This document shows, piece after piece, positions 1 to 64,000 of a DNA stretch of 64,000 nt. The number at the start of each line of letters is the position of its first letter. Position 1 is the first letter of the stretch. This DNA is from Lacticaseibacillus mingshuiensis. Its GTDB lineage: Bacteria; Bacillota; Bacilli; Lactobacillales; Lactobacillaceae. Position numbers and translations under genes: made by a program. The notes below the pieces were generated by a model. It was given only the letters and a program-made list of their open reading frames with translations. It had not been told where the DNA came from and searched no databases. The stretch lies in NCBI RefSeq assembly GCF_016861785.1, contig NZ_BOLS01000013.1, positions 1-64,000 of the forward strand, given 5' to 3'.

Positions 1-217
1 TCGCAACGCTCCAAACGTTGCTTTCAGACCGGCCAGATGCGATTTCATGTCCCAAATACCGAGGTGAATAATCCAGGATCTGTTTTGCCTTTGCCTGAAC
101 TTGACCGGTGGTTGTTTTCATCGCTGAAGCAGCAGCATCAATCGTTGCTTCAGCAGTAGCACCTAGTTCTTCCATCAATTTGTCGAGTCCTGACCATTTA
201 ACGTTAATGTCAGCCAT
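1..217 (-). CDS. Phage head-tail component, HK97 gp10-like (partial)
   Basis: The frame opens with ATG at 217, reads MADINVKWSGLDKLMEEL and runs off the left edge after 72 residues without a stop. A short N-terminal strand is followed by an Ala/Lys-rich helical stretch ending ILDYSPRYLG. This fits the HK97 gp10 (tail terminator or head-tail joining) class by position and style, not by a diagnostic motif. The ATG overlaps the stop of the upstream adaptor gene (TAATG), so translation is probably coupled. Tail genes are expected beyond the edge. Confidence 0.55.
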   Translation of the reverse strand, partial: MADINVKWSGLDKLMEELGATAEATIDAAASAMKTTTGQVQAKAKQILDYSPRYLGHEIASGRSESNVWSVA

Positions 218-507
218 TAGCTGCCACCTCCAGACACAATGAATACAGTTGACTTGCGGTTTACGAATGTCTTGTTGATTGTCCATCTGACGCCATCAAG
301 CTCGATCTCGTTCACAGGCAATGCAGGCTTCTTTACGTGAATCTCATAGGCCATAGTGTTAACGAGGCCGTACACAGACAGCTCTTGTGCACTGGTGACT
401 GGGATTGTCAGGCAAGTGACCGTCTCACGCGTCTCTGTTGGCCTGTCATGCAATGGATCAGCCGGTGGCGACTTCCTAATGAGTGTGATTCGATTGTTGT
501 ATCTCAT
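217..507 (-). CDS. Phage head-tail adaptor (head closure protein)
   Basis: A 96-residue protein starting MRYNNRITLIRK, mostly beta in character, with a central segment (AYEIHVKKPALPVN) and a C-terminal segment in which ELDGVRWTI precedes VFIVSGGGS. Length and this GxxW...V ending fit the SPP1 gp16-like head-completion family, which sits on the connector ring and forms the surface where the tail attaches. It lies between the gp6-like connector and the gp10-like gene, the usual order. Its start touches the end of the connector gene. Family assignment is from length, position and general pattern. Confidence 0.65.
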   Translation of the reverse strand: MRYNNRITLIRKSPPADPLHDRPTETRETVTCLTIPVTSAQELSVYGLVNTMAYEIHVKKPALPVNEIELDGVRWTINKTFVNRKSTVFIVSGGGS

Positions 508-869
508 TACACAAACCTCATTCCCGGACGGCGGCTTTGCGATGACTCGCGATAAACGTCAAGACCGTCAGCATATTTAGACAGATCAATGGTTTCCCAT
601 GTATTTGAGACATTACCCTCGCCGCTGGCCGTTTTTCCTTCGTCACCAATGCGGTTGTACATCTTAACCACAACGTCCTTAATTACCCATGTAACAGCGG
701 TTGGCACTGTCTGGTTGATTACACCGTCTTGGTTGATATAAGCCAGCACGCGAGCATTTACATCACTAATAAGGTCATTCAGCAAGTCATCTTGCAGCGT
801 ATCGGTCAAACCGATGCGAAGCTTCACGCTTGCCAAAATCTCTGCGTTTGTATCTGAATCAGCCATCAT
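507..869 (-). CDS. Phage head-tail connector, gp6-like
   Basis: About 120 residues, largely helical, with the typical layout of the gp6/gp15-like connectors: an N-terminal helix (ILASVKLRIGL), a second helix with LLNDLISDVNARVLAYIN and a third with AVTWVIKDVVVKMYNRIG. These proteins form a ring under the portal after DNA packaging. The ATG at 869 (or 866) follows AAGGCGGTGA and overlaps the stop of the upstream glycosyltransferase-like gene (ATGA), which sets the start well inside the longer open frame. Confidence 0.7.
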   Translation of the reverse strand: MMADSDTNAEILASVKLRIGLTDTLQDDLLNDLISDVNARVLAYINQDGVINQTVPTAVTWVIKDVVVKMYNRIGDEGKTASGEGNVSNTWETIDLSKYADGLDVYRESSQSRRPGMRFV

Positions 870-1744
870 TTCACCGCCTTTACTGCTTGAACATACTTGT
901 ATGAGCACTTCGACTTGTCAACAAAGCTCAAATCATCTTCAAATGGCGTGTGATTAACATACTGTCCCTTGAAGAACAAGTGTTTGTCATCAACTGTGAC
1001 GCCAGCATTGTGCATGATCTTGGCTTCATTCCATCGCTTGACCGGATCAGTAGCCCAACAAAAATCGAGCTCATCACTGATGACGGGCCCGATGTTGAAG
1101 TACATCATATTCCACAACTGTGACCACATTTCAGCGGTCCATTTTTGGATATTGCTGTCGACTGTCTGCAAATACTGCCACAGTCGGTTGCTGTCGGCAT
1201 ACACCTTGCGCCAGTAATCTGCTGATGGGTGACTGATGACCCACTGGGCGCCGCCCGAGTTGTGATTGATTGTTTCAAGCGAGTCAATCGTAACCCCGAT
1301 AATATCAGCCATATGGCCAAGAATCTGCTGACCATTTTTGCATTGCCCAATATAATCGAGGCTGAGATAGCCATTAGTATCGCTACAAAGCCATCTATCA
1401 GGCTTTGCTTTCAGCTTGCGAAAGTCTGGACGTTTTCGGAATATAACATCGCTATCGAAGTAGAAATAGTCCTCGTTCTCACGTTCAGGGTCTTCCGCTA
1501 GATATTGCCACCAAAGCCAAGGCTTCACAGATGGAATATATTGCTTGTCTGAGCGCTTGTCGGTGTACGTGTGTACTTCTACCCCATATTTGCTTACAAG
1601 CGTTTCTGGCACCTTATAATCATGCGCAGTGAAGAGCAAAACGACATCTTTCATGTCAAACCCGACACTTTGCAGATTGGTTAGGCAGACTTCCAGCTCC
1701 CACTCAAAACGCTTAATGGCAGGTTGACACAAAATAAGCTTCAT
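866..1744 (-). CDS. Glycosyltransferase-like protein inside the head gene cluster
   Basis: A 292-residue protein starting MKLILCQPAIKRFEWELEV, with ATG at 1744 placed after GGAGGACAGA. Near residues 95-102 it has YFDSDVIF, a DxD-type nucleotide-sugar and metal-binding motif, preceded by KPWLWWQYL. A later segment (NHNSGGAQWVIS) resembles the acceptor-side region of GT-A-like enzymes. No membrane segment is visible. It lies directly downstream of the major capsid gene and overlaps the connector gene by 4 bp, so it is probably made late with the structural proteins. The GT-A-like fold is inferred from the DSD motif and overall style. The modified substrate is unknown; the Thr-rich capsid tail is the obvious candidate. 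Confidence 0.6.
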   Translation of the reverse strand: MKLILCQPAIKRFEWELEVCLTNLQSVGFDMKDVVLLFTAHDYKVPETLVSKYGVEVHTYTDKRSDKQYIPSVKPWLWWQYLAEDPERENEDYFYFDSDVIFRKRPDFRKLKAKPDRWLCSDTNGYLSLDYIGQCKNGQQILGHMADIIGVTIDSLETINHNSGGAQWVISHPSADYWRKVYADSNRLWQYLQTVDSNIQKWTAEMWSQLWNMMYFNIGPVISDELDFCWATDPVKRWNEAKIMHNAGVTVDDKHLFFKGQYVNHTPFEDDLSFVDKSKCSYKYVQAVKAVK

Positions 1745-1812
1745 TCTGTCCTCCAATCAGCCGCCCGGTTTCCCGTACTGTCCTATTTCGATAGGCGACT
1801 TAGATCAATTAA

Positions 1813-2730
1813 TTAAGCGTGCGAGGTGGTAGTCGTAGTGGTCGGCGCCACAGTCGAAGTTGTGGTAGTTGCTGACGTCCCGGCAGTGAAGATTGCCTGA
1901 CGGTTGTCATCGCTGATCCACTGGCCTGCCTTACCAGCACCTTGCAAAGCAACGCCCGCAAAGTTCTCGGATTGAATCGTCCGAACAACGTTGATACCGG
2001 TGAACGCACGGCCAATGTTGTCAGGCGAGAAGATGATGGCCTTACCAGCCATGTAACGAGTATGCGTCTTGGTAACAACGATGTCGCGGAAGCGAACAAT
2101 GCCATTTTCATCAATGTTCACAGCAGAACCTTTGTAGCTGGTTACCAACTGATGATCGATGATTGCGTTGTAAACCTCGGCAGTCACGTATGCGCGGACC
2201 GGAACAACTACTTCAAGGTCGGTGTAGCGTTCGGACGCTGCCTCGAACACCTTGTTAACATCATCAACCGCACCCAGATCAGCCGCAGCGCTAGCAACCA
2301 AATAAGCGCCCAGCTTGCCGTTGAACAACCGTGTCTTAGCCTGTGCCTGCAAGTTCAAACGGTCGGCAACTGCCGCGTTTAAATCGTTGTTGACAGTGAA
2401 CTGGTCGATACCTTCGTTGAAACTCCATCCAAAATCATAAGGAACATCGATGTCTCCATAGATGATTTCCTTCATTGGCCCGAAGCGGTTAGAGTTGCTA
2501 GTACCAGTACCGAACGCAACGTTGGGATCCTTGCTGTAATCGCCAACGGCTACCGGCACGTCATTTGCCTTGACGCTGAAAGCAATCGCGTTGTTTTGAA
2601 TGCCATCGAGCGCTTGCAGATCACCGAATGTTGGGGTGAAAGTACTTTGAACACCGAACACGGTTTGCATCATTGCGATAAACTGTTTTTGATAGAGACG
2701 TACTGGTAAATTGTTGTTTTCTGTAGCCAT
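1813..2730 (-). CDS. Phage major capsid protein with Thr/Ser-rich C-terminal tail
   Basis: A 305-residue protein (MATENNNLPVRLYQKQF...) after a strong site (AGGAGGTAGCTAGT then ATG). Its position after a scaffold gene, its length and internal features such as YGDIDVPYDFGWSFNEGID and the late VVRTIQSENFAGVALQGAGK support a major capsid subunit of HK97-like fold. The last 25 or so residues leave the folded pattern and become a low-complexity Thr/Ser/Ala tail (TTTTSTVAPTTTTTTSHA), likely exposed and flexible. A glycosyltransferase-like gene is next in the operon. Capsid identity is strong from context; the function of the tail is unknown. Confidence 0.85.
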   Translation of the reverse strand: MATENNNLPVRLYQKQFIAMMQTVFGVQSTFTPTFGDLQALDGIQNNAIAFSVKANDVPVAVGDYSKDPNVAFGTGTSNSNRFGPMKEIIYGDIDVPYDFGWSFNEGIDQFTVNNDLNAAVADRLNLQAQAKTRLFNGKLGAYLVASAAADLGAVDDVNKVFEAASERYTDLEVVVPVRAYVTAEVYNAIIDHQLVTSYKGSAVNIDENGIVRFRDIVVTKTHTRYMAGKAIIFSPDNIGRAFTGINVVRTIQSENFAGVALQGAGKAGQWISDDNRQAIFTAGTSATTTTSTVAPTTTTTTSHA

Positions 2731-2742
2731 ACTAGCTACCTC

Positions 2743-3294
2743 CTATTTTTTCTTGTATTGTGCCATGATTTTCTTGAATGGATCATCAGCACCATCAAGG
2801 GCAGAAGCACCATTCTTAGGAGAGTCAGTTTGCAGTTTGGCTTCAACCTGCTTGTTGACCGTTTCCTGAATTGTCTTTTGAATATTTTCAACAGCCGTCT
2901 TGATCTTGCCAGCATCACCCAACGCGACCAGAGAGCCAGCAAAGTCAGTTGGAAGCCCTTTATCAACGAGCAATGACTTCGTGCTTGTCGACAATTCGCG
3001 CCGATTTAGTTCAGCCTCACGCTTATCTAGTTCTGCCTGTCGCTGTTTCTCAAGCTCTTTGGTCTTTTCATCTTCGGTCATCTTAGCAAGCCGAGCGCCT
3101 TCGCTCTTTGCGTCCTCAAGTGCCTTAGCCTGTTCCGCTTGCCATTTAGCCTTAGCTGTTTCAAGCGCCTTAGCTGCACGCTTATCGGCCTCGCTGTCAA
3201 GCTGAGCCTGTGTGTACGTGGTCGGTGCCTGAGTGGTCGTTTCGGTTGTTTGAGTTGATTCAATTTCTTCTTGAGCCTGTGTTTCTTCTGCCAT
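2743..3294 (-). CDS. Phage head scaffolding protein
   Basis: A 183-residue, highly charged protein (MAEETQAQEEIESTQ...) with a disordered acidic N-terminus, a long Lys/Glu/Ala coiled coil (roughly residues 35-110) and a basic C-terminus ending MAQYKKK. This is the usual build of GP20-like scaffolds: the coiled coil organises the procapsid and the basic end contacts the shell. It sits immediately upstream of the major capsid gene. The start is fixed by CAGGAGG eight bases before ATG. Scaffolds diverge fast, so the call rests on build and position. Confidence 0.8.
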   Translation of the reverse strand: MAEETQAQEEIESTQTTETTTQAPTTYTQAQLDSEADKRAAKALETAKAKWQAEQAKALEDAKSEGARLAKMTEDEKTKELEKQRQAELDKREAELNRRELSTSTKSLLVDKGLPTDFAGSLVALGDAGKIKTAVENIQKTIQETVNKQVEAKLQTDSPKNGASALDGADDPFKKIMAQYKKK

Positions 3295-3433
3295 GATGGT
3301 GCCTCCTGTTTAGCCCAAAACGAATAGACATGCTTAACGACCCCAGCCACACCATTCAGCCCAGCCACGATCACACGTCTATCACTTCACGCTATTATTT
3401 TTGAGCAGTTTAGGGACTTGCTCAGGTCACATA

Positions 3434-4243
3434 TTATTCGTCAACTTCATCGCCAGAATCATAAGCGGCCCATGAGCAAAGGCAGTTAGGGTGAGCCGGT
3501 ATCATGCCATCGGCTTGCTTTAGCGTGTAAATTTCGCCACTATGCTGTAGGCATATGTCGCACGCACCTGAGTTGATAACCCACACAACTTTCTTATATC
3601 CGGCCTCACGAGCATTCACAATGCTTTGATGAGCCATGACACGGTCGCTTTCTGTTCTGATAATGCGATCTGACTGATATTTCATGACACCGAACTTCTT
3701 GCGAAGCGCTGGGCTCTGTGTGATTGGATTGCTGTGCGTCAGCAGCGCATTCTTCATCATCTTAGCCAAATCATTGCGCAACGCGTCTTGATTCGACCAG
3801 ATGCGATCGCTCCATGTAGCACCATCAAGTAATTGATCAACAATTGAAGTGTCGGCTTTGATTTTCTTGCCGTATATCGATGATCCGAGTTTAGCTGTTT
3901 CTTCAACCAGACTGCCTAGCGATGATCCAATGTACCGAACTACCGAAATAGCCACGGCAGTTGAGTATACATAGGCGGCATATGATAGCAGTTCATCGTT
4001 GTTAGCGACTGATTTCTGCTGAACGCCTGCTGACTGTGCATCTCGATCAATACGTTCCTTCAATTCTGGATCGTAGTACCGTGAATCATCAGCGTGTGTG
4101 TATTCTTCGTGCTTCTCATTGAATGCATACCAGAACGCCATGAATGCTGCTGTGTATTTGGCAACATCACTTGCGATCTGACGGTGCTTCTTGTCCTGCT
4201 TGTCCGCGAACGCCTTGATCCGTTCCTTCGGTGTTTTCGTCAT
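3434..4243 (-). CDS. Phage minor head protein, SPP1 gp7-like
   Basis: 269 residues. The C-terminal half carries the hallmark of the SPP1 gp7/head-morphogenesis family: a helix with SDRIIRTESDRVMAHQSI, then a Cys/His cluster (GACDICLQHSGEIY ... IPAHPNCLCSWAAYD) that probably binds a metal. The N-terminal half is helical. In SPP1 a few copies bind portal and DNA inside the head. The gene follows the portal gene and its 5' end overlaps the portal 3' end by about 77 bp, a large overlap. No strong ribosome site precedes ATG 4243, so coupling to portal translation is likely. Confidence 0.8.
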   Translation of the reverse strand: MTKTPKERIKAFADKQDKKHRQIASDVAKYTAAFMAFWYAFNEKHEEYTHADDSRYYDPELKERIDRDAQSAGVQQKSVANNDELLSYAAYVYSTAVAISVVRYIGSSLGSLVEETAKLGSSIYGKKIKADTSIVDQLLDGATWSDRIWSNQDALRNDLAKMMKNALLTHSNPITQSPALRKKFGVMKYQSDRIIRTESDRVMAHQSIVNAREAGYKKVVWVINSGACDICLQHSGEIYTLKQADGMIPAHPNCLCSWAAYDSGDEVDE

Positions 4244-5687
4244 TGTTCGTCAAATCCTCGCTGTACTCACTGTCTGCTCGTTGTTTGGCAATCATATCGG
4301 TAATCTCTTGCGGATCAGTGACGCCTGGTGCAAATCTGTACAAGTATTCTTGTGGCAGTGTCGCACCCGCAGCAACAAGCGCTTGAATCTGTGTGATATC
4401 ATCTGTTGGCAAGTTGTCGCGGAAAGTGAACTGAATCGTATTAGGATCCGTCTTCATGCCACCTGAAACGCTTTGATCCAATGCATAGATAATTGAATAG
4501 CGCTGATAAAGCGATTTCTCAAACATTCTCCGCTTTATTGCCGCTAACTCGACAGTGCCTAGCAGTTTGTACTTCATTGCAACGCCAGAAACATTGGCTG
4601 CAAAGTTGCTGTCTGTCAGGTCTGGCGTGTGGCTGAACTTATGAATGTCCTCCGCTACACGTTTCTTGTATGCTTCGGTGCCGCTGACGTCATACTCTTT
4701 GTTAATATACTTCGCGTCAACGCTTGTCTGCTGACCTGTTGCTGTCATTCGAGACTTGAGCAGCAGCATGTTGGCGTCTTTCTGTTCCTTAATAAGCTCT
4801 AGCTTGTCCTTAGCGAGCGTCTTCATTGCTTCGGGATCGTTGGGGTCGACACCGCTTAGAAGCGTGCTGCCGTTAAACAGAGCATCAATATCGCCACTGA
4901 TTACCAGCAGCGCATCGTTAAGGTCGGTCATGTAGTTGGCTGTGTCCGACTGGGCGGAATCGTATAGGTCAATCAGTGAGATCACGTGTTCAAAGTCACC
5001 TGTTCGGAACCGGTTGTTGTCATACTCGACAACGGGAAACACACGAATGATCTCGCTGTGATCCAAATACATTGCGCCGCCAACCGTTGTTGGCTTGTAC
5101 ACGTCATGTTCTGCCGCTGTCCACGTTTCAGGAATGATGTCGATGATTGTCTTGTTGTTCTCATCAACCAACTCTACCGAATGATAGCGAACAGCCATGA
5201 TTGGTTGCGGATCAACGTCAAGCGAGTAGATGACGAACGTGTCAAGCGGATCTAAGCGCACGCAATGCTCGATTGAGTCACTACCGTAGTAAACGTACTC
5301 GTAAGCACGCCCATATCGCGTCATATCGAGGAACAGATCATAGTTGAGCGCGTCCAGGTCGTTCACGCGTGTAATCTGATCGAGCCGTTTGTCATCTTCA
5401 TCAAGCTTCACATTCACTGGATTACCAACAGAATAGGCTGTCTGGAAATCAGCAATGTACTTGCCGAACGAATGAACGGCTCGATGGTCTGACTTGCCAG
5501 TTTCGATGCGCCGTGACTGCGGCTGTAGAATGCCTTCATTCTGTCCTTTGTAATATCGGTCAAGCTTTTTCAGCCGTGGAAGCTGATATTCGTGGTGGTG
5601 GAAAATGAACTTCATGATCCGATCCGGAGTGAGGTTCGTAATGTCTTCTTGGTAAAGTAAGTTTGATTCTTCAAATAGATCCATCAT
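4167..5687 (-). CDS. Phage portal protein, SPP1 gp6-like
   Basis: 506 residues (or 505 from the second ATG). The N-terminus (LTPDRIMKFIFHHHEYQLPR then LKKLDRYYKGQN) is typical of Gp6-type portals, followed by HRAVHSFGKYIADFQTAYSVGNPV. The middle contains the stem and crown region, and the C-terminus is acidic and disordered. A dodecameric portal forms the DNA entry channel and docks the terminase. It follows terL with one base between stop and start, and it overlaps the gp7-like gene downstream. Length is normal for the family. Confidence 0.88.
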   Translation of the reverse strand: MMDLFEESNLLYQEDITNLTPDRIMKFIFHHHEYQLPRLKKLDRYYKGQNEGILQPQSRRIETGKSDHRAVHSFGKYIADFQTAYSVGNPVNVKLDEDDKRLDQITRVNDLDALNYDLFLDMTRYGRAYEYVYYGSDSIEHCVRLDPLDTFVIYSLDVDPQPIMAVRYHSVELVDENNKTIIDIIPETWTAAEHDVYKPTTVGGAMYLDHSEIIRVFPVVEYDNNRFRTGDFEHVISLIDLYDSAQSDTANYMTDLNDALLVISGDIDALFNGSTLLSGVDPNDPEAMKTLAKDKLELIKEQKDANMLLLKSRMTATGQQTSVDAKYINKEYDVSGTEAYKKRVAEDIHKFSHTPDLTDSNFAANVSGVAMKYKLLGTVELAAIKRRMFEKSLYQRYSIIYALDQSVSGGMKTDPNTIQFTFRDNLPTDDITQIQALVAAGATLPQEYLYRFAPGVTDPQEITDMIAKQRADSEYSEDLTNNDENTEGTDQGVRGQAGQEAPSDRK

Positions 5688-5688
5688 G

Positions 5689-6981
5689 TCACCCCAATCC
5701 TAGATTTTTGATTGTCTGAATACGTTCTTGGTTACTCATGTAATGGCCGGCAGTTCTGAACATAAACGGTTCCATCGCATAACGTAATGCATCAATTGCA
5801 TGGTTATTAGCATCGACTGGTGTGTTCGTCCAGTTATCGAATTTGTCCTTTGAATAAACGTAAGTGTTGAATTCTTCTAGCAAGCCTTTAACACGCGGGT
5901 GAACAACAAAATGGTAAGACTGCATGTATTGAATGCCTTGTGAGACGCTGTCTTTGCCCTTACCAGCGCCTATGATGTTCGGGACACCATATACACCGGA
6001 CAACTCGGATATGAGTCTCTGCTCGGCACTGTCAGCCGTTATCTGCAAGCCGTAGCCTTTGTGTTGTCCGATAGCCTCAGCAATCTGCTGCGTCAGCATT
6101 CCTTGCTGATAGAACTCATCGTAGATGTACGCGACACGGTTCTGCTGATCGATCGCCATGAACTCGCCTGCTGTCGGGTCGTGCTTGAACCCGAAGTCAA
6201 GGCCAACCGCTTTTGGCAACGATGCAATATCTTCCATATTGAAATCACGCTGCTCGAACAGCCCATCAAACACAAGTCCCTCTGCAATTCCCCAGTCACC
6301 ATATACGGCAACACGGGCACGATTAGGATTGCGCTTAACCATGTCTTTTAGACTTGCAATGTAATCATCGTCCAGATATGGGTTGTCCTTGTATGTGGTA
6401 GTGAACGACTTAGATCGTGGGTTCTTTGTGTCTTCATCGAAGAACTCACGTTTAAGCCAATGCTGATCACTCCACGGGTTGAATGTGATGATTGACTGGT
6501 AATAGCCATTAGGATCACTGATCTCGCCACGCATTGTTTCCTCAACGGTCTTGAACGCGTCCAGTGACTTAAGCTCGTATGCTTCCTCCCACCAAGCTCT
6601 AGCAAGGACGCCGGTGGTCGGCTGCAATGAGGTGACTGCCAACGGCTTATCCATCCCACGAAAAAACACCTTCTGGCCGGTTGGCTTAAAGGTGATTTCT
6701 AGTGGTGACAGTGTGAACTTGAATAGATCGTAAACGCCCAACCTGAATGCTGCCTGTTGGATAGTTGAATATGTCGAATCTTTGTTCGTATATGCGTATT
6801 GGCGAAGCACAATCCAGTTTACGTAAGGGTGCAAGATGATCTGCATGATTACGTCTTCAGCAACAGAGAATGACTTGCGCGATCCACGACTACCTTTGTA
6901 TGTCAGATAGCGTGTTTTGTCATTGTAAAGCGGTGCATAAGCCTTGGGGACGATTGAACCCAGATCAATGTTAATCTGCAC
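5689..6981 (-). CDS. terL: Phage terminase large subunit
   Basis: About 430 residues, an ATPase-nuclease that pumps DNA through the portal. The N-terminal ATPase has an adenine-binding Q-like region, the Walker A-like YKGSRGSRKSFSVAED and the Walker B-like stretch ARAWWEEAYEL. The nuclease domain has acidic residues in AVGLDFGFKHDPT and a late NHAIDALRYAM. GGAGG lies only 2 bases before ATG 6987 but 8 bases before GTG 6981, so GTG is preferred. The start overlaps the terS 3' end. The protein is complete. Confidence 0.88.
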   Translation of the reverse strand: MQINIDLGSIVPKAYAPLYNDKTRYLTYKGSRGSRKSFSVAEDVIMQIILHPYVNWIVLRQYAYTNKDSTYSTIQQAAFRLGVYDLFKFTLSPLEITFKPTGQKVFFRGMDKPLAVTSLQPTTGVLARAWWEEAYELKSLDAFKTVEETMRGEISDPNGYYQSIITFNPWSDQHWLKREFFDEDTKNPRSKSFTTTYKDNPYLDDDYIASLKDMVKRNPNRARVAVYGDWGIAEGLVFDGLFEQRDFNMEDIASLPKAVGLDFGFKHDPTAGEFMAIDQQNRVAYIYDEFYQQGMLTQQIAEAIGQHKGYGLQITADSAEQRLISELSGVYGVPNIIGAGKGKDSVSQGIQYMQSYHFVVHPRVKGLLEEFNTYVYSKDKFDNWTNTPVDANNHAIDALRYAMEPFMFRTAGHYMSNQERIQTIKNLGLG

Positions 6982-7534
6982 TGTCATCGCCTCCGTCTTG
7001 CCGGATTGGCGTGATGTTGATGTTGATGTTGCTTGTGTCTTCGCTAGTTTCACGTTTGGCCTTGGCTTCCATGATGTCAGCCTCAGCATTAGACTTGCGA
7101 ACATCAGCCTTAGTTTTGGCAACCTGCTGGTCTTCGAGCTCCTTGCTTGAGTTCCTGAGCATGCCCTTATACTTCAAATACAATTCAAGAGCTTCGACCT
7201 GCTGTTTAGGCCCTGGTGAATACTTCATTGTCGTGTCTTCTATCATCATCTTTTGAAGGTTGTCATATGTCGAGCTTCTGGCAGTGATCTCACGGCCCAT
7301 TCCAATATCAAGCAAGTGGATAATTGCCTTATCAACATCGAGATCAGCCTTGCGTTCAATCGGCTGCAGTCTCTGTTTCATGTAAGCTTGAATTTTAGGG
7401 TTTTTTAGGGTTTTCGCTGCGTTAGCCCCAATGTTGTGTGGCGAATATCCAGCGGCTCTCGCAGCCTCTGTAGCGTTGCCTCCGTTGGTAAGATAGGCAT
7501 CAGCGAACGCTTTCTGCCGCTTGCTTAGTTTCAT
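6971..7534 (-). CDS. terS: Phage terminase small subunit
   Basis: 187 residues starting MKLSKRQKAFADAYLTNGGN. The N-terminal helix-turn-helix (residues 5-60, with ATEAARAAGYSPHNIGANAAK) is the classic Terminase_2 DNA-recognition domain. A middle helical oligomerisation region and a charged tail follow. It recognises the packaging site and passes DNA to TerL. ATG 7534 overlaps the stop of a 45-codon upstream ORF (TGATG), which decides the start over the GTG three bases earlier. Confidence 0.85.
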   Translation of the reverse strand: MKLSKRQKAFADAYLTNGGNATEAARAAGYSPHNIGANAAKTLKNPKIQAYMKQRLQPIERKADLDVDKAIIHLLDIGMGREITARSSTYDNLQKMMIEDTTMKYSPGPKQQVEALELYLKYKGMLRNSSKELEDQQVAKTKADVRKSNAEADIMEAKAKRETSEDTSNININITPIRQDGGDDSAD

Positions 7535-7671
7535 CACATATCACCACACCTCCCGCGCTTCTTCTTGTCATCTTTAGTCTTCTTGTCGTGTTCCTCTTTG
7601 GCGAGTTTCCCGATGATCCGGGCCTCGGCCTTCGACATGTAGCCGTACTTGGTCATCACCATTTGGCTCAT
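7534..7671 (-). CDS. Small Lys-rich phage protein upstream of terS
   Basis: 45 residues: MSQMVMTKYGYMSKAEARII, then a very basic tail rich in Lys/Asp/Glu (EEHDKKTKDDKKKRGR). ATG 7671 has GGAGGG seven bases before it, and its stop overlaps terS ATG, so it looks truly translated. Function is not recognised. It could be a packaging accessory or simply a leader that couples translation to terS. An in-frame upstream ATG (MTYVKRRDY...) lacks a comparable ribosome site. Confidence 0.5.
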   Translation of the reverse strand: MSQMVMTKYGYMSKAEARIIGKLAKEEHDKKTKDDKKKRGRCGDM

Positions 7672-7684
7672 ATAATCCCTCCGC

Positions 7685-7737
7685 TTGACGTACGTCATCG
7701 CGTGCGTTATCATAAACTGCGTACGGAACTCCGTACG
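7685..7737 (+). promoter_or_regulatory. Promoter and palindromic operator of the toxin-antitoxin operon
   Basis: TTGACG (7685-7690), a 17-base spacer and TATCAT (7708-7713) form a near-consensus promoter. A perfect inverted repeat, CGTACGGA-AC-TCCGTACG (7720-7737), lies over the expected start of transcription. A second palindrome (GACGTACGTC) overlaps the -35. This fits autorepression by the antitoxin, as is usual for type II systems. The repressor is inferred. Confidence 0.7.
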
Positions 7738-7752
7738 GAAAGGGTGGTAAAC

Positions 7753-8019
7753 ATGGAGGTATTAACTCCGACCAAGGCTCGCAGTGGCCTATATGCTGTC
7801 ATCACTAACGTTAACCGCGACAGCGCCCCCGCATTGATTGCTGGTGCCGATGATGATAAGAGTGCCTACATCGTTGGCAAGCGCGACTACGAGGCGATGC
7901 TCGAAACGTTGGCGCTATTGACTAACGGTCAGTTGCAGGACGCCCTGGCCCGTGAGAACGAGCCGGACGCGCCGGGAACTATTGATGATCTGATTGCCGA
8001 AATAGATAACGAGGATTGA
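7753..8019 (+). CDS. Type II antitoxin, YefM/Phd family
   Basis: 88 residues starting MEVLTPTKARSGLYAVITNV, after AGGGTGG. The N-terminus has the Phd/YefM signature (T..kAR..ly.li..vn, then a segment like DDKSAYIVGKRDYEAMLETL), a DNA-binding fold that also represses the operon. The acidic C-terminus (NEPDAPGTIDDLIAEIDNED) is the expected toxin-neutralising tail. The stop is two bases before the toxin GTG. Although the frame is open further upstream, this start is set by the ribosome site and by the promoter position. Confidence 0.82.
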   Translation: MEVLTPTKARSGLYAVITNVNRDSAPALIAGADDDKSAYIVGKRDYEAMLETLALLTNGQLQDALARENEPDAPGTIDDLIAEIDNED

Positions 8020-8021
8020 TC

Positions 8022-8294
8022 GTGGAAGACTGGATTATCAAATATAAGGCAGCTTCCAAAAACGACATCCGCAGGGTTCTCAAGAGTCCCTATCGTACCA
8101 GCTTTCTGAGCATCCTCGACGTCCTGAAAAAAGATCCGTACGCCCCGACACAATCGTTTGAGAAGTTAGCTCCCCCTGGGGCAGGTAAATATTCTCGGCG
8201 CATCAATGGCCAGAATCGTGTCGTTTACACGATCGACAAAAGCAATCACGTCATTCGCATCTTATCGGCTTGGTCACATTACGAGTCAATGTAG
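8022..8294 (+). CDS. Type II toxin, YoeB/Txe family ribosome-dependent mRNA interferase
   Basis: 90 residues from GTG 8022 (GAGG seven bases upstream). The sequence has the YoeB order: KNDIRRVLKSPYRTSFLSI, then LAPPGAGKYSRRINGQNRVVY and a final RILSAWSHYES, with the conserved basic and Tyr/His residues at the end. YoeB toxins bind the ribosome A site and cut mRNA. The stop lies inside a terminator stem. The pair sits on the opposite strand to the phage packaging genes, like a moron that stabilises the prophage. Confidence 0.82.
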   Translation: MEDWIIKYKAASKNDIRRVLKSPYRTSFLSILDVLKKDPYAPTQSFEKLAPPGAGKYSRRINGQNRVVYTIDKSNHVIRILSAWSHYESM

Positions 8295-8317
8295 CCCGCC
8301 ACGCGGGCTATTTTTTT
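8292..8317 (+). terminator. Intrinsic terminator after the toxin gene
   Basis: TAGCCCG / CGGGCTA stem with a CCACG loop, followed by seven T. The toxin stop codon is the first three bases of the stem. Confidence 0.85.
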
Positions 8318-8467
8318 GCACAAAAATAGCACCGCGTCCGAGGACCAGTGCCGTGTATATGATGGGACGATGACTGTTTTCCGCCGGCTCGTCGCTAGAA
8401 TAAAACTCTCGTGCCGAGGCACTATGACCGCCAGCAGTTATCCACCGACTGACGGTTGAAACAGAAT

Positions 8468-8489
8468 CTTCTACTTGGAGGAGTAGAAG
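8468..8489. other. Perfect 8-bp hairpin in a gene-free stretch
   Basis: CTTCTACT and AGTAGAAG pair around a TGGAGG loop. The interval 8318-8723 has no supported gene. It holds this hairpin, a GC-rich hairpin near 8500-8522 and the tRNA-like element. Whether the hairpin acts in RNA or DNA (for example near the packaging site upstream of terS) cannot be told from sequence. Confidence 0.4.
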
Positions 8490-8524
8490 TTGAAAGAAAG
8501 TTGGCCCCTTGGGGGGGTGGGCCA

Positions 8525-8600
8525 TGTAGTCGGCGGGTCTTGAACCAGCCTCCTTCCAGTGCATTTTGCACTGGTGCTCTTCCTGATGAGCTACGGCTAC
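8525..8600 (-). tRNA. tRNA-like structure without a readable anticodon
   Basis: Read on the minus strand this is 76 nt. It has a 7-bp acceptor stem (GTAGCCG/CGACTAC, one mismatch), T8-A9, a 4-bp D stem (GCTC/GAGC) with GG in the loop, and a T arm GCTGG-TTCAAGA-CCCGC (one mismatch). The anticodon arm is abnormal: 19 nt, a 7-bp palindromic stem CCAGTGC/GCACTGG with an AAAAT loop and no U33, so no anticodon can be assigned. CCA is not encoded. It is either a decayed phage tRNA or a tRNA mimic. Confidence 0.45.
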
Positions 8601-8669
8601 AAATTGTGGTATTGGGTGGTCAACCACATTGCGTCCCGGGCACGCTCTACCTGCTACTTGATTAATACC

Positions 8670-8678
8670 AGTATAGCA
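8670..8678 (-). promoter_or_regulatory. Extended -10 upstream of the tRNA-like element
   Basis: TGCTATACT on the minus strand is a good extended -10, about 70 bases upstream of the tRNA-like structure. No convincing -35 is seen. It could drive the tRNA-like RNA or be a late-gene promoter responding to the ArpU-like regulator encoded just upstream. Confidence 0.35.
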
Positions 8679-8723
8679 CCTGTTTCTTAACTAAGCGCTG
8701 AATTTTTTCGGACAAAAAGCGGA

Positions 8724-9143
8724 CTAAAAACGGAATTTTAAGCACTGCCCATGTTTGAATGCTTCTGCGAACCACATCAGCGCTTGACGCTTTACATAGT
8801 CCACTGCATCTTTATTTGCTAGGCCCACTCGAGCAGCTATCTCTTCAGCCGTCATCGGGGCGGGGGTGCAAAATGAGTAATAGAGCACCCAGTAAAATTG
8901 AAATGGCATACTGGCCAACGCGTTACGCATTGCTGCATACTCTAGATCGGCGTTAAAACGATCAGTGAGCTTGGCCTCAACGGAGTTCTCGAAGCTTTGT
9001 GTTCGTGGCATACCATCAATTGAAGGCGACTTGATGTCAACAAGTGGCTCCCCCACCATGCGTGCGTATCGTCTGTATTCTTTGAGCACTTTCCGCGCGT
9101 TGTCTCGACTTGCTTGCTCATCCACATCTGGAACTAATGCCAT
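8724..9143 (-). CDS. ArpU-family phage late transcription regulator
   Basis: 139 residues starting MALVPDVDEQASRDNARKVL, the usual ArpU/RinA-like opening (short, then a basic KEYRRYARMVGEP helix). The C-terminal half (MTAEEIAARVGLANKDAVDYV) is a sigma-like helix-turn-helix. Such proteins switch on packaging, head and tail genes. It is the last gene before the late region, as expected. ATG 9143 was chosen because the longer open frame reads through the ssb gene region and lacks family similarity; AGGGGTG lies upstream. Confidence 0.75.
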   Translation of the reverse strand: MALVPDVDEQASRDNARKVLKEYRRYARMVGEPLVDIKSPSIDGMPRTQSFENSVEAKLTDRFNADLEYAAMRNALASMPFQFYWVLYYSFCTPAPMTAEEIAARVGLANKDAVDYVKRQALMWFAEAFKHGQCLKFRF

Positions 9144-9175
9144 CACCTGCGTCACCCCTATGCTAGAATAGATTT

Positions 9176-9217
9176 GTCGGAAATATTCGGAGCGTGCCAG
9201 TGATGGTGCGCTTTTTT
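9176..9217 (+). ncRNA. Candidate short RNA antisense to the early region
   Basis: An extended -10 (TGCTAGAAT, 9161-9169) on the + strand is followed, after about 20 AT-rich bases, by an 8-bp stem AGCGTGCC/GGTGCGCT and six T. The U run follows the stem only in the + direction, so this is not the ssb terminator. If used, it would give an RNA of roughly 42 nt. No -35 is obvious. A similar unit lies at 16146-16215. Confidence 0.25.
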
Positions 9218-9228
9218 CTTGCCTAAAT

Positions 9229-9729
9229 TCAGAACGGCAGGTCGTCGTCGGAGATGTCGATCGGTCCACCGCTATCTGGGAACGGATTGGTGGCCGCCGT
9301 ATTTGCACCATGATTGGCCGCATTCGACGCGTTGGCCGATGTAGGCGTAATTGAGCCGGAACCAGTGTTCGACGTCGAATAGGCCCCGCCATTTGCTTCT
9401 GGCGTATCCTTCTTCGTGTCCAAGAACGTCACGTTGTCGACATTGACCTCGGTCACGTATACTCGCTTACCGTCCTTGTCGTCATATGATCGTGTCTGCA
9501 CGCTACCGTTCACGCCGACTAGGCTACCCTTGTTGATATAGTTCGCCAGGTTCTCGGCGGCCTTTTTCCAAATGACGCAGTTGATAAAGTCAGTCTCTCG
9601 TTTGCCTTGCGCGTTGAGATAGTTTCGATCGACCGCCAACGTGAACGTTGCGACGGCGGCTCCAGATTGTGTGTACTTGAGTTCCGGGTTACGTGTGAGG
9701 CGCCCCGTTAGTGCCACGACATTTGTCAT
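9229..9729 (-). CDS. ssb: Phage single-stranded DNA-binding protein
   Basis: 166 residues: an OB fold (MTNVVALTGRLTRNPELKYT ... AVATFTLAVDRNY ... DFINCVIWKKAAENLANYI), a glycine/serine/asparagine-rich linker and the acidic tip DISDDDLPF that recruits replication and repair partners. It acts in phage replication and in recombination together with the ERF protein encoded upstream. It is translationally close to rusA (start at 9729, rusA stop at 9726). Confidence 0.95.
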   Translation of the reverse strand: MTNVVALTGRLTRNPELKYTQSGAAVATFTLAVDRNYLNAQGKRETDFINCVIWKKAAENLANYINKGSLVGVNGSVQTRSYDDKDGKRVYVTEVNVDNVTFLDTKKDTPEANGGAYSTSNTGSGSITPTSANASNAANHGANTAATNPFPDSGGPIDISDDDLPF

Positions 9730-10142
9730 GTTTTATCCTCCTTGATTGCTTCGACGACTACCTCGACGCGCGGGGTGTCGCTGTAGAATTTTTCAATCTT
9801 TGCCTCGACAATCTGGTTGTCATCCAGCCACACGATGCCCTTCATCGCGTCCGTGACGGCCTTAAAGACGTTGTCGACGTCTGGCTTCACTACCGGTCGA
9901 ACGACGCCTTGCGCTTTCTGGGCACGTAGCTTCGAGCTACCGGCTTTTTGGATTGACCGGAACATCTTTACCTCGCAGCGGACAGGACCCGATATGGGCG
10001 GTTCTGTGACCGCCTGCGTGGTAAACTGTCGCACCAGAGCTTTATAGTTGCGAGATTTGGTGGGATCGTATGCACGCCCCGTCCGCGTGAAGCAAGGTCT
10101 CCCCTGCGCTACCGGTTCCCCCGGGATCACGATCATCACCAT
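9726..10142 (-). CDS. RusA-like Holliday junction resolvase
   Basis: 138 residues. The N-terminus reads IVIPGEPVAQGRPCFT, typical for RusA (strand, then Q-x-R). The catalytic acidic cluster is visible as KPDVDNVFKAVTDAM ... WLDDNQI, and the C-terminal strand is FYSDTPRVEVVVEAI. It resolves branched DNA before packaging. Its ATG overlaps the stop of a small membrane-protein gene, and it is followed by ssb. A later ATG at 10136 is possible. Confidence 0.88.
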   Translation of the reverse strand: MVMIVIPGEPVAQGRPCFTRTGRAYDPTKSRNYKALVRQFTTQAVTEPPISGPVRCEVKMFRSIQKAGSSKLRAQKAQGVVRPVVKPDVDNVFKAVTDAMKGIVWLDDNQIVEAKIEKFYSDTPRVEVVVEAIKEDKT

Positions 10143-10360
10143 TTATGTTTCCTCTGGTCGAGGATCGTCTCGACCCCCACAGCGATGAACGCGATCAGGA
10201 TGAACCCGATAACGATTACCGCAGACGCCACGATCGGCATAAACGCCCACATCCACGAGTACGTGGCAAATCCGAAGGCCTTAGCCGCTACCAGAATGAG
10301 TGTCAACAAACTAACTAACCCCAGACCTTTCTGTGATGTGCTCTTTTCATCGTCGTCCAT
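10136..10360 (-). CDS. Small two-pass phage membrane protein
   Basis: 74 residues: a charged N-terminus (MDDDEKSTSQKG), two hydrophobic segments (about 13-34 and 40-64) and a basic end (DQRKHKW), so both ends are probably cytoplasmic. Function is not recognised. It overlaps the 40-residue ORF before it and rusA after it, so it is part of a tight early operon. Small membrane proteins in this position may affect host or superinfection, but nothing in the sequence shows that. Confidence 0.6.
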   Translation of the reverse strand: MDDDEKSTSQKGLGLVSLLTLILVAAKAFGFATYSWMWAFMPIVASAVIVIGFILIAFIAVGVETILDQRKHKW

Positions 10361-10469
10361 GCTTTCCCCCTAATACGACTGTCCCCGCGGTCCACAGCGC
10401 CAGCCCGAGCAAGCCGCCCGACACCGCGCCGAGGATCGTGCGAACGATGATCCCGATTTCGTGTATCAT
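10347..10469 (-). CDS. 40-residue single-pass membrane microprotein
   Basis: MIHEIGIIVRTILGAVSGGL, then a Gly/Leu-rich hydrophobic stretch and a basic tail (GGKHGRR). One membrane segment spans about residues 6-34. GGGGGTGATCGGTG precedes ATG. Its ATG overlaps the previous stop (TGATG) and its end overlaps the next gene by 14 bp, a pattern typical of coupled translation. Function unknown. Confidence 0.5.
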   Translation of the reverse strand: MIHEIGIIVRTILGAVSGGLLGLALWTAGTVVLGGKHGRR

Positions 10470-10639
10470 CACCGATCACCCCCGAGATGGATGCTGCTGT
10501 CGATCAGCTCATCCAGTGTCATTTTCCCGCCATAATGCTTGCGTTCGGATGTCAGCTTGATAGCGGCCTCGTTGTCCTCGCGTGCCTGCATCATGCGGCG
10601 GCGCTTCTTCTTGATCGCGGATTTCTTACGATGCTTCAT
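10469..10639 (-). CDS. 56-residue basic phage protein
   Basis: MKHRKKSAIKKKRRRMMQAR, then EDNEAAIKLTSERKHYGGKM and a short acidic helix (LDELIDS). The very basic first 20 residues suggest nucleic-acid or ribosome contact. GGAGG sits eight bases before ATG. Its stop overlaps the next ATG. It is too short for a family call. Confidence 0.5.
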   Translation of the reverse strand: MKHRKKSAIKKKRRRMMQAREDNEAAIKLTSERKHYGGKMTLDELIDSSIHLGGDR

Positions 10640-10642
10640 ATG

Positions 10643-10810
10643 TCAATCCTCCAGAACGTACACAGCCGCGGCTATCAAAGCGACATCAACAAATGCCATC
10701 GTAATAGTGATAAACCAAAGCCCTTCAACAGCGGTCAGTACTGCGACTAACGCGCAAACAATGAATGCGAGCACAGTGACCGTGCAATAGACAATCCGCA
10801 ATTCCTTCAT
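10643..10810 (-). CDS. 55-residue two-pass membrane microprotein
   Basis: MKELRIVYCTVTVLAFIVCA and the following residues form one hydrophobic segment (about 7-27), and a second spans about 31-52, ending VLED. GGAGGCGCCGGT precedes ATG, and the ATG overlaps the stop of the YopX gene (ATGA). It belongs to the run of tiny overlapping early genes. Function unknown. Confidence 0.5.
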   Translation of the reverse strand: MKELRIVYCTVTVLAFIVCALVAVLTAVEGLWFITITMAFVDVALIAAAVYVLED

Positions 10811-11217
10811 ACCGGCGCCTCCAGTAGCTTCGGATTCTCAAATATGTTCCCGATGACCTCGTATGTTCGATAAAAATTATTGTTCCAGATGCTATATTCT
10901 TCCCCATCTCCCGATTTGTATTGAAACATGGGGCGACAATCACCATACTGAACTACACCACTTTTAGGAGTCTCGTATTTTGTTTTAGGGTGAGTAACAA
11001 TAATATCGCCTTCGTAGATCTCTCGGCCGTTCTTGTCGTGCAAGCCGATGTACTGCATAATCTCGAATTGATCTGAGAAACCATCATTGCCCGATTCCGG
11101 TCCTGCTTCTCGGCCTGCCTCAATCCAGTCAATTTTGCCATCGTAAAACTCAAAATAATCTGGAATCATCATTGTATTCGTGTTATGGTCCCAAACTCTG
11201 AACTTAATCTCCCGCAT
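10807..11217 (-). CDS. YopX-family phage protein
   Basis: 136 residues starting MREIKFRVWDHNTNTM, with QYIGLHDKNGREIYEGDIIV in the middle and YEVIGNIFENPKLL near the end. These three segments are the YopX hallmark. The family is common in Gram-positive phages but has no settled function. The third ATG is chosen because GGGAGG lies nine bases upstream; the first in-frame starts do not have that spacing. Confidence 0.85.
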   Translation of the reverse strand: MREIKFRVWDHNTNTMMIPDYFEFYDGKIDWIEAGREAGPESGNDGFSDQFEIMQYIGLHDKNGREIYEGDIIVTHPKTKYETPKSGVVQYGDCRPMFQYKSGDGEEYSIWNNNFYRTYEVIGNIFENPKLLEAPV

Positions 11218-11488
11218 TTTCATCGTCCTCCCAATGTCCACTGGTTATATAGCCTGCCCCATTCTGAATAGTCGTCACCGCACCGTCTTCAAAAGTTACG
11301 CTACTGACAACACCATAAGTCTCTGTATCAGTAATGCTAGATTCTTCGATTTTGGTCACTTTGCCATGATTTTGATACACGGACCGGTCATTCTGAATAT
11401 CGAAAACAGGCAACTCACCCACCTTGTAACCGCGATACCGATATGGGTTCTCAACTTCAACAGAATCTTGTACCCAATGTTTACTCAT
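11204..11488 (-). CDS. Uncharacterised phage protein
   Basis: 94 residues (MSKHWVQDSVEVENPYRYRG...). It is strand-rich with small SH3-like features (YKVGELPVF; SSVTFEDGAVTTI) and an acidic end, and has no membrane segment. It resembles the short YopX-associated or DUF1642-associated accessory proteins by position only. It overlaps both neighbours by a few bases, consistent with a coupled operon. Confidence 0.55.
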   Translation of the reverse strand: MSKHWVQDSVEVENPYRYRGYKVGELPVFDIQNDRSVYQNHGKVTKIEESSITDTETYGVVSSVTFEDGAVTTIQNGAGYITSGHWEDDENAGD

Positions 11489-11883
11489 TTCGCTTCCTCC
11501 AATTTCACGATTTCGCCGGTTTCCTCAACGCGCCAGACGCCTAGCACCCATGCTTTTGCCATTGTTTCTTGCTTGCGCCGATAGCCTACATCATCGAACC
11601 CGTTGGCAATGTCTCCATCTTTGAATGCCATCCACCACCTAACGCTTTCAGGCCGCATTTCCATACATAGCGCATCTGCCAAGGTAGTATTCCCGTGCTT
11701 GCATTCTTTGATCCATTCACTAACCGATTTCGGAATCACCGGCAGATCGTCTGGCAAAGCGGCGGCGTAACGGCGCTTATAGTCGCCCAGTGACTCACGC
11801 GGCCATCCGTTGAAATAGATTTGATAACCCGCTAGGCGGTCAAGCACGGCATCGAATACGTCCTGCTTCGTTTCTTTAGTCAT
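11485..11883 (-). CDS. DUF1642-like phage protein
   Basis: 132 residues. It contains LPDDLPVIPKSVSEWIKECK, and a C-terminal segment with KAWVLGVWRVEETGEIVKLE. That pattern (P.IP..V..WI, then a Tyr/Trp-rich tail) is typical of DUF1642, found in early regions of lactobacillus and lactococcus phages. Role unknown. It overlaps the methyltransferase gene by 4 bp. Confidence 0.75.
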   Translation of the reverse strand: MTKETKQDVFDAVLDRLAGYQIYFNGWPRESLGDYKRRYAAALPDDLPVIPKSVSEWIKECKHGNTTLADALCMEMRPESVRWWMAFKDGDIANGFDDVGYRRKQETMAKAWVLGVWRVEETGEIVKLEEAK

Positions 11884-12794
11884 ACGATCATCTCCTCAAA
11901 TATTGATTCAAATATTGGCACCGGAATGCTGTTCCCGGCCTGTTTGTATAGTGCCGTCTTCCCATTCACGCTGGCCGCGGCATCGAAGTCAGCATCGGAG
12001 TACCCCTGCAGTCTCCAGCACTCGCGTGGAGTCAGCAGACGGAACCGGCCGTCTCCGAGCGGCACCACACCGCTGTTAGGATTACGGTTCTGCTTGGTCG
12101 TTATCGTCCAGCTCCACCGGTCGATTGGCATCAGTCGCCCAGCGAACGCACCACCAGAGGCGCCAGGCAAGCGACTTAGCATCGAAGGACTGTCGATGAT
12201 GTAGTCATCCTCCACGCAGCTCTCCAGCAACTCGCTGATTGGCCGCATAGCTGACTGTCTCAGCCGCCAAAAGTCGAATGGCTGTCCGCCGAGCACTGAC
12301 ACCGTGAACACCCGCTCGCGATATTGTGGCAGGCCGAACTGTCTAGCATCCAGCACGGCGTTTGTGGTGGTGTAACCGAGGCCATCCAGCACGTCGCAAT
12401 ATTTGGCGTAGTTAGCCGCCATGCGTTTCTGAAGCACGCCTTTGACGTTCTCCCAGATGATAATGCGTGGACGCCACACGCCCATTTGCTCAACGATCTT
12501 TAGCGTCTGCCACATGAGACTCGACCTCGTGCCACTGCCTTCATCTGCCCCCAGCCTCCGTCCGGCAATTGAGATGTCCTGGCATGGTGATCCGTGGATG
12601 AGAATGTCCGGCTTCAAATCATATCCAATGACGTTCTGCGGATCATACTTCTGGCCATCAAACATCGCGTTGTATGACCGCACGGCTGCTGCATCTATCT
12701 CAACATAATCGATCGATTTCACCGGAACGCCAAGATTGCGGAGGGCAATGCGAGGTGATCCGATGCCACCGAATAGCTCTAAAATTTTTAGAAT
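11880..12794 (-). CDS. Solitary DNA (cytosine-5) methyltransferase with apparent ATT start
   Basis: 304 residues if begun at ATT 12794. Motif I (LELFGGIGSPRIAL) is encoded upstream of the first usual start (GTG 12722), so that start would give a dead enzyme. AGGAG lies eight bases before ATT. Catalytic motif IV is GSPCQDISIAG, VI is ENVKG, VIII is QYRERVF, IX is RECWRLQGYSD, and X is QAGNSI near the end. The target-recognition region is short (about 170-225). No restriction nuclease is adjacent, so it probably protects phage DNA from a host enzyme. Translation may also be helped by coupling to the upstream ORF, which ends at 12788. Confidence 0.88.
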   Translation of the reverse strand: MLKILELFGGIGSPRIALRNLGVPVKSIDYVEIDAAAVRSYNAMFDGQKYDPQNVIGYDLKPDILIHGSPCQDISIAGRRLGADEGSGTRSSLMWQTLKIVEQMGVWRPRIIIWENVKGVLQKRMAANYAKYCDVLDGLGYTTTNAVLDARQFGLPQYRERVFTVSVLGGQPFDFWRLRQSAMRPISELLESCVEDDYIIDSPSMLSRLPGASGGAFAGRLMPIDRWSWTITTKQNRNPNSGVVPLGDGRFRLLTPRECWRLQGYSDADFDAAASVNGKTALYKQAGNSIPVPIFESIFEEMIV

Positions 12795-12949
12795 AGGCTC
12801 ATCTCCTGACTCATCCAGACGTCCGCATACGGCACAAGGGCTTCATGGCTTGGCCAGTCCGGCAACTGTATGGCCACACCGTCTAATACAGCCATACTCA
12901 CTGGATACTCGCCATGTGGGTACTGGGTGCCGTGGTAGTATGCTGTCAT
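12788..12949 (-). CDS. 53-residue phage protein
   Basis: Starts MTAYYHGTQYPHGEYPVSMA after GGGAGGAAGCAAGT and ends VWMSQEMSLF. It is Tyr/Pro-rich with no recognisable domain. The start is picked from the ribosome site and the ATGA overlap with the preceding gene; the longer open frame runs into that gene. Its last codons overlap the proposed ATT start of the methyltransferase gene. Confidence 0.5.
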   Translation of the reverse strand: MTAYYHGTQYPHGEYPVSMAVLDGVAIQLPDWPSHEALVPYADVWMSQEMSLF

Positions 12950-13152
12950 ACTTGCTTCCTCCCGATCGCCCATGCTCCAACGCCGATTTTCGACACTATA
13001 ACGGGCTCGCTCAGTGTGATGTGCACTCGCTGACGATCGCTCTGTGCCCACCCATGCTTTGATTGCCGGTTAATCCACGGATAGCAAAGTTCCTTGTATT
13101 TGGCCGTGAAGTAAGACTTACCGCTTTCGAAGCCAATAACTTGATAACTCAT
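12946..13152 (-). CDS. 68-residue phage protein
   Basis: Starts MSYQVIGFESGKSYFTAKYK and has ITLSEPVIVSKIGVGAWAIG near its end. It is beta-rich and soluble, with no family recognised. GAGG lies four bases before ATG. It overlaps the 32-residue ORF upstream and the 53-residue ORF downstream (ATGA in both cases), so expression is probably coupled. Confidence 0.5.
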   Translation of the reverse strand: MSYQVIGFESGKSYFTAKYKELCYPWINRQSKHGWAQSDRQRVHITLSEPVIVSKIGVGAWAIGRKQV

Positions 13153-13247
13153 AGTTCCTCTACCTCGATTTCCACTCGCGGTGTGTCGCTGTACCACTTG
13201 CTTCCTCCTCCGGTTCCACCGTGGACTACCGTCCCTTCCACGATCAT
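13149..13247 (-). CDS. 32-residue microORF resembling the RusA C-terminus
   Basis: It encodes MIVEGTVVHGGTGGGSKW, then YSDTPRVEIEVEEL. The second half matches the final strand of the nearby RusA-like protein (FYSDTPRVEVVVEAI) in residues and largely in bases. ATG 13247 overlaps the initiator gene stop, and its own stop overlaps the next ATG, so the frame is kept in the coupled array. It may be a relic of a second rusA or a genuine microprotein. Confidence 0.4.
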   Translation of the reverse strand: MIVEGTVVHGGTGGGSKWYSDTPRVEIEVEEL

Positions 13248-14104
13248 GCATCACCTTTCAGTTTTGCCATACGTTCCGCCAGCTCAGCCTCCTCATCAGG
13301 GCTTAACTCATCACCAGTTGCTGGCTGATCAGCATTCAACCATCCTGGCGTTGCCTCCTGCCGGCCGCTCGGTTCCTGCAGCTTCGCGGGCTTGCTGGTA
13401 TCGTACTCGCTCATCCAGCCGTGCCCCTCAAACCAGTTACCCGCCGTCTTGATAAATCCCGTCTGCACGTGGTTCAGTGCAATATAGGCCTTATATTCGG
13501 CAATCTTGGCCAGGACGGCAGCCTTCGTAGTTTCCCCGCTAGTCACCGCCTGCACATACGTTTGTTGTGCCTGGGCAAAGTTTCCGCCTTTGCGTGGGTA
13601 TGCGGGCCATAGCTCACTAACAAACTCCTCGGCCGGGCCGATCACACGCTCATTTCCCCCGTGGGGGGTAAGGGGGGTGTTCTTAATAGTCAAGTCATAG
13701 TCAAGTACTGGTAAGTACTTATGCGGGGTAGTCTGGGGTACTGGTATGGGGGTAGCCTGGGGTACTGCTAGGGTGTTGTCTGGGGTACTACTAGCAAGTT
13801 GCTTGGGGTGCTCGCCGTATAGCTGAACCAGTTTGTAACCCGGGCTTTTCTTTGACTTACTTCCGGGGGTGTACTCAATCAAGTGTTCTTGTACCAGCCT
13901 ATTCCGTGCGGCTTTAACGCCCTCTTCGGTTAGGCCGGTGCGACTGGCTATGATCGAATTGCGCAACCTGAATTGATGCTCCATTTTGCCCTCGTCGTTC
14001 GCGTAGTCTAATAACTCGCGATACAGGCATACCTGGCCCAATGAGAGCTCCAATTCTTCTGTGAGCAATTTACGAAAAGCCCGACGCTGCTTGAAATAAT
14101 CCAT
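13244..14104 (-). CDS. Phage replication initiator, DnaD/helix-turn-helix type
   Basis: 286 residues. The N-terminal winged-helix (MDYFKQRRAFRKLLTEELEL ... YANDEGKMEHQFRLRNSIIA ... GLTEEGVKAARNRLVQEHLI) is typical of phage replisome organisers. A low-complexity Pro/Thr linker follows (about 105-145). The C-terminal part (EEFVSELWPAYPRKGGNFAQ ... HGWMSEYDTSKP) looks DnaB/DnaD-like. It is expected to bind the phage origin and recruit host helicase loader. The linker DNA carries iteron-like repeats, so this gene probably contains the origin. No separate helicase-loader gene is seen next to it. Confidence 0.78.
   Translation of the reverse strand: MDYFKQRRAFRKLLTEELELSLGQVCLYRELLDYANDEGKMEHQFRLRNSIIASRTGLTEEGVKAARNRLVQEHLIEYTPGSKSKKSPGYKLVQLYGEHPKQLASSTPDNTLAVPQATPIPVPQTTPHKYLPVLDYDLTIKNTPLTPHGGNERVIGPAEEFVSELWPAYPRKGGNFAQAQQTYVQAVTSGETTKAAVLAKIAEYKAYIALNHVQTGFIKTAGNWFEGHGWMSEYDTSKPAKLQEPSGRQEATPGWLNADQPATGDELSPDEEAELAERMAKLKGDA
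13725..13792 (-). repeat. Iteron-like repeats, candidate phage replication origin
   Basis: On the minus strand the block AGTACCCCAG occurs three times at 24- and 23-base steps, each followed by a related RCTACCCC-like or ACACCC-like stretch. Because one step is not a multiple of three, the spacing is not explained by a repeated peptide. AT-rich and AGTCAAGT/AAGTACT repeats follow at 13686-13720. Lactobacillus and lactococcal phages often keep the origin inside the initiator gene. Confidence 0.5.
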
Positions 14105-14118
14105 CTTGGTGTCACCCC

Positions 14119-14871
14119 CTAAAACGGAAGCGGCGGTACTTCACCATCATCACCCGCCCCGGCCGTTTCTGGATCCGGCGCGGTCGTTACCATGTCCTGG
14201 AACGCCGCTGACAACGCAACGAAATTCTCAAGGGTCAGTGACCCAAGTTTCACGGTCCCGACGTTCGCACGTTGGACAACCGCCGTATATACCTCGTTGG
14301 CATCACGATGTTGTTCCTTGGAGAACGCCTTGATCCGGTCTAGCAACTTCTGCTTGTCGTCATTGCCCGCCATACGTTCCGCAGGCGCGGCTTGTTGCGG
14401 GGGCCGATGTTCTTCCCGGCGTGGCGTTGAACGTGGCTGTGTGGTACGTGTGGGGCGCTGTTGGGTCTCCTGCGTGCGATTGGAGGCCGCGTTCCCGTCG
14501 TCGTCCGCGTCTCCAACCAGTCCGAACGCTGTCTGCAGCGTGTAGCGGCGCGCGTACGTTTCGGCGGATCCTAACTCCTGCGCCGTGCCCTTACCGGCCG
14601 GCATCGTCAGCGGTGAAAACTCGATGTACTCGCCTGAGTCGTGGAAGATGATCGTTTGGACCGTCACGCCTTGCTCGCTGTTGCATACGTCCTGGGTCCA
14701 TGACAGCCCCGTGCCTTTTGTCCCGGCGTCGACCGACTTGATGACCGCCGACAGGTCCGAGTACTTTGACTTGGTGAACGGGTTCGTCGCGTTTTTGTCT
14801 GGTTGCTTCACCTGCTCGCGGAATTTGCGCATATCCTTGATCAATTCGATTGTGCTTTCTGACCGTTTCAT
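14119..14871 (-). CDS. ERF-family single-strand annealing recombinase
   Basis: 250 residues starting MKRSESTIELIKDMRKFREQ. The ERF core is clear: NPFTKSKYSDLSAVIKSVDA, then GTKGTGLSWTQDV, and GSAETYARRYTLQTAFGLVG, ending with the acidic DADDDGN. A disordered Gln/Pro/Arg linker (about 135-175) leads to a helical C-terminal part. It anneals complementary strands during phage recombination, working with SSB and RusA. The start follows AAGGAGG by eight bases. Its end at 14119 is 15 bp from the initiator start. Confidence 0.88.
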   Translation of the reverse strand: MKRSESTIELIKDMRKFREQVKQPDKNATNPFTKSKYSDLSAVIKSVDAGTKGTGLSWTQDVCNSEQGVTVQTIIFHDSGEYIEFSPLTMPAGKGTAQELGSAETYARRYTLQTAFGLVGDADDDGNAASNRTQETQQRPTRTTQPRSTPRREEHRPPQQAAPAERMAGNDDKQKLLDRIKAFSKEQHRDANEVYTAVVQRANVGTVKLGSLTLENFVALSAAFQDMVTTAPDPETAGAGDDGEVPPLPF

Positions 14872-15818
14872 GGGCGGGCCTCCTTGATCGGCTCGTAGTC
14901 GATCCCGTTTGCCTTCATCCAATCCGCCAGCGCCCACATCTGATCAGCGGTCGCGGTGATCCGGAACGCGCGGACAAATTTTCGTTCATCCTGCTTTGGC
15001 TCCGGCTCAAGTTCCATCTGTTCAACCGCCACGACTTCACCAGTCTCCGTATCGACCGTTTTTTCGCCGATCTGTTCCTGGTTCAATGCTGCGACCGCTG
15101 CGGCGGCCTCTGCGCGTTTCTGCGCTGCCTCCGCCTCTTGCTTCCGCTGCATCATCGCGGTGTCCATACGTGGGCGAATATCGACGAAGGACGTGTGATC
15201 GTCAATCTGGGCAAGCCAGCCGCTCGGGTCCATGTCGTTTGCCGCGGCATATGCCTTGACCGCCTCCCGATCAGCGATTACCTTCTTGGCGTGGTCCTGA
15301 ATGCCCAGGAGATCCTGGCCCAGTTCGCGGATAAATGTTGATTGTGACGTTGAAGCATTTAACCAAGTCGGCCGCACCGGAACGTTCGCCGGGTCGATGC
15401 CGTATTCCGGAGCCACTTCGTTGATCGTTTGCTCGACCATCTGCCGCTTACGTTCCCGGTCTTGTTCAGCAAGCGCCCCTGCGGCCGTATCGATCGGTTT
15501 AACGGCCTTATCGATGATGCCGATTAATTCATCGACCTTTTGCTTAAACGCGTCATACGGTTGTTCATACGTTTTATGGATCGAAATACGCCGATCGTTG
15601 ACCTGCTTCTTGAGCCCATTCAGTTTCGACTTGACCTTCTTGGCTTCCTTAACGGTTGCCTCGTTGACCTCCATCGACTCGAACTGTTGCGTATATTGCA
15701 ATAGTTGCGACTTGAGCTCGTCGAAGTGATCGAACTCGATTGTTGCCGGCGTATAGTCGACCGTGTACTTGATCTCGTCAACGGCCACCATAGACGTTCC
15801 GCTGTCATTAGTTGTCAT
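14868..15818 (-). CDS. DUF1351-like phage protein
   Basis: 316 residues starting MTTNDSGTSMVAVDEIKYTV. The N-terminal two thirds are a long charged coiled coil (DHFDELKSQLLQYTQQFESM ... NDRRISIHKTYEQPYDAFKQ), as in DUF1351 proteins that always sit next to phage recombinases. The C-terminus (RAFRITATADQMWALADWMK) is a small domain often found in such proteins. It probably assists the ERF pathway, which is inference from position. It overlaps the ERF start by 4 bp. Confidence 0.75.
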   Translation of the reverse strand: MTTNDSGTSMVAVDEIKYTVDYTPATIEFDHFDELKSQLLQYTQQFESMEVNEATVKEAKKVKSKLNGLKKQVNDRRISIHKTYEQPYDAFKQKVDELIGIIDKAVKPIDTAAGALAEQDRERKRQMVEQTINEVAPEYGIDPANVPVRPTWLNASTSQSTFIRELGQDLLGIQDHAKKVIADREAVKAYAAANDMDPSGWLAQIDDHTSFVDIRPRMDTAMMQRKQEAEAAQKRAEAAAAVAALNQEQIGEKTVDTETGEVVAVEQMELEPEPKQDERKFVRAFRITATADQMWALADWMKANGIDYEPIKEARP

Positions 15819-16110
15819 GTGGCATTGCCCCCAATTTCTGTTCTGCGTATTCTTGCAGGTCATAATCCGCCACGATGTCGCCGTATGCTGCGATAATCAT
15901 GTACTCGGCATCAGGATCCACCTCTTCGCCGCGCCAGTCCTTTTCGCCATCTCGCATCGTGTACCCGTCCATGCCGAACCATTTCTCGAGGTAGGCTGGA
16001 AGATCCTCAACAGACACCGTGTCGTCGAAGATGTCGAGGTACGGTTCCTTCCAGCGAAGCAAGTCATGGTTCTGCCAGTCCTTTTCAATTCCATACATTG
16101 ATGTGCTCAT
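15808..16110 (-). CDS. Uncharacterised acidic phage protein
   Basis: 100 residues (MSTSMYGIEKDWQNHDLLRW...), rich in Asp/Glu/Tyr/Trp, soluble, with EYMIIAAYGDIVADYDLQEY near the end. No family is recognised. ATG 16110 overlaps the preceding stop (TGATG), and the gene overlaps the DUF1351 gene by 11 bp. Acidic early phage proteins often mimic DNA or bind host regulators, but there is no specific sign of this here. Confidence 0.5.
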   Translation of the reverse strand: MSTSMYGIEKDWQNHDLLRWKEPYLDIFDDTVSVEDLPAYLEKWFGMDGYTMRDGEKDWRGEEVDPDAEYMIIAAYGDIVADYDLQEYAEQKLGAMPHDN

Positions 16111-16373
16111 CACTTCGCCGCCTTTCGCTCAAGGCCGCTACGTGCTACACTGAATGGGTAAATATTATTGTTAAAGTTCTTAGCTCCGGCGGTTGCCTCC
16201 GCTGGGGCTTTTTTTGCGTTCAGCTCGGCAATGTCTTGCTCCGTGTAGCCGAGTAGCTTCGCAGTGTGCTTGTTGTTTGCGAGTTTCTTGTCTACCCAGT
16301 CCATCAGCGGGCTTTCTGTCAGCGCCCACAGGCTGAATACGATTGCGATGATCCAGATCAAAATGTTCAGCAT
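16110..16373 (-). CDS. Small phage membrane-anchored protein
   Basis: 87 residues starting MLNILIWIIAIVFSLWALTE: one N-terminal membrane segment (2-20), then a soluble part with HTAKLLGYTEQDIAELNAKK. GGAGG lies eight bases before ATG. Its 3' third (KNFNNNIYPF region) is unusually AT-rich because a + strand promoter and terminator-like hairpin overlap it. Function unknown. Confidence 0.55.
   Translation of the reverse strand: MLNILIWIIAIVFSLWALTESPLMDWVDKKLANNKHTAKLLGYTEQDIAELNAKKAPAEATAGAKNFNNNIYPFSVARSGLERKAAK
16158..16215 (+). ncRNA. Candidate antisense short RNA
   Basis: On the + strand, TTTCGC (16123-16128), 17 bases and TACACT (16146-16151, with TGC before it) form a weak promoter. About 25 AT-rich bases follow, then a 10-bp GC stem (16183-16192 with 16199-16208) and seven T. 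The unit lies wholly inside a minus-strand gene. A similar arrangement is seen at 9161-9217. Transcription is not proven. Confidence 0.35.
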
Positions 16374-16378
16374 TTTTG

Positions 16379-16669
16379 TTACCTCCAATTGTGCGTTGTC
16401 ATGTACTCATCAACCGCGCGCGGCCAATACCGGCGCTGGGTTCCGTTCGGGTAGCTGGGAAAGCTCGGGTCATCCAGAATGGCGCTCAGGTTGTCACCCT
16501 CGGAGATGCGGAGCATCTTTGAAGCCTCAGCACGCGTCATGCCTTTCTGCGGCACCAGCTCCCGAACCGCCTCTTTGACTAGCTTCGGCAGCTCAGGGCG
16601 CAACTGCTCGGCGACCAGCTTCGCCAGCTCTTTGGTGAACTCATAGTTCGCCGTTGTCACGATGTCCAT
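16379..16669 (-). CDS. Helix-turn-helix/excisionase-like phage protein
   Basis: 96 residues from ATG 16669 (GGGGG seven bases upstream). The N-terminal helical part (ELAKLVAEQLRPELPKLVKE) precedes a winged-helix-like segment GMTRAEASKMLRISEG ... SFPSYPNGTQRRYWPRAVDE, a layout seen in excisionase or MerR-type DNA-binding domains of phage early genes. It may regulate early transcription or aid replication. It is not next to the integrase, so an Xis role is uncertain. Confidence 0.6.
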   Translation of the reverse strand: MDIVTTANYEFTKELAKLVAEQLRPELPKLVKEAVRELVPQKGMTRAEASKMLRISEGDNLSAILDDPSFPSYPNGTQRRYWPRAVDEYMTTHNWR

Positions 16670-16671
16670 GT

Positions 16672-17133
16672 TCAAGCCCCCTCAAGATCCCAATCTTCCA
16701 AGATAGCTGCCAGATACGATTGCTCGGATCCAATCTGTTCTGACAGCTCCTTGACGTATCGCTCGACCGCTTCGCGATCATCCATCGTCCGTGCGCCCCG
16801 GCGCTTGCTCAGCACCAGCAGGATCTGATTGTCGAGCCGCTTCCGGTCGTCCGCTTCTTTCTCTGTTGAGAAATAGTGTGCCTGCGGCGTGTCCTCGATG
16901 CTCTTGTCTTCCACGATCTTCAACCCAACCAGCGCCAGGCCAGCTTCCAACTTGAAACGATATTCGCCAATGACCTTCGCCACCCGGATCAGCATTAATT
17001 CTGGGATCGACCCCCGGGCACTCCAGTTGCTCATTGCCGACTGACTGATGTGGATCTCCTGCGCCAGCGTCACCTTACTTATACCGGTGCGATCTAAGGC
17101 ATTTTCAAATTGCTTGATAATGTTTGAAGTCAA
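16672..17133 (-). CDS. XRE-type regulator with long C-terminal region
   Basis: 153 residues. TTG 17133 is used as start: AGGAGG precedes it by nine bases and no ATG fits. The N-terminal helix-turn-helix (ISKVTLAQEIHISQSAMSNW ... IPELMLIRVAKVIGEY) is clear. The rest is charged and helical, with DDREAVERYVKELSEQIG. It is likely an early-gene regulator. It is encoded immediately before the excisionase-like gene with 2 bp between. Confidence 0.65.
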   Translation of the reverse strand: MTSNIIKQFENALDRTGISKVTLAQEIHISQSAMSNWSARGSIPELMLIRVAKVIGEYRFKLEAGLALVGLKIVEDKSIEDTPQAHYFSTEKEADDRKRLDNQILLVLSKRRGARTMDDREAVERYVKELSEQIGSEQSYLAAILEDWDLEGA

Positions 17134-17195
17134 AATTCCATCCCTCCTTTGGGTATTCCGTACCGCCAAATTCACGCTTGTTTGCGTGACAATAA

Positions 17196-17366
17196 TTAAA
17201 GAGCAAGCCCCGCATCCGCAAAGGCTTCGCTGACCATTTGATCCAGTTCGTTCTTGGTCAGCAGGTAGAACTTCTGCAACCCCTCATCGCTCAGCATCTC
17301 AAGCTGCGTGCGAGTAACATCCGGCTTCAACTTGGTGATTGCTTCGTAGTACCGTTCGCGGTTCAT
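17196..17366 (-). CDS. 56-residue phage protein
   Basis: MNRERYYEAITKLKPDVTRT, then QLEMLSDEGLQKFYLLTKNE and a helical end. AGGGGGTGAGTTT precedes ATG, and its ATG overlaps the preceding stop. It is all-helical and soluble. Function unknown. Confidence 0.5.
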   Translation of the reverse strand: MNRERYYEAITKLKPDVTRTQLEMLSDEGLQKFYLLTKNELDQMVSEAFADAGLAL

Positions 17367-17701
17367 AAACTCACCCCCTTCAGTAGCTGCTTGTATTGCT
17401 CAAACAACTTTCTGGCTTCCGGTACCTGCTCATCCGTCAGGCCCGCCATACTGCGTAGGCCGAGAATGAAGCGCGCAATCGAGTTAAAGCCTTCAACCAG
17501 CCTATAAGCCCCCGTAGAGCCGTCTGTATACTTGGCCGCGTAGATGATGCGTAGCTCAGACTTCACATCATCCTTGAAGGCTTTGGCCTCAGGATTGAAG
17601 CCGCCGGTTGGTGATAGTTCGCTTCGCATTTCGCGGCGAAAGTCCTGGTCATTGAGCAGATCTTTGAACGCTGCCTTTAGTTCCTCTCGTGTTGCTTCCA
17701 T
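17363..17701 (-). CDS. Uncharacterised helical phage protein
   Basis: 112 residues (MEATREELKAAFKDLLNDQD...), helical, with DDVKSELRIIYAAKYTDGS in the centre and a helical tail. It starts at the stop of the XRE gene at 17701-17904 (1-bp overlap) and ends on the 56-residue gene. No family recognised. Confidence 0.5.
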   Translation of the reverse strand: MEATREELKAAFKDLLNDQDFRREMRSELSPTGGFNPEAKAFKDDVKSELRIIYAAKYTDGSTGAYRLVEGFNSIARFILGLRSMAGLTDEQVPEARKLFEQYKQLLKGVSL

Positions 17702-17904
17702 CAGTTCTTCACCTCCGTTCCCATCAGGTCCTCAACCGTGATGTTGAGCGTGATCGCCAGTCGTTTGAGCGTATTCCAAGACGGATCAGTGCCACGCTCA
17801 ATGGCACTGATGGTGGTCTGTGGAACACCGCTAATGTCTGCTAGGTCTACTTGCGACATGCGGGCCCGTTTCCGATATTCGCGTACTAGATCGCTTGCCT
17901 TCAT
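17701..17904 (-). CDS. Small XRE-type (Cro-like) regulator of the second switch
   Basis: 67 residues, essentially one helix-turn-helix: RKRARMSQVDLADISGVPQT, then TISAIERGTDPSWNTLKRLA and NITVEDLMG. It is transcribed away from the XRE gene at 18058, and the two share a 153-bp intergenic region with an inverted repeat. This makes a second repressor/Cro-like pair in addition to that at 20 kb. Confidence 0.75.
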   Translation of the reverse strand: MKASDLVREYRKRARMSQVDLADISGVPQTTISAIERGTDPSWNTLKRLAITLNITVEDLMGTEVKN

Positions 17905-17954
17905 AAATCCACCTTCTTTCGGTTAGTAACATTTTGCCATCTTACAGCAATATA

Positions 17955-17993
17955 TTAGCACAACGTGGCTGCTGGTCAACAACATTGTGCTAA
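17955..17993. promoter_or_regulatory. Inverted-repeat operator between divergent XRE genes
   Basis: TTAGCACAA (17955-17963) and TTGTGCTAA (17985-17993) are perfect 9-bp arms 21 bases apart. Related half sites (AACATTTTGCCAT and AAATGCCATAAAA) flank them. The centre of the divergent promoter region is the expected place for repressor binding. It is unrelated in sequence to the operators at 20.2 kb. Confidence 0.55.
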
Positions 17994-18057
17994 AATGCCA
18001 TAAAATTCTGGTAGCTTGGTACACTTTGCTCATAGAAATCTTGAAAGGAGCCTTGCT

Positions 18058-18408
18058 GTGGAATATCAAGATAATCTGATAAGTCGTCGGCTCGAACAGA
18101 TACTTGAAGAACGAAATCTCACCGCTAATCGTCTGGCGATGTTAGCAGGCGTTTCCCAATCCTCAGTTAGTGCGATTATCAACTTACGATCCGTTAACCC
18201 CGGCGTAGTGACTCTTGCAAGAATCGCAGACGGCCTCGGAATGTCCCTCACGGAGCTCCTAGACTTTCCGCCGTACAACATCCGCCCAGATGGCACCAGC
18301 GCCGCCAAGCAACGCGACAAGTGGGAACAACTGGGCGATGCACTCACCCCCGAGGAACAGGAGCGCGTGCGGCGGATACTGGCCGGGAATAACAAGATCG
18401 AAAAATGA
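18058..18408 (+). CDS. XRE-type repressor of a + strand island
   Basis: 116 residues from GTG 18058 (AAGGAG seven bases before). Helix-turn-helix: RRLEQILEERNLTANRLAML, then AGVSQSSVSAIINLRSVNPG and MSLTELLDFPPYN. The C-terminus is charged, with LGDALTPEEQERVRRILAGN. It is the first gene of a three-gene + strand group lying between the minus-strand antirepressor and the rest of the early operon. Confidence 0.75.
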   Translation: MEYQDNLISRRLEQILEERNLTANRLAMLAGVSQSSVSAIINLRSVNPGVVTLARIADGLGMSLTELLDFPPYNIRPDGTSAAKQRDKWEQLGDALTPEEQERVRRILAGNNKIEK

Positions 18409-18480
18409 GGTGCCAAACGAGAAGCGTCCCCGCGTTTCTCGAAGTTTTGTTGTCAACTCATTTTGAATAGAGAGGTATCA

Positions 18481-18771
18481 ATGTTGGAATACGAACCTGC
18501 TAGTGCTTTTTTGGCACAAGTGAAATTGCAAGATATGCCAGTTGTCAGTGGGAGCTTGATTACCCGTTTTTTTGAAATTGCAGACGCCCATCATTGGAGC
18601 AAATTCGACATAACAATCAGACTAACCGACACGGCTAAAAAATCCTTGATGAGCGCACTGTCGTCTACCGCCCCAATCTCTATTTACTCGGTTACCTCAT
18701 GGTGTGCTTCCCTCAACATCAGCGTGCGCGACTTCTTCGACTTCCCCCCTTACAACGAGGTGGAGAAATGA
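18481..18771 (+). CDS. Degenerate XRE-like paralogue
   Basis: 96 residues. From about residue 20 the sequence follows the preceding XRE protein: SGSLITRFFEIADAHHWSKF aligns to QDNLISRRLEQILEERNLTA, and both end in SLTELLDFPPYN/SVRDFFDFPPYN-type motifs. The recognition-helix region has lost the usual Q...S residues (TDTAKKSLMSALSSTAPIS). It could act as a dimerising modulator rather than a DNA binder. GAGAGG precedes ATG. Confidence 0.55.
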   Translation: MLEYEPASAFLAQVKLQDMPVVSGSLITRFFEIADAHHWSKFDITIRLTDTAKKSLMSALSSTAPISIYSVTSWCASLNISVRDFFDFPPYNEVEK

Positions 18772-18786
18772 AAGGAGGTGATTAAA

Positions 18787-19014
18787 ATGTGGGACGTAAC
18801 CTTCATAAATACCCAGACCGGTTTGCCTAAGACCATTCCTGATGTAATTTCGATCGTTGCAAAAATGGGAGACAAAACTGAGAAACTTAATCCGCAGACT
18901 CTCGTTCACGAAAAATCAAGACTACGTGGATATTCGTTTACGGTCTTCACAGCCAACGACGATCCATTTTCACTAGGCACTAACTGGATTCCAGAAAGCG
19001 CTGATGGTGACTAA
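18787..19014 (+). CDS. Uncharacterised small protein of the + strand island
   Basis: 75 residues starting MWDVTFINTQTGLPKTIPDV after a very strong AAGGAGGTGATTAAA. It is strand-rich, with a basic stretch HEKSRLRGYSFTVF. The gene is convergent with the minus-strand gene ending at 19011 (4-bp overlap of ends). The strong ribosome site suggests high translation. Function unknown; a superinfection role is only a possibility. Confidence 0.5.
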   Translation: MWDVTFINTQTGLPKTIPDVISIVAKMGDKTEKLNPQTLVHEKSRLRGYSFTVFTANDDPFSLGTNWIPESADGD

Positions 19015-19226
19015 TCTTTCGGGGCATCCTTCGGGGTGTCCCTTGTGTTTACAAGCACCATCGTTACCAATGTGCCGAATGTTTTAGAAACGTCGTCATC
19101 GTCGTGCAAGGATGCAACTAATATGTGCTGTATCTTTTCGTTCCCTGCCTTTAGTTCTCTGGTGATATCAGCGGAGAGCTCTTCCCAGCCTTGGACCCGC
19201 CTCTCGTCGTGTTCTCTCTTGTTCAT
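19011..19226 (-). CDS. Uncharacterised small phage protein
   Basis: 71 residues (MNKREHDERRVQGWEELSAD...), a charged helical N-terminal part, then HILVASLHDDDDVSKTFGTL and a hydrophobic strand. It overlaps the antirepressor stop by 4 bp and ends convergently with the + strand island. No family recognised. Confidence 0.5.
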   Translation of the reverse strand: MNKREHDERRVQGWEELSADITRELKAGNEKIQHILVASLHDDDDVSKTFGTLVTMVLVNTRDTPKDAPKD

Positions 19227-19930
19227 TTGACTGCCTCCTCGCCAGCGCCCAGCAGCAGATTAAATGCGCTGCGTCCCTGCGGAGTGATCAGGGTCTGCGG
19301 GTAGCCCATCTTGTTGTCCTTGATGGTGAAGTAAGTGTTGGCATATGCCGCCCGAGGCTTGATGTACTTGTGCGCGTCGCGGTAGACGAAGCCCTGGTCA
19401 ATTAGCCAGGTGATAAATTCATTCTGGCGATGGCCTAGCATCTTGGCGGTGTCACGGAAGTTGGTCAGCGTATTGCGCTCGACCAGGTCATCGAAGTAGG
19501 CGGCCTTTGGTGTCATGAGAGCGACGTTCGCATTCAGCGATCGGTTCTCTACTTTGAGTTGCGCGTTCTCATCCTTGAGGTACTCATAGCCGCGCTTGAT
19601 AACTTCCTTCGGGTCATTCCACTTACGCTCTACCTCGATGAAGTAGGCACGGAACGCTGCGCCCTTTTGCGTCTTGCTCATGAGTGCTAGGTTCTTGGCC
19701 ATGTCTACCGTGATGGCATAGTCATCAAATCGGCGTTCCGTACCGTTGCCGCTTCGAACGACCGTACCTTGAGGTACACTCGTAAAATCAGTTCCATCTA
19801 CGAATCCGGTGAAGTTCTGTTCGACCCACTGGCTGAACCGCTTCTTCAACTCCAGCCCCTTGTATAGCTCTCGTGCTGACACAACTTGCTCGTGCCGTGC
19901 ATTGACGACTACTTTGATCAATTCGTTCAT
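19223..19930 (-). CDS. Phage antirepressor (AntA/AntB plus KilA-C)
   Basis: 235 residues in two domains. Residues 15-90 are the AntA/AntB domain (VVSARELYKGLELKKRFSQW ... FDDYAITVDMAKNLALMSKT). Residues 125-235 are KilA-C (NVALMTPKAAYFDDLVERNT ... KMLGHRQNEFITWLIDQGFV ... TPQGRSAFNLLL). Such proteins inactivate or bypass the repressor during induction. It is encoded directly after the Cro-like gene. A copy of the operator half site lies just before its start (19953-19963). Confidence 0.9.
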   Translation of the reverse strand: MNELIKVVVNARHEQVVSARELYKGLELKKRFSQWVEQNFTGFVDGTDFTSVPQGTVVRSGNGTERRFDDYAITVDMAKNLALMSKTQKGAAFRAYFIEVERKWNDPKEVIKRGYEYLKDENAQLKVENRSLNANVALMTPKAAYFDDLVERNTLTNFRDTAKMLGHRQNEFITWLIDQGFVYRDAHKYIKPRAAYANTYFTIKDNKMGYPQTLITPQGRSAFNLLLGAGEEAVK

Positions 19931-20163
19931 TTGACTGCCTCCTGTCTTGGCGACGTTTTGTAGCTAAATGCTGCAAAAAAAATTTCTTCCTTGGGAGCTC
20001 CCAAAATATCTTCAATATGTTGCATTGCCGCTGGCTTTGGGTTTCGATAGCCTCGCTCCCATGCATCAACGGTTTTGGGTGACACGCCCAGCATTTTTGC
20101 AAATGAATCGGAAGAAATATTCTTTTGTTTCCTTAATTGCTTAAGCTTATTCAAAGTAATCAC
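19927..20163 (-). CDS. Cro-like XRE regulator
   Basis: 78 residues: MITLNKLKQLRKQKNISSDS, then FAKMLGVSPKTVDAWERGYRNP, a helix-turn-helix very similar to that of the divergent CI-like protein (GVSPKTIGTWERGTREP). It is the first gene of the lytic transcript and probably binds the same operators. The RBS is the GGAGGTGATTACTTTG stretch upstream. Confidence 0.85.
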   Translation of the reverse strand: MITLNKLKQLRKQKNISSDSFAKMLGVSPKTVDAWERGYRNPKPAAMQHIEDILGAPKEEIFFAAFSYKTSPRQEAVK

Positions 20164-20169
20164 CTCCCG

Positions 20170-20275
20170 CTACGTTTCGTAGCCTTTCGATATTTCTAAT
20201 ATAAAACTACAAAACGTATCTGTCAACATAAATTGCTACAATTTGTGCGTGTTAATTTTTTGCTACGCTTTGTAG
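20170..20275. promoter_or_regulatory. CI/Cro operator region with four related sites
   Basis: Four 13-base sites fit CTACNNNNNGTAG, two of them perfectly and two imperfectly: CTACGTTTCGTAG (20170-20182), CTACAAAACGTAT (20207-20219), CTACAATTTGTGC (20236-20248) and CTACGCTTTGTAG (20263-20275). They fill the AT-rich gap between the divergent cro-like and cI-like genes. The recognition helices of the two proteins are nearly identical, which fits shared sites. Confidence 0.8.
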
Positions 20276-20300
20276 TATTTAATCAATAGGAGGTTACACT

Positions 20301-20738
20301 ATGTTCGGACAACGGCTACATGATTTGCGAACTGAAAATGCCTACACCCAAGAAACTCTGGGCGAAAAGCTTGGCGTATCTCCTAAGACGATCGGTACTT
20401 GGGAGCGCGGTACGAGAGAGCCACCGATGAAGGCTATTGATAGACTCGCAAAACTTTTCGATGTTTCTGCTGACTATCTGATGGGCCGCTCTGATAAGCG
20501 TCACTATTATTCCCTCACTGAGAAGGACCAGAAGTCCATCGACGAAGAGCTAGAGCGTATCATCAACGGGCTAGACGACAAGTCAGGCGTCAACTTCTTC
20601 AAAAACGATGCCGAGATTTCAGATCACGATCGCGAGTTGCTGGTTGCCTCACTGCGCAGCTCTCTCGCCTTGGCTCACGAGATGGCCAAGAAGAGCTTCA
20701 CGCCAAAGAAGTATCGCGGCTCCGAGTCCGGGGACTAA
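20301..20738 (+). CDS. CI-like phage repressor (XRE)
   Basis: 145 residues. The N-terminal helix-turn-helix is MFGQRLHDLRTENAYTQETL, then GEKLGVSPKTIGTWERGTRE and SADYLMGRSD. The C-terminal half is helical (EKDQKSIDEELERIINGLDD ... HDRELLVASLRSSLALAHEM) and has no LexA-type Ser/Lys protease domain. Inactivation is therefore likely by the ImmA-type protease encoded next and/or the antirepressor, not by self-cleavage. AGGAGG precedes ATG. Confidence 0.85.
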   Translation: MFGQRLHDLRTENAYTQETLGEKLGVSPKTIGTWERGTREPPMKAIDRLAKLFDVSADYLMGRSDKRHYYSLTEKDQKSIDEELERIINGLDDKSGVNFFKNDAEISDHDRELLVASLRSSLALAHEMAKKSFTPKKYRGSESGD

Positions 20739-20750
20739 GAAGGTGGCCAA

Positions 20751-21197
20751 ATGCGATACGAAGCAGAGTCGGCCATCGTCAAAGCACGCAGCATCATCAA
20801 CCGATACAATACCCGGGACCCTTGGACTGTTGCCGAGTATTTGCCCGGCGTCCAGGTTGTTAAGCGAGACCTCGGTGCAAACATCATGGGCTATACTCTC
20901 GTAGCGGCAAGAAGAGCCATCATTAACCTAAGCACGGCGCAGAGCTATTCAAGTGCCTCTGGCGTCCTGGCACACGAATTGGGGCACTCACAGCTAACAC
21001 GGTCCGCGGACACTAATTACTTCTATCGGAATGCATCCGTGGCACGAACCGGCTCAGCCGAATACATTGCCAACTGTTTCATGTTTCAGTTTATGTTTGG
21101 CGACCGCGGTGGCATTAACCCATTGAACTACGATCAGATTCTCGAGGAGTACGAGCTTCCGCAGTGGATGGTACGATACTTTGAACTCATTAGATGA
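20751..21197 (+). CDS. ImmA/IrrE-type metallopeptidase
   Basis: 148 residues with the zinc motif HELGHSQL (about residue 75) and the downstream SAEYIANCFMFQFM helix that supplies the third ligand (Glu). In ICEBs1 and related phages ImmA cuts the ImmR/CI-type repressor upon SOS or quorum signals. It lies 12 bp after the CI-like gene, as in those modules, so this repressor is the probable substrate. Confidence 0.85.
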   Translation: MRYEAESAIVKARSIINRYNTRDPWTVAEYLPGVQVVKRDLGANIMGYTLVAARRAIINLSTAQSYSSASGVLAHELGHSQLTRSADTNYFYRNASVARTGSAEYIANCFMFQFMFGDRGGINPLNYDQILEEYELPQWMVRYFELIR

Positions 21198-21252
21198 GCT
21201 ACGTCCAAATACTGACGACGGTAAAAGCTGAATACTCAAAAGGGACGATATC

Positions 21253-22011
21253 ATGCACGTATGCATTGTTGATGGAGAAAAAATTGGCGCTTTAACTGGA
21301 TCTGTCAAAATATCTGACGGCGGTTTTGTATGTCGCTCCCATTGGAAGTCAATGAAACTAAATACCACCACAGATACAGTGAAAATTGCCCCGCTCCTAA
21401 CCTCAGATGACATTAAGCTGATTTTATCGGGAGTCATGGATGGACATGCCTATATTGAAGCGAAGTCTGGTCAGAATGAGCGCCGCAGCCGGATACAGAA
21501 ACAATTTGCCGATGCTGGGGTCTCTGATATTTGGGGAACAAAAAAAGAAGTACAGGCACTTCCTGACATAATCAGGGATAATGAAACCATTAAATACGCC
21601 ACGAGTGGCGTCGCGGACGGTAATACAGTGCTTATGGTCTCTACTGACCAGCGCGTTCTCTTTATTGACAAAGGCCTCCTCTACGGTATCAAGTCTACAG
21701 AGATACCGCTGAACATGGTCAATGCCATCTCGTATTCGAAGGGGTTGATGCTAGGCTCAATCACTATCACAAACGGAGCAACGGTGACCCGCATCGAAAA
21801 CGTTAACAAGAAAACCGCATTATTGATGGTCCAATCAATAAACGACGCTCGCGAAGGAGCATCTCACCCAAGACAGACGAGCAATCATGCCGGGTCCCCA
21901 GAAAGTCAAACGTTGGCCGACGAAATTCGTGAACTTAAAGCACTGGCTGATGACCGCATCATCACGCAAGATGAGTTTAACGCCAAGAAGAGGAAGCTGC
22001 TCGGGCTGTAA
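21253..22011 (+). CDS. PH-domain/SHOCT protein with degenerate zinc-finger N-terminus
   Basis: 252 residues. Residues 1-35 (CIVDGEKIGALTGSVKISDG, then GFVCRSHWKSM) resemble the short Cys-rich N-terminus of DUF4428-type proteins, but one Cys of each usual pair is missing. Residues 105-195 look like a bacterial PH-like domain (NTVLMVSTDQRVLFIDKGLL ... NMVNAISYSKG). The end (LADEIRELKALADDRIITQD, then EFNAKKRKLLGL) is a typical SHOCT helix pair. Such proteins are frequent in prophage lysogeny modules. No defined function. Confidence 0.7.
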   Translation: MHVCIVDGEKIGALTGSVKISDGGFVCRSHWKSMKLNTTTDTVKIAPLLTSDDIKLILSGVMDGHAYIEAKSGQNERRSRIQKQFADAGVSDIWGTKKEVQALPDIIRDNETIKYATSGVADGNTVLMVSTDQRVLFIDKGLLYGIKSTEIPLNMVNAISYSKGLMLGSITITNGATVTRIENVNKKTALLMVQSINDAREGASHPRQTSNHAGSPESQTLADEIRELKALADDRIITQDEFNAKKRKLLGL

Positions 22012-22091
22012 GCCGTCAGAAGCCCAAATGCCGACGAACATATTGAAGGAATCTTGATATGAAAATGGACTATCCCAATATCTACGCAACA

Positions 22092-22126
22092 AGCGCTGCC
22101 AGGTTCTCTATGGAACCGGCAGCGCT
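22092..22126. other. Strong 14-bp hairpin between lysogeny genes
   Basis: AGCGCTGCC/GGCAGCGCT plus inner GGTTC/GAACC around a TCTATG loop, with one bulged A. It is followed on the + strand by ATAAAAAGG rather than a T run, so it is not a standard terminator. It may protect or attenuate the transcript between the SHOCT and cytochrome b5-like genes. Confidence 0.45.
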
Positions 22127-22207
22127 ATAAAAAGGTAAATTGCTAATATGACGGCACAGACCGCTGCGGCGATTACCGGCAACAATTTAACATTGGAGGT
22201 CATCAGT

Positions 22208-22447
22208 ATGGCAGATCGAACATTCACTAAGGAAGAATTGGCAAAATATAATGGCAAAGACGATCCCCACAAATATGTGGCAGTCGATGGTGTAGTATAC
22301 GATCTAACGTCTGTTAAAGCCTGGGCCGGAGAAAATCATCACGGTAATGTTGCTGGTCAAGACCTCACTGACATCATCACTAACGTCTCTCCCCACGGCA
22401 AAAAGGTTCTCAGCAAAGTGCCTATTGTTGGTAAGTATATTGGGTAG
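22208..22447 (+). CDS. Cytochrome b5-like heme/steroid-binding domain protein
   Basis: 79 residues starting MADRTFTKEELAKYNGKDDP, then HKYVAVDGVVYDLTSVKAW and NHHGNVAGQDLTDIITNVSPHG. This is the short bacterial cytochrome b5-like fold (HKYVAVDGVVYDLT is the core). His residues occur at both expected regions (HHG and SPHG). No signal peptide or membrane anchor. It is carried in the lysogeny module, so it may be a lysogenic-conversion gene. GGAGG is eight bases before ATG; the longer frame begins in the gap. Confidence 0.8.
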   Translation: MADRTFTKEELAKYNGKDDPHKYVAVDGVVYDLTSVKAWAGENHHGNVAGQDLTDIITNVSPHGKKVLSKVPIVGKYIG

Positions 22448-22470
22448 CCGTTCTGTTTCCCCCTTCGGTC

Positions 22471-22487
22471 GTAGGTTTAATTCCTAC
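22471..22487 (+). other. tRNA T-arm-like fragment
   Basis: GTAGG-TTTAATT-CCTAC is a perfect 5-bp stem with a 7-base T-loop-like sequence, followed by ATGTCCA, similar to the 3' end of a tRNA. There is no tRNA body upstream. It could be a relic of an old attachment site. Confidence 0.25.
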
Positions 22488-22495
22488 ATGTCCAT

Positions 22496-22518
22496 GCCCC
22501 ATTCCGGGGCTTTTCTTT
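22496..22518 (+). terminator. Intrinsic terminator after the cytochrome b5-like gene
   Basis: GCCCC-ATTCC-GGGGC followed by TTTTCTTT, separating the lysogeny genes from the integrase. Confidence 0.75.
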
Positions 22519-22581
22519 CACAGTTCAAAAGAACATACGTTTGTACTTCAACTGCAGAAAATCCAAAAAGGAGGTAATATC

Positions 22582-23841
22582 TTGGCCACGATCAGCAGTT
22601 ATCAGCTAAAAAATGGACAAACACGCTGGCAAGTTACTGGATACGCCGGCGTCAACCCTGGCACTGGAAAACAGATAAATTTTCATCAGCGCAGCTTCCT
22701 AACTCGTGAGGCCGCCAAAAACTGGGCTAAGCAAAAAACGGCCGCCCTGATTGATCAGTCCGCCGTAAATCATTCAAAGGGAAACATGCGTATCGCAGAC
22801 TGGATGCATGACTGGATACAGAACTACAAGCTCAATGTCAAAGAAGGCAGCATGATCGTCTACCGCTACAACATAGAGAAGTACATCATCCCCAACGTAG
22901 GAAGCTTCACATTAGCGCGATATAGCCCAGGACAGCACCAGCGGTTTATCAGCGACATGCTCGACCACGGTGGCAAAGGCGGCGCTCCCTTGTCCTTCAA
23001 CTCGGTTCAGATCATCAACGCCACCCTTTCCAACGCCCTAAAAAAGGCAGTCCAGCTCGAATACATCTCTCGCAACCCTGCTGTTGGCGTTGAGTTCCCC
23101 CGTTCTGTGAAGCAAGTCCATCCAACACTTCATTATTGGACGCGAGAACAAGCTGACCGCTTTCTAGCGACTGCTCACGAAGAGAACGACCCTGTGTGGT
23201 ACTACTTCTTTTTGACAATTCTTGACCTAGGCCTTCGTAAAGGCGAAGCAATGGCACTGAAGTGGTCTGACGTTGACTTCTCGACTAATACGATAAACAT
23301 TAATAAGACCCGTCTCTATCGTGCCGAGACCGGGCCAAATTCAGGTCTAGTGGTCCTGGATGATCCTAAGTTTCCGGCCTCATTTCGAACCCTGTATATG
23401 ACTGACCGGCTGCGTACAGCGTTGCTAGAGTGGAATAGGACATGGTATCCGCGACCAAAAATCCTAAGCCTGGACGAAGACGCACCAGCCCACGGTGGTG
23501 AAGACTTTGTGTTCCGTATGCGTGCCGCTCCTCGTTTCTACGGAAAGGTGCTCAGAGACCGCTCAACCAACGGCGCCTTTGAACGTATTCGCAAGTCCAC
23601 AGGATTGCCAAAAATCGTCATTCATGACCTCCGCCACACGCTCGGCGTCTTTATGCGAGAATCAGGCGTCCCACTCGAGGATATTCGCGACGTTCTGGGA
23701 CACAAGGATATCTCGACGACGTTGATCTACGCAGAGGTCACTCCGCTAGTAAAGAAAAATGCTACTGCCAAACTTAACGAATATCTCGTTGGCGACAAAC
23801 AAAAAAAGCCCACAAAGCGACCGGGATCGGCTAACATCTAA
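22582..23841 (+). CDS. int: Phage tyrosine integrase
   Basis: 419 residues from TTG 22582 (AGGAGG seven bases upstream). It has an N-terminal arm-binding domain (residues 1-60), a SAM-like core-binding domain (65-170), then the catalytic domain with Arg in LGLRKGEAMAL, the HDLRHT box, His in LGHKD, and the nucleophile Tyr in TTLIYAEV. All catalytic residues are present. It is the last prophage gene; the host pgi follows about 95 bp later, so attR should be in that gap or in the pgi 3' end. Confidence 0.95.
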   Translation: MATISSYQLKNGQTRWQVTGYAGVNPGTGKQINFHQRSFLTREAAKNWAKQKTAALIDQSAVNHSKGNMRIADWMHDWIQNYKLNVKEGSMIVYRYNIEKYIIPNVGSFTLARYSPGQHQRFISDMLDHGGKGGAPLSFNSVQIINATLSNALKKAVQLEYISRNPAVGVEFPRSVKQVHPTLHYWTREQADRFLATAHEENDPVWYYFFLTILDLGLRKGEAMALKWSDVDFSTNTININKTRLYRAETGPNSGLVVLDDPKFPASFRTLYMTDRLRTALLEWNRTWYPRPKILSLDEDAPAHGGEDFVFRMRAAPRFYGKVLRDRSTNGAFERIRKSTGLPKIVIHDLRHTLGVFMRESGVPLEDIRDVLGHKDISTTLIYAEVTPLVKKNATAKLNEYLVGDKQKKPTKRPGSANI

Positions 23842-23869
23842 ACCGATTTCTACACCACGGAGGTGTCCC

Positions 23870-23893
23870 GCCCACTTTATGGGCTTTAGTTTT
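23870..23893 (+). terminator. Likely intrinsic terminator after int
   Basis: GCCCA-CTTTA-TGGGC followed by TTTAGTTTT. Short stem, but well placed 29 bp after the int stop. Confidence 0.55.
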
Positions 23894-23934
23894 GCTCTTT
23901 TATTGACCAGATAAAACGGCCATAACCATCGCCA

Positions 23935-25275
23935 TTACAGGCGTGCGGTCAATTCCTTGGTCATATCTTCAAAGCCAGGACGGCCAAGAAGCGCAAACAT
24001 GTTTTTCTTGTAAGCTTCAACGCCAGGCTGGTTGAATGGGTTGATGCCATTCAGGTAACCGGACACGGCAACGGCTGCTTCAAAGAAGTAGATCAAGTAG
24101 CCCAAGGTGTAGGCATCCTGCTTTGGAATGGTGACGGTCATCACAGGCACGCCGCCATCGGTATGAGCCAGCACAACGCCCTCGTACGCCTTACGGTTAA
24201 CTTCGGACATCTTGCGGCCTTCCAGATAGTCGAGGCCATCGTTTGAGCCTTTTTCAACAGGAATGGTCAGCTCGTGATTTGGCTGGTCGACCCAAACAAC
24301 GGTCTCCATCAGGTTGCGCAGACCTTCCTGGATGTATTGACCCAAGGAGTGCAGGTCAGTACTGAAGTTTGCAGATGATGGGTAGATACCCTTTTGATCC
24401 TTGCCTTCAGACTCGCCCATCAATTGCTTCCACCATTCGCCGAGATACTGCAAGGTCGGTTCGTAGTTTTCAAGCAATTCAGTCGTGTAGCCCTTGCGAT
24501 ACAAAATGTTGCGCAATGCGGCATACTGATATGCTTCGTTCTTGGTCAGATCCGCGTCGCTGTATTCGTCGCGGGCATCGGCAGCGCCCTTCATCAAAGC
24601 ATCAATGTCGCCACCAGCAACGGCGATCGGAAGCAAGCCAACTGCGGACAAAACAGAGTAACGGCCGCCAAGATCATCAGGCACAACGAATTCTTCGTAG
24701 CCTTCAACATCGGATTCATGCTTCAAAGCGCCTTGTGCGCGGTCAGTCGTCGCATAGATACGACCTTTTGCACCTTCCTTGCCGTATTTCTCGACAAGTT
24801 TAGCCTTGAGGATCCGGAATGCGATCGAAGGTTCGGTCGTGGTCCCAGACTTGCTGATGACGTTCAAAGAGAAGTCGCGGTCGCCGATGATGTCGACCAG
24901 ATCAGCCAGGTAGCTGCTAGAAATGGAATTGCCGGCAAAATAAACTTCTGGCAGTTTGCGGCCTGGTTCGTAGTTGCGGAAGGTGTGGGACAAAAAGTCG
25001 ATCGCCATCCGCGCGCCGAGGTAGGAACCACCAATACCAATCGCAACGAAGACTTCGGAATCACTTTGAACCTTTTCTGCTGCCTTCTTGATCCGGGCAA
25101 ACTCGTCCTTGTCATAGTTGACAGGCAGGTCCAAGAACCCACGAAAATCGTTGCCAGCGCCGGTGCCTTCACGCAGCTCCTTATCAGCTGCGGTGACCAG
25201 TGCCTGCATCTCGCCGAGCTCGTTTTCGTGAACGAACTTGCTCAGCTTCGATGAATCAAAAGAGATATAAGCCAT
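23935..25275 (-). CDS. pgi: Glucose-6-phosphate isomerase
   Basis: 446 residues starting [20 protein letters not shown] after AGGAGGATGCAGATA. PGI signatures are present: [20 protein letters not shown] (phosphosugar site), [20 protein letters not shown], the catalytic Glu in [17 protein letters not shown], and [20 protein letters not shown] near the end. It interconverts glucose-6-P and fructose-6-P in the cytosol. Full length. The prophage ends just beyond its stop, so the 3' end may overlap the attachment core without loss of coding sequence. Confidence 0.97.
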
Positions 25276-25332
25276 TATCTGCATCCTCCTAAATTGTTCC
25301 TGAAACACTTTCAACTTTAACCGCGCATATAT

Positions 25333-25387
25333 GAAAAAGCAAGGTAGCCCAATACGAAAAAATCAGTTCTTTCGTATCCGCTACCTT
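25333..25387 (-). terminator. Terminator of the glucose-uptake gene
   Basis: On the minus strand a two-part stem (AAGGTAGC/GCTACCTT outside, ATACGAAA/TTTCGTAT inside) is followed by GCTTTTTC. Confidence 0.8.
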
Positions 25388-25397
25388 ACTCATGTGG

Positions 25398-26249
25398 TTA
25401 TTTCATGATTCCGAGGACGACGCCGCCAGCGATAATGAGCAAAGACCCCACTGTCACCCACTGCATCTCCTTGTGCGTCTTATGTTCACCGAGCAAGTAA
25501 ATCGAGCCAAACGTCGAGATCACGATGCCCATTTGCGCAAGCGAATAGGAAACGGCGAGGCCGACCAATGTCATCGAATAGAGCTGAAATGCGTTGCCGG
25601 TACCCCACAAAAAGCCGGTGAGGATGTTCTTGACTGTTTCTTTTTTGAAGGCATCGTGGCCGATGGCAAACAGCAGTGCGCCGATCACCATGCCGATCGA
25701 TTGCGGCAACACAACGCCGGTGGTCGAGACTTGGCCAGCGTTGATGATGATCGTGTAGCCCGCATAACCAATGGTCGAGATCAGCAGCGTCCGGATGCCT
25801 TTTGCGTATGCCAATGGCGTGCCAGCGTCACCGCCTTTTTCCTTCCGCGAGGTCAAAAATGCCCCTGCGACCAGAAAGACTAAGGCGAGTAAGCCAAGAA
25901 TGACCATTTTGCCCGTTTTCCATTCGGCGAATAATAGCGCGCCGGCCAATGTGTTGGCCACCAGTTGCATCCCGGTGGAAAGCGGCACGGTCATCGACAC
26001 GCCGATATATTTCATAGCTTGGAACTGTTGGCTCTGGCCCAACGCCCAGAATAAGCCGGCAGCCAGGCCGATCGCCCACACTTTCACATCCATGGCCGGG
26101 CGCATCACAAGCCAGGTGCCAATGCCGAAGATCAATGCGCCAAGCGTCATCCCCAGGGTCTGCTGGTAAGCATTCCCGCCAAGTTTGCCGCTGACAAGGC
26201 CGATCGAGCCCCAGGCAAGGGCTGGAATCAGCGCGATGATGATGGTCAT
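25398..26249 (-). CDS. glcU: Glucose/ribose porter (GRP) family sugar uptake permease
   Basis: 283 residues starting MTIIIALIPALAWGSIGLVS, about ten membrane segments in two repeated halves. Typical GRP motifs are ALAWGSIGLVSGKLGG near the start, WALGQSQQFQAMKYIGVSMT in the first half and FLWGTGNAFQLYSM in the second. It imports glucose by proton symport, independent of the PTS. Two CRE matches lie just upstream, which fits CcpA control. It is next to pgi, convenient for glucose entering glycolysis, but has its own terminator. The start is set by GAGG upstream of ATG 26249. Confidence 0.88.
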   Translation of the reverse strand: MTIIIALIPALAWGSIGLVSGKLGGNAYQQTLGMTLGALIFGIGTWLVMRPAMDVKVWAIGLAAGLFWALGQSQQFQAMKYIGVSMTVPLSTGMQLVANTLAGALLFAEWKTGKMVILGLLALVFLVAGAFLTSRKEKGGDAGTPLAYAKGIRTLLISTIGYAGYTIIINAGQVSTTGVVLPQSIGMVIGALLFAIGHDAFKKETVKNILTGFLWGTGNAFQLYSMTLVGLAVSYSLAQMGIVISTFGSIYLLGEHKTHKEMQWVTVGSLLIIAGGVVLGIMK

Positions 26250-26322
26250 GTCATTTTCCTCTTTTCGTCGAAGGTCGTGTGTCTCTTGCAAAATGTAAAA
26301 TACACAAGTAGTCATTCTATCG

Positions 26323-26337
26323 TGATTTCGTTTTCAA
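26323..26337 (-). promoter_or_regulatory. CRE (CcpA) site 1 upstream of glcU
   Basis: TTGAAAACGAAATCA on the minus strand matches the consensus WTGNAANCGNWNNCW at every position. It lies 74 bases upstream of the glcU start, overlapping the likely promoter, so repression is expected. The gap 26250-26573 holds this site, CRE 2 and a weak terminator-like hairpin (near 26470-26495, T run on the minus strand) for the vanZ-like gene. Confidence 0.7.
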
Positions 26338-26366
26338 TTCAACCGCATAATGGCGGGCATCACGCT

Positions 26367-26381
26367 ATGAAAACGAATTCT
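26367..26381 (+). promoter_or_regulatory. CRE (CcpA) site 2 upstream of glcU
   Basis: ATGAAAACGAATTCT also matches the consensus WTGNAANCGNWNNCW at every position. It is 30 bases from site 1, on the opposite strand. Confidence 0.65.
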
Positions 26382-26573
26382 GAAATCGGTGCCATCTCAC
26401 GCCCAATTTTCAGACAAGGCGATAATAACAGGCTTTTTTCGAAAAAACCAGCCAGACCACTCGGCGGCCAAAAAAAAATAGCGAAACGCACCGCTTGACC
26501 GCCCTGTCTAGGCGCTTCAAGCAAATGAGTTTCACCAAATCATGAAATCCAAAAATATTTTCAGAAAAACCCG

Positions 26574-27185
26574 TTAGCCTCGTCCATGCGGCCAGATCAG
26601 CTTATAAACGAGGTACCCGATAGCGGCGCCGATCGTGTTGAAGATCACGTCATCGATGTCGGCCACGCCGGAGATCAGAAGAAATTGTAGCGTTTCAATG
26701 ACCAGCGACAGAAGCAGCCCGCGCGCACTGACCCCCAGCAGGTTCTGTTTGCGGCTGGCGACCAGCGGCAGGCCGAAGCCAAATGGCATGAACCAGGCGA
26801 TGTTGCCGGCCGATTGATACCAAAAATCAAATTGCGACAAGCCTTGCCTGAGCTTGAACGTCTCGACGAGGGGGTGAAAATTGATCACGGACAGCGGGCG
26901 GTCAAAATGGAAGACCAGTTGCCAGGGGTAATAGACATCGCGGAAAACGGTGAGCATCATCACCATGATCACATAGCCGGAAAACAGTGTCACCAGCAAC
27001 TCATGGCGGAAATGTAGCGGGCGGCGTCGCAATAGTTTCCACGCCCAGCGCAACGCCATCCATATCAATAGGTAGAGAATTGTCTTGTCCATGCTGTACA
27101 AAACAAGCCGCACCAAAGGAAAATGATTGATGCGGGTGGCAAAATGGTCGGCGATCAGCCGGTATAATGGGCCTAAAAACAACAT
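26574..27185 (-). CDS. VanZ-like membrane protein
   Basis: 203 residues with about five membrane segments. VanZ-type features: VFRDVYYPWQLVFHFDRPLS, then a motif NIAWFMPFGFGLPL and SLVIETLQFLLISGVADIDD, then IFNTIGAAIGYLVY. The N.x.PFG.LP and E..Q...G..D.DD patterns define the family. It is named for teicoplanin resistance in VanZ, but most members have unknown roles, probably linked to the envelope. It is divergent from ltaS, another envelope gene. GGAGG precedes ATG. Confidence 0.82.
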   Translation of the reverse strand: MLFLGPLYRLIADHFATRINHFPLVRLVLYSMDKTILYLLIWMALRWAWKLLRRRPLHFRHELLVTLFSGYVIMVMMLTVFRDVYYPWQLVFHFDRPLSVINFHPLVETFKLRQGLSQFDFWYQSAGNIAWFMPFGFGLPLVASRKQNLLGVSARGLLLSLVIETLQFLLISGVADIDDVIFNTIGAAIGYLVYKLIWPHGRG

Positions 27186-27335
27186 GGCGACTCCTCCAAA
27201 CTCGCATCAATTGTACCAGACCACACCGCCCCATTTCGCACCATTCAAGATTTTAATCCTTTTTTATTTTTACGAGTAAGTGGCCGCCGCCGCTGGTTTG
27301 CGGCACACCCCGACCGATTTTTTCCGTGGGCTGGT

Positions 27336-27364
27336 TTGCCCAAGCACGCGGCGGCGGTTACAAT
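27336..27364 (+). promoter_or_regulatory. Promoter of ltaS
   Basis: TTGCCC (27336-27341), 17 bases, TACAAT (27359-27364). The ltaS GTG is 32 bases downstream of the -10. Confidence 0.6.
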
Positions 27365-27395
27365 AGGAAAGACTATTTTAGAGAGGAGAAGTTCA

Positions 27396-29669
27396 GTGAA
27401 GCGACTGATAACTCGGCTGCGCACCACCCGCATGGGATTTTTGGCAGTGCTGCTCGCCTTGATCTGGCTCAAAACATTGTTCGCTTATTTTGTGGACTTC
27501 ACCCTCGGTGCCACCGGTCTGTTGCAGCAGATCATACTTGTGATCAACCCGCTGGGGACCAGCATCCTGCTGCTCAGTTTTGCGCTGTACATCCGGCGGC
27601 CGCGGCGTGCCTACATATCGGCGTTAATTATTTATTTTCTAATGTGCGTGCTGTTGATCGCCAACGTCCTTTATTACCGCGAATTCTCCGATTTCATGAC
27701 GGTGACCACAGTACTGGGTGTCTCGAAGGTCTCACAAGGCCTGGGGGCGAGCTCGCTGAACATGCTGGTCTGGCATGATCTCGTCTATGTCCTCGACTTT
27801 GTCTTGATCGGCGCGGCATTCCTTCTTTTTGCCATCCGCAACTTGATCGCCTATCTTCAGCAAAAGCCGCTTCATTGGCCGCATTTCGGCTTTGTCTGCG
27901 ATCCACGCCAGCCGACCTATCACCTGCCGCAAGCCGTATCAACAGTTGGGGTCGCGCTGTTTGCCGTCACCATGATGACCAGCGAGCTCAACCGTCCGCA
28001 ACTGCTGTGGCGCACGTTTGATCGCAACTACATCGTGAAATACCTCGGGCTGACGCCATTTACGATCTACGACGGCTTCAAGACCGCCCAGAACAACCAG
28101 GTTCGTGCCAGCGCCGACAGTGCCAACATGAATCAGATCCTCGCCTACACGAAAAAGCATGCAGCGGCCCCAGATCCACAGTATGATGGCGTCGCCAAAG
28201 GCAAAAATGTGATCATCATCCATCTGGAAAGCTTCCAGCAATTTCTGATCGGCACCAAGATCGACGGCCAAGAAGTCACCCCGTTTCTCAATTCGTTGAT
28301 CAAGCAGCCCAGCACCTTGAGTTTCTCAAACTTCTTCCACCAAGTCGGCCAGGGCAAGACCTCCGATGCGGAAAATATGTTGGAGACTTCTACCTTTGGC
28401 TTGTCGACTGGATCGCTTTTTTCCTCGCTGGGCACCGACAACACCTTTGAAGGGCAGCCTGCGATTTTGGAGCAGCGGGCCGGCTACACCACCGCTGTTT
28501 TCCATGGCGGCGCAGGCACCTTCTGGAATCGCAACAACGTTTATAACAGCCTTGGCTACAATTACTTTTTTGACGGCAACTTTTATAAACATGACACCGG
28601 TCAGGATACCGATTATGGCATCAAGGATAAGTTGATGTTTGGGGAGTCGATCAAGTATCTGGAGCATCTTCAGCAGCCGTTTGAGGCTAAGATCATCACG
28701 ACCTCCAACCACTACCCATTTTTCATCACGGATACCGACAGTAACTTCCCGGATGCGAATACGTCAGATCCGTACATCAACGGCTATTTCCGCACCGCGC
28801 ATTATCTCGACCAGGCGCTGAAGGAGTTCTTCGACTACCTCAAAGCCAGTGGTCTTGAGAAAAATACGCTGGTGATGCTGTACGGCGACCACTTCGGCAT
28901 CTCAAATGATCGCAATCAGACGCTGGCCTCGGCGCTTGTCATGGACGCCAAGAACTGGGACAGCTACGACGACGCTCAGATGCAGCGCGTGCCACTGATC
29001 TTCAGCATGCCGGGGCTCAAGGGCGGCATCAACAATACTTACGGCGGTGAGATCGATGTCTTGCCAACGCTACTGCACCTGCTGGGCATCAGCACCGATT
29101 CTTACGTCCAGTTCGGCACCGACCTGCTTTCGCCTCAGCACGACAGCGTGGTCGCCTTCCGCAATCACAACTACATCACGCCAAAATACACGGTGCTCGG
29201 CGATACCGTCTACGCCAATTCAAGCGGCGATGTCGTCACGCCAGATGAAAAGCTCAAAAAAGAGCTTACGGCCGACCAGCAGCATGTTGATGAAAGTCTG
29301 AGTCTGTCGGACATGTTGGCGAACCAGAACTTGCTGCGCTTCTACGTGCCTAAGGGCTTCACCCCGGTCGACCCGACCATCTTGGACCACGCGCATAGTT
29401 TGAAAAATATGCTGGCGACTGAGGAAGCATTGGGCGATCACTCGACCTCGCTTTACTCACAAAACGGCGATCACTCCACGGCGGACTTGTTCCAAACCGA
29501 TGCCCCAGAACTATCGACCGACCGCTCGCCACTGACGACCTATCCGGATAAGGTCTTGCCGCAAGTCGACGCGGCAAAAGAGGCAGTTGAATCAGGGGCG
29601 GTCATCAAGAACGGCGTCGTCACCTCATCCAGTAGTAGCGCAACAAGCAAACAAAAATCAAAACGATGA
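27396..29669 (+). CDS. ltaS: Lipoteichoic acid synthase
   Basis: 757 residues from GTG 27396 (GAGGAG seven bases upstream). Five N-terminal membrane segments (to about residue 205) precede an extracellular sulfatase-fold domain. The active-site Thr is in GQGKTSDAENML. Metal ligands are visible as HLESFQ and YGDHFG. A segment around AVFHGGAGTFWNRNNVYNSL is typical. It polymerises glycerol-phosphate from phosphatidylglycerol outside the membrane. The extended C-terminus ends in a Ser/Lys-rich tail (SSSSSATSKQKSKR), longer than in the classical S. aureus protein. Confidence 0.95.
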   Translation: MKRLITRLRTTRMGFLAVLLALIWLKTLFAYFVDFTLGATGLLQQIILVINPLGTSILLLSFALYIRRPRRAYISALIIYFLMCVLLIANVLYYREFSDFMTVTTVLGVSKVSQGLGASSLNMLVWHDLVYVLDFVLIGAAFLLFAIRNLIAYLQQKPLHWPHFGFVCDPRQPTYHLPQAVSTVGVALFAVTMMTSELNRPQLLWRTFDRNYIVKYLGLTPFTIYDGFKTAQNNQVRASADSANMNQILAYTKKHAAAPDPQYDGVAKGKNVIIIHLESFQQFLIGTKIDGQEVTPFLNSLIKQPSTLSFSNFFHQVGQGKTSDAENMLETSTFGLSTGSLFSSLGTDNTFEGQPAILEQRAGYTTAVFHGGAGTFWNRNNVYNSLGYNYFFDGNFYKHDTGQDTDYGIKDKLMFGESIKYLEHLQQPFEAKIITTSNHYPFFITDTDSNFPDANTSDPYINGYFRTAHYLDQALKEFFDYLKASGLEKNTLVMLYGDHFGISNDRNQTLASALVMDAKNWDSYDDAQMQRVPLIFSMPGLKGGINNTYGGEIDVLPTLLHLLGISTDSYVQFGTDLLSPQHDSVVAFRNHNYITPKYTVLGDTVYANSSGDVVTPDEKLKKELTADQQHVDESLSLSDMLANQNLLRFYVPKGFTPVDPTILDHAHSLKNMLATEEALGDHSTSLYSQNGDHSTADLFQTDAPELSTDRSPLTTYPDKVLPQVDAAKEAVESGAVIKNGVVTSSSSSATSKQKSKR

Positions 29670-29671
29670 CA

Positions 29672-30052
29672 GGGTGCGGAAGCTCGCGGGATGGTGGAAC
29701 AGCTAGGTCGGCTCAGGTGCTTGGTGGCGAACTTGGCCACCGAGTGCATGAGACGCCTAGATGTTTCCGCCATGCGAGCTGGAGCCTGACTAGAATAAGG
29801 GTGCGGAAGCTCGCGGGATGGTGGAACAGCTAGGTCGGCTCAGGTGCTTGGTGGCGAACTTGGCCACCGAGTGCATGAGACGCCTAGATGTTTCCGCCAT
29901 GCGAGCTGGAGCCTGACTAGAATAAGGGTGCGGAAGCTCGCGGGATGGTGGAACAGCTAGGTCGGCTCAGGTGCTTGGTGGCGAACTTGGCCACCGAGTG
30001 CATGAGACGCCTAGATGTTTCCACCATGCGAGCTGGAGCCTGACTAGAATAA
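29672..30052 (+). repeat. Three 127-bp tandem copies of the GGTGCG...GGAGCC hairpin element
   Basis: Units start at 29672, 29799 and 29926. Copies 1 and 2 are identical; copy 3 differs only at 30023 (A for G). Each folds on itself: AGCTCGC/GCGAGCT, ATGGTGGAA/TTCCGCCAT, CTAGG/CCTAG, CTCA/TGAG and TTGGTGGC/GCCACCGA around a GAACTTG loop. The copy-3 change turns a T-G pair into T-A, so pairing is kept. Flanks are GGGTGCGG and GGAGCC, with a TGACTAGAATAA spacer. No reading frame is supported. The array starts two bases after the ltaS stop. Confidence 0.9.
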
Positions 30053-30200
30053 GGGTGCGGAGCGGGGCGCACAGGGGTGGACAGCTAGTTCCGGCTTGGG
30101 CGTTTGATGGCGCTCTTTGCCATCGGGCGACCGGGACGACTAGATGCCCACCCCTGCCCCGCGGAGCCTGACTAGGGTGCGGAGGCCCGCCGATGCGACC
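30053..30200 (+). repeat. Diverged hairpin element copy plus a truncated copy
   Basis: 30053-30168 has the same architecture with different outer stems: GCGGGGC/GCCCCGC, AGGGGTGG/CCACCCCT, CTAGT/ACTAG, GATGGC/GCCATC. The conserved CAGCTAG and ACGACTAGATG core and the GGTGCG and GGAGCC ends are kept. A second copy begins at 30175 (GGGTGCGGAGGCCCGCC) and is cut off after about 25 bases. The interval 29670-30362 is otherwise gene-free. Confidence 0.85.
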
Positions 30201-30233
30201 AGCCAGTCACCCATTTGACCCACGTTTAACAAG

Positions 30234-30274
30234 AAGACCCAGGACAAAAAGCACCATTTTGTCCTGGGTCTTTT
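30234..30274. terminator. Strong bidirectional terminator downstream of ltaS
   Basis: A 16-bp stem (30234-30249 with 30257-30272) around AGCACCA, ending in TTTT. It closes the ltaS transcript after the repeat array, so the repeats are probably in the ltaS 3' untranslated region. Confidence 0.85.
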
Positions 30275-30362
30275 CGTTATTTCCAGTGCAATTATTCCCG
30301 TCAAATTCATAATTTGTTCACACCCCGCCGCTATACTGGTGTCATTAAGGTGAGGTGAAAGC

Positions 30363-31115
30363 ATGCGTTTTCTCGAACGGGCGCTCAAGGCGCTGAACTA
30401 TCATCGCCGAGCCTACATCGCCACCGCGGTGTGGACGCTGGTGTTTACCATCCTCAGCCTTTTTCTGCTCACCTTTCAGGCCGCCAACCGCGGGGCGCTT
30501 GCCGCCTTTAAGGGGCGACTGGGGCAATTTGATAAATCCGCTTTGTCTGGCGCTGCCAAGCTGATCGACCAGGTTGAAAAGACGTACGCCACTGTTGGCC
30601 AGCGCCTTCAGCTGACTTGGTGGATCGGCGTCCTCGTCAGTTTGCTGGTGTGGATCGTTTTTGCACTATTGTTCGCCCATTTTCGCCGGCAAGAGACCAC
30701 CGCGTATCTGATGGTCGGCAAAAACGCCGGAGACATCACTGCTCAATATTTGCTTGAAAACGTGCTGGTCTTCACCGGCGTCTATGTCGTGTTATGGCTG
30801 CTGGCCACCTTGTTTGGCGACACAGCGGCCAGCTGGATCAACGACCTCAACCGGCATTGGTTCGACACGCAGCTCACCAAAAGCGGCGCCTCCGAAGACT
30901 TGCGCACGATCACAAAAAAACTATTTGCAAACCGCCTGACCGAATTCAATGATCAGGGGCTGATCTTCCCCCATCGCGGCCCGCGCCCCATGGAGGCCGG
31001 CATTGTTGGCATGCTCCCCACCTATTTAGCGGGACTAGCGACCATGCTGATCGGCCAAGGCAGCGTTTTTCTCGCGGCGATCACCGCGACCAAACGCCGA
31101 ATGCTTCATCATTGA
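30363..31115 (+). CDS. Mini FtsX/MacB-like ABC permease
   Basis: 250 residues with four hydrophobic segments (about 18-40, 83-105, 126-150, 215-240). The order is that of FtsX-type permeases, but the extracellular part after segment 1 is only about 45 residues. After segment 2 a cytoplasmic turn reads FRRQETTAYLMVGKNAGDIT, then AQYLLENVLVF, the RRxE...G...I...L.E pattern of FtsX permeases that contacts the ATPase. The next gene supplies an ATPase-like partner that seems inactive. GGTGAGGTG precedes ATG (start at 30363). Confidence 0.6.
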   Translation: MRFLERALKALNYHRRAYIATAVWTLVFTILSLFLLTFQAANRGALAAFKGRLGQFDKSALSGAAKLIDQVEKTYATVGQRLQLTWWIGVLVSLLVWIVFALLFAHFRRQETTAYLMVGKNAGDITAQYLLENVLVFTGVYVVLWLLATLFGDTAASWINDLNRHWFDTQLTKSGASEDLRTITKKLFANRLTEFNDQGLIFPHRGPRPMEAGIVGMLPTYLAGLATMLIGQGSVFLAAITATKRRMLHH

Positions 31116-31131
31116 CGAAAGGAGTCTTTTC

Positions 31132-31719
31132 ATGCAGATCTTTCATGTTCGCGCCGCCCAAGCCTTTGCTGCCCGGCTCGACGCGCTGTTTGCCCCTTCA
31201 CATCTTTATTACCTTCAGCAGCCCAGTGACGACGTGCGTGATGAGACTTTTCGCCGGTATGGCCAAACGTTTATCGCAAACGGTGCCAGAAAGCTCCTCG
31301 CGACGATCACCTTGCCGGATGCCGGTTTGGTCCCGTATCTGACGGTGCGCGGCAACCTGCTCATCAACGGAGAAAGCTTACCATTTGACATTCTTCCTAA
31401 AAATTTGCGCAGAGACAGCGACTTTTTGGATCAGCAGGCCTCAGCGCTGACCGACCAGCAAAGCCTGTATATCCAGCTGTTTCGCGGACTGCTGGCTGGT
31501 CGCCAATATCTATTGATGCGCGATCTGCCAGCCAGCATGGATCCCCAGGAACGGCGCCTATTTTTAGCCTGTGCCGAAGCGGCCCTGGCCCACAGCACCG
31601 CCCGCCTCTTGATGTTGACCACCGATACGGCGCTGATCGCCGCCAATCCACAGACGAGTTTTCAAACGACGCCAGACCTTTTCAACGACGCCAGCATGCC
31701 GAACGCACGATTATCCTAA
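31132..31719 (+). CDS. Degenerate ABC ATPase-like partner
   Basis: 195 residues. From residue 60 on it follows an ABC nucleotide-binding domain: DAGLVPYLTVRGNLLING (normally ...LIP.LTV..N after the Q loop), then SALTDQQSLYIQLFRGLLAG (signature region), RQYLLMRDLPASMDPQERRL (Walker B region) and LLMLTTDTALIAANP (H-loop region). The Walker A loop is absent, Asp-Glu-Pro is Asp-Leu-Pro and the H-loop His is Thr. It cannot be a normal ATPase. It follows the FtsX-like permease by 16 bp with AAAGGAG before ATG. It could be a regulator of the permease or a decayed pair. Confidence 0.55.
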   Translation: MQIFHVRAAQAFAARLDALFAPSHLYYLQQPSDDVRDETFRRYGQTFIANGARKLLATITLPDAGLVPYLTVRGNLLINGESLPFDILPKNLRRDSDFLDQQASALTDQQSLYIQLFRGLLAGRQYLLMRDLPASMDPQERRLFLACAEAALAHSTARLLMLTTDTALIAANPQTSFQTTPDLFNDASMPNARLS

Positions 31720-31742
31720 GTGCACGCAAATTCAGCCTACGC

Positions 31743-31789
31743 AAAAGCGGGCAGTGCCTGTCCTCATCGACAAGCACCGCCCGCTTTTT
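31743..31789. terminator. Bidirectional terminator between the ABC-like pair and the aldo-keto reductase
   Basis: AGCGGGC/GCCCGCT with an inner GTG/CAC and TGTC/GACA extension. T run on both strands. Confidence 0.85.
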
Positions 31790-31800
31790 GCGTCCGTTGA

Positions 31801-32643
31801 TCAGTACAGATTATCGTCTTCGCCAGGCGCTGTGTCCTTCAACGTGTCCAAAAAGGCCATTTCCGCTGGCGTCAGCTCAAACTCTAGCTGCGCATTTTGG
31901 CTGATGTGTTGTGGTGCAGTCGCCTTGGGAAGCGGCAATAGGCCGTGTTGCAAGACATACTTGATCGCCACCTGGGCAACAGATACGCCATGTGCGGCGG
32001 CCACTTTTTGCACGTCTGGGTTGTTCAGCAAGAAGCCGGTCGCAAGCGGTGAAAATGCCTCGACAAGCATGCCGTTATCCTGAGCCGCCTGCACATTTTC
32101 CGCTTCCGTGAAGCCGATATAATACTGCAGCTGCAAGACCATCGGCTGAATCGTCGCGTGGGCGTACAGGTCTTTTTGGTCCCGGGCATTGAAGTTCGAG
32201 ATGCCGATCGCCTTGACCCGCCCACTTTGGTAAAACTCTTCCATCGCTCGCCAGACCTCGCGATTTGCCTCGCGGTAGTCGCCGCCCAGGTCACTCCATG
32301 GCCATGGCGCGTGGATCAGGTACAGATCGAGCTGATCGAGGCCGAGATTGGCCATGCTTTCCTCGATCGCCGTTTTCGCCGCTTCATAGCTCTTTGCATG
32401 CGCCGGCAATTTGGACGTGATAAACAGCTCATCGCGGGCGATGCCGGAATCACGCACGGCTTTGCCGACACTGGCCTCATTTTTATATTGCCACGCAGTA
32501 TCAATGTGGCGATACCCAGCCGCCAACGCATCTGCGACAGCCTTATAAGCGATCGGGCCATCCGGAATCTGCCATGTGCCAAAACCGACCTGCGGAATCT
32601 TGACGCCATTGGAAAGCGTATATGTATCTGTTAATTTTGTCAT
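31801..32643 (-). CDS. Aldo/keto reductase
   Basis: 280 residues starting MTKLTDTYTLSNGVKIPQVG. AKR signatures: GYRHIDTAWQYKNEASVGKA (catalytic Asp and Tyr), LFITSKLPAHAKSYEAAKTA (Lys) and LDLYLIHAPWPW (His); KAIGISNFNA and the C-terminal LPKATAPQHI bind NADPH. It reduces aldehydes or ketones; the substrate cannot be read. Length is normal. It has its own terminator and is divergent from the UvrX-like gene. Confidence 0.9.
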   Translation of the reverse strand: MTKLTDTYTLSNGVKIPQVGFGTWQIPDGPIAYKAVADALAAGYRHIDTAWQYKNEASVGKAVRDSGIARDELFITSKLPAHAKSYEAAKTAIEESMANLGLDQLDLYLIHAPWPWSDLGGDYREANREVWRAMEEFYQSGRVKAIGISNFNARDQKDLYAHATIQPMVLQLQYYIGFTEAENVQAAQDNGMLVEAFSPLATGFLLNNPDVQKVAAAHGVSVAQVAIKYVLQHGLLPLPKATAPQHISQNAQLEFELTPAEMAFLDTLKDTAPGEDDNLY

Positions 32644-32726
32644 CGAGTCACCTGCTTTATTGTTTGCAGTCGAGTATAGCACTTTGCGAAGCAACCGACG
32701 CGTGCTGACAGCGACAAACTTTTTAC

Positions 32727-32756
32727 TTGCCAAAAGCAAACACGCGTTCGTATAAT
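32727..32756 (+). promoter_or_regulatory. SOS promoter with LexA/DinR box
   Basis: TTGCCA (32727-32732), 18 bases, TATAAT (32751-32756). Between them CAAACACGCGTTCG (32737-32750) matches the Gram-positive LexA box CGAACRNRYGTTCG with one mismatch. This places the repressor directly on the promoter. Confidence 0.75.
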
Positions 32757-32774
32757 AATGGCGAGGTGATTCGG

Positions 32775-34076
32775 ATGGTCTATGAAAAAGAACCGCGGCG
32801 CGTTGTCTTCATGATCGACAACAAGTCCTTTTATGCCTCAGTCGAAAGTGTGATGCGTGGGCTCAATCCCCTAAAGTCGATTCTTGTCGTGATGTCAGAG
32901 CAAGCCAACACCAATGGCGGCTTGATCTTGGCCACCTCACCTGAAGCCAAACGCCTGTATGGTCTGAAAGCCAACGTCTCGCGGCAGCGCGACTTACCGG
33001 ATGAGGCACATCTATGGGTCGTGCCCCCGCGCATGAATCTGTACATCAAGCGAAACCTGCAGATCAACGATATTTTTCGTCGTTTCGTCGCCGATGAAGA
33101 CTTATGGCCTTACTCGATCGACGAATCGCTGCTAGACCTGACCAAAAGTTGGCAGCTTTTTGGCGACTCCCCGCGCGCCGTCGCCGAGAAGATCCAGCGC
33201 ACCGTTCGGCGAGAGCTCGGCTTATACACCACCGTCGGCATCGGTGAAAATCCGGTGCAGGCAAAAATCGCGCTGGATGTCTACGCCAAGCACACACCGG
33301 ATCTGATCGGCGAGATCACCTATCGCACCGTGCCGGAAAAGATCTGGTCGATCACCAACTTGACCGATGTGTGGGGCATCGCCGATCGCACCGCGCGTCA
33401 CTTGAACAAACTCGACATTCACGATATGGACGAGCTCGCCCATGCCGATCCGTATCTCCTTAAACAGGAACTGGGTATCATCGGCACCCAGCTGTTTGCC
33501 CTCAGCTGGGGCATCGACCGCAGCAAGCTTTCGCAGCGCGTACCGACCCGTTCAGCCAGTATCGGCAATTCCCAGGTCCTCCCGCGCGATTATGCCTTGC
33601 AAAGCGAGATTGAACTAGTGATCAAAGAGATCGGCGAACAGGTGGCGGCCAGGCTGCGGCATCACCACAAACAAGCTGGCAGTCTCAGTTTGGGCATCGG
33701 TTTTTCCTACGCGGCAAGCGAAGAAGATGGCCGCGGCGGCTTTAATGGCAGTATGCGCATCGCCCCGACCAACCGCAACGACGCGATCAATGCGGCACTG
33801 CTTCAACTGTTCCGTGCCCGCTGGGAAGGCCAAGTCATTCGAAATATCGCCGTTTACACCGGGCGCTTAAGTCCCGATACAGGCGAGCAACTCGACTTAT
33901 TTGAGCCACTGCCATCACAACTCCACCGCACAGATCTCGCCCGCACCGTGGATCAAATTCGCGAGCGGTTTGGCTTCACCGCCCTTGTTTACGCAAAATC
34001 TAAGTTGCGCGGTGGCACCGCGATTCAGCGCGCCAGTCTGGTCGGTGGCCACAACGGCGGCAACAGTTATGAATAG
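32775..34076 (+). CDS. Y-family DNA polymerase, UvrX/UmuC-like
   Basis: 433 residues from ATG 32775 (GAGGTG upstream). Polymerase motifs: RRVVFMIDNKSFYASVESVM (first metal Asp and steric-gate region), YSIDESLLDL (catalytic Asp-Glu), TVGIGENPVQAKIALDVYAK and a helix-hairpin region NLTDVWGIADRTARHLNKLD. The little-finger domain follows and a QLDLF motif (GEQLDLFEP) near the C-terminus fits the beta-clamp binding site. It makes error-prone lesion bypass possible under SOS control. Confidence 0.9.
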   Translation: MVYEKEPRRVVFMIDNKSFYASVESVMRGLNPLKSILVVMSEQANTNGGLILATSPEAKRLYGLKANVSRQRDLPDEAHLWVVPPRMNLYIKRNLQINDIFRRFVADEDLWPYSIDESLLDLTKSWQLFGDSPRAVAEKIQRTVRRELGLYTTVGIGENPVQAKIALDVYAKHTPDLIGEITYRTVPEKIWSITNLTDVWGIADRTARHLNKLDIHDMDELAHADPYLLKQELGIIGTQLFALSWGIDRSKLSQRVPTRSASIGNSQVLPRDYALQSEIELVIKEIGEQVAARLRHHHKQAGSLSLGIGFSYAASEEDGRGGFNGSMRIAPTNRNDAINAALLQLFRARWEGQVIRNIAVYTGRLSPDTGEQLDLFEPLPSQLHRTDLARTVDQIRERFGFTALVYAKSKLRGGTAIQRASLVGGHNGGNSYE

Positions 34077-34087
34077 AAGGCTTGCCA

Positions 34088-34408
34088 ATGGATCGCCGAG
34101 ATGTTGATTTGATTGTCGCCCGAATTCAGCCACTTTTTGCCCAACGCCGGAATACCCGTTACTGGCTACTGATCGCCAACGACCCTTATGACCACGCCAT
34201 CAACTTCTTTTTCAATCAGCAGTCCCTCGGCCACCGGCTGAAGTCCACCCCGCTTCATAGTGCCACCGGCGACCTCAGTGAACTGGAACAGGTGATCTCA
34301 GCGCTGGGCCAGCACTTCCAGTTTTCTATCGAATACACCGGCTTTACCGGCATGCGCTGGCCCAGCACCTGGCATTTGATCGAAAAGAAAAAAGAATCCG
34401 GGGAGTAA
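34088..34408 (+). CDS. Small protein partnered with the UvrX-like polymerase
   Basis: 106 residues starting MDRRDVDLIVARIQPLFAQR, ending TWHLIEKKKESGE, with no membrane segment. It contains NTRYWLLIANDPYDHAINFF. It is 11 bp after the polymerase and therefore in the same SOS transcript. No family is recognised; it does not show a clear YolD pattern, although YolD-like proteins occupy this place in other Firmicutes. GAAGG lies upstream. Confidence 0.6.
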   Translation: MDRRDVDLIVARIQPLFAQRRNTRYWLLIANDPYDHAINFFFNQQSLGHRLKSTPLHSATGDLSELEQVISALGQHFQFSIEYTGFTGMRWPSTWHLIEKKKESGE

Positions 34409-34471
34409 AGAGTCCTGTGGGTTGGAGCAACGATCGAGGGTGCCGTCACAGACTGGTGCGAGCGCGAAAAG

Positions 34472-34501
34472 GGGGCAAAATCCGCATGCGCGTTTTGCCC
34501 C
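34472..34501 (-). terminator. Hairpin between the SOS operon and a membrane gene
   Basis: GGGGCAAAA/TTTTGCCCC, 12-base loop. On the minus strand it is followed by CTTTTCG, a weak terminator. Confidence 0.45.
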
Positions 34502-34509
34502 GATCCTGC

Positions 34510-35019
34510 CTAAAGTGAAAAGTGAAAATCTTCTTCGTCTGCAAGGGCCATGACCTCGATGACGGCCACCCCGTGTTGATCGGCGGCCTGATGGAGCAGG
34601 TAATCCCGAAGATCAACGGCAAAATAGGTCTCGATGCTGTGCTCGATCGCAGCGAATAAATGCTCCCCTTGTGAATGAAAAAGGCGCTCCTTGGCCCAAA
34701 TATGGCGGCAGATCGTACGCCCCGCCAGATTGATACAGACAGGCAAGTGGTGGCGCGCCCCGGCCACGACATAATTCAGCTCGCCTTGGTGAAAATGGAT
34801 AAACTGGAGCCCAATCAACATCCCCGCCGCCACAAGCAGGACGCCGGCCAATGTCCCACTGACCGCGACCAACAGCCCGCTCCCGATGCCAACTGCAGCC
34901 AGGCCCGTCGCAAATAAGCTGAGTGCCACGATCGCCGTCGTCAACGCCAAAGCCGGCAAGATCATCAATAAGCCGAGCAAAATCAACGCCGCCACCTTTA
35001 CTGGACGCGTCATGTCCAT
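34510..35019 (-). CDS. Uncharacterised membrane protein
   Basis: 169 residues starting MDMTRPVKVAALILLGLLMI. Two or three Leu/Ala/Gly-rich membrane segments occupy residues 8-85. The C-terminal half is soluble, with HHLPVCINLAGRTICRHIWA, then HLFAAIEHSIETYFAVDLRD, ending EEDFHFSL. No family recognised. It is a single gene between terminators. GGGGGAAGTG precedes ATG. Confidence 0.55.
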   Translation of the reverse strand: MDMTRPVKVAALILLGLLMILPALALTTAIVALSLFATGLAAVGIGSGLLVAVSGTLAGVLLVAAGMLIGLQFIHFHQGELNYVVAGARHHLPVCINLAGRTICRHIWAKERLFHSQGEHLFAAIEHSIETYFAVDLRDYLLHQAADQHGVAVIEVMALADEEDFHFSL

Positions 35020-35089
35020 CACTTCCCCCACAAGCAATTTATTTAATCAAATTATCATCTTCTCACCAAAATTGCAACTAGATATTAAT

Positions 35090-35121
35090 GGGGCGCCAAT
35101 CGTATCAACGATCGGCGCCCC
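35090..35121. terminator. Strong terminator hairpin
   Basis: GGGGCGCC/GGCGCCCC with an inner ATCGT/ACGAT stem. On the + strand CATCTTTCTCATTTTTC follows. It separates the membrane gene and the oxidoreductase pair. Confidence 0.7.
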
Positions 35122-35147
35122 ATCTTTCTCATTTTTCAACGTGTCTG

Positions 35148-36125
35148 TTAGCCCAGCGTGATGCCCGCATCATTGAGTGCCGCATCTACCACCTGCATCA
35201 CGGCTTCACTGTGCGCCATCCGTCGATCCGCTTCAGCGTGATCCGCCAGGCGAATGAGCCGCTCAAAATTATCGAACTCTTGGAACATTCGGTGATCCGA
35301 CACCCGCCGATCCACCTGGATGCTCGGCTGGCCATTGAGGGTCTCGTCGAAGCGCTCAACGGTATTGGTCGGCCCTTCAACAATGATGGACCCCGCGTCG
35401 CCTTGAATGCTGGACGTGACCGGCGCCGCGCAATCCTTGGCGGCGATGCACAGCGCCTGGCAGGTCGGATAAGTCAGCGTCAAAATACCCGACGTATCCA
35501 CGCCGCGGTCGATATTGGCAAAATAATGCACCGCCACCGGCTTGCCCAGCAGGCCAACCACAAAATGGATATTGTAAATGTTCAAGTCCATCAGCGCTCC
35601 GCCGCCCAGCTTGGGGTCAAAGACGGGCAGCACCGTTCCCGCCTTGAAGGCATCATAACGTGAAGAATATTGCGAATAGTTGCAGGACACGATCTTGATA
35701 TCGCCGAGCTTAGGCAGATCCGCCTTGATCTGCTGATAATTAGTCAGATACTGATTGGTGATCGCCTCAAGCAGCAGGACCCCTTTTGCTTCCGCGATGT
35801 CTTTCAAGGTCTCAAGCTCTGCCAGATGGAGCGTGAACGGCTTTTCGCAGATCACATTTTTGCCAGCCTCGAGTGCCAGTTTGGCGAAACGAAAATGCAA
35901 GGCATTGGGCAAGGCGACATACACCGTATCCACGGCCGGATCCGCAAGCCCCTCATTGATATCGGTATAGACATGCGCGATCGGAAACTGATCAGCGAGG
36001 CGGGTCATTTCTGGTTCATCTTGTGGCAATCCGCAAATGGCCGCCACCTCGATCGACGGCAGTGCCTGCACCATCGGCAAAAAATCATGCACGATCTTCC
36101 CTGCGCCAAGAATCGCAAGCTTCAT
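35148..36125 (-). CDS. Gfo/Idh/MocA oxidoreductase (second of pair)
   Basis: 325 residues starting MKLAILGAGKIVHDFLPMVQ, a Rossmann NAD(P) site. Family motif: AGKNVICEKPFTLHLAELET (the catalytic Lys in EKPF). Its C-terminal domain has the usual DPKLGGGALMDLNIYNIHFV segment. It oxidises or reduces a sugar or polyol derivative; substrate unknown. Its ATG comes 2 bases after the first oxidoreductase stop, so they form one operon. The divergent RpiR-type gene is the likely regulator. Confidence 0.9.
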   Translation of the reverse strand: MKLAILGAGKIVHDFLPMVQALPSIEVAAICGLPQDEPEMTRLADQFPIAHVYTDINEGLADPAVDTVYVALPNALHFRFAKLALEAGKNVICEKPFTLHLAELETLKDIAEAKGVLLLEAITNQYLTNYQQIKADLPKLGDIKIVSCNYSQYSSRYDAFKAGTVLPVFDPKLGGGALMDLNIYNIHFVVGLLGKPVAVHYFANIDRGVDTSGILTLTYPTCQALCIAAKDCAAPVTSSIQGDAGSIIVEGPTNTVERFDETLNGQPSIQVDRRVSDHRMFQEFDNFERLIRLADHAEADRRMAHSEAVMQVVDAALNDAGITLG

Positions 36126-36126
36126 G

Positions 36127-37164
36127 TCATTTGCCCTCTTCCTGGTCGACCAGCGGCTGGATGCCATCCTGCAAGATCTGTAGCTGAAGCAAGGTCTCTT
36201 CGTCCTTGACTGCTTTTGGCTTGCCATTGATCAGCGTCTCATACAAGCCCGCATACACGCGACTGTAATCGCCAACGGCCGACACGACTTTTTCCTGATG
36301 ATATTGGCCGTTGTCATCCACATACGTCAAGGTCCCGTAATCCTCCGGCCGGTCCAGCCCAAAGTCCGGATGCGTCGGCATGTAAAACATCTTCAGATGC
36401 GTCTCCTGTCGATCCATCCCCTGCTTGATGAAGACGCCGCGTTTGCCGTACACGGAAAAACTCGGCCGTGGCACCAACCGGAAAAAGCTGGATTTCACAG
36501 CGACCTTGATCTTGCCATAATACAGATCTAGGTCAAAATAATCGTTCATCTTCCCGCGCCCAAGCAACTGGCGAACATCACTGTGCACCGAATCCGGTTT
36601 GCCAAAATAGGAAATGATCTGATCCAGCGTATGGCACGCATGACCATAGAGAAAACTGCCGGCTGCGGAGAAGGTGCTGTTTTCCGGGGTGTCCGGGCGG
36701 AAGTAATCGAAAGTATCCTCGACTTCAAGCAGGTCGCCAAGCTTGCCGCTTTCGATCACCTGCTGGACAGTGAGAAAATCGGAGTCGAAGCGCCGATTTT
36801 GGTAACACTGAATCATCAGGTCTTTCGCCTGGGCCAGATCAAACAACTCACGCGCCTCGGCAACCGTCTCGGTGAATGGCTTTTCCACCAGCACGTTTTT
36901 ACCGCGGGTCAATGCTTCCTTGGCCAGTGCAAAATGCGTCTCGGCCGGCGTTGCGACCACCACCAGCTGAATCGCGTCATCATTATAAATATCGTTGATG
37001 TCCGTCGTGTAATGAACACCCGGGATGCGTGCCCAGGTGTGATCATCATGCCGGGCATAGATCGTCTTGACGGTGATCTTGTCCGCCTGCTTCAGCGCAA
37101 ACGGCAGATGATAGCGGTTGGTGCTTTTCCCATTGCCAATATATGCGATCGTTAATTTTGTCAT
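36127..37164 (-). CDS. Gfo/Idh/MocA oxidoreductase (first of pair)
   Basis: 345 residues starting MTKLTIAYIGNGKSTNRYHL. NAD site at the N-terminus, GKNVLVEKPFTETVAEAREL with the catalytic Lys, and a C-terminal domain with SFLYGHACHTLDQIISYFGK (a conserved His-containing helix). It resembles the scyllo-inositol or UDP-sugar related members in style, but the substrate is not decided. It is divergent from the RpiR-family regulator across 146 bp. Confidence 0.9.
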   Translation of the reverse strand: MTKLTIAYIGNGKSTNRYHLPFALKQADKITVKTIYARHDDHTWARIPGVHYTTDINDIYNDDAIQLVVVATPAETHFALAKEALTRGKNVLVEKPFTETVAEARELFDLAQAKDLMIQCYQNRRFDSDFLTVQQVIESGKLGDLLEVEDTFDYFRPDTPENSTFSAAGSFLYGHACHTLDQIISYFGKPDSVHSDVRQLLGRGKMNDYFDLDLYYGKIKVAVKSSFFRLVPRPSFSVYGKRGVFIKQGMDRQETHLKMFYMPTHPDFGLDRPEDYGTLTYVDDNGQYHQEKVVSAVGDYSRVYAGLYETLINGKPKAVKDEETLLQLQILQDGIQPLVDQEEGK

Positions 37165-37310
37165 GATGTGAAGACCTCCATGTAGGGTTATACTCAGTGT
37201 AACAAGTTCTTTGCTTTGACGGCGAACGTGCTGCCACTTAGGCCGAAACCGACCAGCCTTTCGATTGGAAAAACAAGGCGGTTGAACATTTCGGCCAGAT
37301 TGGAGATAGG

Positions 37311-38168
37311 ATGTTACTCACAGACGCATTGACGCAAACAGAAGGCCTGACCGCGACCGAGCAGCGGCTGGCTGGTTATATTCAAACTCATCTCGCCAGC
37401 ATCCCCGCCCTTTCCATCGAGGAGCTGGCCGCCAAGACTTACACCTCACACTCAGCAATCGTTCGTTTGGCAAAAAAGCTCGGGTATGCCGGGTACAAAG
37501 AGCTCCGCGTGGCGATCGCCCAGGCCGCAGCCGCCGCGCTTCAAACGCCGGAGCCGGTCGATGCGAATTTTCCCTTCATGCCGACTGACAGCACCATGAC
37601 CATCGCCAAAAAAATGGCCGATCTCACCCAGGCAGCGGTGGCGCGCGCGCTGACGCAACTGCAGCAGGCCGACCTTACCCACGCCGCCGACCTGATCGAT
37701 GATGCCAAGCGCATCTTCCTGTTTGCCAGTGGCGATTCACAGATTCGGGCGCGCAGTTTGCAAAATCGGCTGATCAAGCTCAACAAGTTTGCGGTGATCG
37801 CGGATGAGTATGCTGATGAGGCCTGGACCGCGGCGAACCTGACCGAAGACGACTGTGCCATCTTCATCACGTATGGTGGCAAGACGCCGCGCGCCGAACA
37901 ACTGATGCAGTTTTTGACCAATGCCGGCGTGCCGCTTCTCCTATTGAGTGGCAACGTCAACTCGCCGCTGAATCAATTGGCGGATGTCGCGCTGATCATC
38001 ACCCAGAAGGAATTCGATGTGATGAAAATTGGGACCTTTGCCTCACAAGCGGCGTTTGACTATGTCCTCAATGTCCTCTTCGCGCTGGTCTATGCCCGCG
38101 ATTATCAGCATCATGTCGGGGCGTTGCGCCATAAATATCAACAGCTGGAAGATCATCAGTTGAGCTGA
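37311..38168 (+). CDS. RpiR/MurR-family sugar-phosphate regulator
   Basis: 285 residues. The N-terminal helix-turn-helix (LTATEQRLAGYIQTHLASIP ... SIEELAAKTYTSHSAIVRLA, then KKLGYAGYKELR) is followed by a SIS domain (about 120-250, with RIFLFASGDSQIRARSLQNR, and LTEDDCAIFITYGGKTPRAE). SIS binds a phosphosugar effector. It lies divergently to the two Gfo/Idh/MocA genes and probably controls them. The gap 37165-37310 should hold both promoters; no clear palindrome was seen. Confidence 0.88.
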   Translation: MLLTDALTQTEGLTATEQRLAGYIQTHLASIPALSIEELAAKTYTSHSAIVRLAKKLGYAGYKELRVAIAQAAAAALQTPEPVDANFPFMPTDSTMTIAKKMADLTQAAVARALTQLQQADLTHAADLIDDAKRIFLFASGDSQIRARSLQNRLIKLNKFAVIADEYADEAWTAANLTEDDCAIFITYGGKTPRAEQLMQFLTNAGVPLLLLSGNVNSPLNQLADVALIITQKEFDVMKIGTFASQAAFDYVLNVLFALVYARDYQHHVGALRHKYQQLEDHQLS

Positions 38169-38192
38169 TTTTTCCGGAAAATTACTGGCTAC

Positions 38193-38238
38193 AAAAAACG
38201 GGCGGCGCTGTCATCAATGACAATGCCGCCCGCTTTTT
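38193..38238. terminator. Bidirectional terminator
   Basis: CGGGCGGC/GCCGCCCG with inner TGTCAT/ATGACA. A runs before and T runs after, serving the RpiR gene (+) and the ACT gene (-). Confidence 0.85.
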
Positions 38239-38247
38239 GCGTCGCAC

Positions 38248-38682
38248 TCATTCAACTGAGATCAAGGTCACATCGGTCACCCCACGGGATGCCCGCAGCA
38301 CATCCAGCAACTCGTCGATCGTCCCTTCCAGATTAGAGATATCAAACGAGATCACCACACTGGCCCAATCATGAATCGGAATGTTCTGGTTGATCGTGAT
38401 AATACTGCCGTTCGCCGCCGAGATCGCGTTGAGCACCTCAGACAGGATTCCGCGGTCATGATGCAACATCAGGGAGATCACAGCCTTACGCTGCGTCAGA
38501 CCCGCCTCGGGCAAAAACACGTAATCTTTGTACTTATAATAGGTGCCACGACTGATACCGACTCGCTTGACGGCCTCTGAGACCTGCCGCACCTGCCCAT
38601 TTTCGATCATCGTGCGCGCCCGGATCACCTTGTCAACGACCTCAGGCAAGATCGAGCTGTCAACAATGTAATACTTTTGCAT
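38248..38682 (-). CDS. ACT-domain protein (UPF0735/PheB-like)
   Basis: 144 residues starting MQKYYIVDSSILPEVVDKVI. A short N-terminal helix-turn-helix-like part (VRQVSEAVKRVGISRGTYYK, then YKDYVF) precedes an ACT domain (RKAVISLMLHHDRGILSEVL ... ISAANGSIITINQNIPIHDW). This is the PheB/UPF0735 pattern, a small ligand-binding protein thought to sense an amino acid. The start is placed at MQKYY; the longer frame runs into a repeat element. Function not established. Confidence 0.85.
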   Translation of the reverse strand: MQKYYIVDSSILPEVVDKVIRARTMIENGQVRQVSEAVKRVGISRGTYYKYKDYVFLPEAGLTQRKAVISLMLHHDRGILSEVLNAISAANGSIITINQNIPIHDWASVVISFDISNLEGTIDELLDVLRASRGVTDVTLISVE

Positions 38683-38735
38683 ACCCCGCACCCCACAAGT
38701 TAATTTACGCTCATTGTAGCACAAAAGGGAAAAAG

Positions 38736-38808
38736 GGTGCGGGGCGGGGCGTTTAGGACTGGGTGGCTTGTTCGGCACAGGTGTTGGGCAGCGCACTCAG
38801 TCCCCTGC
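38736..38808 (+). repeat. Short copy of the hairpin element family
   Basis: Starts GGGTGCGGGGCGGGGCGTTTA, the same 5' end as other copies, but the internal arm is short: GGACTGGGTG pairs with CACTCAGTCC (one G-T). The GGAGCC end is missing. It fills the gap between the manganese-binding protein gene stop and the ACT gene start. Coordinates are within a base or two. Confidence 0.65.
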
Positions 38809-38810
38809 AA

Positions 38811-39746
38811 TCATTGTGCCAATCCCTCATGAATATGGGACAGATTCCATTGCATCATGGTCAGGTAGGTATCGCCGTCCTGACCTTTTTTGGCAAGGGA
38901 ATCCGTGAAGAGTGTCGCGTAGATCGGTTTGCCACTTTCCTGGCTGACTTTTTGCATCGCTTTTTTCGACACCGAGGTCTCAACGAACAGCACCGGCACA
39001 TCGCTGTCGTCGATCTTGGCCAGAACGGTGCGCAATTGCTCTGGGGTCCCTTGAGATTCGGTGTTGATCGCCCAGATGAAGGTCGGCGTCAGATCATAGG
39101 CCGCGCTGAAATACTGGAACGCGCCTTCGGATGTGACCAACAGTTTTTTGGCCGCCGGGATGTCGGCAAATTGCTTTTTGGCCGCCTGATCCAACTTGGT
39201 GAGCTTGGCGATGTAGGCATCGGCGTTGGCCTGGTACTCTTTTGCGTGCGCCGGATCTTTGTCGATCACAGCCGCTGTGATATTTTTGATGTACCGAATC
39301 CCATTGGCGATATCCAGCCAGGCATGCGGGTCCGGCGATTGTTTGTCGCCATTTACATACCGGGCTGTGACGCCTTCAGACGCCGCAAAGACTTCCTTGC
39401 CATCGCGTTTGCCGGCATTTGCCACCAATTTTGTGAACCAGCCATTGCCGCCAGTCTCGAGCTTGAGCCCGTTATGGAAGATCAGATCCGCGGCCGCGGT
39501 GGCTTGGGCGTCGGATGGCTTCGGCTCATATTCGTGAGGATCTTGCCCGCGCGGCACAATGCTGTACACTTCCGCGCGACTGCCGACCACTTGCTCGGTC
39601 ATGTCTTCCAAAATCGAATTGGTCGTGACAATGCGCATTGTGCTGGCATCGCCCATCACCCGGACCGGTTTGGCATTCACGAACCACAGGACAAAGCCGG
39701 TCACCGCCGCCAACAACAGGCTGGTGATACCCAAGCGTTTAAGCAT
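38811..39746 (-). CDS. Manganese/zinc ABC importer, substrate-binding protein (PsaA/MntC-like)
   Basis: 311 residues. Metal ligands and motifs of PsaA-type proteins: RGQDPHEYEPKPSDAQ, SPDPHAWLDIANGIRYIKNI, TSEGAFQYFSAAYDLT, PVLFVETSVSKKAMQKVSQE and YATLFTDSLAKKGQDGDTYL. These match Mn(II) (PsaA/MtsA) rather than zinc-type (no His-rich loop). The N-terminus (MLKRLGITSLLLAAVTGFVL, then WFVNAK) is a membrane anchor without a lipobox Cys, unlike the usual lipoprotein. Its ATG overlaps the permease stop by 8 bp. Confidence 0.9.
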   Translation of the reverse strand: MLKRLGITSLLLAAVTGFVLWFVNAKPVRVMGDASTMRIVTTNSILEDMTEQVVGSRAEVYSIVPRGQDPHEYEPKPSDAQATAAADLIFHNGLKLETGGNGWFTKLVANAGKRDGKEVFAASEGVTARYVNGDKQSPDPHAWLDIANGIRYIKNITAAVIDKDPAHAKEYQANADAYIAKLTKLDQAAKKQFADIPAAKKLLVTSEGAFQYFSAAYDLTPTFIWAINTESQGTPEQLRTVLAKIDDSDVPVLFVETSVSKKAMQKVSQESGKPIYATLFTDSLAKKGQDGDTYLTMMQWNLSHIHEGLAQ

Positions 39747-40596
39747 TGGCCGCACCACCCTTCAGCTGACGGAGCAGGCCCTGTTTTGGCGAGAGAATGA
39801 ACGAGAGCAAAAACAGGACGGCGGCGGTCAACACGATTGCTGGGCCGGACGCCCAGTTGAAGGTATAGCTGAAATACAGCCCGATCAATGCGGACACGGC
39901 GCCGATCGACGCGGACAACACCAGCATCACGCCCATGTTCTCCGTCCACAAAAAGGCGGTCGCGGCTGGGGTGACCAGCATCGCAACGATCAAGATGATG
40001 CCGACTGTTTGCAAAGCGGACACGGTCACCAGCGTCAACATCAGCATCAAGCCGTAATGCAAGACTTGCACTTTCAGTCCATAAGCTTGTGCGTAATGCG
40101 GGTCAAAGGAAGAGACCAGCAATTCCTTGTAAAACAAAACGGTGAATAGAACGACCACGACCAACACCGCATTTGTCAGTAACAGATCGGAATCGGAGAC
40201 TGCGAGCACGTTGCCAAACAGCACATGATGCAGGTTCGTCGAGCTTTCCGCCAGCGAGATCAGGATGAACCCTAAGGCGAAAAAGGCGGAGAAAACGATG
40301 CCGATCGCGGTATCATTTTTCAACTTGGTGCGATCGGCCACAAACCCGATCAATAGGGCGGCCAAAATGCCGAAGAAGGCGGCCCCGAACACGACGTTGA
40401 TGCCAAGCATGTAGGCAACGGCCACGCCCGGCAGCACCGCGTGAGAGATTGCATCCCCCATCAGCGACATCCCGCGCAAAATGATGAAACTGCCGATGAT
40501 GCCGGACATGACCCCGACCATAATGGCGGTGATCAGTGCTGTCTGCAGGAAATTGTACTGCATCAAGCCGTTGAAAAACGCGACAAGACTAGTCAT
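39739..40596 (-). CDS. Manganese/zinc ABC importer, permease
   Basis: 285 residues with about eight membrane segments. Typical ABC-3 motifs: GSFIILRGMSLMGDAISHAV, LPGVAVAYMLG (first), then FDPHYAQAYGLKVQVLHYGL and VALVTPAATAFLW-type residues in MLVTPAATAFLW. It forms the membrane pore with the ATPase encoded just upstream (start overlaps the ATPase stop) and the binding protein downstream. The start at 40596 follows AGGAGGTGGCCTTCA. Confidence 0.93.
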   Translation of the reverse strand: MTSLVAFFNGLMQYNFLQTALITAIMVGVMSGIIGSFIILRGMSLMGDAISHAVLPGVAVAYMLGINVVFGAAFFGILAALLIGFVADRTKLKNDTAIGIVFSAFFALGFILISLAESSTNLHHVLFGNVLAVSDSDLLLTNAVLVVVVLFTVLFYKELLVSSFDPHYAQAYGLKVQVLHYGLMLMLTLVTVSALQTVGIILIVAMLVTPAATAFLWTENMGVMLVLSASIGAVSALIGLYFSYTFNWASGPAIVLTAAVLFLLSFILSPKQGLLRQLKGGAANA

Positions 40597-41374
40597 TGAA
40601 GGCCACCTCCTGTTTGCCCGCGGCGACCGCTGAATCGGCCTTGCCTGATCCAAACAACACATTACCAAGATCTGGCGAGAACGCCGCCTGAATATTGGCT
40701 TGCGTGAAAACCTCAGCCACGGGCCCGTGCGCCACGACCCCCGCGCCTGGACTCATGATCACCAGTTCATCGAAATACTGGCTGACCTTGTTGAGATCAT
40801 GATGGACCACCACGATTGTTTTGCCCGCCGCCCGCCATTCCTTGAGAATGCGGATGATCTCGGCCTCACTTTGCATATCGATGCCGAAAAACGGCTCATC
40901 CATGAAGACCAAAGGCGCCTCCTGAACGATGGCCCGAGCGACGAACACGCGCTGCAACTGCCCGCCAGAGAGGTTGCCAATCTGGCGATGGGCAAAGTCA
41001 CTCAATCCGACCTTTGAAAGCGCCGCCTTGGCTTGGGCACGCTGCGTTTTACCAGGCACCTTGAACCATCCAAGTTTCGGATAGGTGCCCATCACGATCA
41101 CATCCAAGACGTCGATGGGAAAAGTTAGATCGATCTCCGCGCGTTGCTCGATATAGGCAACGGAGGCCGCTTGTTTCACCAGCGGAACGCCATTTAATTC
41201 CGCGTACCCGTTCACCGGTTTCACCAAGTTCAGCATATTTTTGATCAATGTTGATTTGCCTGCGCCATTTGGTCCGATGATGCCAGTGATCTTACCCGGT
41301 ACAAAATCGACAGACACATCAGAGAAGATCGGGGTCCCTTCGTATGCCGCGGACAGGCCCTTGACTCTGAGCAT
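40589..41374 (-). CDS. Manganese/zinc ABC importer, ATPase
   Basis: 261 residues. Walker A is GPNGAGKST, the signature is LSGGQLQRVFVARAI, Walker B is PLVFMDEPFFGIDM, and VVHHDLNKV holds the H-loop. First gene of the three-gene importer operon. An MntR/DtxR-like palindrome lies 18 bases upstream of its start, so repression by manganese is expected. C-terminal 35 residues form a variable tail. GGAGG lies before the ATG. Confidence 0.95.
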   Translation of the reverse strand: MLRVKGLSAAYEGTPIFSDVSVDFVPGKITGIIGPNGAGKSTLIKNMLNLVKPVNGYAELNGVPLVKQAASVAYIEQRAEIDLTFPIDVLDVIVMGTYPKLGWFKVPGKTQRAQAKAALSKVGLSDFAHRQIGNLSGGQLQRVFVARAIVQEAPLVFMDEPFFGIDMQSEAEIIRILKEWRAAGKTIVVVHHDLNKVSQYFDELVIMSPGAGVVAHGPVAEVFTQANIQAAFSPDLGNVLFGSGKADSAVAAGKQEVAFND

Positions 41375-41391
41375 AGATAATTCCTCCCTTG

Positions 41392-41407
41392 GTTAGGCAA
41401 GCCTAAC
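41392..41407. promoter_or_regulatory. MntR/DtxR-like operator of the Mn importer
   Basis: GTTAGGC-AA-GCCTAAC is a perfect palindrome that matches the DtxR/MntR type (TTAGG...CCTAA). It sits between the importer start and its likely promoter, ideal for Mn-dependent repression. Confidence 0.75.
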
Positions 41408-41509
41408 TTTGTCTATATCGTCATTCTACCGAACGTTTCTGATAAAAGCAATTTCTAATTCCTGCGACACATTTGATTCTAATGAAATCGGTTTTGCCTG
41501 TAACGACAT

Positions 41510-41537
41510 AAAAAAACACCCAGCCGTAGCCGAGTGT
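41510..41537 (-). terminator. Terminator of the two-component operon
   Basis: On the minus strand ACACTCGGC/GCTGGGTGT around TAC(G), followed by seven T, 20 bp after the small membrane protein stop. Confidence 0.8.
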
Positions 41538-41558
41538 TCTGATTAGAAATGTCTGGTC

Positions 41559-41849
41559 TCATTTTGCAGTGCGCGACGCTTGGTAGGCCCGCCAAAAATT
41601 GCGTAGCGAATAGCCTAACAAAAAACCGAAGACGCCGATTACCAAGGCGCCACCGACCAGCGGCAGCCACTTCGGGCCACCCAGCCCATTCACGAACAGC
41701 AGGACACCACTGCCCATCAACGCAGTGTTTAGTAGAATCGCCAGCGCCAGCCGTAGCCAAAGCCACCGCTGCGATGCGGGCGAAACAGCTACCGGAAGAA
41801 AAAGAAATTCGCTGAGAATATAGAATGCGTCGACCAGGACATCTGCCAT
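41559..41849 (-). CDS. Small membrane protein downstream of a histidine kinase
   Basis: 96 residues (MADVLVDAFYILSEFLFLPV...) with two hydrophobic segments (about 31-53 and 58-80) and a basic end (WRAYQASRTAK). No family recognised. It begins 12 bp after the kinase stop with GGAGG before ATG, and the operon terminator follows. It may modulate the kinase, but nothing in the sequence proves that. Confidence 0.6.
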   Translation of the reverse strand: MADVLVDAFYILSEFLFLPVAVSPASQRWLWLRLALAILLNTALMGSGVLLFVNGLGGPKWLPLVGGALVIGVFGFLLGYSLRNFWRAYQASRTAK

Positions 41850-41861
41850 GCGGATAACCTC

Positions 41862-43328
41862 CTATTTGGTATACGTGATCGGGGCTTGCTTTGGGGCCGT
41901 CTCCTCATCCGGGAAGGTCAAGGTAAACGTGGTACCCTTGCCAAGCTCGGAATCGACCTTGATCTCGCCACCATGCAAGGTGACCAGTTGATGAACGATC
42001 GCCAAGCCCAGTCCAGATTCGCCGTACTTAGTGTTTTTACGAGATGGATCAGCTTTATAATACCGCTCCCAGATGTTTTTGACCTGATCCGGGCTCATGC
42101 CGATACCACTATCGGTGACCGCCAGCTCAGTCTGGTGATAGCCCGCCTTCGCACGCACCGTGATCGTCCCATTTTGGGTAAACTGAATCGCGTTTTGCGT
42201 GATGTTGAAAAGGACCTGCACAAAGCGATCATGGTCGGCGAAGACCGGCACCTCTTCTGCGGCCTCAATGGTGATCGTGTCGCCAGCGTCCTGCGCCTTT
42301 TTCGTCAACTGCGAGACGATGTCATGCAGCGCCTCTGTCGCATTGAAAGTCTGCTTGTTGAGCATGATCTGGTTGGTCCGAATTTTTTCGTAGTCCAGAT
42401 TTTCGTTGACCAGTCGGATCAGACGGTTGGTCTCCCGGCGCATCAACTGAATCGACTCGCCCTTGCTCTCTTCCGGAATCGCGTCATACGCGAGGCCTTC
42501 CAAGAGCCCATTGATCGTGGTGAGCGGCGTGCGCATCTCGTGAGCCGCATCCGCCATGAACTGCCGGCGCCGCTCTTCCTGGCGCTTGATCTCCGCCTGG
42601 CTGGCGCGCAAACTCTGCACCATGTCTTGAAAATCGTTGGCCAGCGCCACGACTTCATCGCGCTGGCTCCCCTTGACCTTCACCTCGACGTCGTAATCCC
42701 CTTCCGCCACCTGGTGGGTCGCCAGCCGCAAACGATTGATCCGCCCCGTCTGGTAACGCGCGACAAAATAGGAAATGACGATCGCCGCCAGCATCGACAA
42801 CAGAAAGGCGATCAACAAGTTATGCTCGGTTTTTTTGATCGACGCCTGAATATTGTCGACCGGTGCATACGCGGCGATAACAAACAGCAGTTCATTGTCC
42901 AAAAAGACCGGCTTATAATAGATGGTCATGCTTTGCGCCTTACCATCTGCCGGATTGGTCGTCAGCTCAGGCAGCGCGACGGCATTGCCATTTTTCAGCT
43001 GCTTCCAGTAATTGCTGGCGATCGGCTCGGCACCACCATTGGCCGCCTGAGCCGGGTAACGCGCATTGTTTTTGGCATCATAAATAATGAAATGCACGTG
43101 CTGGTCCTTGAGAATCTCCTCGGAGTTTTGGATGAACTGCGAATTGATCAGGTACGTGTTGCTATCGACCGCCCGATCCTTGAGCACATCGGTATATTGT
43201 TCAAGCTGATCGAAGCTAGTCTCCCAGACGTTACTTGTCGTGGAGCGGATAAACAAAATGGAGACGACCGCCAGCGTGACCAAGATCACACCGAAAAAGG
43301 CGAGCATCTGCTGGTAGAGCATCTTCAT
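41862..43328 (-). CDS. Sensor histidine kinase
   Basis: 488 residues. Two membrane segments (about 8-28 and 170-195) enclose an extracellular sensor domain (VHFIIYDAKNNARYPAQA ...). A HAMP domain (RLATHQVAEGDYDVEVKV), H box MADAAHEMRTPLTTINGLLE, N box NITQNAIQFTQNG, and ATP motifs DSGIGMSPDQVKNIWERYYK and GESGLGLAIV follow. All catalytic residues present. Its ATG overlaps the response regulator stop. Signal unknown; the layout resembles cell-envelope sensors. Confidence 0.93.
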   Translation of the reverse strand: MKMLYQQMLAFFGVILVTLAVVSILFIRSTTSNVWETSFDQLEQYTDVLKDRAVDSNTYLINSQFIQNSEEILKDQHVHFIIYDAKNNARYPAQAANGGAEPIASNYWKQLKNGNAVALPELTTNPADGKAQSMTIYYKPVFLDNELLFVIAAYAPVDNIQASIKKTEHNLLIAFLLSMLAAIVISYFVARYQTGRINRLRLATHQVAEGDYDVEVKVKGSQRDEVVALANDFQDMVQSLRASQAEIKRQEERRRQFMADAAHEMRTPLTTINGLLEGLAYDAIPEESKGESIQLMRRETNRLIRLVNENLDYEKIRTNQIMLNKQTFNATEALHDIVSQLTKKAQDAGDTITIEAAEEVPVFADHDRFVQVLFNITQNAIQFTQNGTITVRAKAGYHQTELAVTDSGIGMSPDQVKNIWERYYKADPSRKNTKYGESGLGLAIVHQLVTLHGGEIKVDSELGKGTTFTLTFPDEETAPKQAPITYTK

Positions 43329-44047
43329 TTATCAAGCCCTGAATCATCGAATTTATAGCCAACGCCCCAGACCGTCTGGATGATCTGCGGGCCAACCTTT
43401 TCGATCTTCTGCCGAAGCTTTTTGATATGCGCGTCGACGGTGCGTTCATCGCCATAATATTCGTAATCCCACACCAATTGAAGCAGCTGTTCCCGCGAGA
43501 ACACCTGCTTAGGATTTTGCGCCAGCGTGTGCAGCAAGTCGAATTCCTTGGGCGTGAGGCCCTCGATCGGCTCGTCATCCAAAAACGCCTCGCGCGTCTT
43601 GGTGCTGAGCTTGAAATGCGGCGTCACCACGTCATACTCAGCCGTGGTCTCCGGTTTGACCTCGGCCGGCGCGTCGCTGACTTCGGCGCGCCGATGTAGC
43701 GCCTTGATGCGCGCAACCAACGTGATCGGTGAAAACGGCTTGGTCACATAATCATCTGCGCCGAGCTCCAGGCCGAGGACCTGGTCACTTTCCGAATCGC
43801 GCGCCGTCAGCATGATCAGCGGCACGGTTTTTGACGTCTTGCGAATCTCCTGGGCGACCTGCATCCCATCCATTTTCGGCAAGTTGAGATCCAAGGTGAT
43901 GAGATCGAAGCTGTCAGGGGCCGCATTGAACTGGGCGAGCCCCTCCTCGCCGTCATACGCGTTGACCACGTCCCACTGTTCCTTCTTGAAAAACATGTCC
44001 ATCATCTGGGCAACGCTTTCGTTGTCCTCGATCATTAAAATCTTCAT
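43325..44047 (-). CDS. OmpR-family response regulator
   Basis: 240 residues starting MKILMIEDNESVAQMMDMFF. Phosphoacceptor Asp in LITLDLNLPKMDGMQ, Thr in IMLTARDSESDQ, Lys in DYVTKPFSP. C-terminal winged helix: EGLTPKEFDLLHTLAQNPKQ, then VFSREQLLQLVW and DERTVDAHIKKLRQKIEKVG. It pairs with the kinase gene it overlaps. Length is normal. A linker of about 40 residues is acidic. The gene upstream (44059) is probably in the same transcript. Confidence 0.93.
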   Translation of the reverse strand: MKILMIEDNESVAQMMDMFFKKEQWDVVNAYDGEEGLAQFNAAPDSFDLITLDLNLPKMDGMQVAQEIRKTSKTVPLIMLTARDSESDQVLGLELGADDYVTKPFSPITLVARIKALHRRAEVSDAPAEVKPETTAEYDVVTPHFKLSTKTREAFLDDEPIEGLTPKEFDLLHTLAQNPKQVFSREQLLQLVWDYEYYGDERTVDAHIKKLRQKIEKVGPQIIQTVWGVGYKFDDSGLDK

Positions 44048-44058
44048 TATGAGGGGCC

Positions 44059-44472
44059 TCACTTTCGTTGATCACGGTAGCCTTGCCGGTAGCGGTGAGC
44101 GGAACGCGCCTTGAGCGCCTCGTCCGGATCCACATAGTCGGTCGGCATCGCGTCATGAGCTGTCAAATATTGCTTCAATTTGCTTTCAGTATAGGTGAAC
44201 ATCGGCAGAAACAAGAGCACGGCCAAAATCAGCCAAATGATGAAAAAGCCTTCCCAGTGTAAGGCTCTGATCGCAGCCCCCGCCGCGATCTCAAGCGTCC
44301 CGGTCACCAGTAGTGCATTGCGCGCCCATTTTTGCGCCAACACGAACCCCTCATCCGTGACGCGGGCCAGGTATGAGACATACCCGTAAAAGCTACTTGG
44401 CTTTTTTGCCGGTGCGATCAAAAAGAGGACACCGATCACAAACTGGACAGCGCCAGCGATCATAAAAATCAT
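44059..44472 (-). CDS. SdpI-like integral membrane protein
   Basis: 137 residues starting MIFMIAGAVQFVIGVLFLIA, with four hydrophobic segments. The motif YGYVSYLARVTDEGFVLAQKW, with Arg and Trp in a loop, is typical of the SdpI/DUF-type family (immunity or stress membrane proteins). The C-terminus (YVDPDEALKARSAHRYRQGY) is basic and cytoplasmic. It ends 12 bp before the response regulator start, so it may be co-transcribed with the two-component genes. GGAGAATTCGGT precedes ATG. Confidence 0.65.
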   Translation of the reverse strand: MIFMIAGAVQFVIGVLFLIAPAKKPSSFYGYVSYLARVTDEGFVLAQKWARNALLVTGTLEIAAGAAIRALHWEGFFIIWLILAVLLFLPMFTYTESKLKQYLTAHDAMPTDYVDPDEALKARSAHRYRQGYRDQRK

Positions 44473-44538
44473 ACCGAATTCTCCTATCACCAAATTGTAA
44501 CTTATATTTTATATCCAGCCTAGCACCCTGGCCAAACT

Positions 44539-44568
44539 TTGACAAACCTTTCTGGTCCATGCTATCAT
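44539..44568 (+). promoter_or_regulatory. Promoter of ssrA
   Basis: TTGACA (44539-44544), 18 bases, TATCAT (44563-44568). The mature tmRNA 5' end lies 17 bases after the -10, so a short 5' leader is probably trimmed by RNase P. Confidence 0.85.
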
Positions 44569-44584
44569 GACGGTTGCAACTATC

Positions 44585-44946
44585 GGGGGTGTAATGGTCT
44601 CGACATTGGTCTTCGCGCATGTAGTGCACTCCGGAGGCTCGGCTCCGTCATCAACGGAAACAGTTAATTTAACTGCAAAAAACGAAAATTCTTACGCCCT
44701 GGCTGCTTAATAACAGCTTAGCGTGATCTGCCCGTTGTCGCTCAAGCGGCGGTGTCAGGTCTCAAATCATTGAGCTACGGCGTCTCCTGCCGCCTGAGGG
44801 AGCCGCAAGAGATTCTCAGGATAGCCCTCGCGCGTTAGCCTAGCCGGTTGGCGCGGCGCGTTGGCGAAATTCAAATGAATCGACTATGAGTGTAGAGCTG
44901 GGTGTAGCAGGGCTGATGGACAGGAGTTCGATTCTCCTCACCTCCA
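44585..44946 (+). ncRNA. ssrA: tmRNA
   Basis: The 5' end GGGGGTG pairs with 3' CACCTCC (one G-T), followed by discriminator A; CCA is not encoded. The T arm is CAGGAGTTCGATTCTCCTC-like. The tag frame (44675-44710) reads AKNENSYALAA then stop, after GCA as resume codon. Several pseudoknot stems are visible, for example CCGCC-containing hairpins around 44740-44800. It rescues stalled ribosomes with SmpB. Confidence 0.97.
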
Positions 44947-45120
44947 TTGGGTAAATATCAATTTTTCCACAGTTACTGGTGTAATAGGCTTTCTTGGTGA
45001 CGATCAGTTCCTGATCAGGACCAACTAATCGTGTGAAATGCAGTCACAAATGGGTCTCCAGCCGCAGAGTTTGCGGCCAGCGGAGGCCCTTTCTGTTTAT
45101 AAATGAAAGGACTGGTAACA

Positions 45121-45639
45121 ATGACCCAAACACGTCTGACAAATCGACCACGCAAACGGCGCTGGCCAAAGATCCTCCTCGCGATCGGGCTGACGCTCAT
45201 CATTTTGATTGGCCTAGGCGTCGCCTTTTTCCCGCAAGTCAATAATGGCCTGCGCACACTGGCAGGCGGCAACACTCCTGCCGATAACGTGGTCAAGGAC
45301 CAGATCGTTCAGCGCATTGACGCGGCAAAAAATGGCAACCCAGACACCGACGCGACGCTGGATCAGGTCGCATCGACGCTCAAGGCCACCAAAATGAGTA
45401 CGATCGTCGCCGCCGCCCAGAGTCAAACCAAGGCGGCGGACTTACTTCAGAGCGCCGCCAGTCTATCCAGCACCCAAGCCAAGGCTGCAGCGCAGGTGCT
45501 TTTTTCCGAAAGTCAGCTGCAGCCACTGCGGGAGGCCCTGGCCAAAGGTGATTTCTACGGGGCGTACAAGGCTTATAAGACTGTCAGCGAAACAGGCGCC
45601 GCACAAGCGCTCAAAGCCGCGATCGTCAATGAGCAATGA
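45121..45639 (+). CDS. Membrane-anchored extracellular helical protein
   Basis: 172 residues starting MTQTRLTNRPRKRRWPKILL. A basic cytoplasmic start is followed by one membrane segment (about 19-40) and an extracellular Ala/Lys/Gln/Ser-rich helical domain (KDQIVQRIDAAKNGNPDTDA ... AASLSSTQAKAAAQVLFSES). No family recognised. The interval 44947-45120 holds only a GC hairpin (near 45060-45095). AAAGGA lies nine bases before ATG. A bidirectional terminator follows. Confidence 0.7.
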   Translation: MTQTRLTNRPRKRRWPKILLAIGLTLIILIGLGVAFFPQVNNGLRTLAGGNTPADNVVKDQIVQRIDAAKNGNPDTDATLDQVASTLKATKMSTIVAAAQSQTKAADLLQSAASLSSTQAKAAAQVLFSESQLQPLREALAKGDFYGAYKAYKTVSETGAAQALKAAIVNEQ

Positions 45640-45643
45640 GTGT

Positions 45644-45677
45644 AAAAAAGTCGAGGTCAAGATCCCTCGACTTTTTT
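45644..45677. terminator. Bidirectional terminator
   Basis: AAAAAAGTCGAGG/CCTCGACTTTTTT, loop TCAAGATC. It serves the + strand gene and the amino-acid permease. Confidence 0.92.
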
Positions 45678-45691
45678 GATTCCGTCTCGTT

Positions 45692-47047
45692 TTAGGCGCG
45701 CCGTTCTTGCAAGCGGTACGCGATGGCTAAAAAGATCAGCCAAGCGATCGCCAGGAGTTCCGCGATCGCCGTTTCTTGGCGCAGCATCATCACCACCGCG
45801 ATCATCAGCAAGAAAGCCAACACAAACCAGTCCGCCACAGGAAATAGCGGCGCGGGAAAGGCAGTCTTGCCGGGATGTGCTTTTTTGAACCGGAGATGCG
45901 CCAAAATGATCATGCTCCACACAAACAGGAAGCTAGTCGTCGCGACACTTGAGATGACGCTGAACACGTGATCCGGCAATACCATGTTGAGCAGCACTGC
46001 CACCGCGATCACAAGCGCCGAGCCGACGATCGCGCGGGCTGGCACTTGGCGGCGCGACAAATGAGAGAACCAGTGCAATTTTCCCTTCGTCGGCAGCGTG
46101 AGCGAAAACAGCATGCGGCCGGTCGAAAACAGGCTAGAATTGCAGGCCGACGCCGCGGCGGTCAGCACCACAAAGTTGATCACATCCGCCGCGATCTTAA
46201 TGCCGACATTGTTGAACACCTGAACAAACGGACTGGCATTTGCACTGAAGGTGTTCCAAGGATAAATGCACATCAGGACAAACAAGGCCCCAATATAAAA
46301 CAAAATGATCCGCACGGGTAATTTGTTGATGGCCTCGGGAATCACCTTCTCAGGATCTTGCGCCTCACCGGCTGTCATCCCGACCATTTCGATGCCGACG
46401 AAACTGAAGGTCACCATTTGAAACGATAAGAAGAACCCACGGACCCCAGTTGGAAAAAAACCGCCAAACGCCGTGAGATTGTGCAAGCTGGCATGGCCCA
46501 CCGCGGTGCGGTAATGAAAGCCGATCATCACGGCCCCGATGGCGATCAACGCGATGATTGCGGCCACCTTGATCAGCGCAAACCAAAATTCCGTTTCGCC
46601 GAACGCCCCCACAGAGATCAGATTAAGCAGCGCCAGCAACGCCAATGCGATCAGTCCAGGCACCCATTGCGGCAGGCCTGGGAGCCAGAACCGAATGTAG
46701 AGTCCGATCGCCGTCACTTCCGCCATCGCGATCGCGATCCAGCAGACCCAATACGTCCAGCCGGTGATGAACGCCCAGCGCGGCCCCAAATAGCGGTTGA
46801 TGAAATCCACAAAGGAGTGCTGATCGACATCCGACAGCATCAGCTCACCCAATGCGCGCATCAAGGCAAAACACATGATGCCAGCCAACAGATACGCCAG
46901 CAAGATCGACGGGCCCGCCAAGTGAATCGATTGGCCCGCCCCCAAAAATAAGCCGGTCCCGATCGTGCCGCCGATCGCGATCAATTGGATGTGGCGACTC
47001 TTTAAACTGCGGGCCATTTGCGGCTGGTGTGTGCTGTGCTGCGTCAA
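45692..47047 (-). CDS. Amino-acid permease (APC superfamily, AAT family)
   Basis: 451 residues with twelve membrane segments. Opening KSRHIQLIAIGGTIGTGLFL, then GAGQSIHLAGPSILLAYL, and the segment SFVGIEMVGMTAGEAQDPEK, followed by VIPEAINKLPVRI, are the AAT-family hallmarks. Closest in style are AnsP/GabP/CycA-type porters (for example D-Ala/Gly/Ser), but the substrate is not readable. A single gene with terminators on both sides. Confidence 0.92.
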   Translation of the reverse strand: MTQHSTHQPQMARSLKSRHIQLIAIGGTIGTGLFLGAGQSIHLAGPSILLAYLLAGIMCFALMRALGELMLSDVDQHSFVDFINRYLGPRWAFITGWTYWVCWIAIAMAEVTAIGLYIRFWLPGLPQWVPGLIALALLALLNLISVGAFGETEFWFALIKVAAIIALIAIGAVMIGFHYRTAVGHASLHNLTAFGGFFPTGVRGFFLSFQMVTFSFVGIEMVGMTAGEAQDPEKVIPEAINKLPVRIILFYIGALFVLMCIYPWNTFSANASPFVQVFNNVGIKIAADVINFVVLTAAASACNSSLFSTGRMLFSLTLPTKGKLHWFSHLSRRQVPARAIVGSALVIAVAVLLNMVLPDHVFSVISSVATTSFLFVWSMIILAHLRFKKAHPGKTAFPAPLFPVADWFVLAFLLMIAVVMMLRQETAIAELLAIAWLIFLAIAYRLQERRA

Positions 47048-47121
47048 TCAACATCGTTCCCTTCTATTCCTTAGAATCAGTATACGCGGCAAGCGGCCCA
47101 GCTTCCTCCCAATGACGAATC

Positions 47122-47154
47122 AAAAAGCGGCATGAATCGCGTCACGCCGCTTTT
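47122..47154. terminator. Terminator between the permease and membrane gene
   Basis: AAAAGCGGC/GCCGCTTTT, 14-base loop, A and T runs on both sides. Confidence 0.8.
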
Positions 47155-47177
47155 ATTACTACTTTCATGAAAGTTGT

Positions 47178-47636
47178 TCACTGCACGATGATCACGCGCT
47201 GTGGGTCCATCCGCCGCTTCAAAAACTTCGCGACGAACTTTGGATCATCTTTAAACCGCATTTTCACCACGGTCACCGAACCGACCATCGCCTGCATGCT
47301 GGTGCCGCTAGTCCCATCTGCCTGCAACCGAATCGCGGAAAAGGTGCGGTAGGCGCGCACACTACCCAGGCCATTGATGACGGCACTGGTGGTGAGCCCG
47401 CGTTGCCAAAAAGCGAAGATCAGAAACATCCCGCAGATGAAAAACCCGCTCACATACTCATCCACGGTCTTTGAGATCACCAGGGTCATCGCCAGAATCA
47501 GGCCGGCTGCAACCAGATAAAAGATTCGCCAGCCCCGCCGCGCCCGGGCCGCGTAGACCACCTGCCGCCGAAACAGCCCGACTGCCACAGCCGCAACGAT
47601 GAAGACGACGATATATAAAATACTCGTCCACTGCAT
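47178..47636 (-). CDS. Membrane protein with PH-like C-terminal domain
   Basis: 152 residues starting MQWTSILYIVVFIVAAVAVG. Three hydrophobic segments (about 4-20, 37-54, 61-80) precede a soluble C-terminal half (SAVINGLGSVRAYRTFSAIR ... SVTVVKMRFKDDPKFVAKFL) that looks strand-rich. It resembles DUF-type proteins near acetate kinase in lactobacilli. Function unknown. It ends 22 bp from the terminator and starts 61 bp from the ackA stop. Confidence 0.6.
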   Translation of the reverse strand: MQWTSILYIVVFIVAAVAVGLFRRQVVYAARARRGWRIFYLVAAGLILAMTLVISKTVDEYVSGFFICGMFLIFAFWQRGLTTSAVINGLGSVRAYRTFSAIRLQADGTSGTSMQAMVGSVTVVKMRFKDDPKFVAKFLKRRMDPQRVIIVQ

Positions 47637-47696
47637 CACAGCACCTCTTTTCTAAAGAAGGTGGGCCGCCCAAATGTGCGACCCAGCCTCTTATTT

Positions 47697-48893
47697 TTAA
47701 CCTAAATGTGCAAGGCGCACAACATCGCGGGCGATCATCAATTCCTCGTTGGTTGGCACCAGAAGTACGGCGACCGGCGAGTCATCGCTGGAGATCACAC
47801 GTTCAACTGTGTCGACGTCATTCAAAACAGGATCGAGTTTCGGGCCAAAGACGGACAGGCCATCGATGATTCGCTGACGCATCTTCGGATCGCCTTCGCC
47901 CATGCCACCGGCAAAGACCAACGCGTCGATGCCGCCCATTTCGGCAATGTAGCCGGCCACGTATTTGATGACGCGGTTGACGAAAATGTCGATCGCCAGC
48001 TGTGACTGTGGGCGAGTCTCACGCGTTTTTTCCAGTTCACGCATGTCAGGTGACAATTCCGACAGCGCAACCAAGCCGCTTTCGTTGTTAAGAATGTCGA
48101 TCATCTCTTGCGGATCCTTCAAACCGAGCTTTTGCTGCAAAAAGGCAACCAGCGACGGATCGATGTCACCGCTGCGCGTGCTCATCGTGATCCCAGCCAA
48201 CGGTGTGAAGCCCATCGAGGTATCAAACGATTTGCCATCTTTTTCCGCGGTGATCGAAGCACCAGAGCCCAAATGCAAGGTGACCATCTTCAAGTCCTTG
48301 AGGTCCTTGCCAAGCATCTCGGCTGCACGATGGGACACGTAGCGGTGGCTGGTCCCATGGGCGCCATATTTACGCGCGCCAAACTTTTCGTAATACTCGC
48401 GCTTGATCGAGTACAGGTAATTCATTTTCGGCATGGTTGTGTGGAAAGACGTGTCAAAGACGCCGACTTCCGGCACGCCTGGCAGCAGGTGCATAAACGC
48501 CTGAATGCCGTCAGCTTCAGCTGGGTTGTGCAGTGGCGCATAATCTGACAGTGCGCGCACTTCTTTCAGCGACGCCGCATCGATCACTTCAGATTCTTTA
48601 AACCGTTCGCCGCCTGCGACGATGCGGTGGCCAATGCCTTCGATCTCTTTGTAATCGCCGATGATCTTGAGATCGATCAGCGCCTTCAGCAACAGGTCAA
48701 CGGCCATGTCTGCCGTTGGAATGTCCTGGTTCACTAAGTATTGCTGGCCATCGCCATACTTGACCTTGAATTTGGAATTCGGCAGGCCCATCCGATCGAC
48801 CATGCCACTTGCGATCACGGTCTCCTCTGGCATTTCAAACAATTTGAACTTCAACGTCGAACTGCCGGCGTTGATAGCGAGAATCTTTGTCAT
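47697..48893 (-). CDS. ackA: Acetate kinase
   Basis: 398 residues. Opening TKILAINAGSSTLKFKLFEM (phosphate 1), the H box GHRIVAGGERFKES, the TSFHTTMP segment, HLGSGASITAEKDGKSFDTS (adenosine), DALVFAGGMGEG near the end. It converts acetyl phosphate and ADP to acetate and ATP. It follows ytxK and the comG operon on the same strand, a conserved order in lactobacilli. AAGGAGATGTACTG precedes ATG. Confidence 0.97.
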   Translation of the reverse strand: MTKILAINAGSSTLKFKLFEMPEETVIASGMVDRMGLPNSKFKVKYGDGQQYLVNQDIPTADMAVDLLLKALIDLKIIGDYKEIEGIGHRIVAGGERFKESEVIDAASLKEVRALSDYAPLHNPAEADGIQAFMHLLPGVPEVGVFDTSFHTTMPKMNYLYSIKREYYEKFGARKYGAHGTSHRYVSHRAAEMLGKDLKDLKMVTLHLGSGASITAEKDGKSFDTSMGFTPLAGITMSTRSGDIDPSLVAFLQQKLGLKDPQEMIDILNNESGLVALSELSPDMRELEKTRETRPQSQLAIDIFVNRVIKYVAGYIAEMGGIDALVFAGGMGEGDPKMRQRIIDGLSVFGPKLDPVLNDVDTVERVISSDDSPVAVLLVPTNEELMIARDVVRLAHLG

Positions 48894-48939
48894 CAGTACA
48901 TCTCCTTAAACGGGATCGATCAATGACCCCTGGTTAATT

Positions 48940-49959
48940 TCAGTGGTGCGCGGGGGCGAGGTTGGTCGCCGCCCAGCGATTCACGTCGCCGATAAAGCGA
49001 CTGAATGCCTGTTTATCATTGAGCGCGGGAAATGTGCCCAACAGAACTTGGTTGACGCGCTTCGCCGAACCACCCGGCCGCTGCAAGACCAGCAACGATT
49101 TTTCAGCGGCCTTGCTCGCAAAGAAGTCCTCAGGCAGATTCAAGAGGCCCTGCAGGTAGGTCGTTTTTGCCAGCCATGCGGTCAGGCCCTTCGCTTCATC
49201 CGTCTGAAAAACGTTGCTCGGCACGAAAAACAGCCCGAGTCCGCCAGGCTTCAAGAAGTGCAGGCTCTGCTCAAGTAGCAGATGATGCACATACGAGTGG
49301 CCAGACGCAGCGGCCGTGGCAAACTGCTTGGCGCGCTCATCCACCGGATAGTACCCGACCGGCAGATCCGCCACGACCAGGTCCGCCTGCGTGACCGGCG
49401 GCGTGGCCAGCGCATCTTGGTGAAAATACTGGGCATCTTGATGCTGCAACTGACCGCTCATGGCCGCAAATGCTAACAGGTCCTCGTCATTATCGATCAG
49501 CACCCCTGTTGTGGTCACCTTCAATGCGGCATGCAACTGATTCATCACCGCAAAGATCAGATTGCCACTGCCTGCCACTGGATCGACCACCGTGACTGGG
49601 CTGCTCAGAGAGCCCGCAAAGATCGTGACGAGATATGTCGCCAGACTCGCCATTGCATCGGGCGTCACCTGTTTGTTTGGCTCGATGCCATCGCGCCTGA
49701 TCGCCTCGACCAACAGTAACTGCAGCGCCTGACGGATGTCTTCTGCAGAAAAAGCACCCAGGTCGATCTGATCATACTGGTCCTGCATCTTGGCCGCCGT
49801 TTCTGCATCCGGCTTGCCGTCCTCCTGCTTCACAGCTCCCGCTTGGAGGTTTTCGCCAGACTCGATCGCACTAGCCAAAAAGCTGGTACCCAGCTGTTTC
49901 GCCAGCATCGTCGTTGTTTGCTCTAGCACTGTGTAAAGCGACTTCAACTCGTTTGCCAA
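48940..49959 (-). CDS. ytxK: YtxK-like N6-adenine-type methyltransferase homologue
   Basis: 339 residues. An N-terminal helical region (LYTVLEQTTTMLAKQLGTSF ...) precedes a SAM-binding Rossmann domain: VTVVDPVAGSGNLIFAVMNQ (motif I) and an altered catalytic motif, LVVADLPVGYYPVDE (DLPVGYYP in place of NPPY). It resembles Type I M subunits but lacks a full NPPY motif and a target-recognition region. Between comGG and ackA, as in other Bacilli. It may act on DNA, or be a catalytically altered partner. Confidence 0.85.
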   Translation of the reverse strand: MANELKSLYTVLEQTTTMLAKQLGTSFLASAIESGENLQAGAVKQEDGKPDAETAAKMQDQYDQIDLGAFSAEDIRQALQLLLVEAIRRDGIEPNKQVTPDAMASLATYLVTIFAGSLSSPVTVVDPVAGSGNLIFAVMNQLHAALKVTTTGVLIDNDEDLLAFAAMSGQLQHQDAQYFHQDALATPPVTQADLVVADLPVGYYPVDERAKQFATAAASGHSYVHHLLLEQSLHFLKPGGLGLFFVPSNVFQTDEAKGLTAWLAKTTYLQGLLNLPEDFFASKAAEKSLLVLQRPGGSAKRVNQVLLGTFPALNDKQAFSRFIGDVNRWAATNLAPAHH

Positions 49960-50071
49960 GCGTCTCCCTCCTTTGATAATACAAGTTCCATTTTACCTAT
50001 GAGACAGACCAGTTTCAAGGTTTTAAAAAAGCCGATGGGCACGGTTACAACCGCGCCGCATCGGCATTCAC

Positions 50072-50263
50072 TCATGGCCCGTCAGACAGGTCGGCCTGCC
50101 AGTATGCCCGCCAGGCACTTTGAAGGCGCACTGTCAGCGTCTGACTGCGCTGTTGATAACTGAGACGCCACTGCGTCATTTCAGCCATGAGCGCCGCCCC
50201 GGCCAATGTCATCAACGCAAAAATGGCGATGGCAACTATCAGTGCACTACCGCGTCGCCGCAT
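50072..50263 (-). CDS. comGG: ComGG-like minor pseudopilin
   Basis: 63 residues (MRRRGSALIVAIAIFALMTL...), a basic start, a class III-type cleavage region (RRRG then SALIV), one membrane helix and a short Trp/Arg-rich tail (WRLSYQQRSQTLTVRLQSAW). It is last of the seven-gene comG set; it overlaps comGF by 17 bp. Very short, as in other lactobacilli. ComGG is the least conserved of the set; the call depends on place and signature. Confidence 0.7.
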   Translation of the reverse strand: MRRRGSALIVAIAIFALMTLAGAALMAEMTQWRLSYQQRSQTLTVRLQSAWRAYWQADLSDGP

Positions 50264-50726
50264 CCCCCTCACGCTCCTTTGGTGACGACTGGGACAGAAT
50301 CCCAGAAAATTCGATCTGTTGTGGCGTCTTGAAGGTCCATTTGATCTCCCCATTGGCTAACGGTGCAAGTGTCCACTTGGCGATGCCGATCGCGAGTGGA
50401 TTAAAGCCTGGGGTCCGGAACAAATACGGCCCAGTTGGCTTGATCCCCGCCGCGACAGTCAGCGCGCCAGCTGGGGTCGTCACCTGCCATTCATCCCCTG
50501 CCTCGGCGTGGTTGATCGTCATCGTCGTCGCCTGTTGCGCCATCTCCTCCAGCCGCGTCTGGGCGCTCATAGCCAACAAGTAATCCCGATCTGGCCAGGC
50601 CGCCACCAAAAATCCCCGAAGGACCGGCCGCCAAAGTAAAACGACCGCCACAAATAATGCCACCGCGATCATGGCCTCGACCATGGTGTTACCGCGCCGT
50701 CTCATTCCCGGATAGGAAAAATTCAT
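50247..50726 (-). CDS. comGF: ComGF-like minor pseudopilin
   Basis: 159 residues. RRRGNTMVEAMIAVALFVAV is a prepilin-like cleavage and membrane segment with the conserved Glu at +5. The soluble part has WQVTTPAGALTVAAGIKPTG and IKWTFKTPQQIEFSGILS, consistent with ComGF. It overlaps comGE (start 50726, comGE stop at 50689). ATG follows GGGGGAGGGACACCACT. Confidence 0.8.
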   Translation of the reverse strand: MNFSYPGMRRRGNTMVEAMIAVALFVAVVLLWRPVLRGFLVAAWPDRDYLLAMSAQTRLEEMAQQATTMTINHAEAGDEWQVTTPAGALTVAAGIKPTGPYLFRTPGFNPLAIGIAKWTLAPLANGEIKWTFKTPQQIEFSGILSQSSPKEREGDAATR

Positions 50727-51015
50727 AGTGGTGTCCCTCCCCCGTCACCAGGATGCCGGTTTCGGTCAGCTGAATTTGCCAATTCTCGAGCCCGTATCTG
50801 ACAGTGGCCGCCAATTCGTCAGTCTTTTGGCCCCGCCCCTGAAGCTCGTGGAGTCCGATCAGCGCCGCCTCTTTGGCCGACATTTCCAGCCGCGCCGGCT
50901 TCACATTCCGCAAATAAAAAGATTGAATCAGGACCAGCCATGACGCGGCGAGCACCAGCACCATTAAGGCCGCAAGATGTTCCGCCATGGTACTCCCCTT
51001 TAATCGCGATACCAC
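50689..51015 (-). CDS. comGE: ComGE-like minor pseudopilin
   Basis: 108 residues from GTG 51015: GGGGGG lies seven bases before it, and this start keeps the prepilin motif RLKGSTMAEHLAALMVLVLA (Gly then +5 Glu). A start at the later ATG 50988 would remove the cleavage site. A short periplasmic-side part follows. It overlaps comGD by 16 bp and comGF by 38 bp. Confidence 0.75.
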   Translation of the reverse strand: MVSRLKGSTMAEHLAALMVLVLAASWLVLIQSFYLRNVKPARLEMSAKEAALIGLHELQGRGQKTDELAATVRYGLENWQIQLTETGILVTGEGHHYEFFLSGNETAR

Positions 51016-51485
51016 CGCAATTCCCCCCAACTCATCTGTGAACTGACCGACTCGCTGTGGCCATCCGCAAAATCAAAGATCAACGTGACTAGCCCGCTGA
51101 ATGAATCACCACCTTGATAGACCATTTCCGCATCGGCTGGGAAAAAAACATTTTTTGCCTTGGGCCAGCGCAAAGAGACCCCTTTTGGCAGAACAAAAGT
51201 CTGCGTCGTGACGGCGGTCTCCCATTTTCCGGCGCTCATTTTTTCCGGCCACGGCCCCACCCGCACCCACTGGTCATAATAGGAAGCAACCAGTCGTGCG
51301 CGTTGTCCAGTTCGCGCCGTCGCCAGTCTTTGGGCGCGCCAGCTTGCCTGCCAAGCCTGCATAAAATGTTGCGCAGTCTGCCGCGCGATCAGCTGATTGG
51401 CGCCTGTAAGTGCAGCGGTCAAAAGTAGCGTCGCCACCACAAGACTGGCTAGGACCTCGATCAAGGTAAACCCCCGCCGCCTCAT
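51000..51485 (-). CDS. comGD: ComGD-like pseudopilin
   Basis: 161 residues starting MRRRGFTLIEVLASLVVATL, a perfect class III cleavage site (G/FTLIE) and membrane helix. The C-terminal part (QMVYQGGDSFSGLVTLIFDF-like) is strand-rich. It overlaps comGC by 4 bp. ComGD is a minor pseudopilin needed for DNA uptake. Confidence 0.88.
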   Translation of the reverse strand: MRRRGFTLIEVLASLVVATLLLTAALTGANQLIARQTAQHFMQAWQASWRAQRLATARTGQRARLVASYYDQWVRVGPWPEKMSAGKWETAVTTQTFVLPKGVSLRWPKAKNVFFPADAEMVYQGGDSFSGLVTLIFDFADGHSESVSSQMSWGELRWYRD

Positions 51486-51802
51486 GGGCGAATCCGAAAC
51501 TGCGGCGGGTCGCTGGTCAGATCAAATGTGGCGGTCCCAGTTAACCGATCCAGCTGCTCCTTGGAGATGATTCCTTGCGTCACGAGATCCTGCGTACTGG
51601 TCGGTTTCACCCAGCCAACCTGCTGGGCGGTAATGACGAGTTGCGCGTTGACTGTTTCGACCAGTATCCGATTATTTTGGCGATTAGCCTGCTGAACTTG
51701 ACTGTTGATCGTTGCGACCAGTGCCACTGTGAGGACCACGATCAAAACGATGGCGGCCAAGACTTCGATCAGGGTAAACCCACGTCGTCTTTTGTGTCTC
51801 AT
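51482..51802 (-). CDS. comGC: ComGC-like major pseudopilin
   Basis: 106 residues starting MRHKRRRGFTLIEVLAAIVL with the canonical G/FTLIE cleavage site. The helix VALVATINSQVQQANRQNNR and the short TQDLVTQGIISKEQLDRL segment match ComGC. It builds the transformation pilus. It overlaps both neighbours by 4 bp. Confidence 0.92.
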   Translation of the reverse strand: MRHKRRRGFTLIEVLAAIVLIVVLTVALVATINSQVQQANRQNNRILVETVNAQLVITAQQVGWVKPTSTQDLVTQGIISKEQLDRLTGTATFDLTSDPPQFRIRP

Positions 51803-52776
51803 GTTCCCATTCCTCCGATCTGTTGATAAAGAGGCAATAAAACGGTCAGATAGACCAGCACGATCTGGCTACCGATCACTAAAAACAGCAGCGGCTGCAC
51901 CACCGCGACGGCCTTGGCCAAACCACTCTGCAATCTGGCAAATTGCTGTGCCGCCAATAACTCGATTCCATTGACAACTTGTTCGCGGGGTAAACCCAGC
52001 GCAAGCAGTGCGGGCAGACTTTGCGGAATCAACGGATGATGAAGCACCTCGGCCACCGTTGCCCCACCACTGAGGCTGACTGTCGCCTGACGCCCAACTT
52101 TGGCAAGCGGACCGGCTGGCATGGCCCCCAGATGTGCCAAATAATCGGTCAGTTGCTGGCCCGTAAGCAGGTAGGCCTGGCTCCCAGTCATGAACTGGTA
52201 TTGGTAAAACAGGGTCATCATGCGCCGAACCACAGGCACGCGCATGGCAAGGGTGGCACGCGCGGCGGCCGGCACAAACCGCCACCCTAACGCGCCGAAA
52301 CCGCCTGCGAGTGCCATCGTCCCTGACAGTCCGATCGACCACCACGCAGCCGGACCAACTGGCAATTCAAGCAAGGGTAATGCAACGGCCAATAGCGCGA
52401 CCTGCAAAATCGCTAGCAGGCCCAGCAGCACCGCTGGATAAACGAGCTGTTGCGCCAAGTGCCGCCGCTGCATTTGCTGCATCTGCATCAAACTTGCACT
52501 GGTGGCCAACGCTCGGCTCAGCGCCCCATGTCCTTCCGCCAAGGTCACCTGAAAAACGATCGGCGAAGCGAATCCCTGACCCGTCAGCGCCTGACTGAAG
52601 CGAACGCCGCCTGTCAGCGCGCGCTGCAAGGCATTGAGCACCGCTGCTGCTTGCGGCATGGCGATCAACAGGTAGCTGATCGCCGTTTGCAGGGAAAAAC
52701 CGGCCTCGAGTAATTGGGCAAGCGTACTCGCAAATTGAACTTGCTGGCTGGAAGAGAGTCGTTTGGCTTTTTTCAT
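51799..52776 (-). CDS. comGB: ComGB-like pilus platform protein
   Basis: 325 residues with the GspF fold: a soluble four-helix bundle (FASTLAQLLEAGFSLQTAIS ... QALTGQGFASPIVFQVTLAEGHG is split here), three membrane segments (about 125-150, 160-180 and 295-320), and a second repeated bundle (FQYQFMTGSQAYLLTG-type region, then LPREQVVNGIELLAAQQF). It anchors the pilus motor. It overlaps comGA and comGC by 4 bp. Confidence 0.9.
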   Translation of the reverse strand: MKKAKRLSSSQQVQFASTLAQLLEAGFSLQTAISYLLIAMPQAAAVLNALQRALTGGVRFSQALTGQGFASPIVFQVTLAEGHGALSRALATSASLMQMQQMQRRHLAQQLVYPAVLLGLLAILQVALLAVALPLLELPVGPAAWWSIGLSGTMALAGGFGALGWRFVPAAARATLAMRVPVVRRMMTLFYQYQFMTGSQAYLLTGQQLTDYLAHLGAMPAGPLAKVGRQATVSLSGGATVAEVLHHPLIPQSLPALLALGLPREQVVNGIELLAAQQFARLQSGLAKAVAVVQPLLFLVIGSQIVLVYLTVLLPLYQQIGGMGT

Positions 52777-53630
52777 GCGCCGAACAGCCCCCTTTTTTCA
52801 ACGGCTGGCAACAGATCAAGCTGCGCATGAATCACCGGCTCGACCGCAAGCTGTAAATACCCACTGACGCGCAACGCTGCTTGGACATATGGGGCGGCGA
52901 TACCCAATGCCTGTAATCGCATCGCCACCCCTTGCGCAGAGCGCGCATGAATCGTGGTCAGGACGACGTGGCCGGACAATGCCGCTTCAATGCCGGCCTG
53001 CGCCGTCGCACGATCCCGAATCTCACCGATCACCAGGACATCGGGGCGATGCCGCAGCGCGGCCTTTAACAGCGCCTCGTAGGTCATCCCTGCTTGGGGA
53101 TTGACCTGCAGCTGAACGAAGGCCGGCGCGAGAATCTCCACCGGGTCTTCGATCGTCAGCACCATCTTATTTCTGGCCAACTCGCGCGCAACTTGATACA
53201 AGAGTGTCGTCTTTCCGGCGCCAGTTGGCCCCGCCAACGCGATCATGCCGCCGCTCTCCGCTGCATTGACCAACGTCTCGACAAGCGGCCTACTATAGCT
53301 GTCGAGCGCCGGAATGCCATAAAGCAAGCGAATGACCATGGTCTCTCGATCTAAATGATCGCCCACCGTCGACAGACGCATTTGCGCCGCGACATCCGTC
53401 AACGTCAGCCGCCCGATCTGCACACGGCGCTGCTCGACCAGATTCATCCCCGCCGCAAACTTTAAGGTGTTGAGCCACCGTCTGCCTTCTTCACCCGGCA
53501 ACGGCTCGCGTTGACTGAGCCCGCCCGGTTGCCGCTTGACCAGCTGATAGTCCTTGCCATCCGGAATCAAATAGACATCACTACTCGATTCCGCGACGGC
53601 CTGTTGCAAATACATCACGACTGGATCCAT
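52773..53630 (-). CDS. comGA: ComGA-like pilus assembly ATPase
   Basis: 285 residues starting MDPVVMYLQQAVAESSSDVY after GGGGGTG. Walker A is LAGPTGAGKTTLLYQ, the Asp box is VLTIEDPVEI, Walker B is VLVIGEIRDRATA, and the His box is VVLTTIHARSAQG. First gene of comG. It powers pilus extension. A complete set from GA to GG follows, so competence genes look intact here. The longer frame upstream was rejected for lack of similarity and ribosome site. Confidence 0.93.
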   Translation of the reverse strand: MDPVVMYLQQAVAESSSDVYLIPDGKDYQLVKRQPGGLSQREPLPGEEGRRWLNTLKFAAGMNLVEQRRVQIGRLTLTDVAAQMRLSTVGDHLDRETMVIRLLYGIPALDSYSRPLVETLVNAAESGGMIALAGPTGAGKTTLLYQVARELARNKMVLTIEDPVEILAPAFVQLQVNPQAGMTYEALLKAALRHRPDVLVIGEIRDRATAQAGIEAALSGHVVLTTIHARSAQGVAMRLQALGIAAPYVQAALRVSGYLQLAVEPVIHAQLDLLPAVEKRGLFGA

Positions 53631-53701
53631 TTTTTCACCCCCGCATTGAATGATTTCGCAATTAGGGAAAAAAACGCACCCAGTCGAAAAAAGAATCAAA
53701 A

Positions 53702-53735
53702 AAACGCGTGACTCAGTTTCCCGAATCACGCGTTT
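53702..53735 (-). terminator. Terminator of yebC
   Basis: AAACGCGTGA/TCACGCGTTT, 14-base loop, seven T on the minus strand. It isolates yebC from comG. Confidence 0.85.
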
Positions 53736-53746
53736 AGTAAAAGTGC

Positions 53747-54490
53747 TCAGTCTTCGTCTGGCTCGTCTGGCCATTCAGCCGACGTGTAAACATTTTGAAC
53801 GTCATCGTTATCTTCCAGGGCGTCGATCATGTTCTGGAAAGTCTCGACCTTGTCCGCCGGAATCGCCACAGTGTTTTGCGGGACCATGGTCAATTCAGCC
53901 GTGCTGAAGTGGAAGCCTTGTTCCTCCAACGAATCGCGAACCGTACTGAAATCTTTTGGATCAGTGAAAATCTCGAATTGGTCGTCGGATGATTGCAGAT
54001 CGTCGGCGCCAGCCTCCATCACTGCTTCAAGCATCTGATCCTCATCAACATCGAGGCCTTCGCGTTCGATCACGAAGTAGCCTTTGCGGTCAAACATATA
54101 AGAGACCGCACCGGCGCTTGCCATCGTGCCGCCATGGCGGGTGACCGCCACACGCACATCCGAGCTCGTCCGGTTCTTGTTATCGGTCAAAGCCTCGACG
54201 AGAACGCCGATACCTGCTGGCCCATAGCCTTCATATTGAACTTCATCGTATTGTGTCGTGTCGCCGCCCTCGGCCTTATCAAGCGCGCGCTTGATATTGT
54301 CTTTCGGCATGTTGGCAGCACGGGCCTTGTCCATGACTAGTCGAAGCGAAGGGTTGTTGTTGGGGTCAGAACCACCTGTTCTCGCAGCCATAAAGAGCTC
54401 ACGGGAGATCTTTTGAAAAATTTTGCCACGCTTGGCATCTTGGGCGTTCTTACGACCTTGAATGTTATGCCATTTGGAGTGTCCTGACAT
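53747..54490 (-). CDS. yebC: YebC/PmpR-family regulator
   Basis: 247 residues. Opening [20 protein letters not shown], then [20 protein letters not shown] and [20 protein letters not shown] are the family core. The acidic C-terminus ends [12 protein letters not shown]-like. Members bind DNA or the ribosome (some relieve stalling at prolines). It is placed between the comG operon and a repeat-rich gap. Single gene. Confidence 0.95.
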
Positions 54491-54580
54491 GATTAACCCT
54501 CTTTTCTGATTTTTAAAGCCAAAAATGGCTCATAAACGTTTGTAGTATACCAAAAAACAGACACACGAACAATAGAAACA

Positions 54581-54694
54581 AGGTGCGAAGCGCGGCGTTT
54601 AGGTCTGAGCGGCTAGGCTGGCTTGGGTGCTTGAGGCGTACTTGGCCTCGAGTACACAAGCCACCTGGACGCCTCGGACCTGCCGCGCGGAGCC
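54581..54694 (+). repeat. Hairpin element copy
   Basis: Starts AGGTGCGAAG and ends GGAGCC. Stems: GCGCGGC/GCCGCGC, AGGTCTGAG/CTCGGACCT, CTAGG/CCTGG, GGCTTG/CAAGCC and TTGAGGC/GCCTCGA. Same order of stems and internal loops as at 29.7 and 62.7 kb with different sequences, so the fold is conserved. It lies upstream of yebC on the + strand. Confidence 0.85.
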
Positions 54695-54702
54695 CAATTA
54701 CA

Positions 54703-54815
54703 AGGTGCGAAGCCGAGCGCTTAGGTCTGAGCGGCTGGGCTGGCTTGGGTGCTCGAGGCGTACTTGCCAGAGGTACCCACGCTGATCTCAAGGTGCAAAC
54801 CCGAGCGTTCACATC
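54703..54815 (+). repeat. Truncated or rearranged hairpin element copies
   Basis: 54703-54785 repeats the 5' half of the preceding element (AGGTGCGAAGCCGAGCGC...GGCTTGGGTGCTCGAGGCG) and then diverges; AGGTGCAAACCCGAGCG at 54791 begins another fragment. With the previous copy they fill the 327-bp gap between yebC and the vanZ-like gene. Confidence 0.65.
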
Positions 54816-54817
54816 CC

Positions 54818-55306
54818 CTAGCCCCACCGCTTCGGCCGCCGCCACGCCATCAGCAACACGATCAGAATCCCCACACAAGCGGCGCAAGTATCCAGTAGAA
54901 CGTCCTGAAAAAGCGGCGAACGGCCTCCCGTCACCATCTGATGTGCCTCATCCAATGCAGCCACCCCACAGGCGGAAAGGCCAACCATAACAGCCCGCAA
55001 TCCCCGTGGCTGAATATTTTTTCGCAGCGCGATCATCATCACCCCTGCCAGTATCAAAAAGGTCAGGACATGCGCCGCCTTGCGGATAAAAAATTCGATA
55101 AAGTTGAAATACCCCAGATGCGCGATCGAGATCGTGGTCCCGGCGTAATCAAAATCAACACCCGCCAATTGCGACCGAAATGGCTGACTGGCCAGCATTT
55201 TTTCAAACAAGGGAATCAGCGACTGCTGGCGATAGGTCATGGCCGAGCTGATGAACAGCGCCACCAACAAAGCGCCGCCCACGATTAACCAAACATTGCG
55301 TTTCAA
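54818..55306 (-). CDS. VanZ-like membrane protein (second)
   Basis: 162 residues from TTG 55306 (GAGGGG before it): MKRNVWLIVGGALLVALFIS... The segments FIEFFIRKAAHVLTFLILAG and ALDEAHQMVTGGRSPLFQDV, then LLDTCAACVGILIVLL give the VanZ pattern (H...E..Q...GR...D...D). Four membrane segments. This one fits VanZ better than the gene at 26.6 kb. It is divergent to pepF. Role in the envelope is inference. Confidence 0.8.
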   Translation of the reverse strand: MKRNVWLIVGGALLVALFISSAMTYRQQSLIPLFEKMLASQPFRSQLAGVDFDYAGTTISIAHLGYFNFIEFFIRKAAHVLTFLILAGVMMIALRKNIQPRGLRAVMVGLSACGVAALDEAHQMVTGGRSPLFQDVLLDTCAACVGILIVLLMAWRRPKRWG

Positions 55307-55380
55307 CGAACGCCCCTCTTTCTTAACGCGCACCACACACGTATACTGACATTAATATATAGCAAACGGAGGCTTAATAT

Positions 55381-57183
55381 ATGAAGTATTCGATCAACTG
55401 GAATCTTGACTCGATCTTTCCCGGCGGCATTGCATCCCCGCAGCTGAAAGCCCGGATGGCAGATTGCGAAGCGAAGATGCCGACCCTGGAACAAGCCATT
55501 AACGACTGGGACGCGGCGAGCGACACTGATTTTTCACAGGCCAAGGCGATTCTCAGCCTGCAAGAAAATGTCGAAAATGGCCTGGCCACGATCGCCACTT
55601 TTGCAAATATGTCCCTTAGCGCCGACACCAGTAATCAGCAGGCCGGCGTCGTGTTGAACCAGGTCCAAGTGCTGGGCACACAGCTGCAGCAGATCACCCT
55701 GCCGTTGATCAAAAAGCTGACCGCGTTGGATGATGCGACATTTTCAAAACTCGTTGCGACTCCTGGGCTGGATACTGTCGCGTTTGGCCTCAACGAACTG
55801 CGCACCCAGGGCAAAGAGTTGCTCGACGACCAAAGCGAGGCGATGATCAGCCAACTCGCCTTGGATGGCTTCAACGGTTGGAGCAGTCACTACGATACGT
55901 TGAGTGCTGACCTCCATTTTCCAGTCACCATCGACGGCAAGCAGCTTTCTTTGTCAGCTGGTCAGGCGCAAAATCGCTTTGAATCGGACCCAGACCCGAA
56001 AGTCCGCGAGACTGTTTTCAACAGCTGGGAAACGACCTGGTCGCAACACGCCGCCCCGTTTGCGGATACGCTCAACCATTTGGCCGGTTTTCGCCTGACG
56101 AACAACCGCCTGCATGGGACCACCGACTACATGCACAAGCCGCTGCAACTCAATCGCATGAGCCAGACCACTCTCGATCAAATGTGGGCGACTGTTTCGG
56201 CAAATAAAAAGCCGTTTGTCGCCTACCTCGACCAAAAAGCCAAGCTGATGGGCACGGCGCAGATGACGTGGCATGATCAGTGGGCCCCAGTCACGGTTGG
56301 CGATTACACCCCAAAGGTCTACACGTTCGACGAAGCCGCTGAATTCATTATCGCAAACTTCGCCAAGTTCTCCCAGAAAATGGCCGACTTTGCGGAATAC
56401 GCCTTTGACCACGCGTGGATCGAGGCCGAAGATCGACCAGGCAAGCGGCCAGGCGGTTACATGACCTCTGTGCCGGATGTCAAAGAGGCCCGGATCTTCA
56501 TGACTTTTGACGGTTCAGCCGCGGGCGTCTCCACGATCGCGCATGAACTGGGGCACGCGTTCCACTCGAGCCTGCTCAAAGACATGCCGAGCATGCGCCG
56601 TGATTACGCCATGAACGTGGCAGAAACAGCGTCCACATTTGCCGAATTGATCGTTGCGGATGCCACGGTCAAAGCCGCGACTTCCCCGGAAGAAAAGCTC
56701 AATTTGTTGGATGCCAAAATGAGCAATCCGTTGGCCATGCTGCTGAACATCCATGCACGCTACCTTTTTGAGCGCAGCTTCTATGACGCCCGGCAGCAAG
56801 GCACTGTCACGGTCGACCAACTGCGCACGCTGATGACGCAGGCACAAGAGACCGCCTATGCAGGTGGCCTGGCCGATTTCGACCCGATGTTCTGGGCCGA
56901 TAAGCTCCACTTTTTCATCGACGATGTGCCGTTTTACAACTTCCCGTACACCTTTGGCTACCTCTTCTCCAGCGGTATTTATGCCAAGGCCCAGCAGAGC
57001 GGCAGCAATTTCGAAGACGATTATATCGCGCTGCTCAAGGACACCGCGAATATGGACACCGAAACGTTGGCGAAAAAACACCTCGGCGTCGATCTCACGA
57101 AACCGGACTTTTGGCAGCAAGGCATCGACCTAGCCGCCAAAGATGCGCAGACCTTCATCGACCTGTCGCAACAATATCTATAA
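55381..57183 (+). CDS. pepF: Oligoendopeptidase F
   Basis: 600 residues (MKYSINWNLDSIFPGGIASP...). M3 metallopeptidase motif: AHELGHAFHSSLLK (HExxH), with the third ligand Glu in MNVAETASTFAELIV. N-terminal domain of about 200 residues helical. It degrades peptides in the cytosol, typical of lactic acid bacteria. A TATACT -10 lies near 55342-55347, and CGGAGG precedes ATG. Followed by a strong terminator. Confidence 0.95.
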   Translation: MKYSINWNLDSIFPGGIASPQLKARMADCEAKMPTLEQAINDWDAASDTDFSQAKAILSLQENVENGLATIATFANMSLSADTSNQQAGVVLNQVQVLGTQLQQITLPLIKKLTALDDATFSKLVATPGLDTVAFGLNELRTQGKELLDDQSEAMISQLALDGFNGWSSHYDTLSADLHFPVTIDGKQLSLSAGQAQNRFESDPDPKVRETVFNSWETTWSQHAAPFADTLNHLAGFRLTNNRLHGTTDYMHKPLQLNRMSQTTLDQMWATVSANKKPFVAYLDQKAKLMGTAQMTWHDQWAPVTVGDYTPKVYTFDEAAEFIIANFAKFSQKMADFAEYAFDHAWIEAEDRPGKRPGGYMTSVPDVKEARIFMTFDGSAAGVSTIAHELGHAFHSSLLKDMPSMRRDYAMNVAETASTFAELIVADATVKAATSPEEKLNLLDAKMSNPLAMLLNIHARYLFERSFYDARQQGTVTVDQLRTLMTQAQETAYAGGLADFDPMFWADKLHFFIDDVPFYNFPYTFGYLFSSGIYAKAQQSGSNFEDDYIALLKDTANMDTETLAKKHLGVDLTKPDFWQQGIDLAAKDAQTFIDLSQQYL

Positions 57184-57197
57184 CCCATTGACCCAAA

Positions 57198-57239
57198 ATA
57201 AAATCGCCACCGAGGCAAAAATCTCGGTGGCGATTTTTT
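57198..57239. terminator. Bidirectional terminator between pepF and glmS
   Basis: AAATCGCCACCGAG/CTCGGTGGCGATTT, loop GCAAAAAT, followed by T. Confidence 0.92.
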
Positions 57240-57270
57240 GTGTACAGATCGGTTTATCCCTGCGAAGCCC

Positions 57271-59079
57271 TTATTCCACAGTGACCGATTTTGCCAAATT
57301 CCGCGGCCGGTCGACGTCATAGCCGCGGTCCAAACTGGTAAAATACGCCAGCAACTGGCCCGCCACGATCGCAACCAGGGGCGTCAGACGCGGCTCGATC
57401 GCCGGGACGACCAGGTCATCGCCCACTTCCGCCAGGTCACTGGTCGCAATGATCGCCACGTGGCCCCCGCGCGCTGCGACTTCTTCGGCGTTGCTCCGCG
57501 TGCGAGCGGCCGTTAATGGATCCGTGACAAACGCAACGGTTGGCGTGCCCGGCTCGATCAGCGCGATCGTGCCGTGTTTCAGCTCGCCCGCCGCAAATCC
57601 CTCTGCATGGACATAGGAGATCTCCTTGAGCTTCAGCGCCGCTTCTAAGCTCACCGCATGATCACTGCCGCGGCCGATATAAAACGCGCGGTCCTGGCCG
57701 GCAAAAAGCGTGGTCGCCAGTTCGTGAAGGCGCGCCTGTTGATCGATCAAAGTCTGCTGCCCGGCTGCGGCCATGCTTAACCAGTGCGTCACATCAAACT
57801 TGGTGGCTGCCTCGGTCCCTTTGAAGTCGCCGAGCGCTTTTGCCAGCAAGGCTTCCACCGCGACCTGCGCCGTGTATGCCTTCGTGGAGGCCACAGCGAT
57901 CTCGGGGCCGGCGTGAAGGGCGAGCACATGATCCGCCTCGCGGGCCAATGTGGAGGTGACGACATTGGTGATCGTCAGGGTCGGCGCCCCCATTTTTTTC
58001 ACCTTGACCAAGACCTCGCGAATGTCCGCGGTCTCACCACTTTGCGTGAGGAAAATAAACAGTGGGTGGGCAGACAGCAAAGGCAAATGATACCCAAATT
58101 CGCTGGCCAAATGAACTTCAACGGGCACATACGCGAGGCTCTCAAACAGCGGCTTGCCGATCAGCCCAGCATGATAACTGGTTCCTGCCGCCACGATATA
58201 CAACCGGTCCGCCGCCGCCAATGCTGACAAAAGCGCTGCAGGCATCTCAACTTGCCCATCTGCCTTCGTGTAGGCCGCAAGCAATCGCCGCATCACGATC
58301 GGTTGCTCATTGATCTCCTTCAGCATGTAAAACGGATAGGGACCCTTATCAGCCTCGGCCGCATCGATCGTCACGGTGATCGGCGCGCGGTCGATCTGTT
58401 GACCCGCCAGATCCTCGATCTGAACCTGCGAGGCCATCAGCGTCACCACTTCCCCATCATTGAGCTCAAGGAACTGGTCCGTCAGCTCGATCATGGCCAA
58501 CGCATCCGAGGCAACCAAGTTGAACCCGTCCCCCTTGCCGATCAGCAGCGGACTTTTATTTTTCGCGGCATACAACACCGCCGAATCATCGCGGTCAGCC
58601 AGGCAAAATGCATACGAGCCTTCCAGCAAGCCAAGTGTTTTGACAAAAGCGTCATGCGCCGTCAGCCCACCTTGGGCAAAATGGGCGATCAGCTGCACCA
58701 CCACCTCCGTATCCGTTTCGCTCGCAAAAGTGACATCACTCAAATACGTCGCGCGCAACGCCGCTGCATTGGTGATCACGCCATTGTGGACCAGATAAAA
58801 GCGCCCATCCGCAGACACATGGGGGTGCGCATTGGCCTCGGTGGGTCTGCCATTTGTGGCCCACCGGGTGTGGCCGATGCCCATCGTCCCTGTCACATCG
58901 GGGCCAATTGCCTGCGCGAGTGCCGCGATCTTACCCACGGCCTTCACCAACCGCGCAGATCCGGCGCCGGCCGTATAAATACCGGCCGAGTCATAGCCGC
59001 GATATTCCAGTTTTTGCAATCCTTGCAGCAAAACTTGCGGCGCATCCTCGCGCCCGATCACACCGACGATTCCACACAT
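57271..59079 (-). CDS. glmS: Glutamine-fructose-6-phosphate aminotransferase
   Basis: 602 residues: an N-terminal glutamine amidotransferase (MCGIVGVIGREDAPQVLLQG, with Cys2 nucleophile, then GHTRWATNGRPTEANAHPHV) and two SIS domains (YIVAAGTSYHAGLIGKPLFE ... FLTQSGETADIREVLVKVKK ... FAAGELKHGTIALIEPGTPT). It ends AKSVTVE. It makes glucosamine-6-P for peptidoglycan. Upstream there is no sign of the conserved glmS ribozyme core; instead two NagR-like operators and a promoter are seen. Confidence 0.97.
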   Translation of the reverse strand: MCGIVGVIGREDAPQVLLQGLQKLEYRGYDSAGIYTAGAGSARLVKAVGKIAALAQAIGPDVTGTMGIGHTRWATNGRPTEANAHPHVSADGRFYLVHNGVITNAAALRATYLSDVTFASETDTEVVVQLIAHFAQGGLTAHDAFVKTLGLLEGSYAFCLADRDDSAVLYAAKNKSPLLIGKGDGFNLVASDALAMIELTDQFLELNDGEVVTLMASQVQIEDLAGQQIDRAPITVTIDAAEADKGPYPFYMLKEINEQPIVMRRLLAAYTKADGQVEMPAALLSALAAADRLYIVAAGTSYHAGLIGKPLFESLAYVPVEVHLASEFGYHLPLLSAHPLFIFLTQSGETADIREVLVKVKKMGAPTLTITNVVTSTLAREADHVLALHAGPEIAVASTKAYTAQVAVEALLAKALGDFKGTEAATKFDVTHWLSMAAAGQQTLIDQQARLHELATTLFAGQDRAFYIGRGSDHAVSLEAALKLKEISYVHAEGFAAGELKHGTIALIEPGTPTVAFVTDPLTAARTRSNAEEVAARGGHVAIIATSDLAEVGDDLVVPAIEPRLTPLVAIVAGQLLAYFTSLDRGYDVDRPRNLAKSVTVE

Positions 59080-59154
59080 AAGACAACATCCTTTTCTTTG
59101 AACGGGATTGGCACAGCTGATATCCCCGTATTGGTTTTTGGTTTAACATTGTCT

Positions 59155-59235
59155 ACTGTATTTCGGCTATCACATAAAGTCAACATTTTTTAAAACTGGT
59201 ATAGGTAATTTTAACATTATTGGTATAGGTCAATT
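59155..59235 (-). promoter_or_regulatory. glmS promoter with two NagR-like operators
   Basis: TTGACT (59183-59178), 17 bases, TACAGT (59160-59155). Two similar sites, AACTGGTATAGGTAATT (59194-59210) and ATTGGTATAGGTCAATT (59219-59235), fit the GntR/HutC NagR (YvoA) type (TGGTnTAnACCA). They lie just upstream of the -35. The gap 59080-59378 holds these and the glmM terminator. Confidence 0.6.
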
Positions 59236-59239
59236 TGGC

Positions 59240-59278
59240 AAAAAAAAGATGCCCACTCCGTCTCCGGAAAAGGCATCT
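59240..59278 (-). terminator. Terminator of the cdaA-cdaR-glmM operon
   Basis: AGATGCC/GGCATCT with an 18-base loop and eight T on the minus strand. Confidence 0.85.
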
Positions 59279-59378
59279 CTTTCTTGTACACCCACTGATT
59301 GGTGTGCGATTGGTCAGTTGCATTGCGTTGAAGCGGTCAAGCCGAAGCCTTAACGTAACGTGGTTGCAGGACTTCGCG

Positions 59379-60740
59379 TTAGTCCGCTGCGCCCATCTGC
59401 TCCTCGACAACGGCCACAATGCGATCCACGTAAGTATTGACCAGCGGCTCTGTTTTCGCCTCGGCCATCACGCGCAGCAGCGGTTCGGTCCCACTTGGGC
59501 GGACGAGAACGCGGCCATCATCACCCATGTCCGCTTCAACGGCGTCAATGGCGTCTTGAATCGCGGGGTAAGCCTGCCAATTGTTTTTGTCAGACACTGG
59601 GACATTGACCAACTTTTGCGGGTAGGTCTGCACCGGGGCCGCAAGCTCGGACAATTTTTTACCCGTCCGCTTCATGATCGACAGCAATTGAAGCCCCGTC
59701 AGCATGCCATCGCCCGTGTTGTGATAATCAAACAAGATCACGTGGCCGGACTGTTCGCCGCCGATATTGTAGCCGTGCGCGCGCATCTCATCGGACACGT
59801 GGCGGTCGCCGACTGCGGTCTGGACAGACTTCATATCAGCCGCCGCCATGGCCTTGTACAAGCCGAGATTGCTCATCACAGTCGTCACGATCGTATCCTG
59901 CTTGAGCCGACCTTGGCGCTTCATGTCCGCGGCGATGATGTACATGATCTTGTCGCCATCGACGATCTGCCCCAACTCGTCGACCGCGATGCAACGATCC
60001 CCATCGCCGTCAAACGCCAGCCCAGCTTGTGCGCCTTTGTCCACCACCAGTTTGGCCAGCGCCTCCGGATGCGTCGAGCCAACATTCTTGTTGATGTTCA
60101 GCCCATCCGGATGCGTCGCCATGGTGTCAAAATTAGTCTCAACATCCGCAAACAAGCGTGAGACAAGGCCACTGGTTGCGCCATTTGCGGCATCCACGGC
60201 CACATGGATACCCGACAGATCATCACTGATGGTCTGTTCCAAAAACTGGAGGTATTTCAGCGAGCCTTCCGGATAATCCGAAACGGTGCCAAGGCCTTCT
60301 GCAGCTGGCCGAGGCAGCGTGTCTTCCGGGGCATCCAGCAAGGCTTCGATCTCCTCTTCGGTCTCGTCGGACAGCTTGTAGCCATCTGGGCCGAAAAACT
60401 TGATGCCGTTGTCGGCAGCCGGGTTATGGGATGCGGAGATCTGAATGCCGGCATCGGCACTTTGCACCTTGATCAAATAGGCCACGGCCGGGGTCGTGAT
60501 CACCCCAAGTGAGAGCACCTCGATGCCGACCGACAGCAGGCCGGAGATCAGCGCATCCGCAAGCATCTGGCCGGACGCACGGGTATCCCGCGCGACAAGG
60601 ACTAACGGGCGCTTATTTGGATCCTGTGTGTGCTGGGTCAGAACATACCCGCCGCAGCGGCCCAGGCGAAAAGCCATTTCCGGGCTCAATTCCTTATTCG
60701 CGATTCCACGCACACCATCGGTTCCAAAATACTTTGTCAT
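59379..60740 (-). CDS. glmM: Phosphoglucosamine mutase
   Basis: 453 residues. Opening [20 protein letters not shown], active-site Ser in [20 protein letters not shown], metal loop [19 protein letters not shown], sugar loop GEQSGHVI, phosphate loop [15 protein letters not shown]. It converts GlcN-6-P to GlcN-1-P, the step after GlmS. Third of the cdaA-cdaR-glmM operon, a layout conserved in Firmicutes; GlmM can also bind and inhibit CdaA. Confidence 0.97.
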
Positions 60741-60764
60741 GATCTTTGCCTCATTTCATTTTTC

Positions 60765-61796
60765 TCAGTCATTATCGGAGGAGGAGCTACTGCTGGCGCG
60801 ATCGGCGCTTGAGCTTGAACTTGAGCTTGCAGCCGACTTGGCGACGCTGATCGTCACCTTAAGCGACGCAGGCGACACTTTGTTGAGTTTCGTATCCACC
60901 CCACTCAAGTCGAGCGTCTTGGTCGTATTTTCGGTGATTCCAGAAACGTCGACTGGCACTTCAAGTGAGTCGATCTTATTGAGGACGGCGTTGGCACCGT
61001 AAACTGTCACGTTTTTGGTGCTGGTCGTCAGCGCATAGACGAGCGAGTCGTTGGCGGTCCCTGTCTGCTTCAGCGTCACCGGAACTTTTTTGCTTGGCAG
61101 CGAGACTGGCAACTTCACCGTCACGGTTTCCGGCGACAGCACAACATTGACCGTATTGCCTTTTTCATCCAGCGCCTGAAGAAGGACTTGCTGGGACACA
61201 TCGGCCTTCGTGTTGCGCGCCATCACAATATTCGCGACGACTTGATAGATCCGGTCGATCTCGCCCTTGCCTCCGGTCGCCTCGGCCGTGACCGTGGACA
61301 GACTCGGCGTCCCCGCTTCATAATCCGGGGCGAGGCTGTCCTTGTTGTATTTGACCTGAATCGGCAGCTGCAGCGACTTGCGGTCCTGAATCTTGATCTT
61401 CACCGTTTCCGGCTTGATCGAATAAGTCAGATCCTTGTTCAGCCCATCTTCCTTGAGTTTCACCGTGTGCGTGCCGACACCAAGGCCACCGAGTTCCGCA
61501 ATCACGCGAAAATTCATCGTGTTGGCCGTCACCGTGACCAGACTGGCACTGCCTGACAGTGTGACTGACACCTTGTCGGGATACCCCGTGATGAAATACT
61601 TGTCCGTGTTCGCGTTCAGCTGAAGTGGGACCTTCAGCGTGCGGGTGGTCGTGGCGGTGATGGCCGTGTTGTTGGTGCGGTTCTGGCGTGTGTTGTTCAG
61701 ATTTTCCGCATTAACATAGGCAAACAACCCGATCGCCAGCAGCAACGCCAAGATGCGATAGAACCATTTACTTTCCCATAATTTATCAAAATGCAT
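60765..61796 (-). CDS. cdaR: YbbR-domain regulator of diadenylate cyclase
   Basis: 343 residues: a short cytoplasmic start, one membrane segment (RILALLLAIGLFAYVNAE), then YbbR repeats outside the membrane (for example TLKVPLQLNANTDKYFITGY ... PDKVSVTLSGSASLVT), and a Ser-rich tail (SSSSSSADRASSSSSSDND) that may be a flexible wall-spanning end. It modulates CdaA. ATG 61796 overlaps the cdaA stop (TGATG). Confidence 0.93.
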   Translation of the reverse strand: MHFDKLWESKWFYRILALLLAIGLFAYVNAENLNNTRQNRTNNTAITATTTRTLKVPLQLNANTDKYFITGYPDKVSVTLSGSASLVTVTANTMNFRVIAELGGLGVGTHTVKLKEDGLNKDLTYSIKPETVKIKIQDRKSLQLPIQVKYNKDSLAPDYEAGTPSLSTVTAEATGGKGEIDRIYQVVANIVMARNTKADVSQQVLLQALDEKGNTVNVVLSPETVTVKLPVSLPSKKVPVTLKQTGTANDSLVYALTTSTKNVTVYGANAVLNKIDSLEVPVDVSGITENTTKTLDLSGVDTKLNKVSPASLKVTISVAKSAASSSSSSSADRASSSSSSDND

Positions 61797-62638
61797 CACT
61801 TCGACCCCCCTTTATGCGTGAGGCCGGCGAAAAACTCCGCAAAGCGGCTCTGCTTTGCTTCATCTGCAGGCACCAATTGGGCAGTCAAAAGCTTGAGGTA
61901 ATCTTCGCGGGTCAGATCACGAATCAAATTATTGTTTGTCGTGATCGTCACGCCGCCAGTCTCCTCTGAGATCACGATCGTCAAAGCGTCCGTCACCTCA
62001 CTGATCCCGACCGCGGCGCGATGCCGCGTCCCGAGCTCTTTGGGAATCAGATTGCTTTCCGACAGCGGCAGGTAGGCAGCCGCGACCGCGATGCGATTAT
62101 CGCGAATGATCACCGCCCCATCATGCAACGGGGTGTTGGGAATGAAGATATTGATCAACAGCTCCCCAGACACATCGGCATCGATCGGAATCCCTGTTTC
62201 AATGTAATCCTCAAGTCCAGTCTTTTGCTGAATGGTGATCAAAGCACCGATTCGACGTCGGCTCATATATTGAATCGCCTTGTCCAACTCTTTGACGAGG
62301 CGCACTTCGATCTCGTGCTCATTAGGCTTGTTCCATGGCATGATCGAGCCGCGGCCGAGATGCTCAAGCCCGCGCCTGATCTCCGGTTGAAAAATGATGA
62401 CCAAGACCGGCACCGACCACGTGATGATCAGATCCGTGATCCAGCCCAGCGTCCGCAGTTGCAGATACCAAGAGACGATCTTGATCGCCGCAACGACGAA
62501 GACCCCCTTGAACAACTGGACCGCCTTTGTCCCGCGCACCAGCATGATCAACCGATACGCGAGAAACCATACCACGAGGATATCGATCGTGTTGGCCACC
62601 GTCGACCAGCGCAACAAGCCAGACAAAAAAGTCTGCAT
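61796..62638 (-). CDS. cdaA: Diadenylate cyclase
   Basis: 280 residues starting MQTFLSGLLRWSTVANTIDI. Three membrane segments (about 15-85) precede the DAC domain: TPLHDGAVIIRDNRIAVAAA (DGA motif) and LGTRHRAAVGISEVTDALTI (RHR motif). It makes cyclic-di-AMP, which controls potassium uptake and wall homeostasis. First gene of the cdaA-cdaR-glmM operon. GGAGGAGTTGAC precedes ATG. The upstream gap contains hairpin elements. Confidence 0.96.
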   Translation of the reverse strand: MQTFLSGLLRWSTVANTIDILVVWFLAYRLIMLVRGTKAVQLFKGVFVVAAIKIVSWYLQLRTLGWITDLIITWSVPVLVIIFQPEIRRGLEHLGRGSIMPWNKPNEHEIEVRLVKELDKAIQYMSRRRIGALITIQQKTGLEDYIETGIPIDADVSGELLINIFIPNTPLHDGAVIIRDNRIAVAAAYLPLSESNLIPKELGTRHRAAVGISEVTDALTIVISEETGGVTITTNNNLIRDLTREDYLKLLTAQLVPADEAKQSRFAEFFAGLTHKGGSK

Positions 62639-62710
62639 GTCAACTCCTCCATTTCCGATTTGCAATTAATTATACCACGAGCAAGGAGCGGGGGCGCGCG
62701 GTCCTGAGAA

Positions 62711-62827
62711 AGGGTGCGCAGCCGAGCGTTTAGGGGTGGGCAGCTAGTGCGGCCTGGGCGCTTGATGGCGTATTTTGCCATCGGGCGACCAGGACGACTA
62801 GATGGCCCACCCCTGCTCGGCGGAGCC
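62711..62827 (+). repeat. Hairpin element copy, best-formed example
   Basis: GGGTGCG, then GCCGAG/CTCGGC, GGGGTGGGC/GCCCACCCC, CTAGT/ACTAG, CCTGG/CCAGG, TGATGGC/GCCATCG around a GTATTTT loop, then GGAGCC. The unpaired CAG and ATG segments flanking the CTAG stem are the same as at 29.7 and 30.05 kb. It lies between cdaA (-) and adhE (+). Confidence 0.88.
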
Positions 62828-62837
62828 CAACTGTGAA

Positions 62838-62870
62838 GGGTGCGCAGACCCGCGGGATGATGGGGCAGGT
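62838..62870 (+). repeat. Truncated 5' half of a hairpin element
   Basis: GGGTGCGCAGACCCGCGGG..., the usual beginning without the second half. The rest of 62639-63137 has no gene; it includes the adhE promoter and a GTGAAAA/TTTTCAC inverted repeat (near 63035-63075). Confidence 0.6.
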
Positions 62871-63078
62871 GATTCCCTCGTTTGTCAAATCCCCGCCTCG
62901 CCGCCTGTCACCACCGAAAAAAACTTCTGTCTCAATACAGAAAAAATGAAATCGCCGCCATTCCTTGCAAAAGTTCGTGAAGGTTTTTTCAGACTTCCCG
63001 TCAGCTCGGCGTTTCTCGGCGCAACCGAAATGGTGTGAAAAACCATGTGTACACCTGTTACATCACGTTTTCACGGTG

Positions 63079-63107
63079 TTTACAAGTAGCTGTTGGCTCG
63101 CTACGAT
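63079..63107 (+). promoter_or_regulatory. Promoter of adhE
   Basis: TTTACA (63079-63084), 17 bases, TACGAT (63102-63107), 31 bases before ATG. Inverted repeat GTGAAAA...TTTTCAC and a GTGTACAC palindrome lie just upstream and could bind a redox or catabolite regulator. Confidence 0.55.
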
Positions 63108-63137
63108 AAAGAAGAACAACCAAGGAGATGGCAGATC

Positions 63138-64000
63138 ATGGCAACAACAGTTACACAGTTAAAACCGCAATTGAATTCACAAAACAAGCCCGAGCTTGAG
63201 ATCGAGTCTCTCGTCCGCCAAGCACAAGTGGCCTTCAACGCCTATCAGCAGTTCACCCAGGCGCAAGTCGACGCCGTTTGCGAAGCCGTCGTCAAAACAG
63301 CGATCAATCATGCAAAAGACCTCGCATTTTTGGCCTGGAAGGAAACGGGTCGTGGCGTCGCCGAGGATAAGGCGATCAAAAACATCTACGCGAGCCAATA
63401 CATTTGGAACAACATCAAAGACACCCACACTGTTGGCTTGATCGATGAAGACCCGGCCAATGGATTGACCCGCTATGCCGAGCCATTGGGCATTATCGCC
63501 GGCGTCACACCAGTCACCAACCCAACGTCGACCGTTATCTTCAAAGCTTTGCTGGCATTGAAGACCCGAAACGCGATCATTTTTGGCTTGCATCCCCAGG
63601 CTCAACAATGCGGTGCGGCGACCTGCCGCCTGCTTGAGACAGCTGCTGAAAAAGCCGGAGCGCCGGCCGGTCTGATTCAGTACATTCATACGCCGAGCAT
63701 CGAGGCCACCAACGCGCTGATGAACGATTCGCAGATCGCGCTGGTACTGGCGACGGGCGGCCCCGGCATGGTGAAAGCTGCCTATTCCACCGGCAAGCCC
63801 GCGCTCGGGGTTGGCCCTGGCAATGCGCCGGCTTACATCGAGGCCTCGGCCGATATCGACGCCGCAACCACCGACATCGTCCTCAGCAAATCTTTTGACA
63901 ACAGCATGATCTGCGCCAGCGAAAACAGCATCGTGGTTGACCGCAGTATCTACCCCCGCGTGAAAGCGGCGTTTCAAGCGCGCGGTGCCTATTTTGTGCC
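63138..64000 (+). CDS. adhE: Bifunctional acetaldehyde/alcohol dehydrogenase (partial)
   Basis: The N-terminal 287 residues are present (MATTVTQLKPQLNSQNKPEL...), running off the right edge. The aldehyde dehydrogenase half shows GIIAGVTPVTNPTSTVIFKA, LATGGPGMVKAAYSTGKPAL, and the catalytic Cys in FDNSMICASENSIVVD. This is the AdhE pattern (acetyl-CoA to acetaldehyde); the iron-type alcohol dehydrogenase half would lie beyond the window. A stand-alone aldehyde dehydrogenase is possible. AAGGAG is ten bases before ATG. Confidence 0.88.
   Translation, partial: MATTVTQLKPQLNSQNKPELEIESLVRQAQVAFNAYQQFTQAQVDAVCEAVVKTAINHAKDLAFLAWKETGRGVAEDKAIKNIYASQYIWNNIKDTHTVGLIDEDPANGLTRYAEPLGIIAGVTPVTNPTSTVIFKALLALKTRNAIIFGLHPQAQQCGAATCRLLETAAEKAGAPAGLIQYIHTPSIEATNALMNDSQIALVLATGGPGMVKAAYSTGKPALGVGPGNAPAYIEASADIDAATTDIVLSKSFDNSMICASENSIVVDRSIYPRVKAAFQARGAYFV

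Follow-up and report, generated by a model that had tools for sequence, protein, structure and literature searches.

Why would a family of long hairpins keep its shape while the letters of its stems are replaced? The question is raised by a 64-kb stretch of Lacticaseibacillus DNA (the window), in which the initial annotation, made from the sequence only, had picked out hairpins of about 115 bp at 29672, 30053, 54581 and 62711. Shape that is retained while letters are swapped wholesale points to an undescribed repeat family in which shape, and not sequence, is what gets copied or preserved.

Hairpin arrays in the window

The window contains six complete hairpins, each 113-115 nt long, all on the + strand and grouped in three arrays with four, one and one full units, respectively; their starts lie at 29673, 29800, 29927, 30054, 54582 and 62713. 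All four hairpins of the initial annotation are real, with starts off by 0-2 bases, but its list lacked the near-identical copies at 29800 and 29927, which are 99-100% repeats of the unit at 29673. Overlooked as well was the array structure. Units recur with a period of 122-127 bp (1-4 units per array), and each array is closed by a linker, whose tail differs by locus, and then by an early-stopping copy that again begins GGTGCG (30176, 54704 and 62839). The features of the window are as follows.

29673-29786, + strand: full hairpin unit 1, array 1 (outer stem AGCTCGC/GCGAGCT)
29787-29799, + strand: linker TGACTAGAATAAG with array-specific tail, after unit 1
29800-29913, + strand: full hairpin unit 2, array 1, exactly equal to unit 1
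29914-29926, + strand: linker TGACTAGAATAAG after unit 2, array 1
29927-30040, + strand: full hairpin unit 3, array 1, one substitution away from unit 1
30041-30053, + strand: linker TGACTAGAATAAG after unit 3, array 1
30054-30168, + strand: full hairpin unit 4, array 1, with different stems (GCGGGGC/GCCCCGC)
30169-30175, + strand: linker TGACTAG preceding the truncated copy, array 1
30176-30190, + strand: 3′-truncated copy closing array 1 (GGTGCGGAGGCCCGC)
38736-38778, + strand: possible solitary degenerate hairpin copy, of low confidence, with the left part alone kept
54582-54694, + strand: full hairpin, array 2 (GCGCGGC/GCCGCGC)
54695-54703, + strand: linker CAATTACAA, array 2; its ACAA tail is similar to AACAA immediately 5′ of the first copy
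54704-54766, + strand: 3′-truncated copy closing array 2, ~63 nt
62713-62827, + strand: full hairpin, array 3 (GCCGAGC/GCTCGGC)
62828-62838, + strand: linker CAACTGTGAAG, array 3; its GAAG tail is similar to GAAAG immediately 5′ of the first copy
62839-62868, + strand: 3′-truncated copy closing array 3, ~30 nt

Each of the six copies folds as a single long, interrupted hairpin (-68 to -79 kcal/mol), much as had been described, and for the four distinct copies 0 of 200 shuffles fold as well (z -4.2 to -8.0). The complement of each outer stem (AGCTCGC, GCGGGGC, GCGCGGC and GCCGAGC) is present on the right arm. The foot of the hairpin is GGTGCGNAG, where N is variable; other species have AGCGCG, AGGGCG or GCTGCG. 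Directly 3′ of the window hairpins there is no poly-T tract, and CAACT or CGACT with the linker tail is found in its place, in agreement with the earlier view that these elements are not a terminator set.

Covariation and stem modules

The stems had been said to change wholesale together with their partners, and this holds across 148 distinct copies from the window's genome: standard pairs make up 97.3% of the pair cells, and 35 of the 42 pairs show double changes. A covariation check, as proposed at the time, gave a score of 0.523 on these copies, compared with 0.198 for shuffles and 0.05-0.09 for partners slid by 1-3 columns; within-genome relatedness inflates covariation counts, and the slid controls retain that relatedness. 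An independent repetition in L. kribbianus (G006), whose hairpins are spelled in other letters, gave 0.500 versus 0.05-0.08 for slid controls. Covariation is independently supported by further species in which this fold is likewise built from different letters.

Chance-corrected mutual information between the paired arms of the five stems amounts to 0.68, 0.59, 0.76, 0.71 and 0.64, and between unpaired modules to 0.08-0.48, neighbours a few bases apart included. Because arm-arm mutual information exceeds that between unpaired modules, each stem is inherited as a two-armed module. The outer stems pair fully in 121 of the 148 copies and are short of one pair in a further 25, so that mismatched chimeras are a minority, and the loop (GNNCTTT type) and joints are conserved across species. 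At one locus (L105:12389-12623 versus L274) the left arms of two array units are exchanged between species, and L. yichunensis carries mismatched chimeric hairpins.

Distribution in the genome, the genus and plasmids

A covariance model built from 17 copies was searched against the window's own genome (2.76 Mb), where it has at least 150 matches; the family proposed in the initial annotation is real and its extent far larger than noted there. Stretches around the model matches, a sample of 585 kb, contain 183 full copies, which fall into 103 arrays: 50 of one unit, 34 of two, 10 of three and 9 of four. In a model search of 60 genomes, matches occur in 24 of 30 Lacticaseibacillus genomes and in none from other genera, and other Lacticaseibacillus species have the same nested fold with different letters. 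G000, G021, G006, G014 and G027 are rich in copies, while a strict search has no match in G009, G012 and G022. Among 301 Lactobacillaceae genomes, the matches outside the genus are few, weak and low in copy number. The best reading is that the hairpin family is specific to Lacticaseibacillus and some relatives.

The nearest named relative, L. yichunensis 33-1 (G021), shares 91-95% DNA identity with the window's genome across long blocks. Copies of a casei-type model number at least 150 in G027, 149 in G005 and 30 in G020. The window array itself has no BLAST match among plasmids and phages. Copies of the casei-type variant, in contrast, occur on plasmids of L. rhamnosus, L. paracasei and Pediococcus, with no annotated feature beneath the match.

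The hairpins had not been recognised as a named RNA, and an Rfam search agrees: it found only tmRNA in the window, with no hit close to the gathering score in the repeats, and no Rfam model matches the repeats in relatives. We found no earlier description of the family in the open-access literature, one elsewhere being possible; in an earlier survey of stem-loop families, the sole lactobacillus mentioned is Lactobacillus johnsonii (PMC2267715).

Polarity and linkers of the arrays

The unit has a fixed start, GGTGCG, and the arrays are polar. A 3′-truncated copy closes 83 of the 101 testable arrays, by a criterion with a chance rate of 11.5%, and a 5′-truncated copy opens 3 of 101; the corresponding counts in L. 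yichunensis are 64 and 4 of 78. Arrays in L. kribbianus are built in the same way and reach eight units. Truncated copies span 11 to 97 nt (median ~29), and the majority stop short of the apex, as would follow from stalling at the entry to a stem.

Linkers mostly open with CAACT or CGACT and close with an array-specific tail. When this tail is compared with the sequence before the first unit, the mean suffix match is 2.8 nt versus 1.8 nt in shuffled comparisons (500 shuffles, maximum 2.1), and four or more bases match the upstream flank in 33% versus 9% of cases, the match being partial. Crude gene calls place 33 arrays antisense and 19 sense to both flanking genes, 18 in divergent and 17 in convergent intergenic regions; with all four gene orientations used, a strict 3′UTR or leader location is ruled out. 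Replication-strand bias is not significant in two complete or near-complete chromosomes (G027, 56 versus 37, p = 0.06; G005, 23 versus 20), nor is the alternation of hairpin classes A and B within arrays (48 of 81 neighbours are of different class, with 40.5 expected; p = 0.066).

Just 5′ of many arrays lies a T-tract resembling an intrinsic terminator (TTTTTTGATTCAG, TTTTTTGTG), for example at L109, L125 and L147 and, in the casei group, at L294, L308 and L309. T5 occurs within 22 nt in 16 of 103 arrays compared with 3% of all positions, a control not limited to gene ends. In other species, units in opposed orientation are also found around a spacer of ~35-50 bp (L063 1501-1781, L064 1205-1616).

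Turnover of hairpins at fixed sites

At 48 of the 51 sites whose flanks both align with L. yichunensis, at least one full unit is present there too, a shared occupancy that is somewhat overestimated because matches in both genomes guided the choice of regions. The two species agree in copy number at only 21 of the 51. The window's four-unit array has two units in L. yichunensis, one of them orthologous to unit 4, and at L103/L281 and L108/L268 the species differ by a whole unit 5′ of a copy common to both. An orthologous partner (identity of at least 88%) exists for 44 of 90 units, a better match lies at some other locus for 53 of 90, and approximately half of the hairpins are of another type in L. 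yichunensis. At L113:1501 and L111:1502 the flanks align, the insertion point is identical and the hairpin type is different.

In near-identical plasmids hairpins have been lost with end scars or the unit number has changed; these pairs were considered as empty sites and rejected, since such differences are not clean insertions. A strictly empty site matched by a clean duplication was not found, and 'unoccupied' sites usually keep remnants or truncated copies or have flanks that do not align. Turnover has no end preference of the kind seen in CRISPR-like leader-end addition.

A second repeat

A second repeat of ~175 bp, whose terminal repeats are GGAAGTGGGACAAA and TTTTGTCCCAGTTCC, consists of a related long hairpin, a linker of ~30 nt and a terminator-like hairpin. 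The window's genome has 33 matches to it and that of L. yichunensis 26; the best are 96-100% alike. Copies lie at L156:10819-10992 and 14685-14858, with empty counterparts at window positions 34472-34503 and 38197-38230. The second repeat has probably been mobile recently, because L. yichunensis has it at two sites where the window is without a copy.

DNA or RNA

In the outer and second stems of three species, G.T, which pairs in + strand RNA, is not significantly commoner than A.C, and the outer stems show nothing of the wobble tolerance that RNA would be expected to have. G.T outnumbers A.C in the apical stem by 328 to 5 here, by 105 to 3 in L. kribbianus and by 54 to 2 in the casei group, and conserved G.T (G.U) pairs occur in the apical and fourth stems on the + strand only. 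Because G.T dominates there, the apical part seems to function in single-stranded form and with a defined polarity, be it as RNA or as DNA; the conserved apical G.U pairs show that the fold of one strand also matters. In L. yichunensis orthologues the pair is kept in 30 of 44 one-sided changes, and such changes in the outer stems comprise 17 G.T versus 8 A.C, an excess that is not decisive.

A very high-copy structured RNA family, acting in cis or in trans and with its pairing kept by selection on the transcript, would fit the loop and joints conserved across species, the strand-specific G.U pairs and the pairs retained in orthologues. We nevertheless hold it to be unlikely: the arrays occur in each of the four possible orientations with respect to neighbouring genes, there is no Rfam relative, the outer stems lack a G.U excess, the hairpin type is replaced at fixed sites and no terminator follows the hairpins. 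Polarity, whole-hairpin exchange at fixed sites and the rarity of outer-stem G.U favour a DNA copying process. The alternatives raised in the initial annotation, that a fold is under selection or that copying runs through a hairpin, are supported as a pair and are not fully separable.

A proposed model of directional copying and its alternatives

We give roughly even chances to the explanation that these are genus-wide dispersed DNA hairpin repeats, nearest in kind to REP/BIME elements and MITEs, multiplied by directional copying and hairpin exchange. A polymerase would, we infer, leave the target at the ...AG end and then copy a folded single-stranded copy of another unit, starting at its GGTGCG end. 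It could rejoin the target a few bases upstream, thereby repeating the linker tail, or alternatively fall off in the stem and so leave a 3′-truncated copy. Propagation or tolerance may be limited to well-folding units, such that pairing would persist while stem modules shuffle, and hairpins may also be exchanged at existing sites. The machinery could be that of host replication and repair or an as yet unnamed enzyme. A more far-reaching proposal, which we advance only tentatively, is that the heritable unit is the fold itself, with arms exchanged together, hairpins swapped into fixed sites and units laid directionally by an undescribed single-strand, structure-reading copying system.

Old tandem repeats reshaped by homologous recombination and slippage, with pairing kept only since mismatched hairpins are toxic or lost, would account for the identical neighbouring units at 29673, 29800 and 29927, for chimeric units such as L144 copy 2 and L105/L274, and for copy number shifting by whole units. 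The fixed start and the truncated end are left unexplained, as are hairpin types common to distant loci and swapped at single-copy sites, and we consider this account quite unlikely. Movement of REP-type elements by an IS200/IS605-like Y1 transposase (RAYT) is improbable. High copy number, intergenic imperfect hairpins, a GNAG motif overlapping the stem foot and Y1 genes in the window's genome would agree with it, but the copy-rich G006 (L. kribbianus), G011, G014, G001 and G027 are without a Y1_Tnp (PF01797) match, and there is no fixed GTAG tag. Target-primed reverse transcription of an antisense RNA, as in a bacterial SINE, with one precise end, one truncated end and template jumping, could produce the precise start, the variable truncated end and tandem units differing in type, but it is highly improbable given that the window's genome (G000), G021, G006, G011, G001 and G027, all rich in copies, have no RVT_1 (PF00078).

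The family bears on the way in which REP-like hairpins multiply, since its copies keep a mechanistic footprint made up of a fixed start, a truncated end, linker tails that are repeated, modules of paired arms and exchange at fixed sites. The hosts are tractable food and probiotic bacteria, and the first suspects, Y1 transposase and reverse transcriptase, are missing from several copy-rich genomes. The hairpins are abundant, with two genomes having at least 150 each, and unannotated in the plasmid records checked; hairpin-prone placement could confound assembly, strain typing and terminator prediction.

Comparison with known systems

Integron attC sites are single-strand hairpins in arrays that vary in sequence and are conserved in structure, and the Lacticaseibacillus hairpins are likewise variable in sequence, conserved in structure and arrayed; unlike attC sites, they have no partner box for GCCCAAC by eye and their arrays contain no gene cassettes. 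The arrays resemble CRISPR arrays in that their variable units are separated by a short repeat, the linker plus GGTGCGNAG, that is specific to the locus; here, however, the units are homologous hairpins and no end-polarised turnover is seen.

MITE-like bacterial repeats such as RUP, ERIC and Correia/NEMIS are ~100-130 bp long, palindromic from end to end and dispersed, and the Lacticaseibacillus hairpins resemble them in all three respects. They differ in lacking sequence-conserved terminal inverted repeats, as the outer stems vary between copies, and in that sites are kept between species while their content changes. With regard to target-site duplication, some arrays have linker tails that resemble the flank upstream of them, but no clean empty site was found.

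REP, BIME and REPIN elements, which are mobilised by RAYT (TnpA-REP), are imperfect intergenic hairpins, present in hundreds, often clustered and with conserved bulges (PMC8266576, PMC3116915, PMC3733652), and the Lacticaseibacillus hairpins are also found in hundreds, intergenic, imperfect, often clustered and with bulges that are conserved. REP/RAYT systems are defined by a palindrome of 20-50 nt with a fixed GTAG or CGTC tetranucleotide at its foot (PMC8266576, PMC3733652). On both length and tag the present family falls outside this definition, its units being 113-115 nt long and their foot GGTGCGNAG having a variable N, in line with its not having been recognised earlier as a named REP family; nor is a RAYT required in several copy-rich genomes. 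Its stems vary wholesale, and where REP elements form inverted pairs, the Lacticaseibacillus hairpins form direct head-to-tail arrays that end in a truncated 3′ copy.
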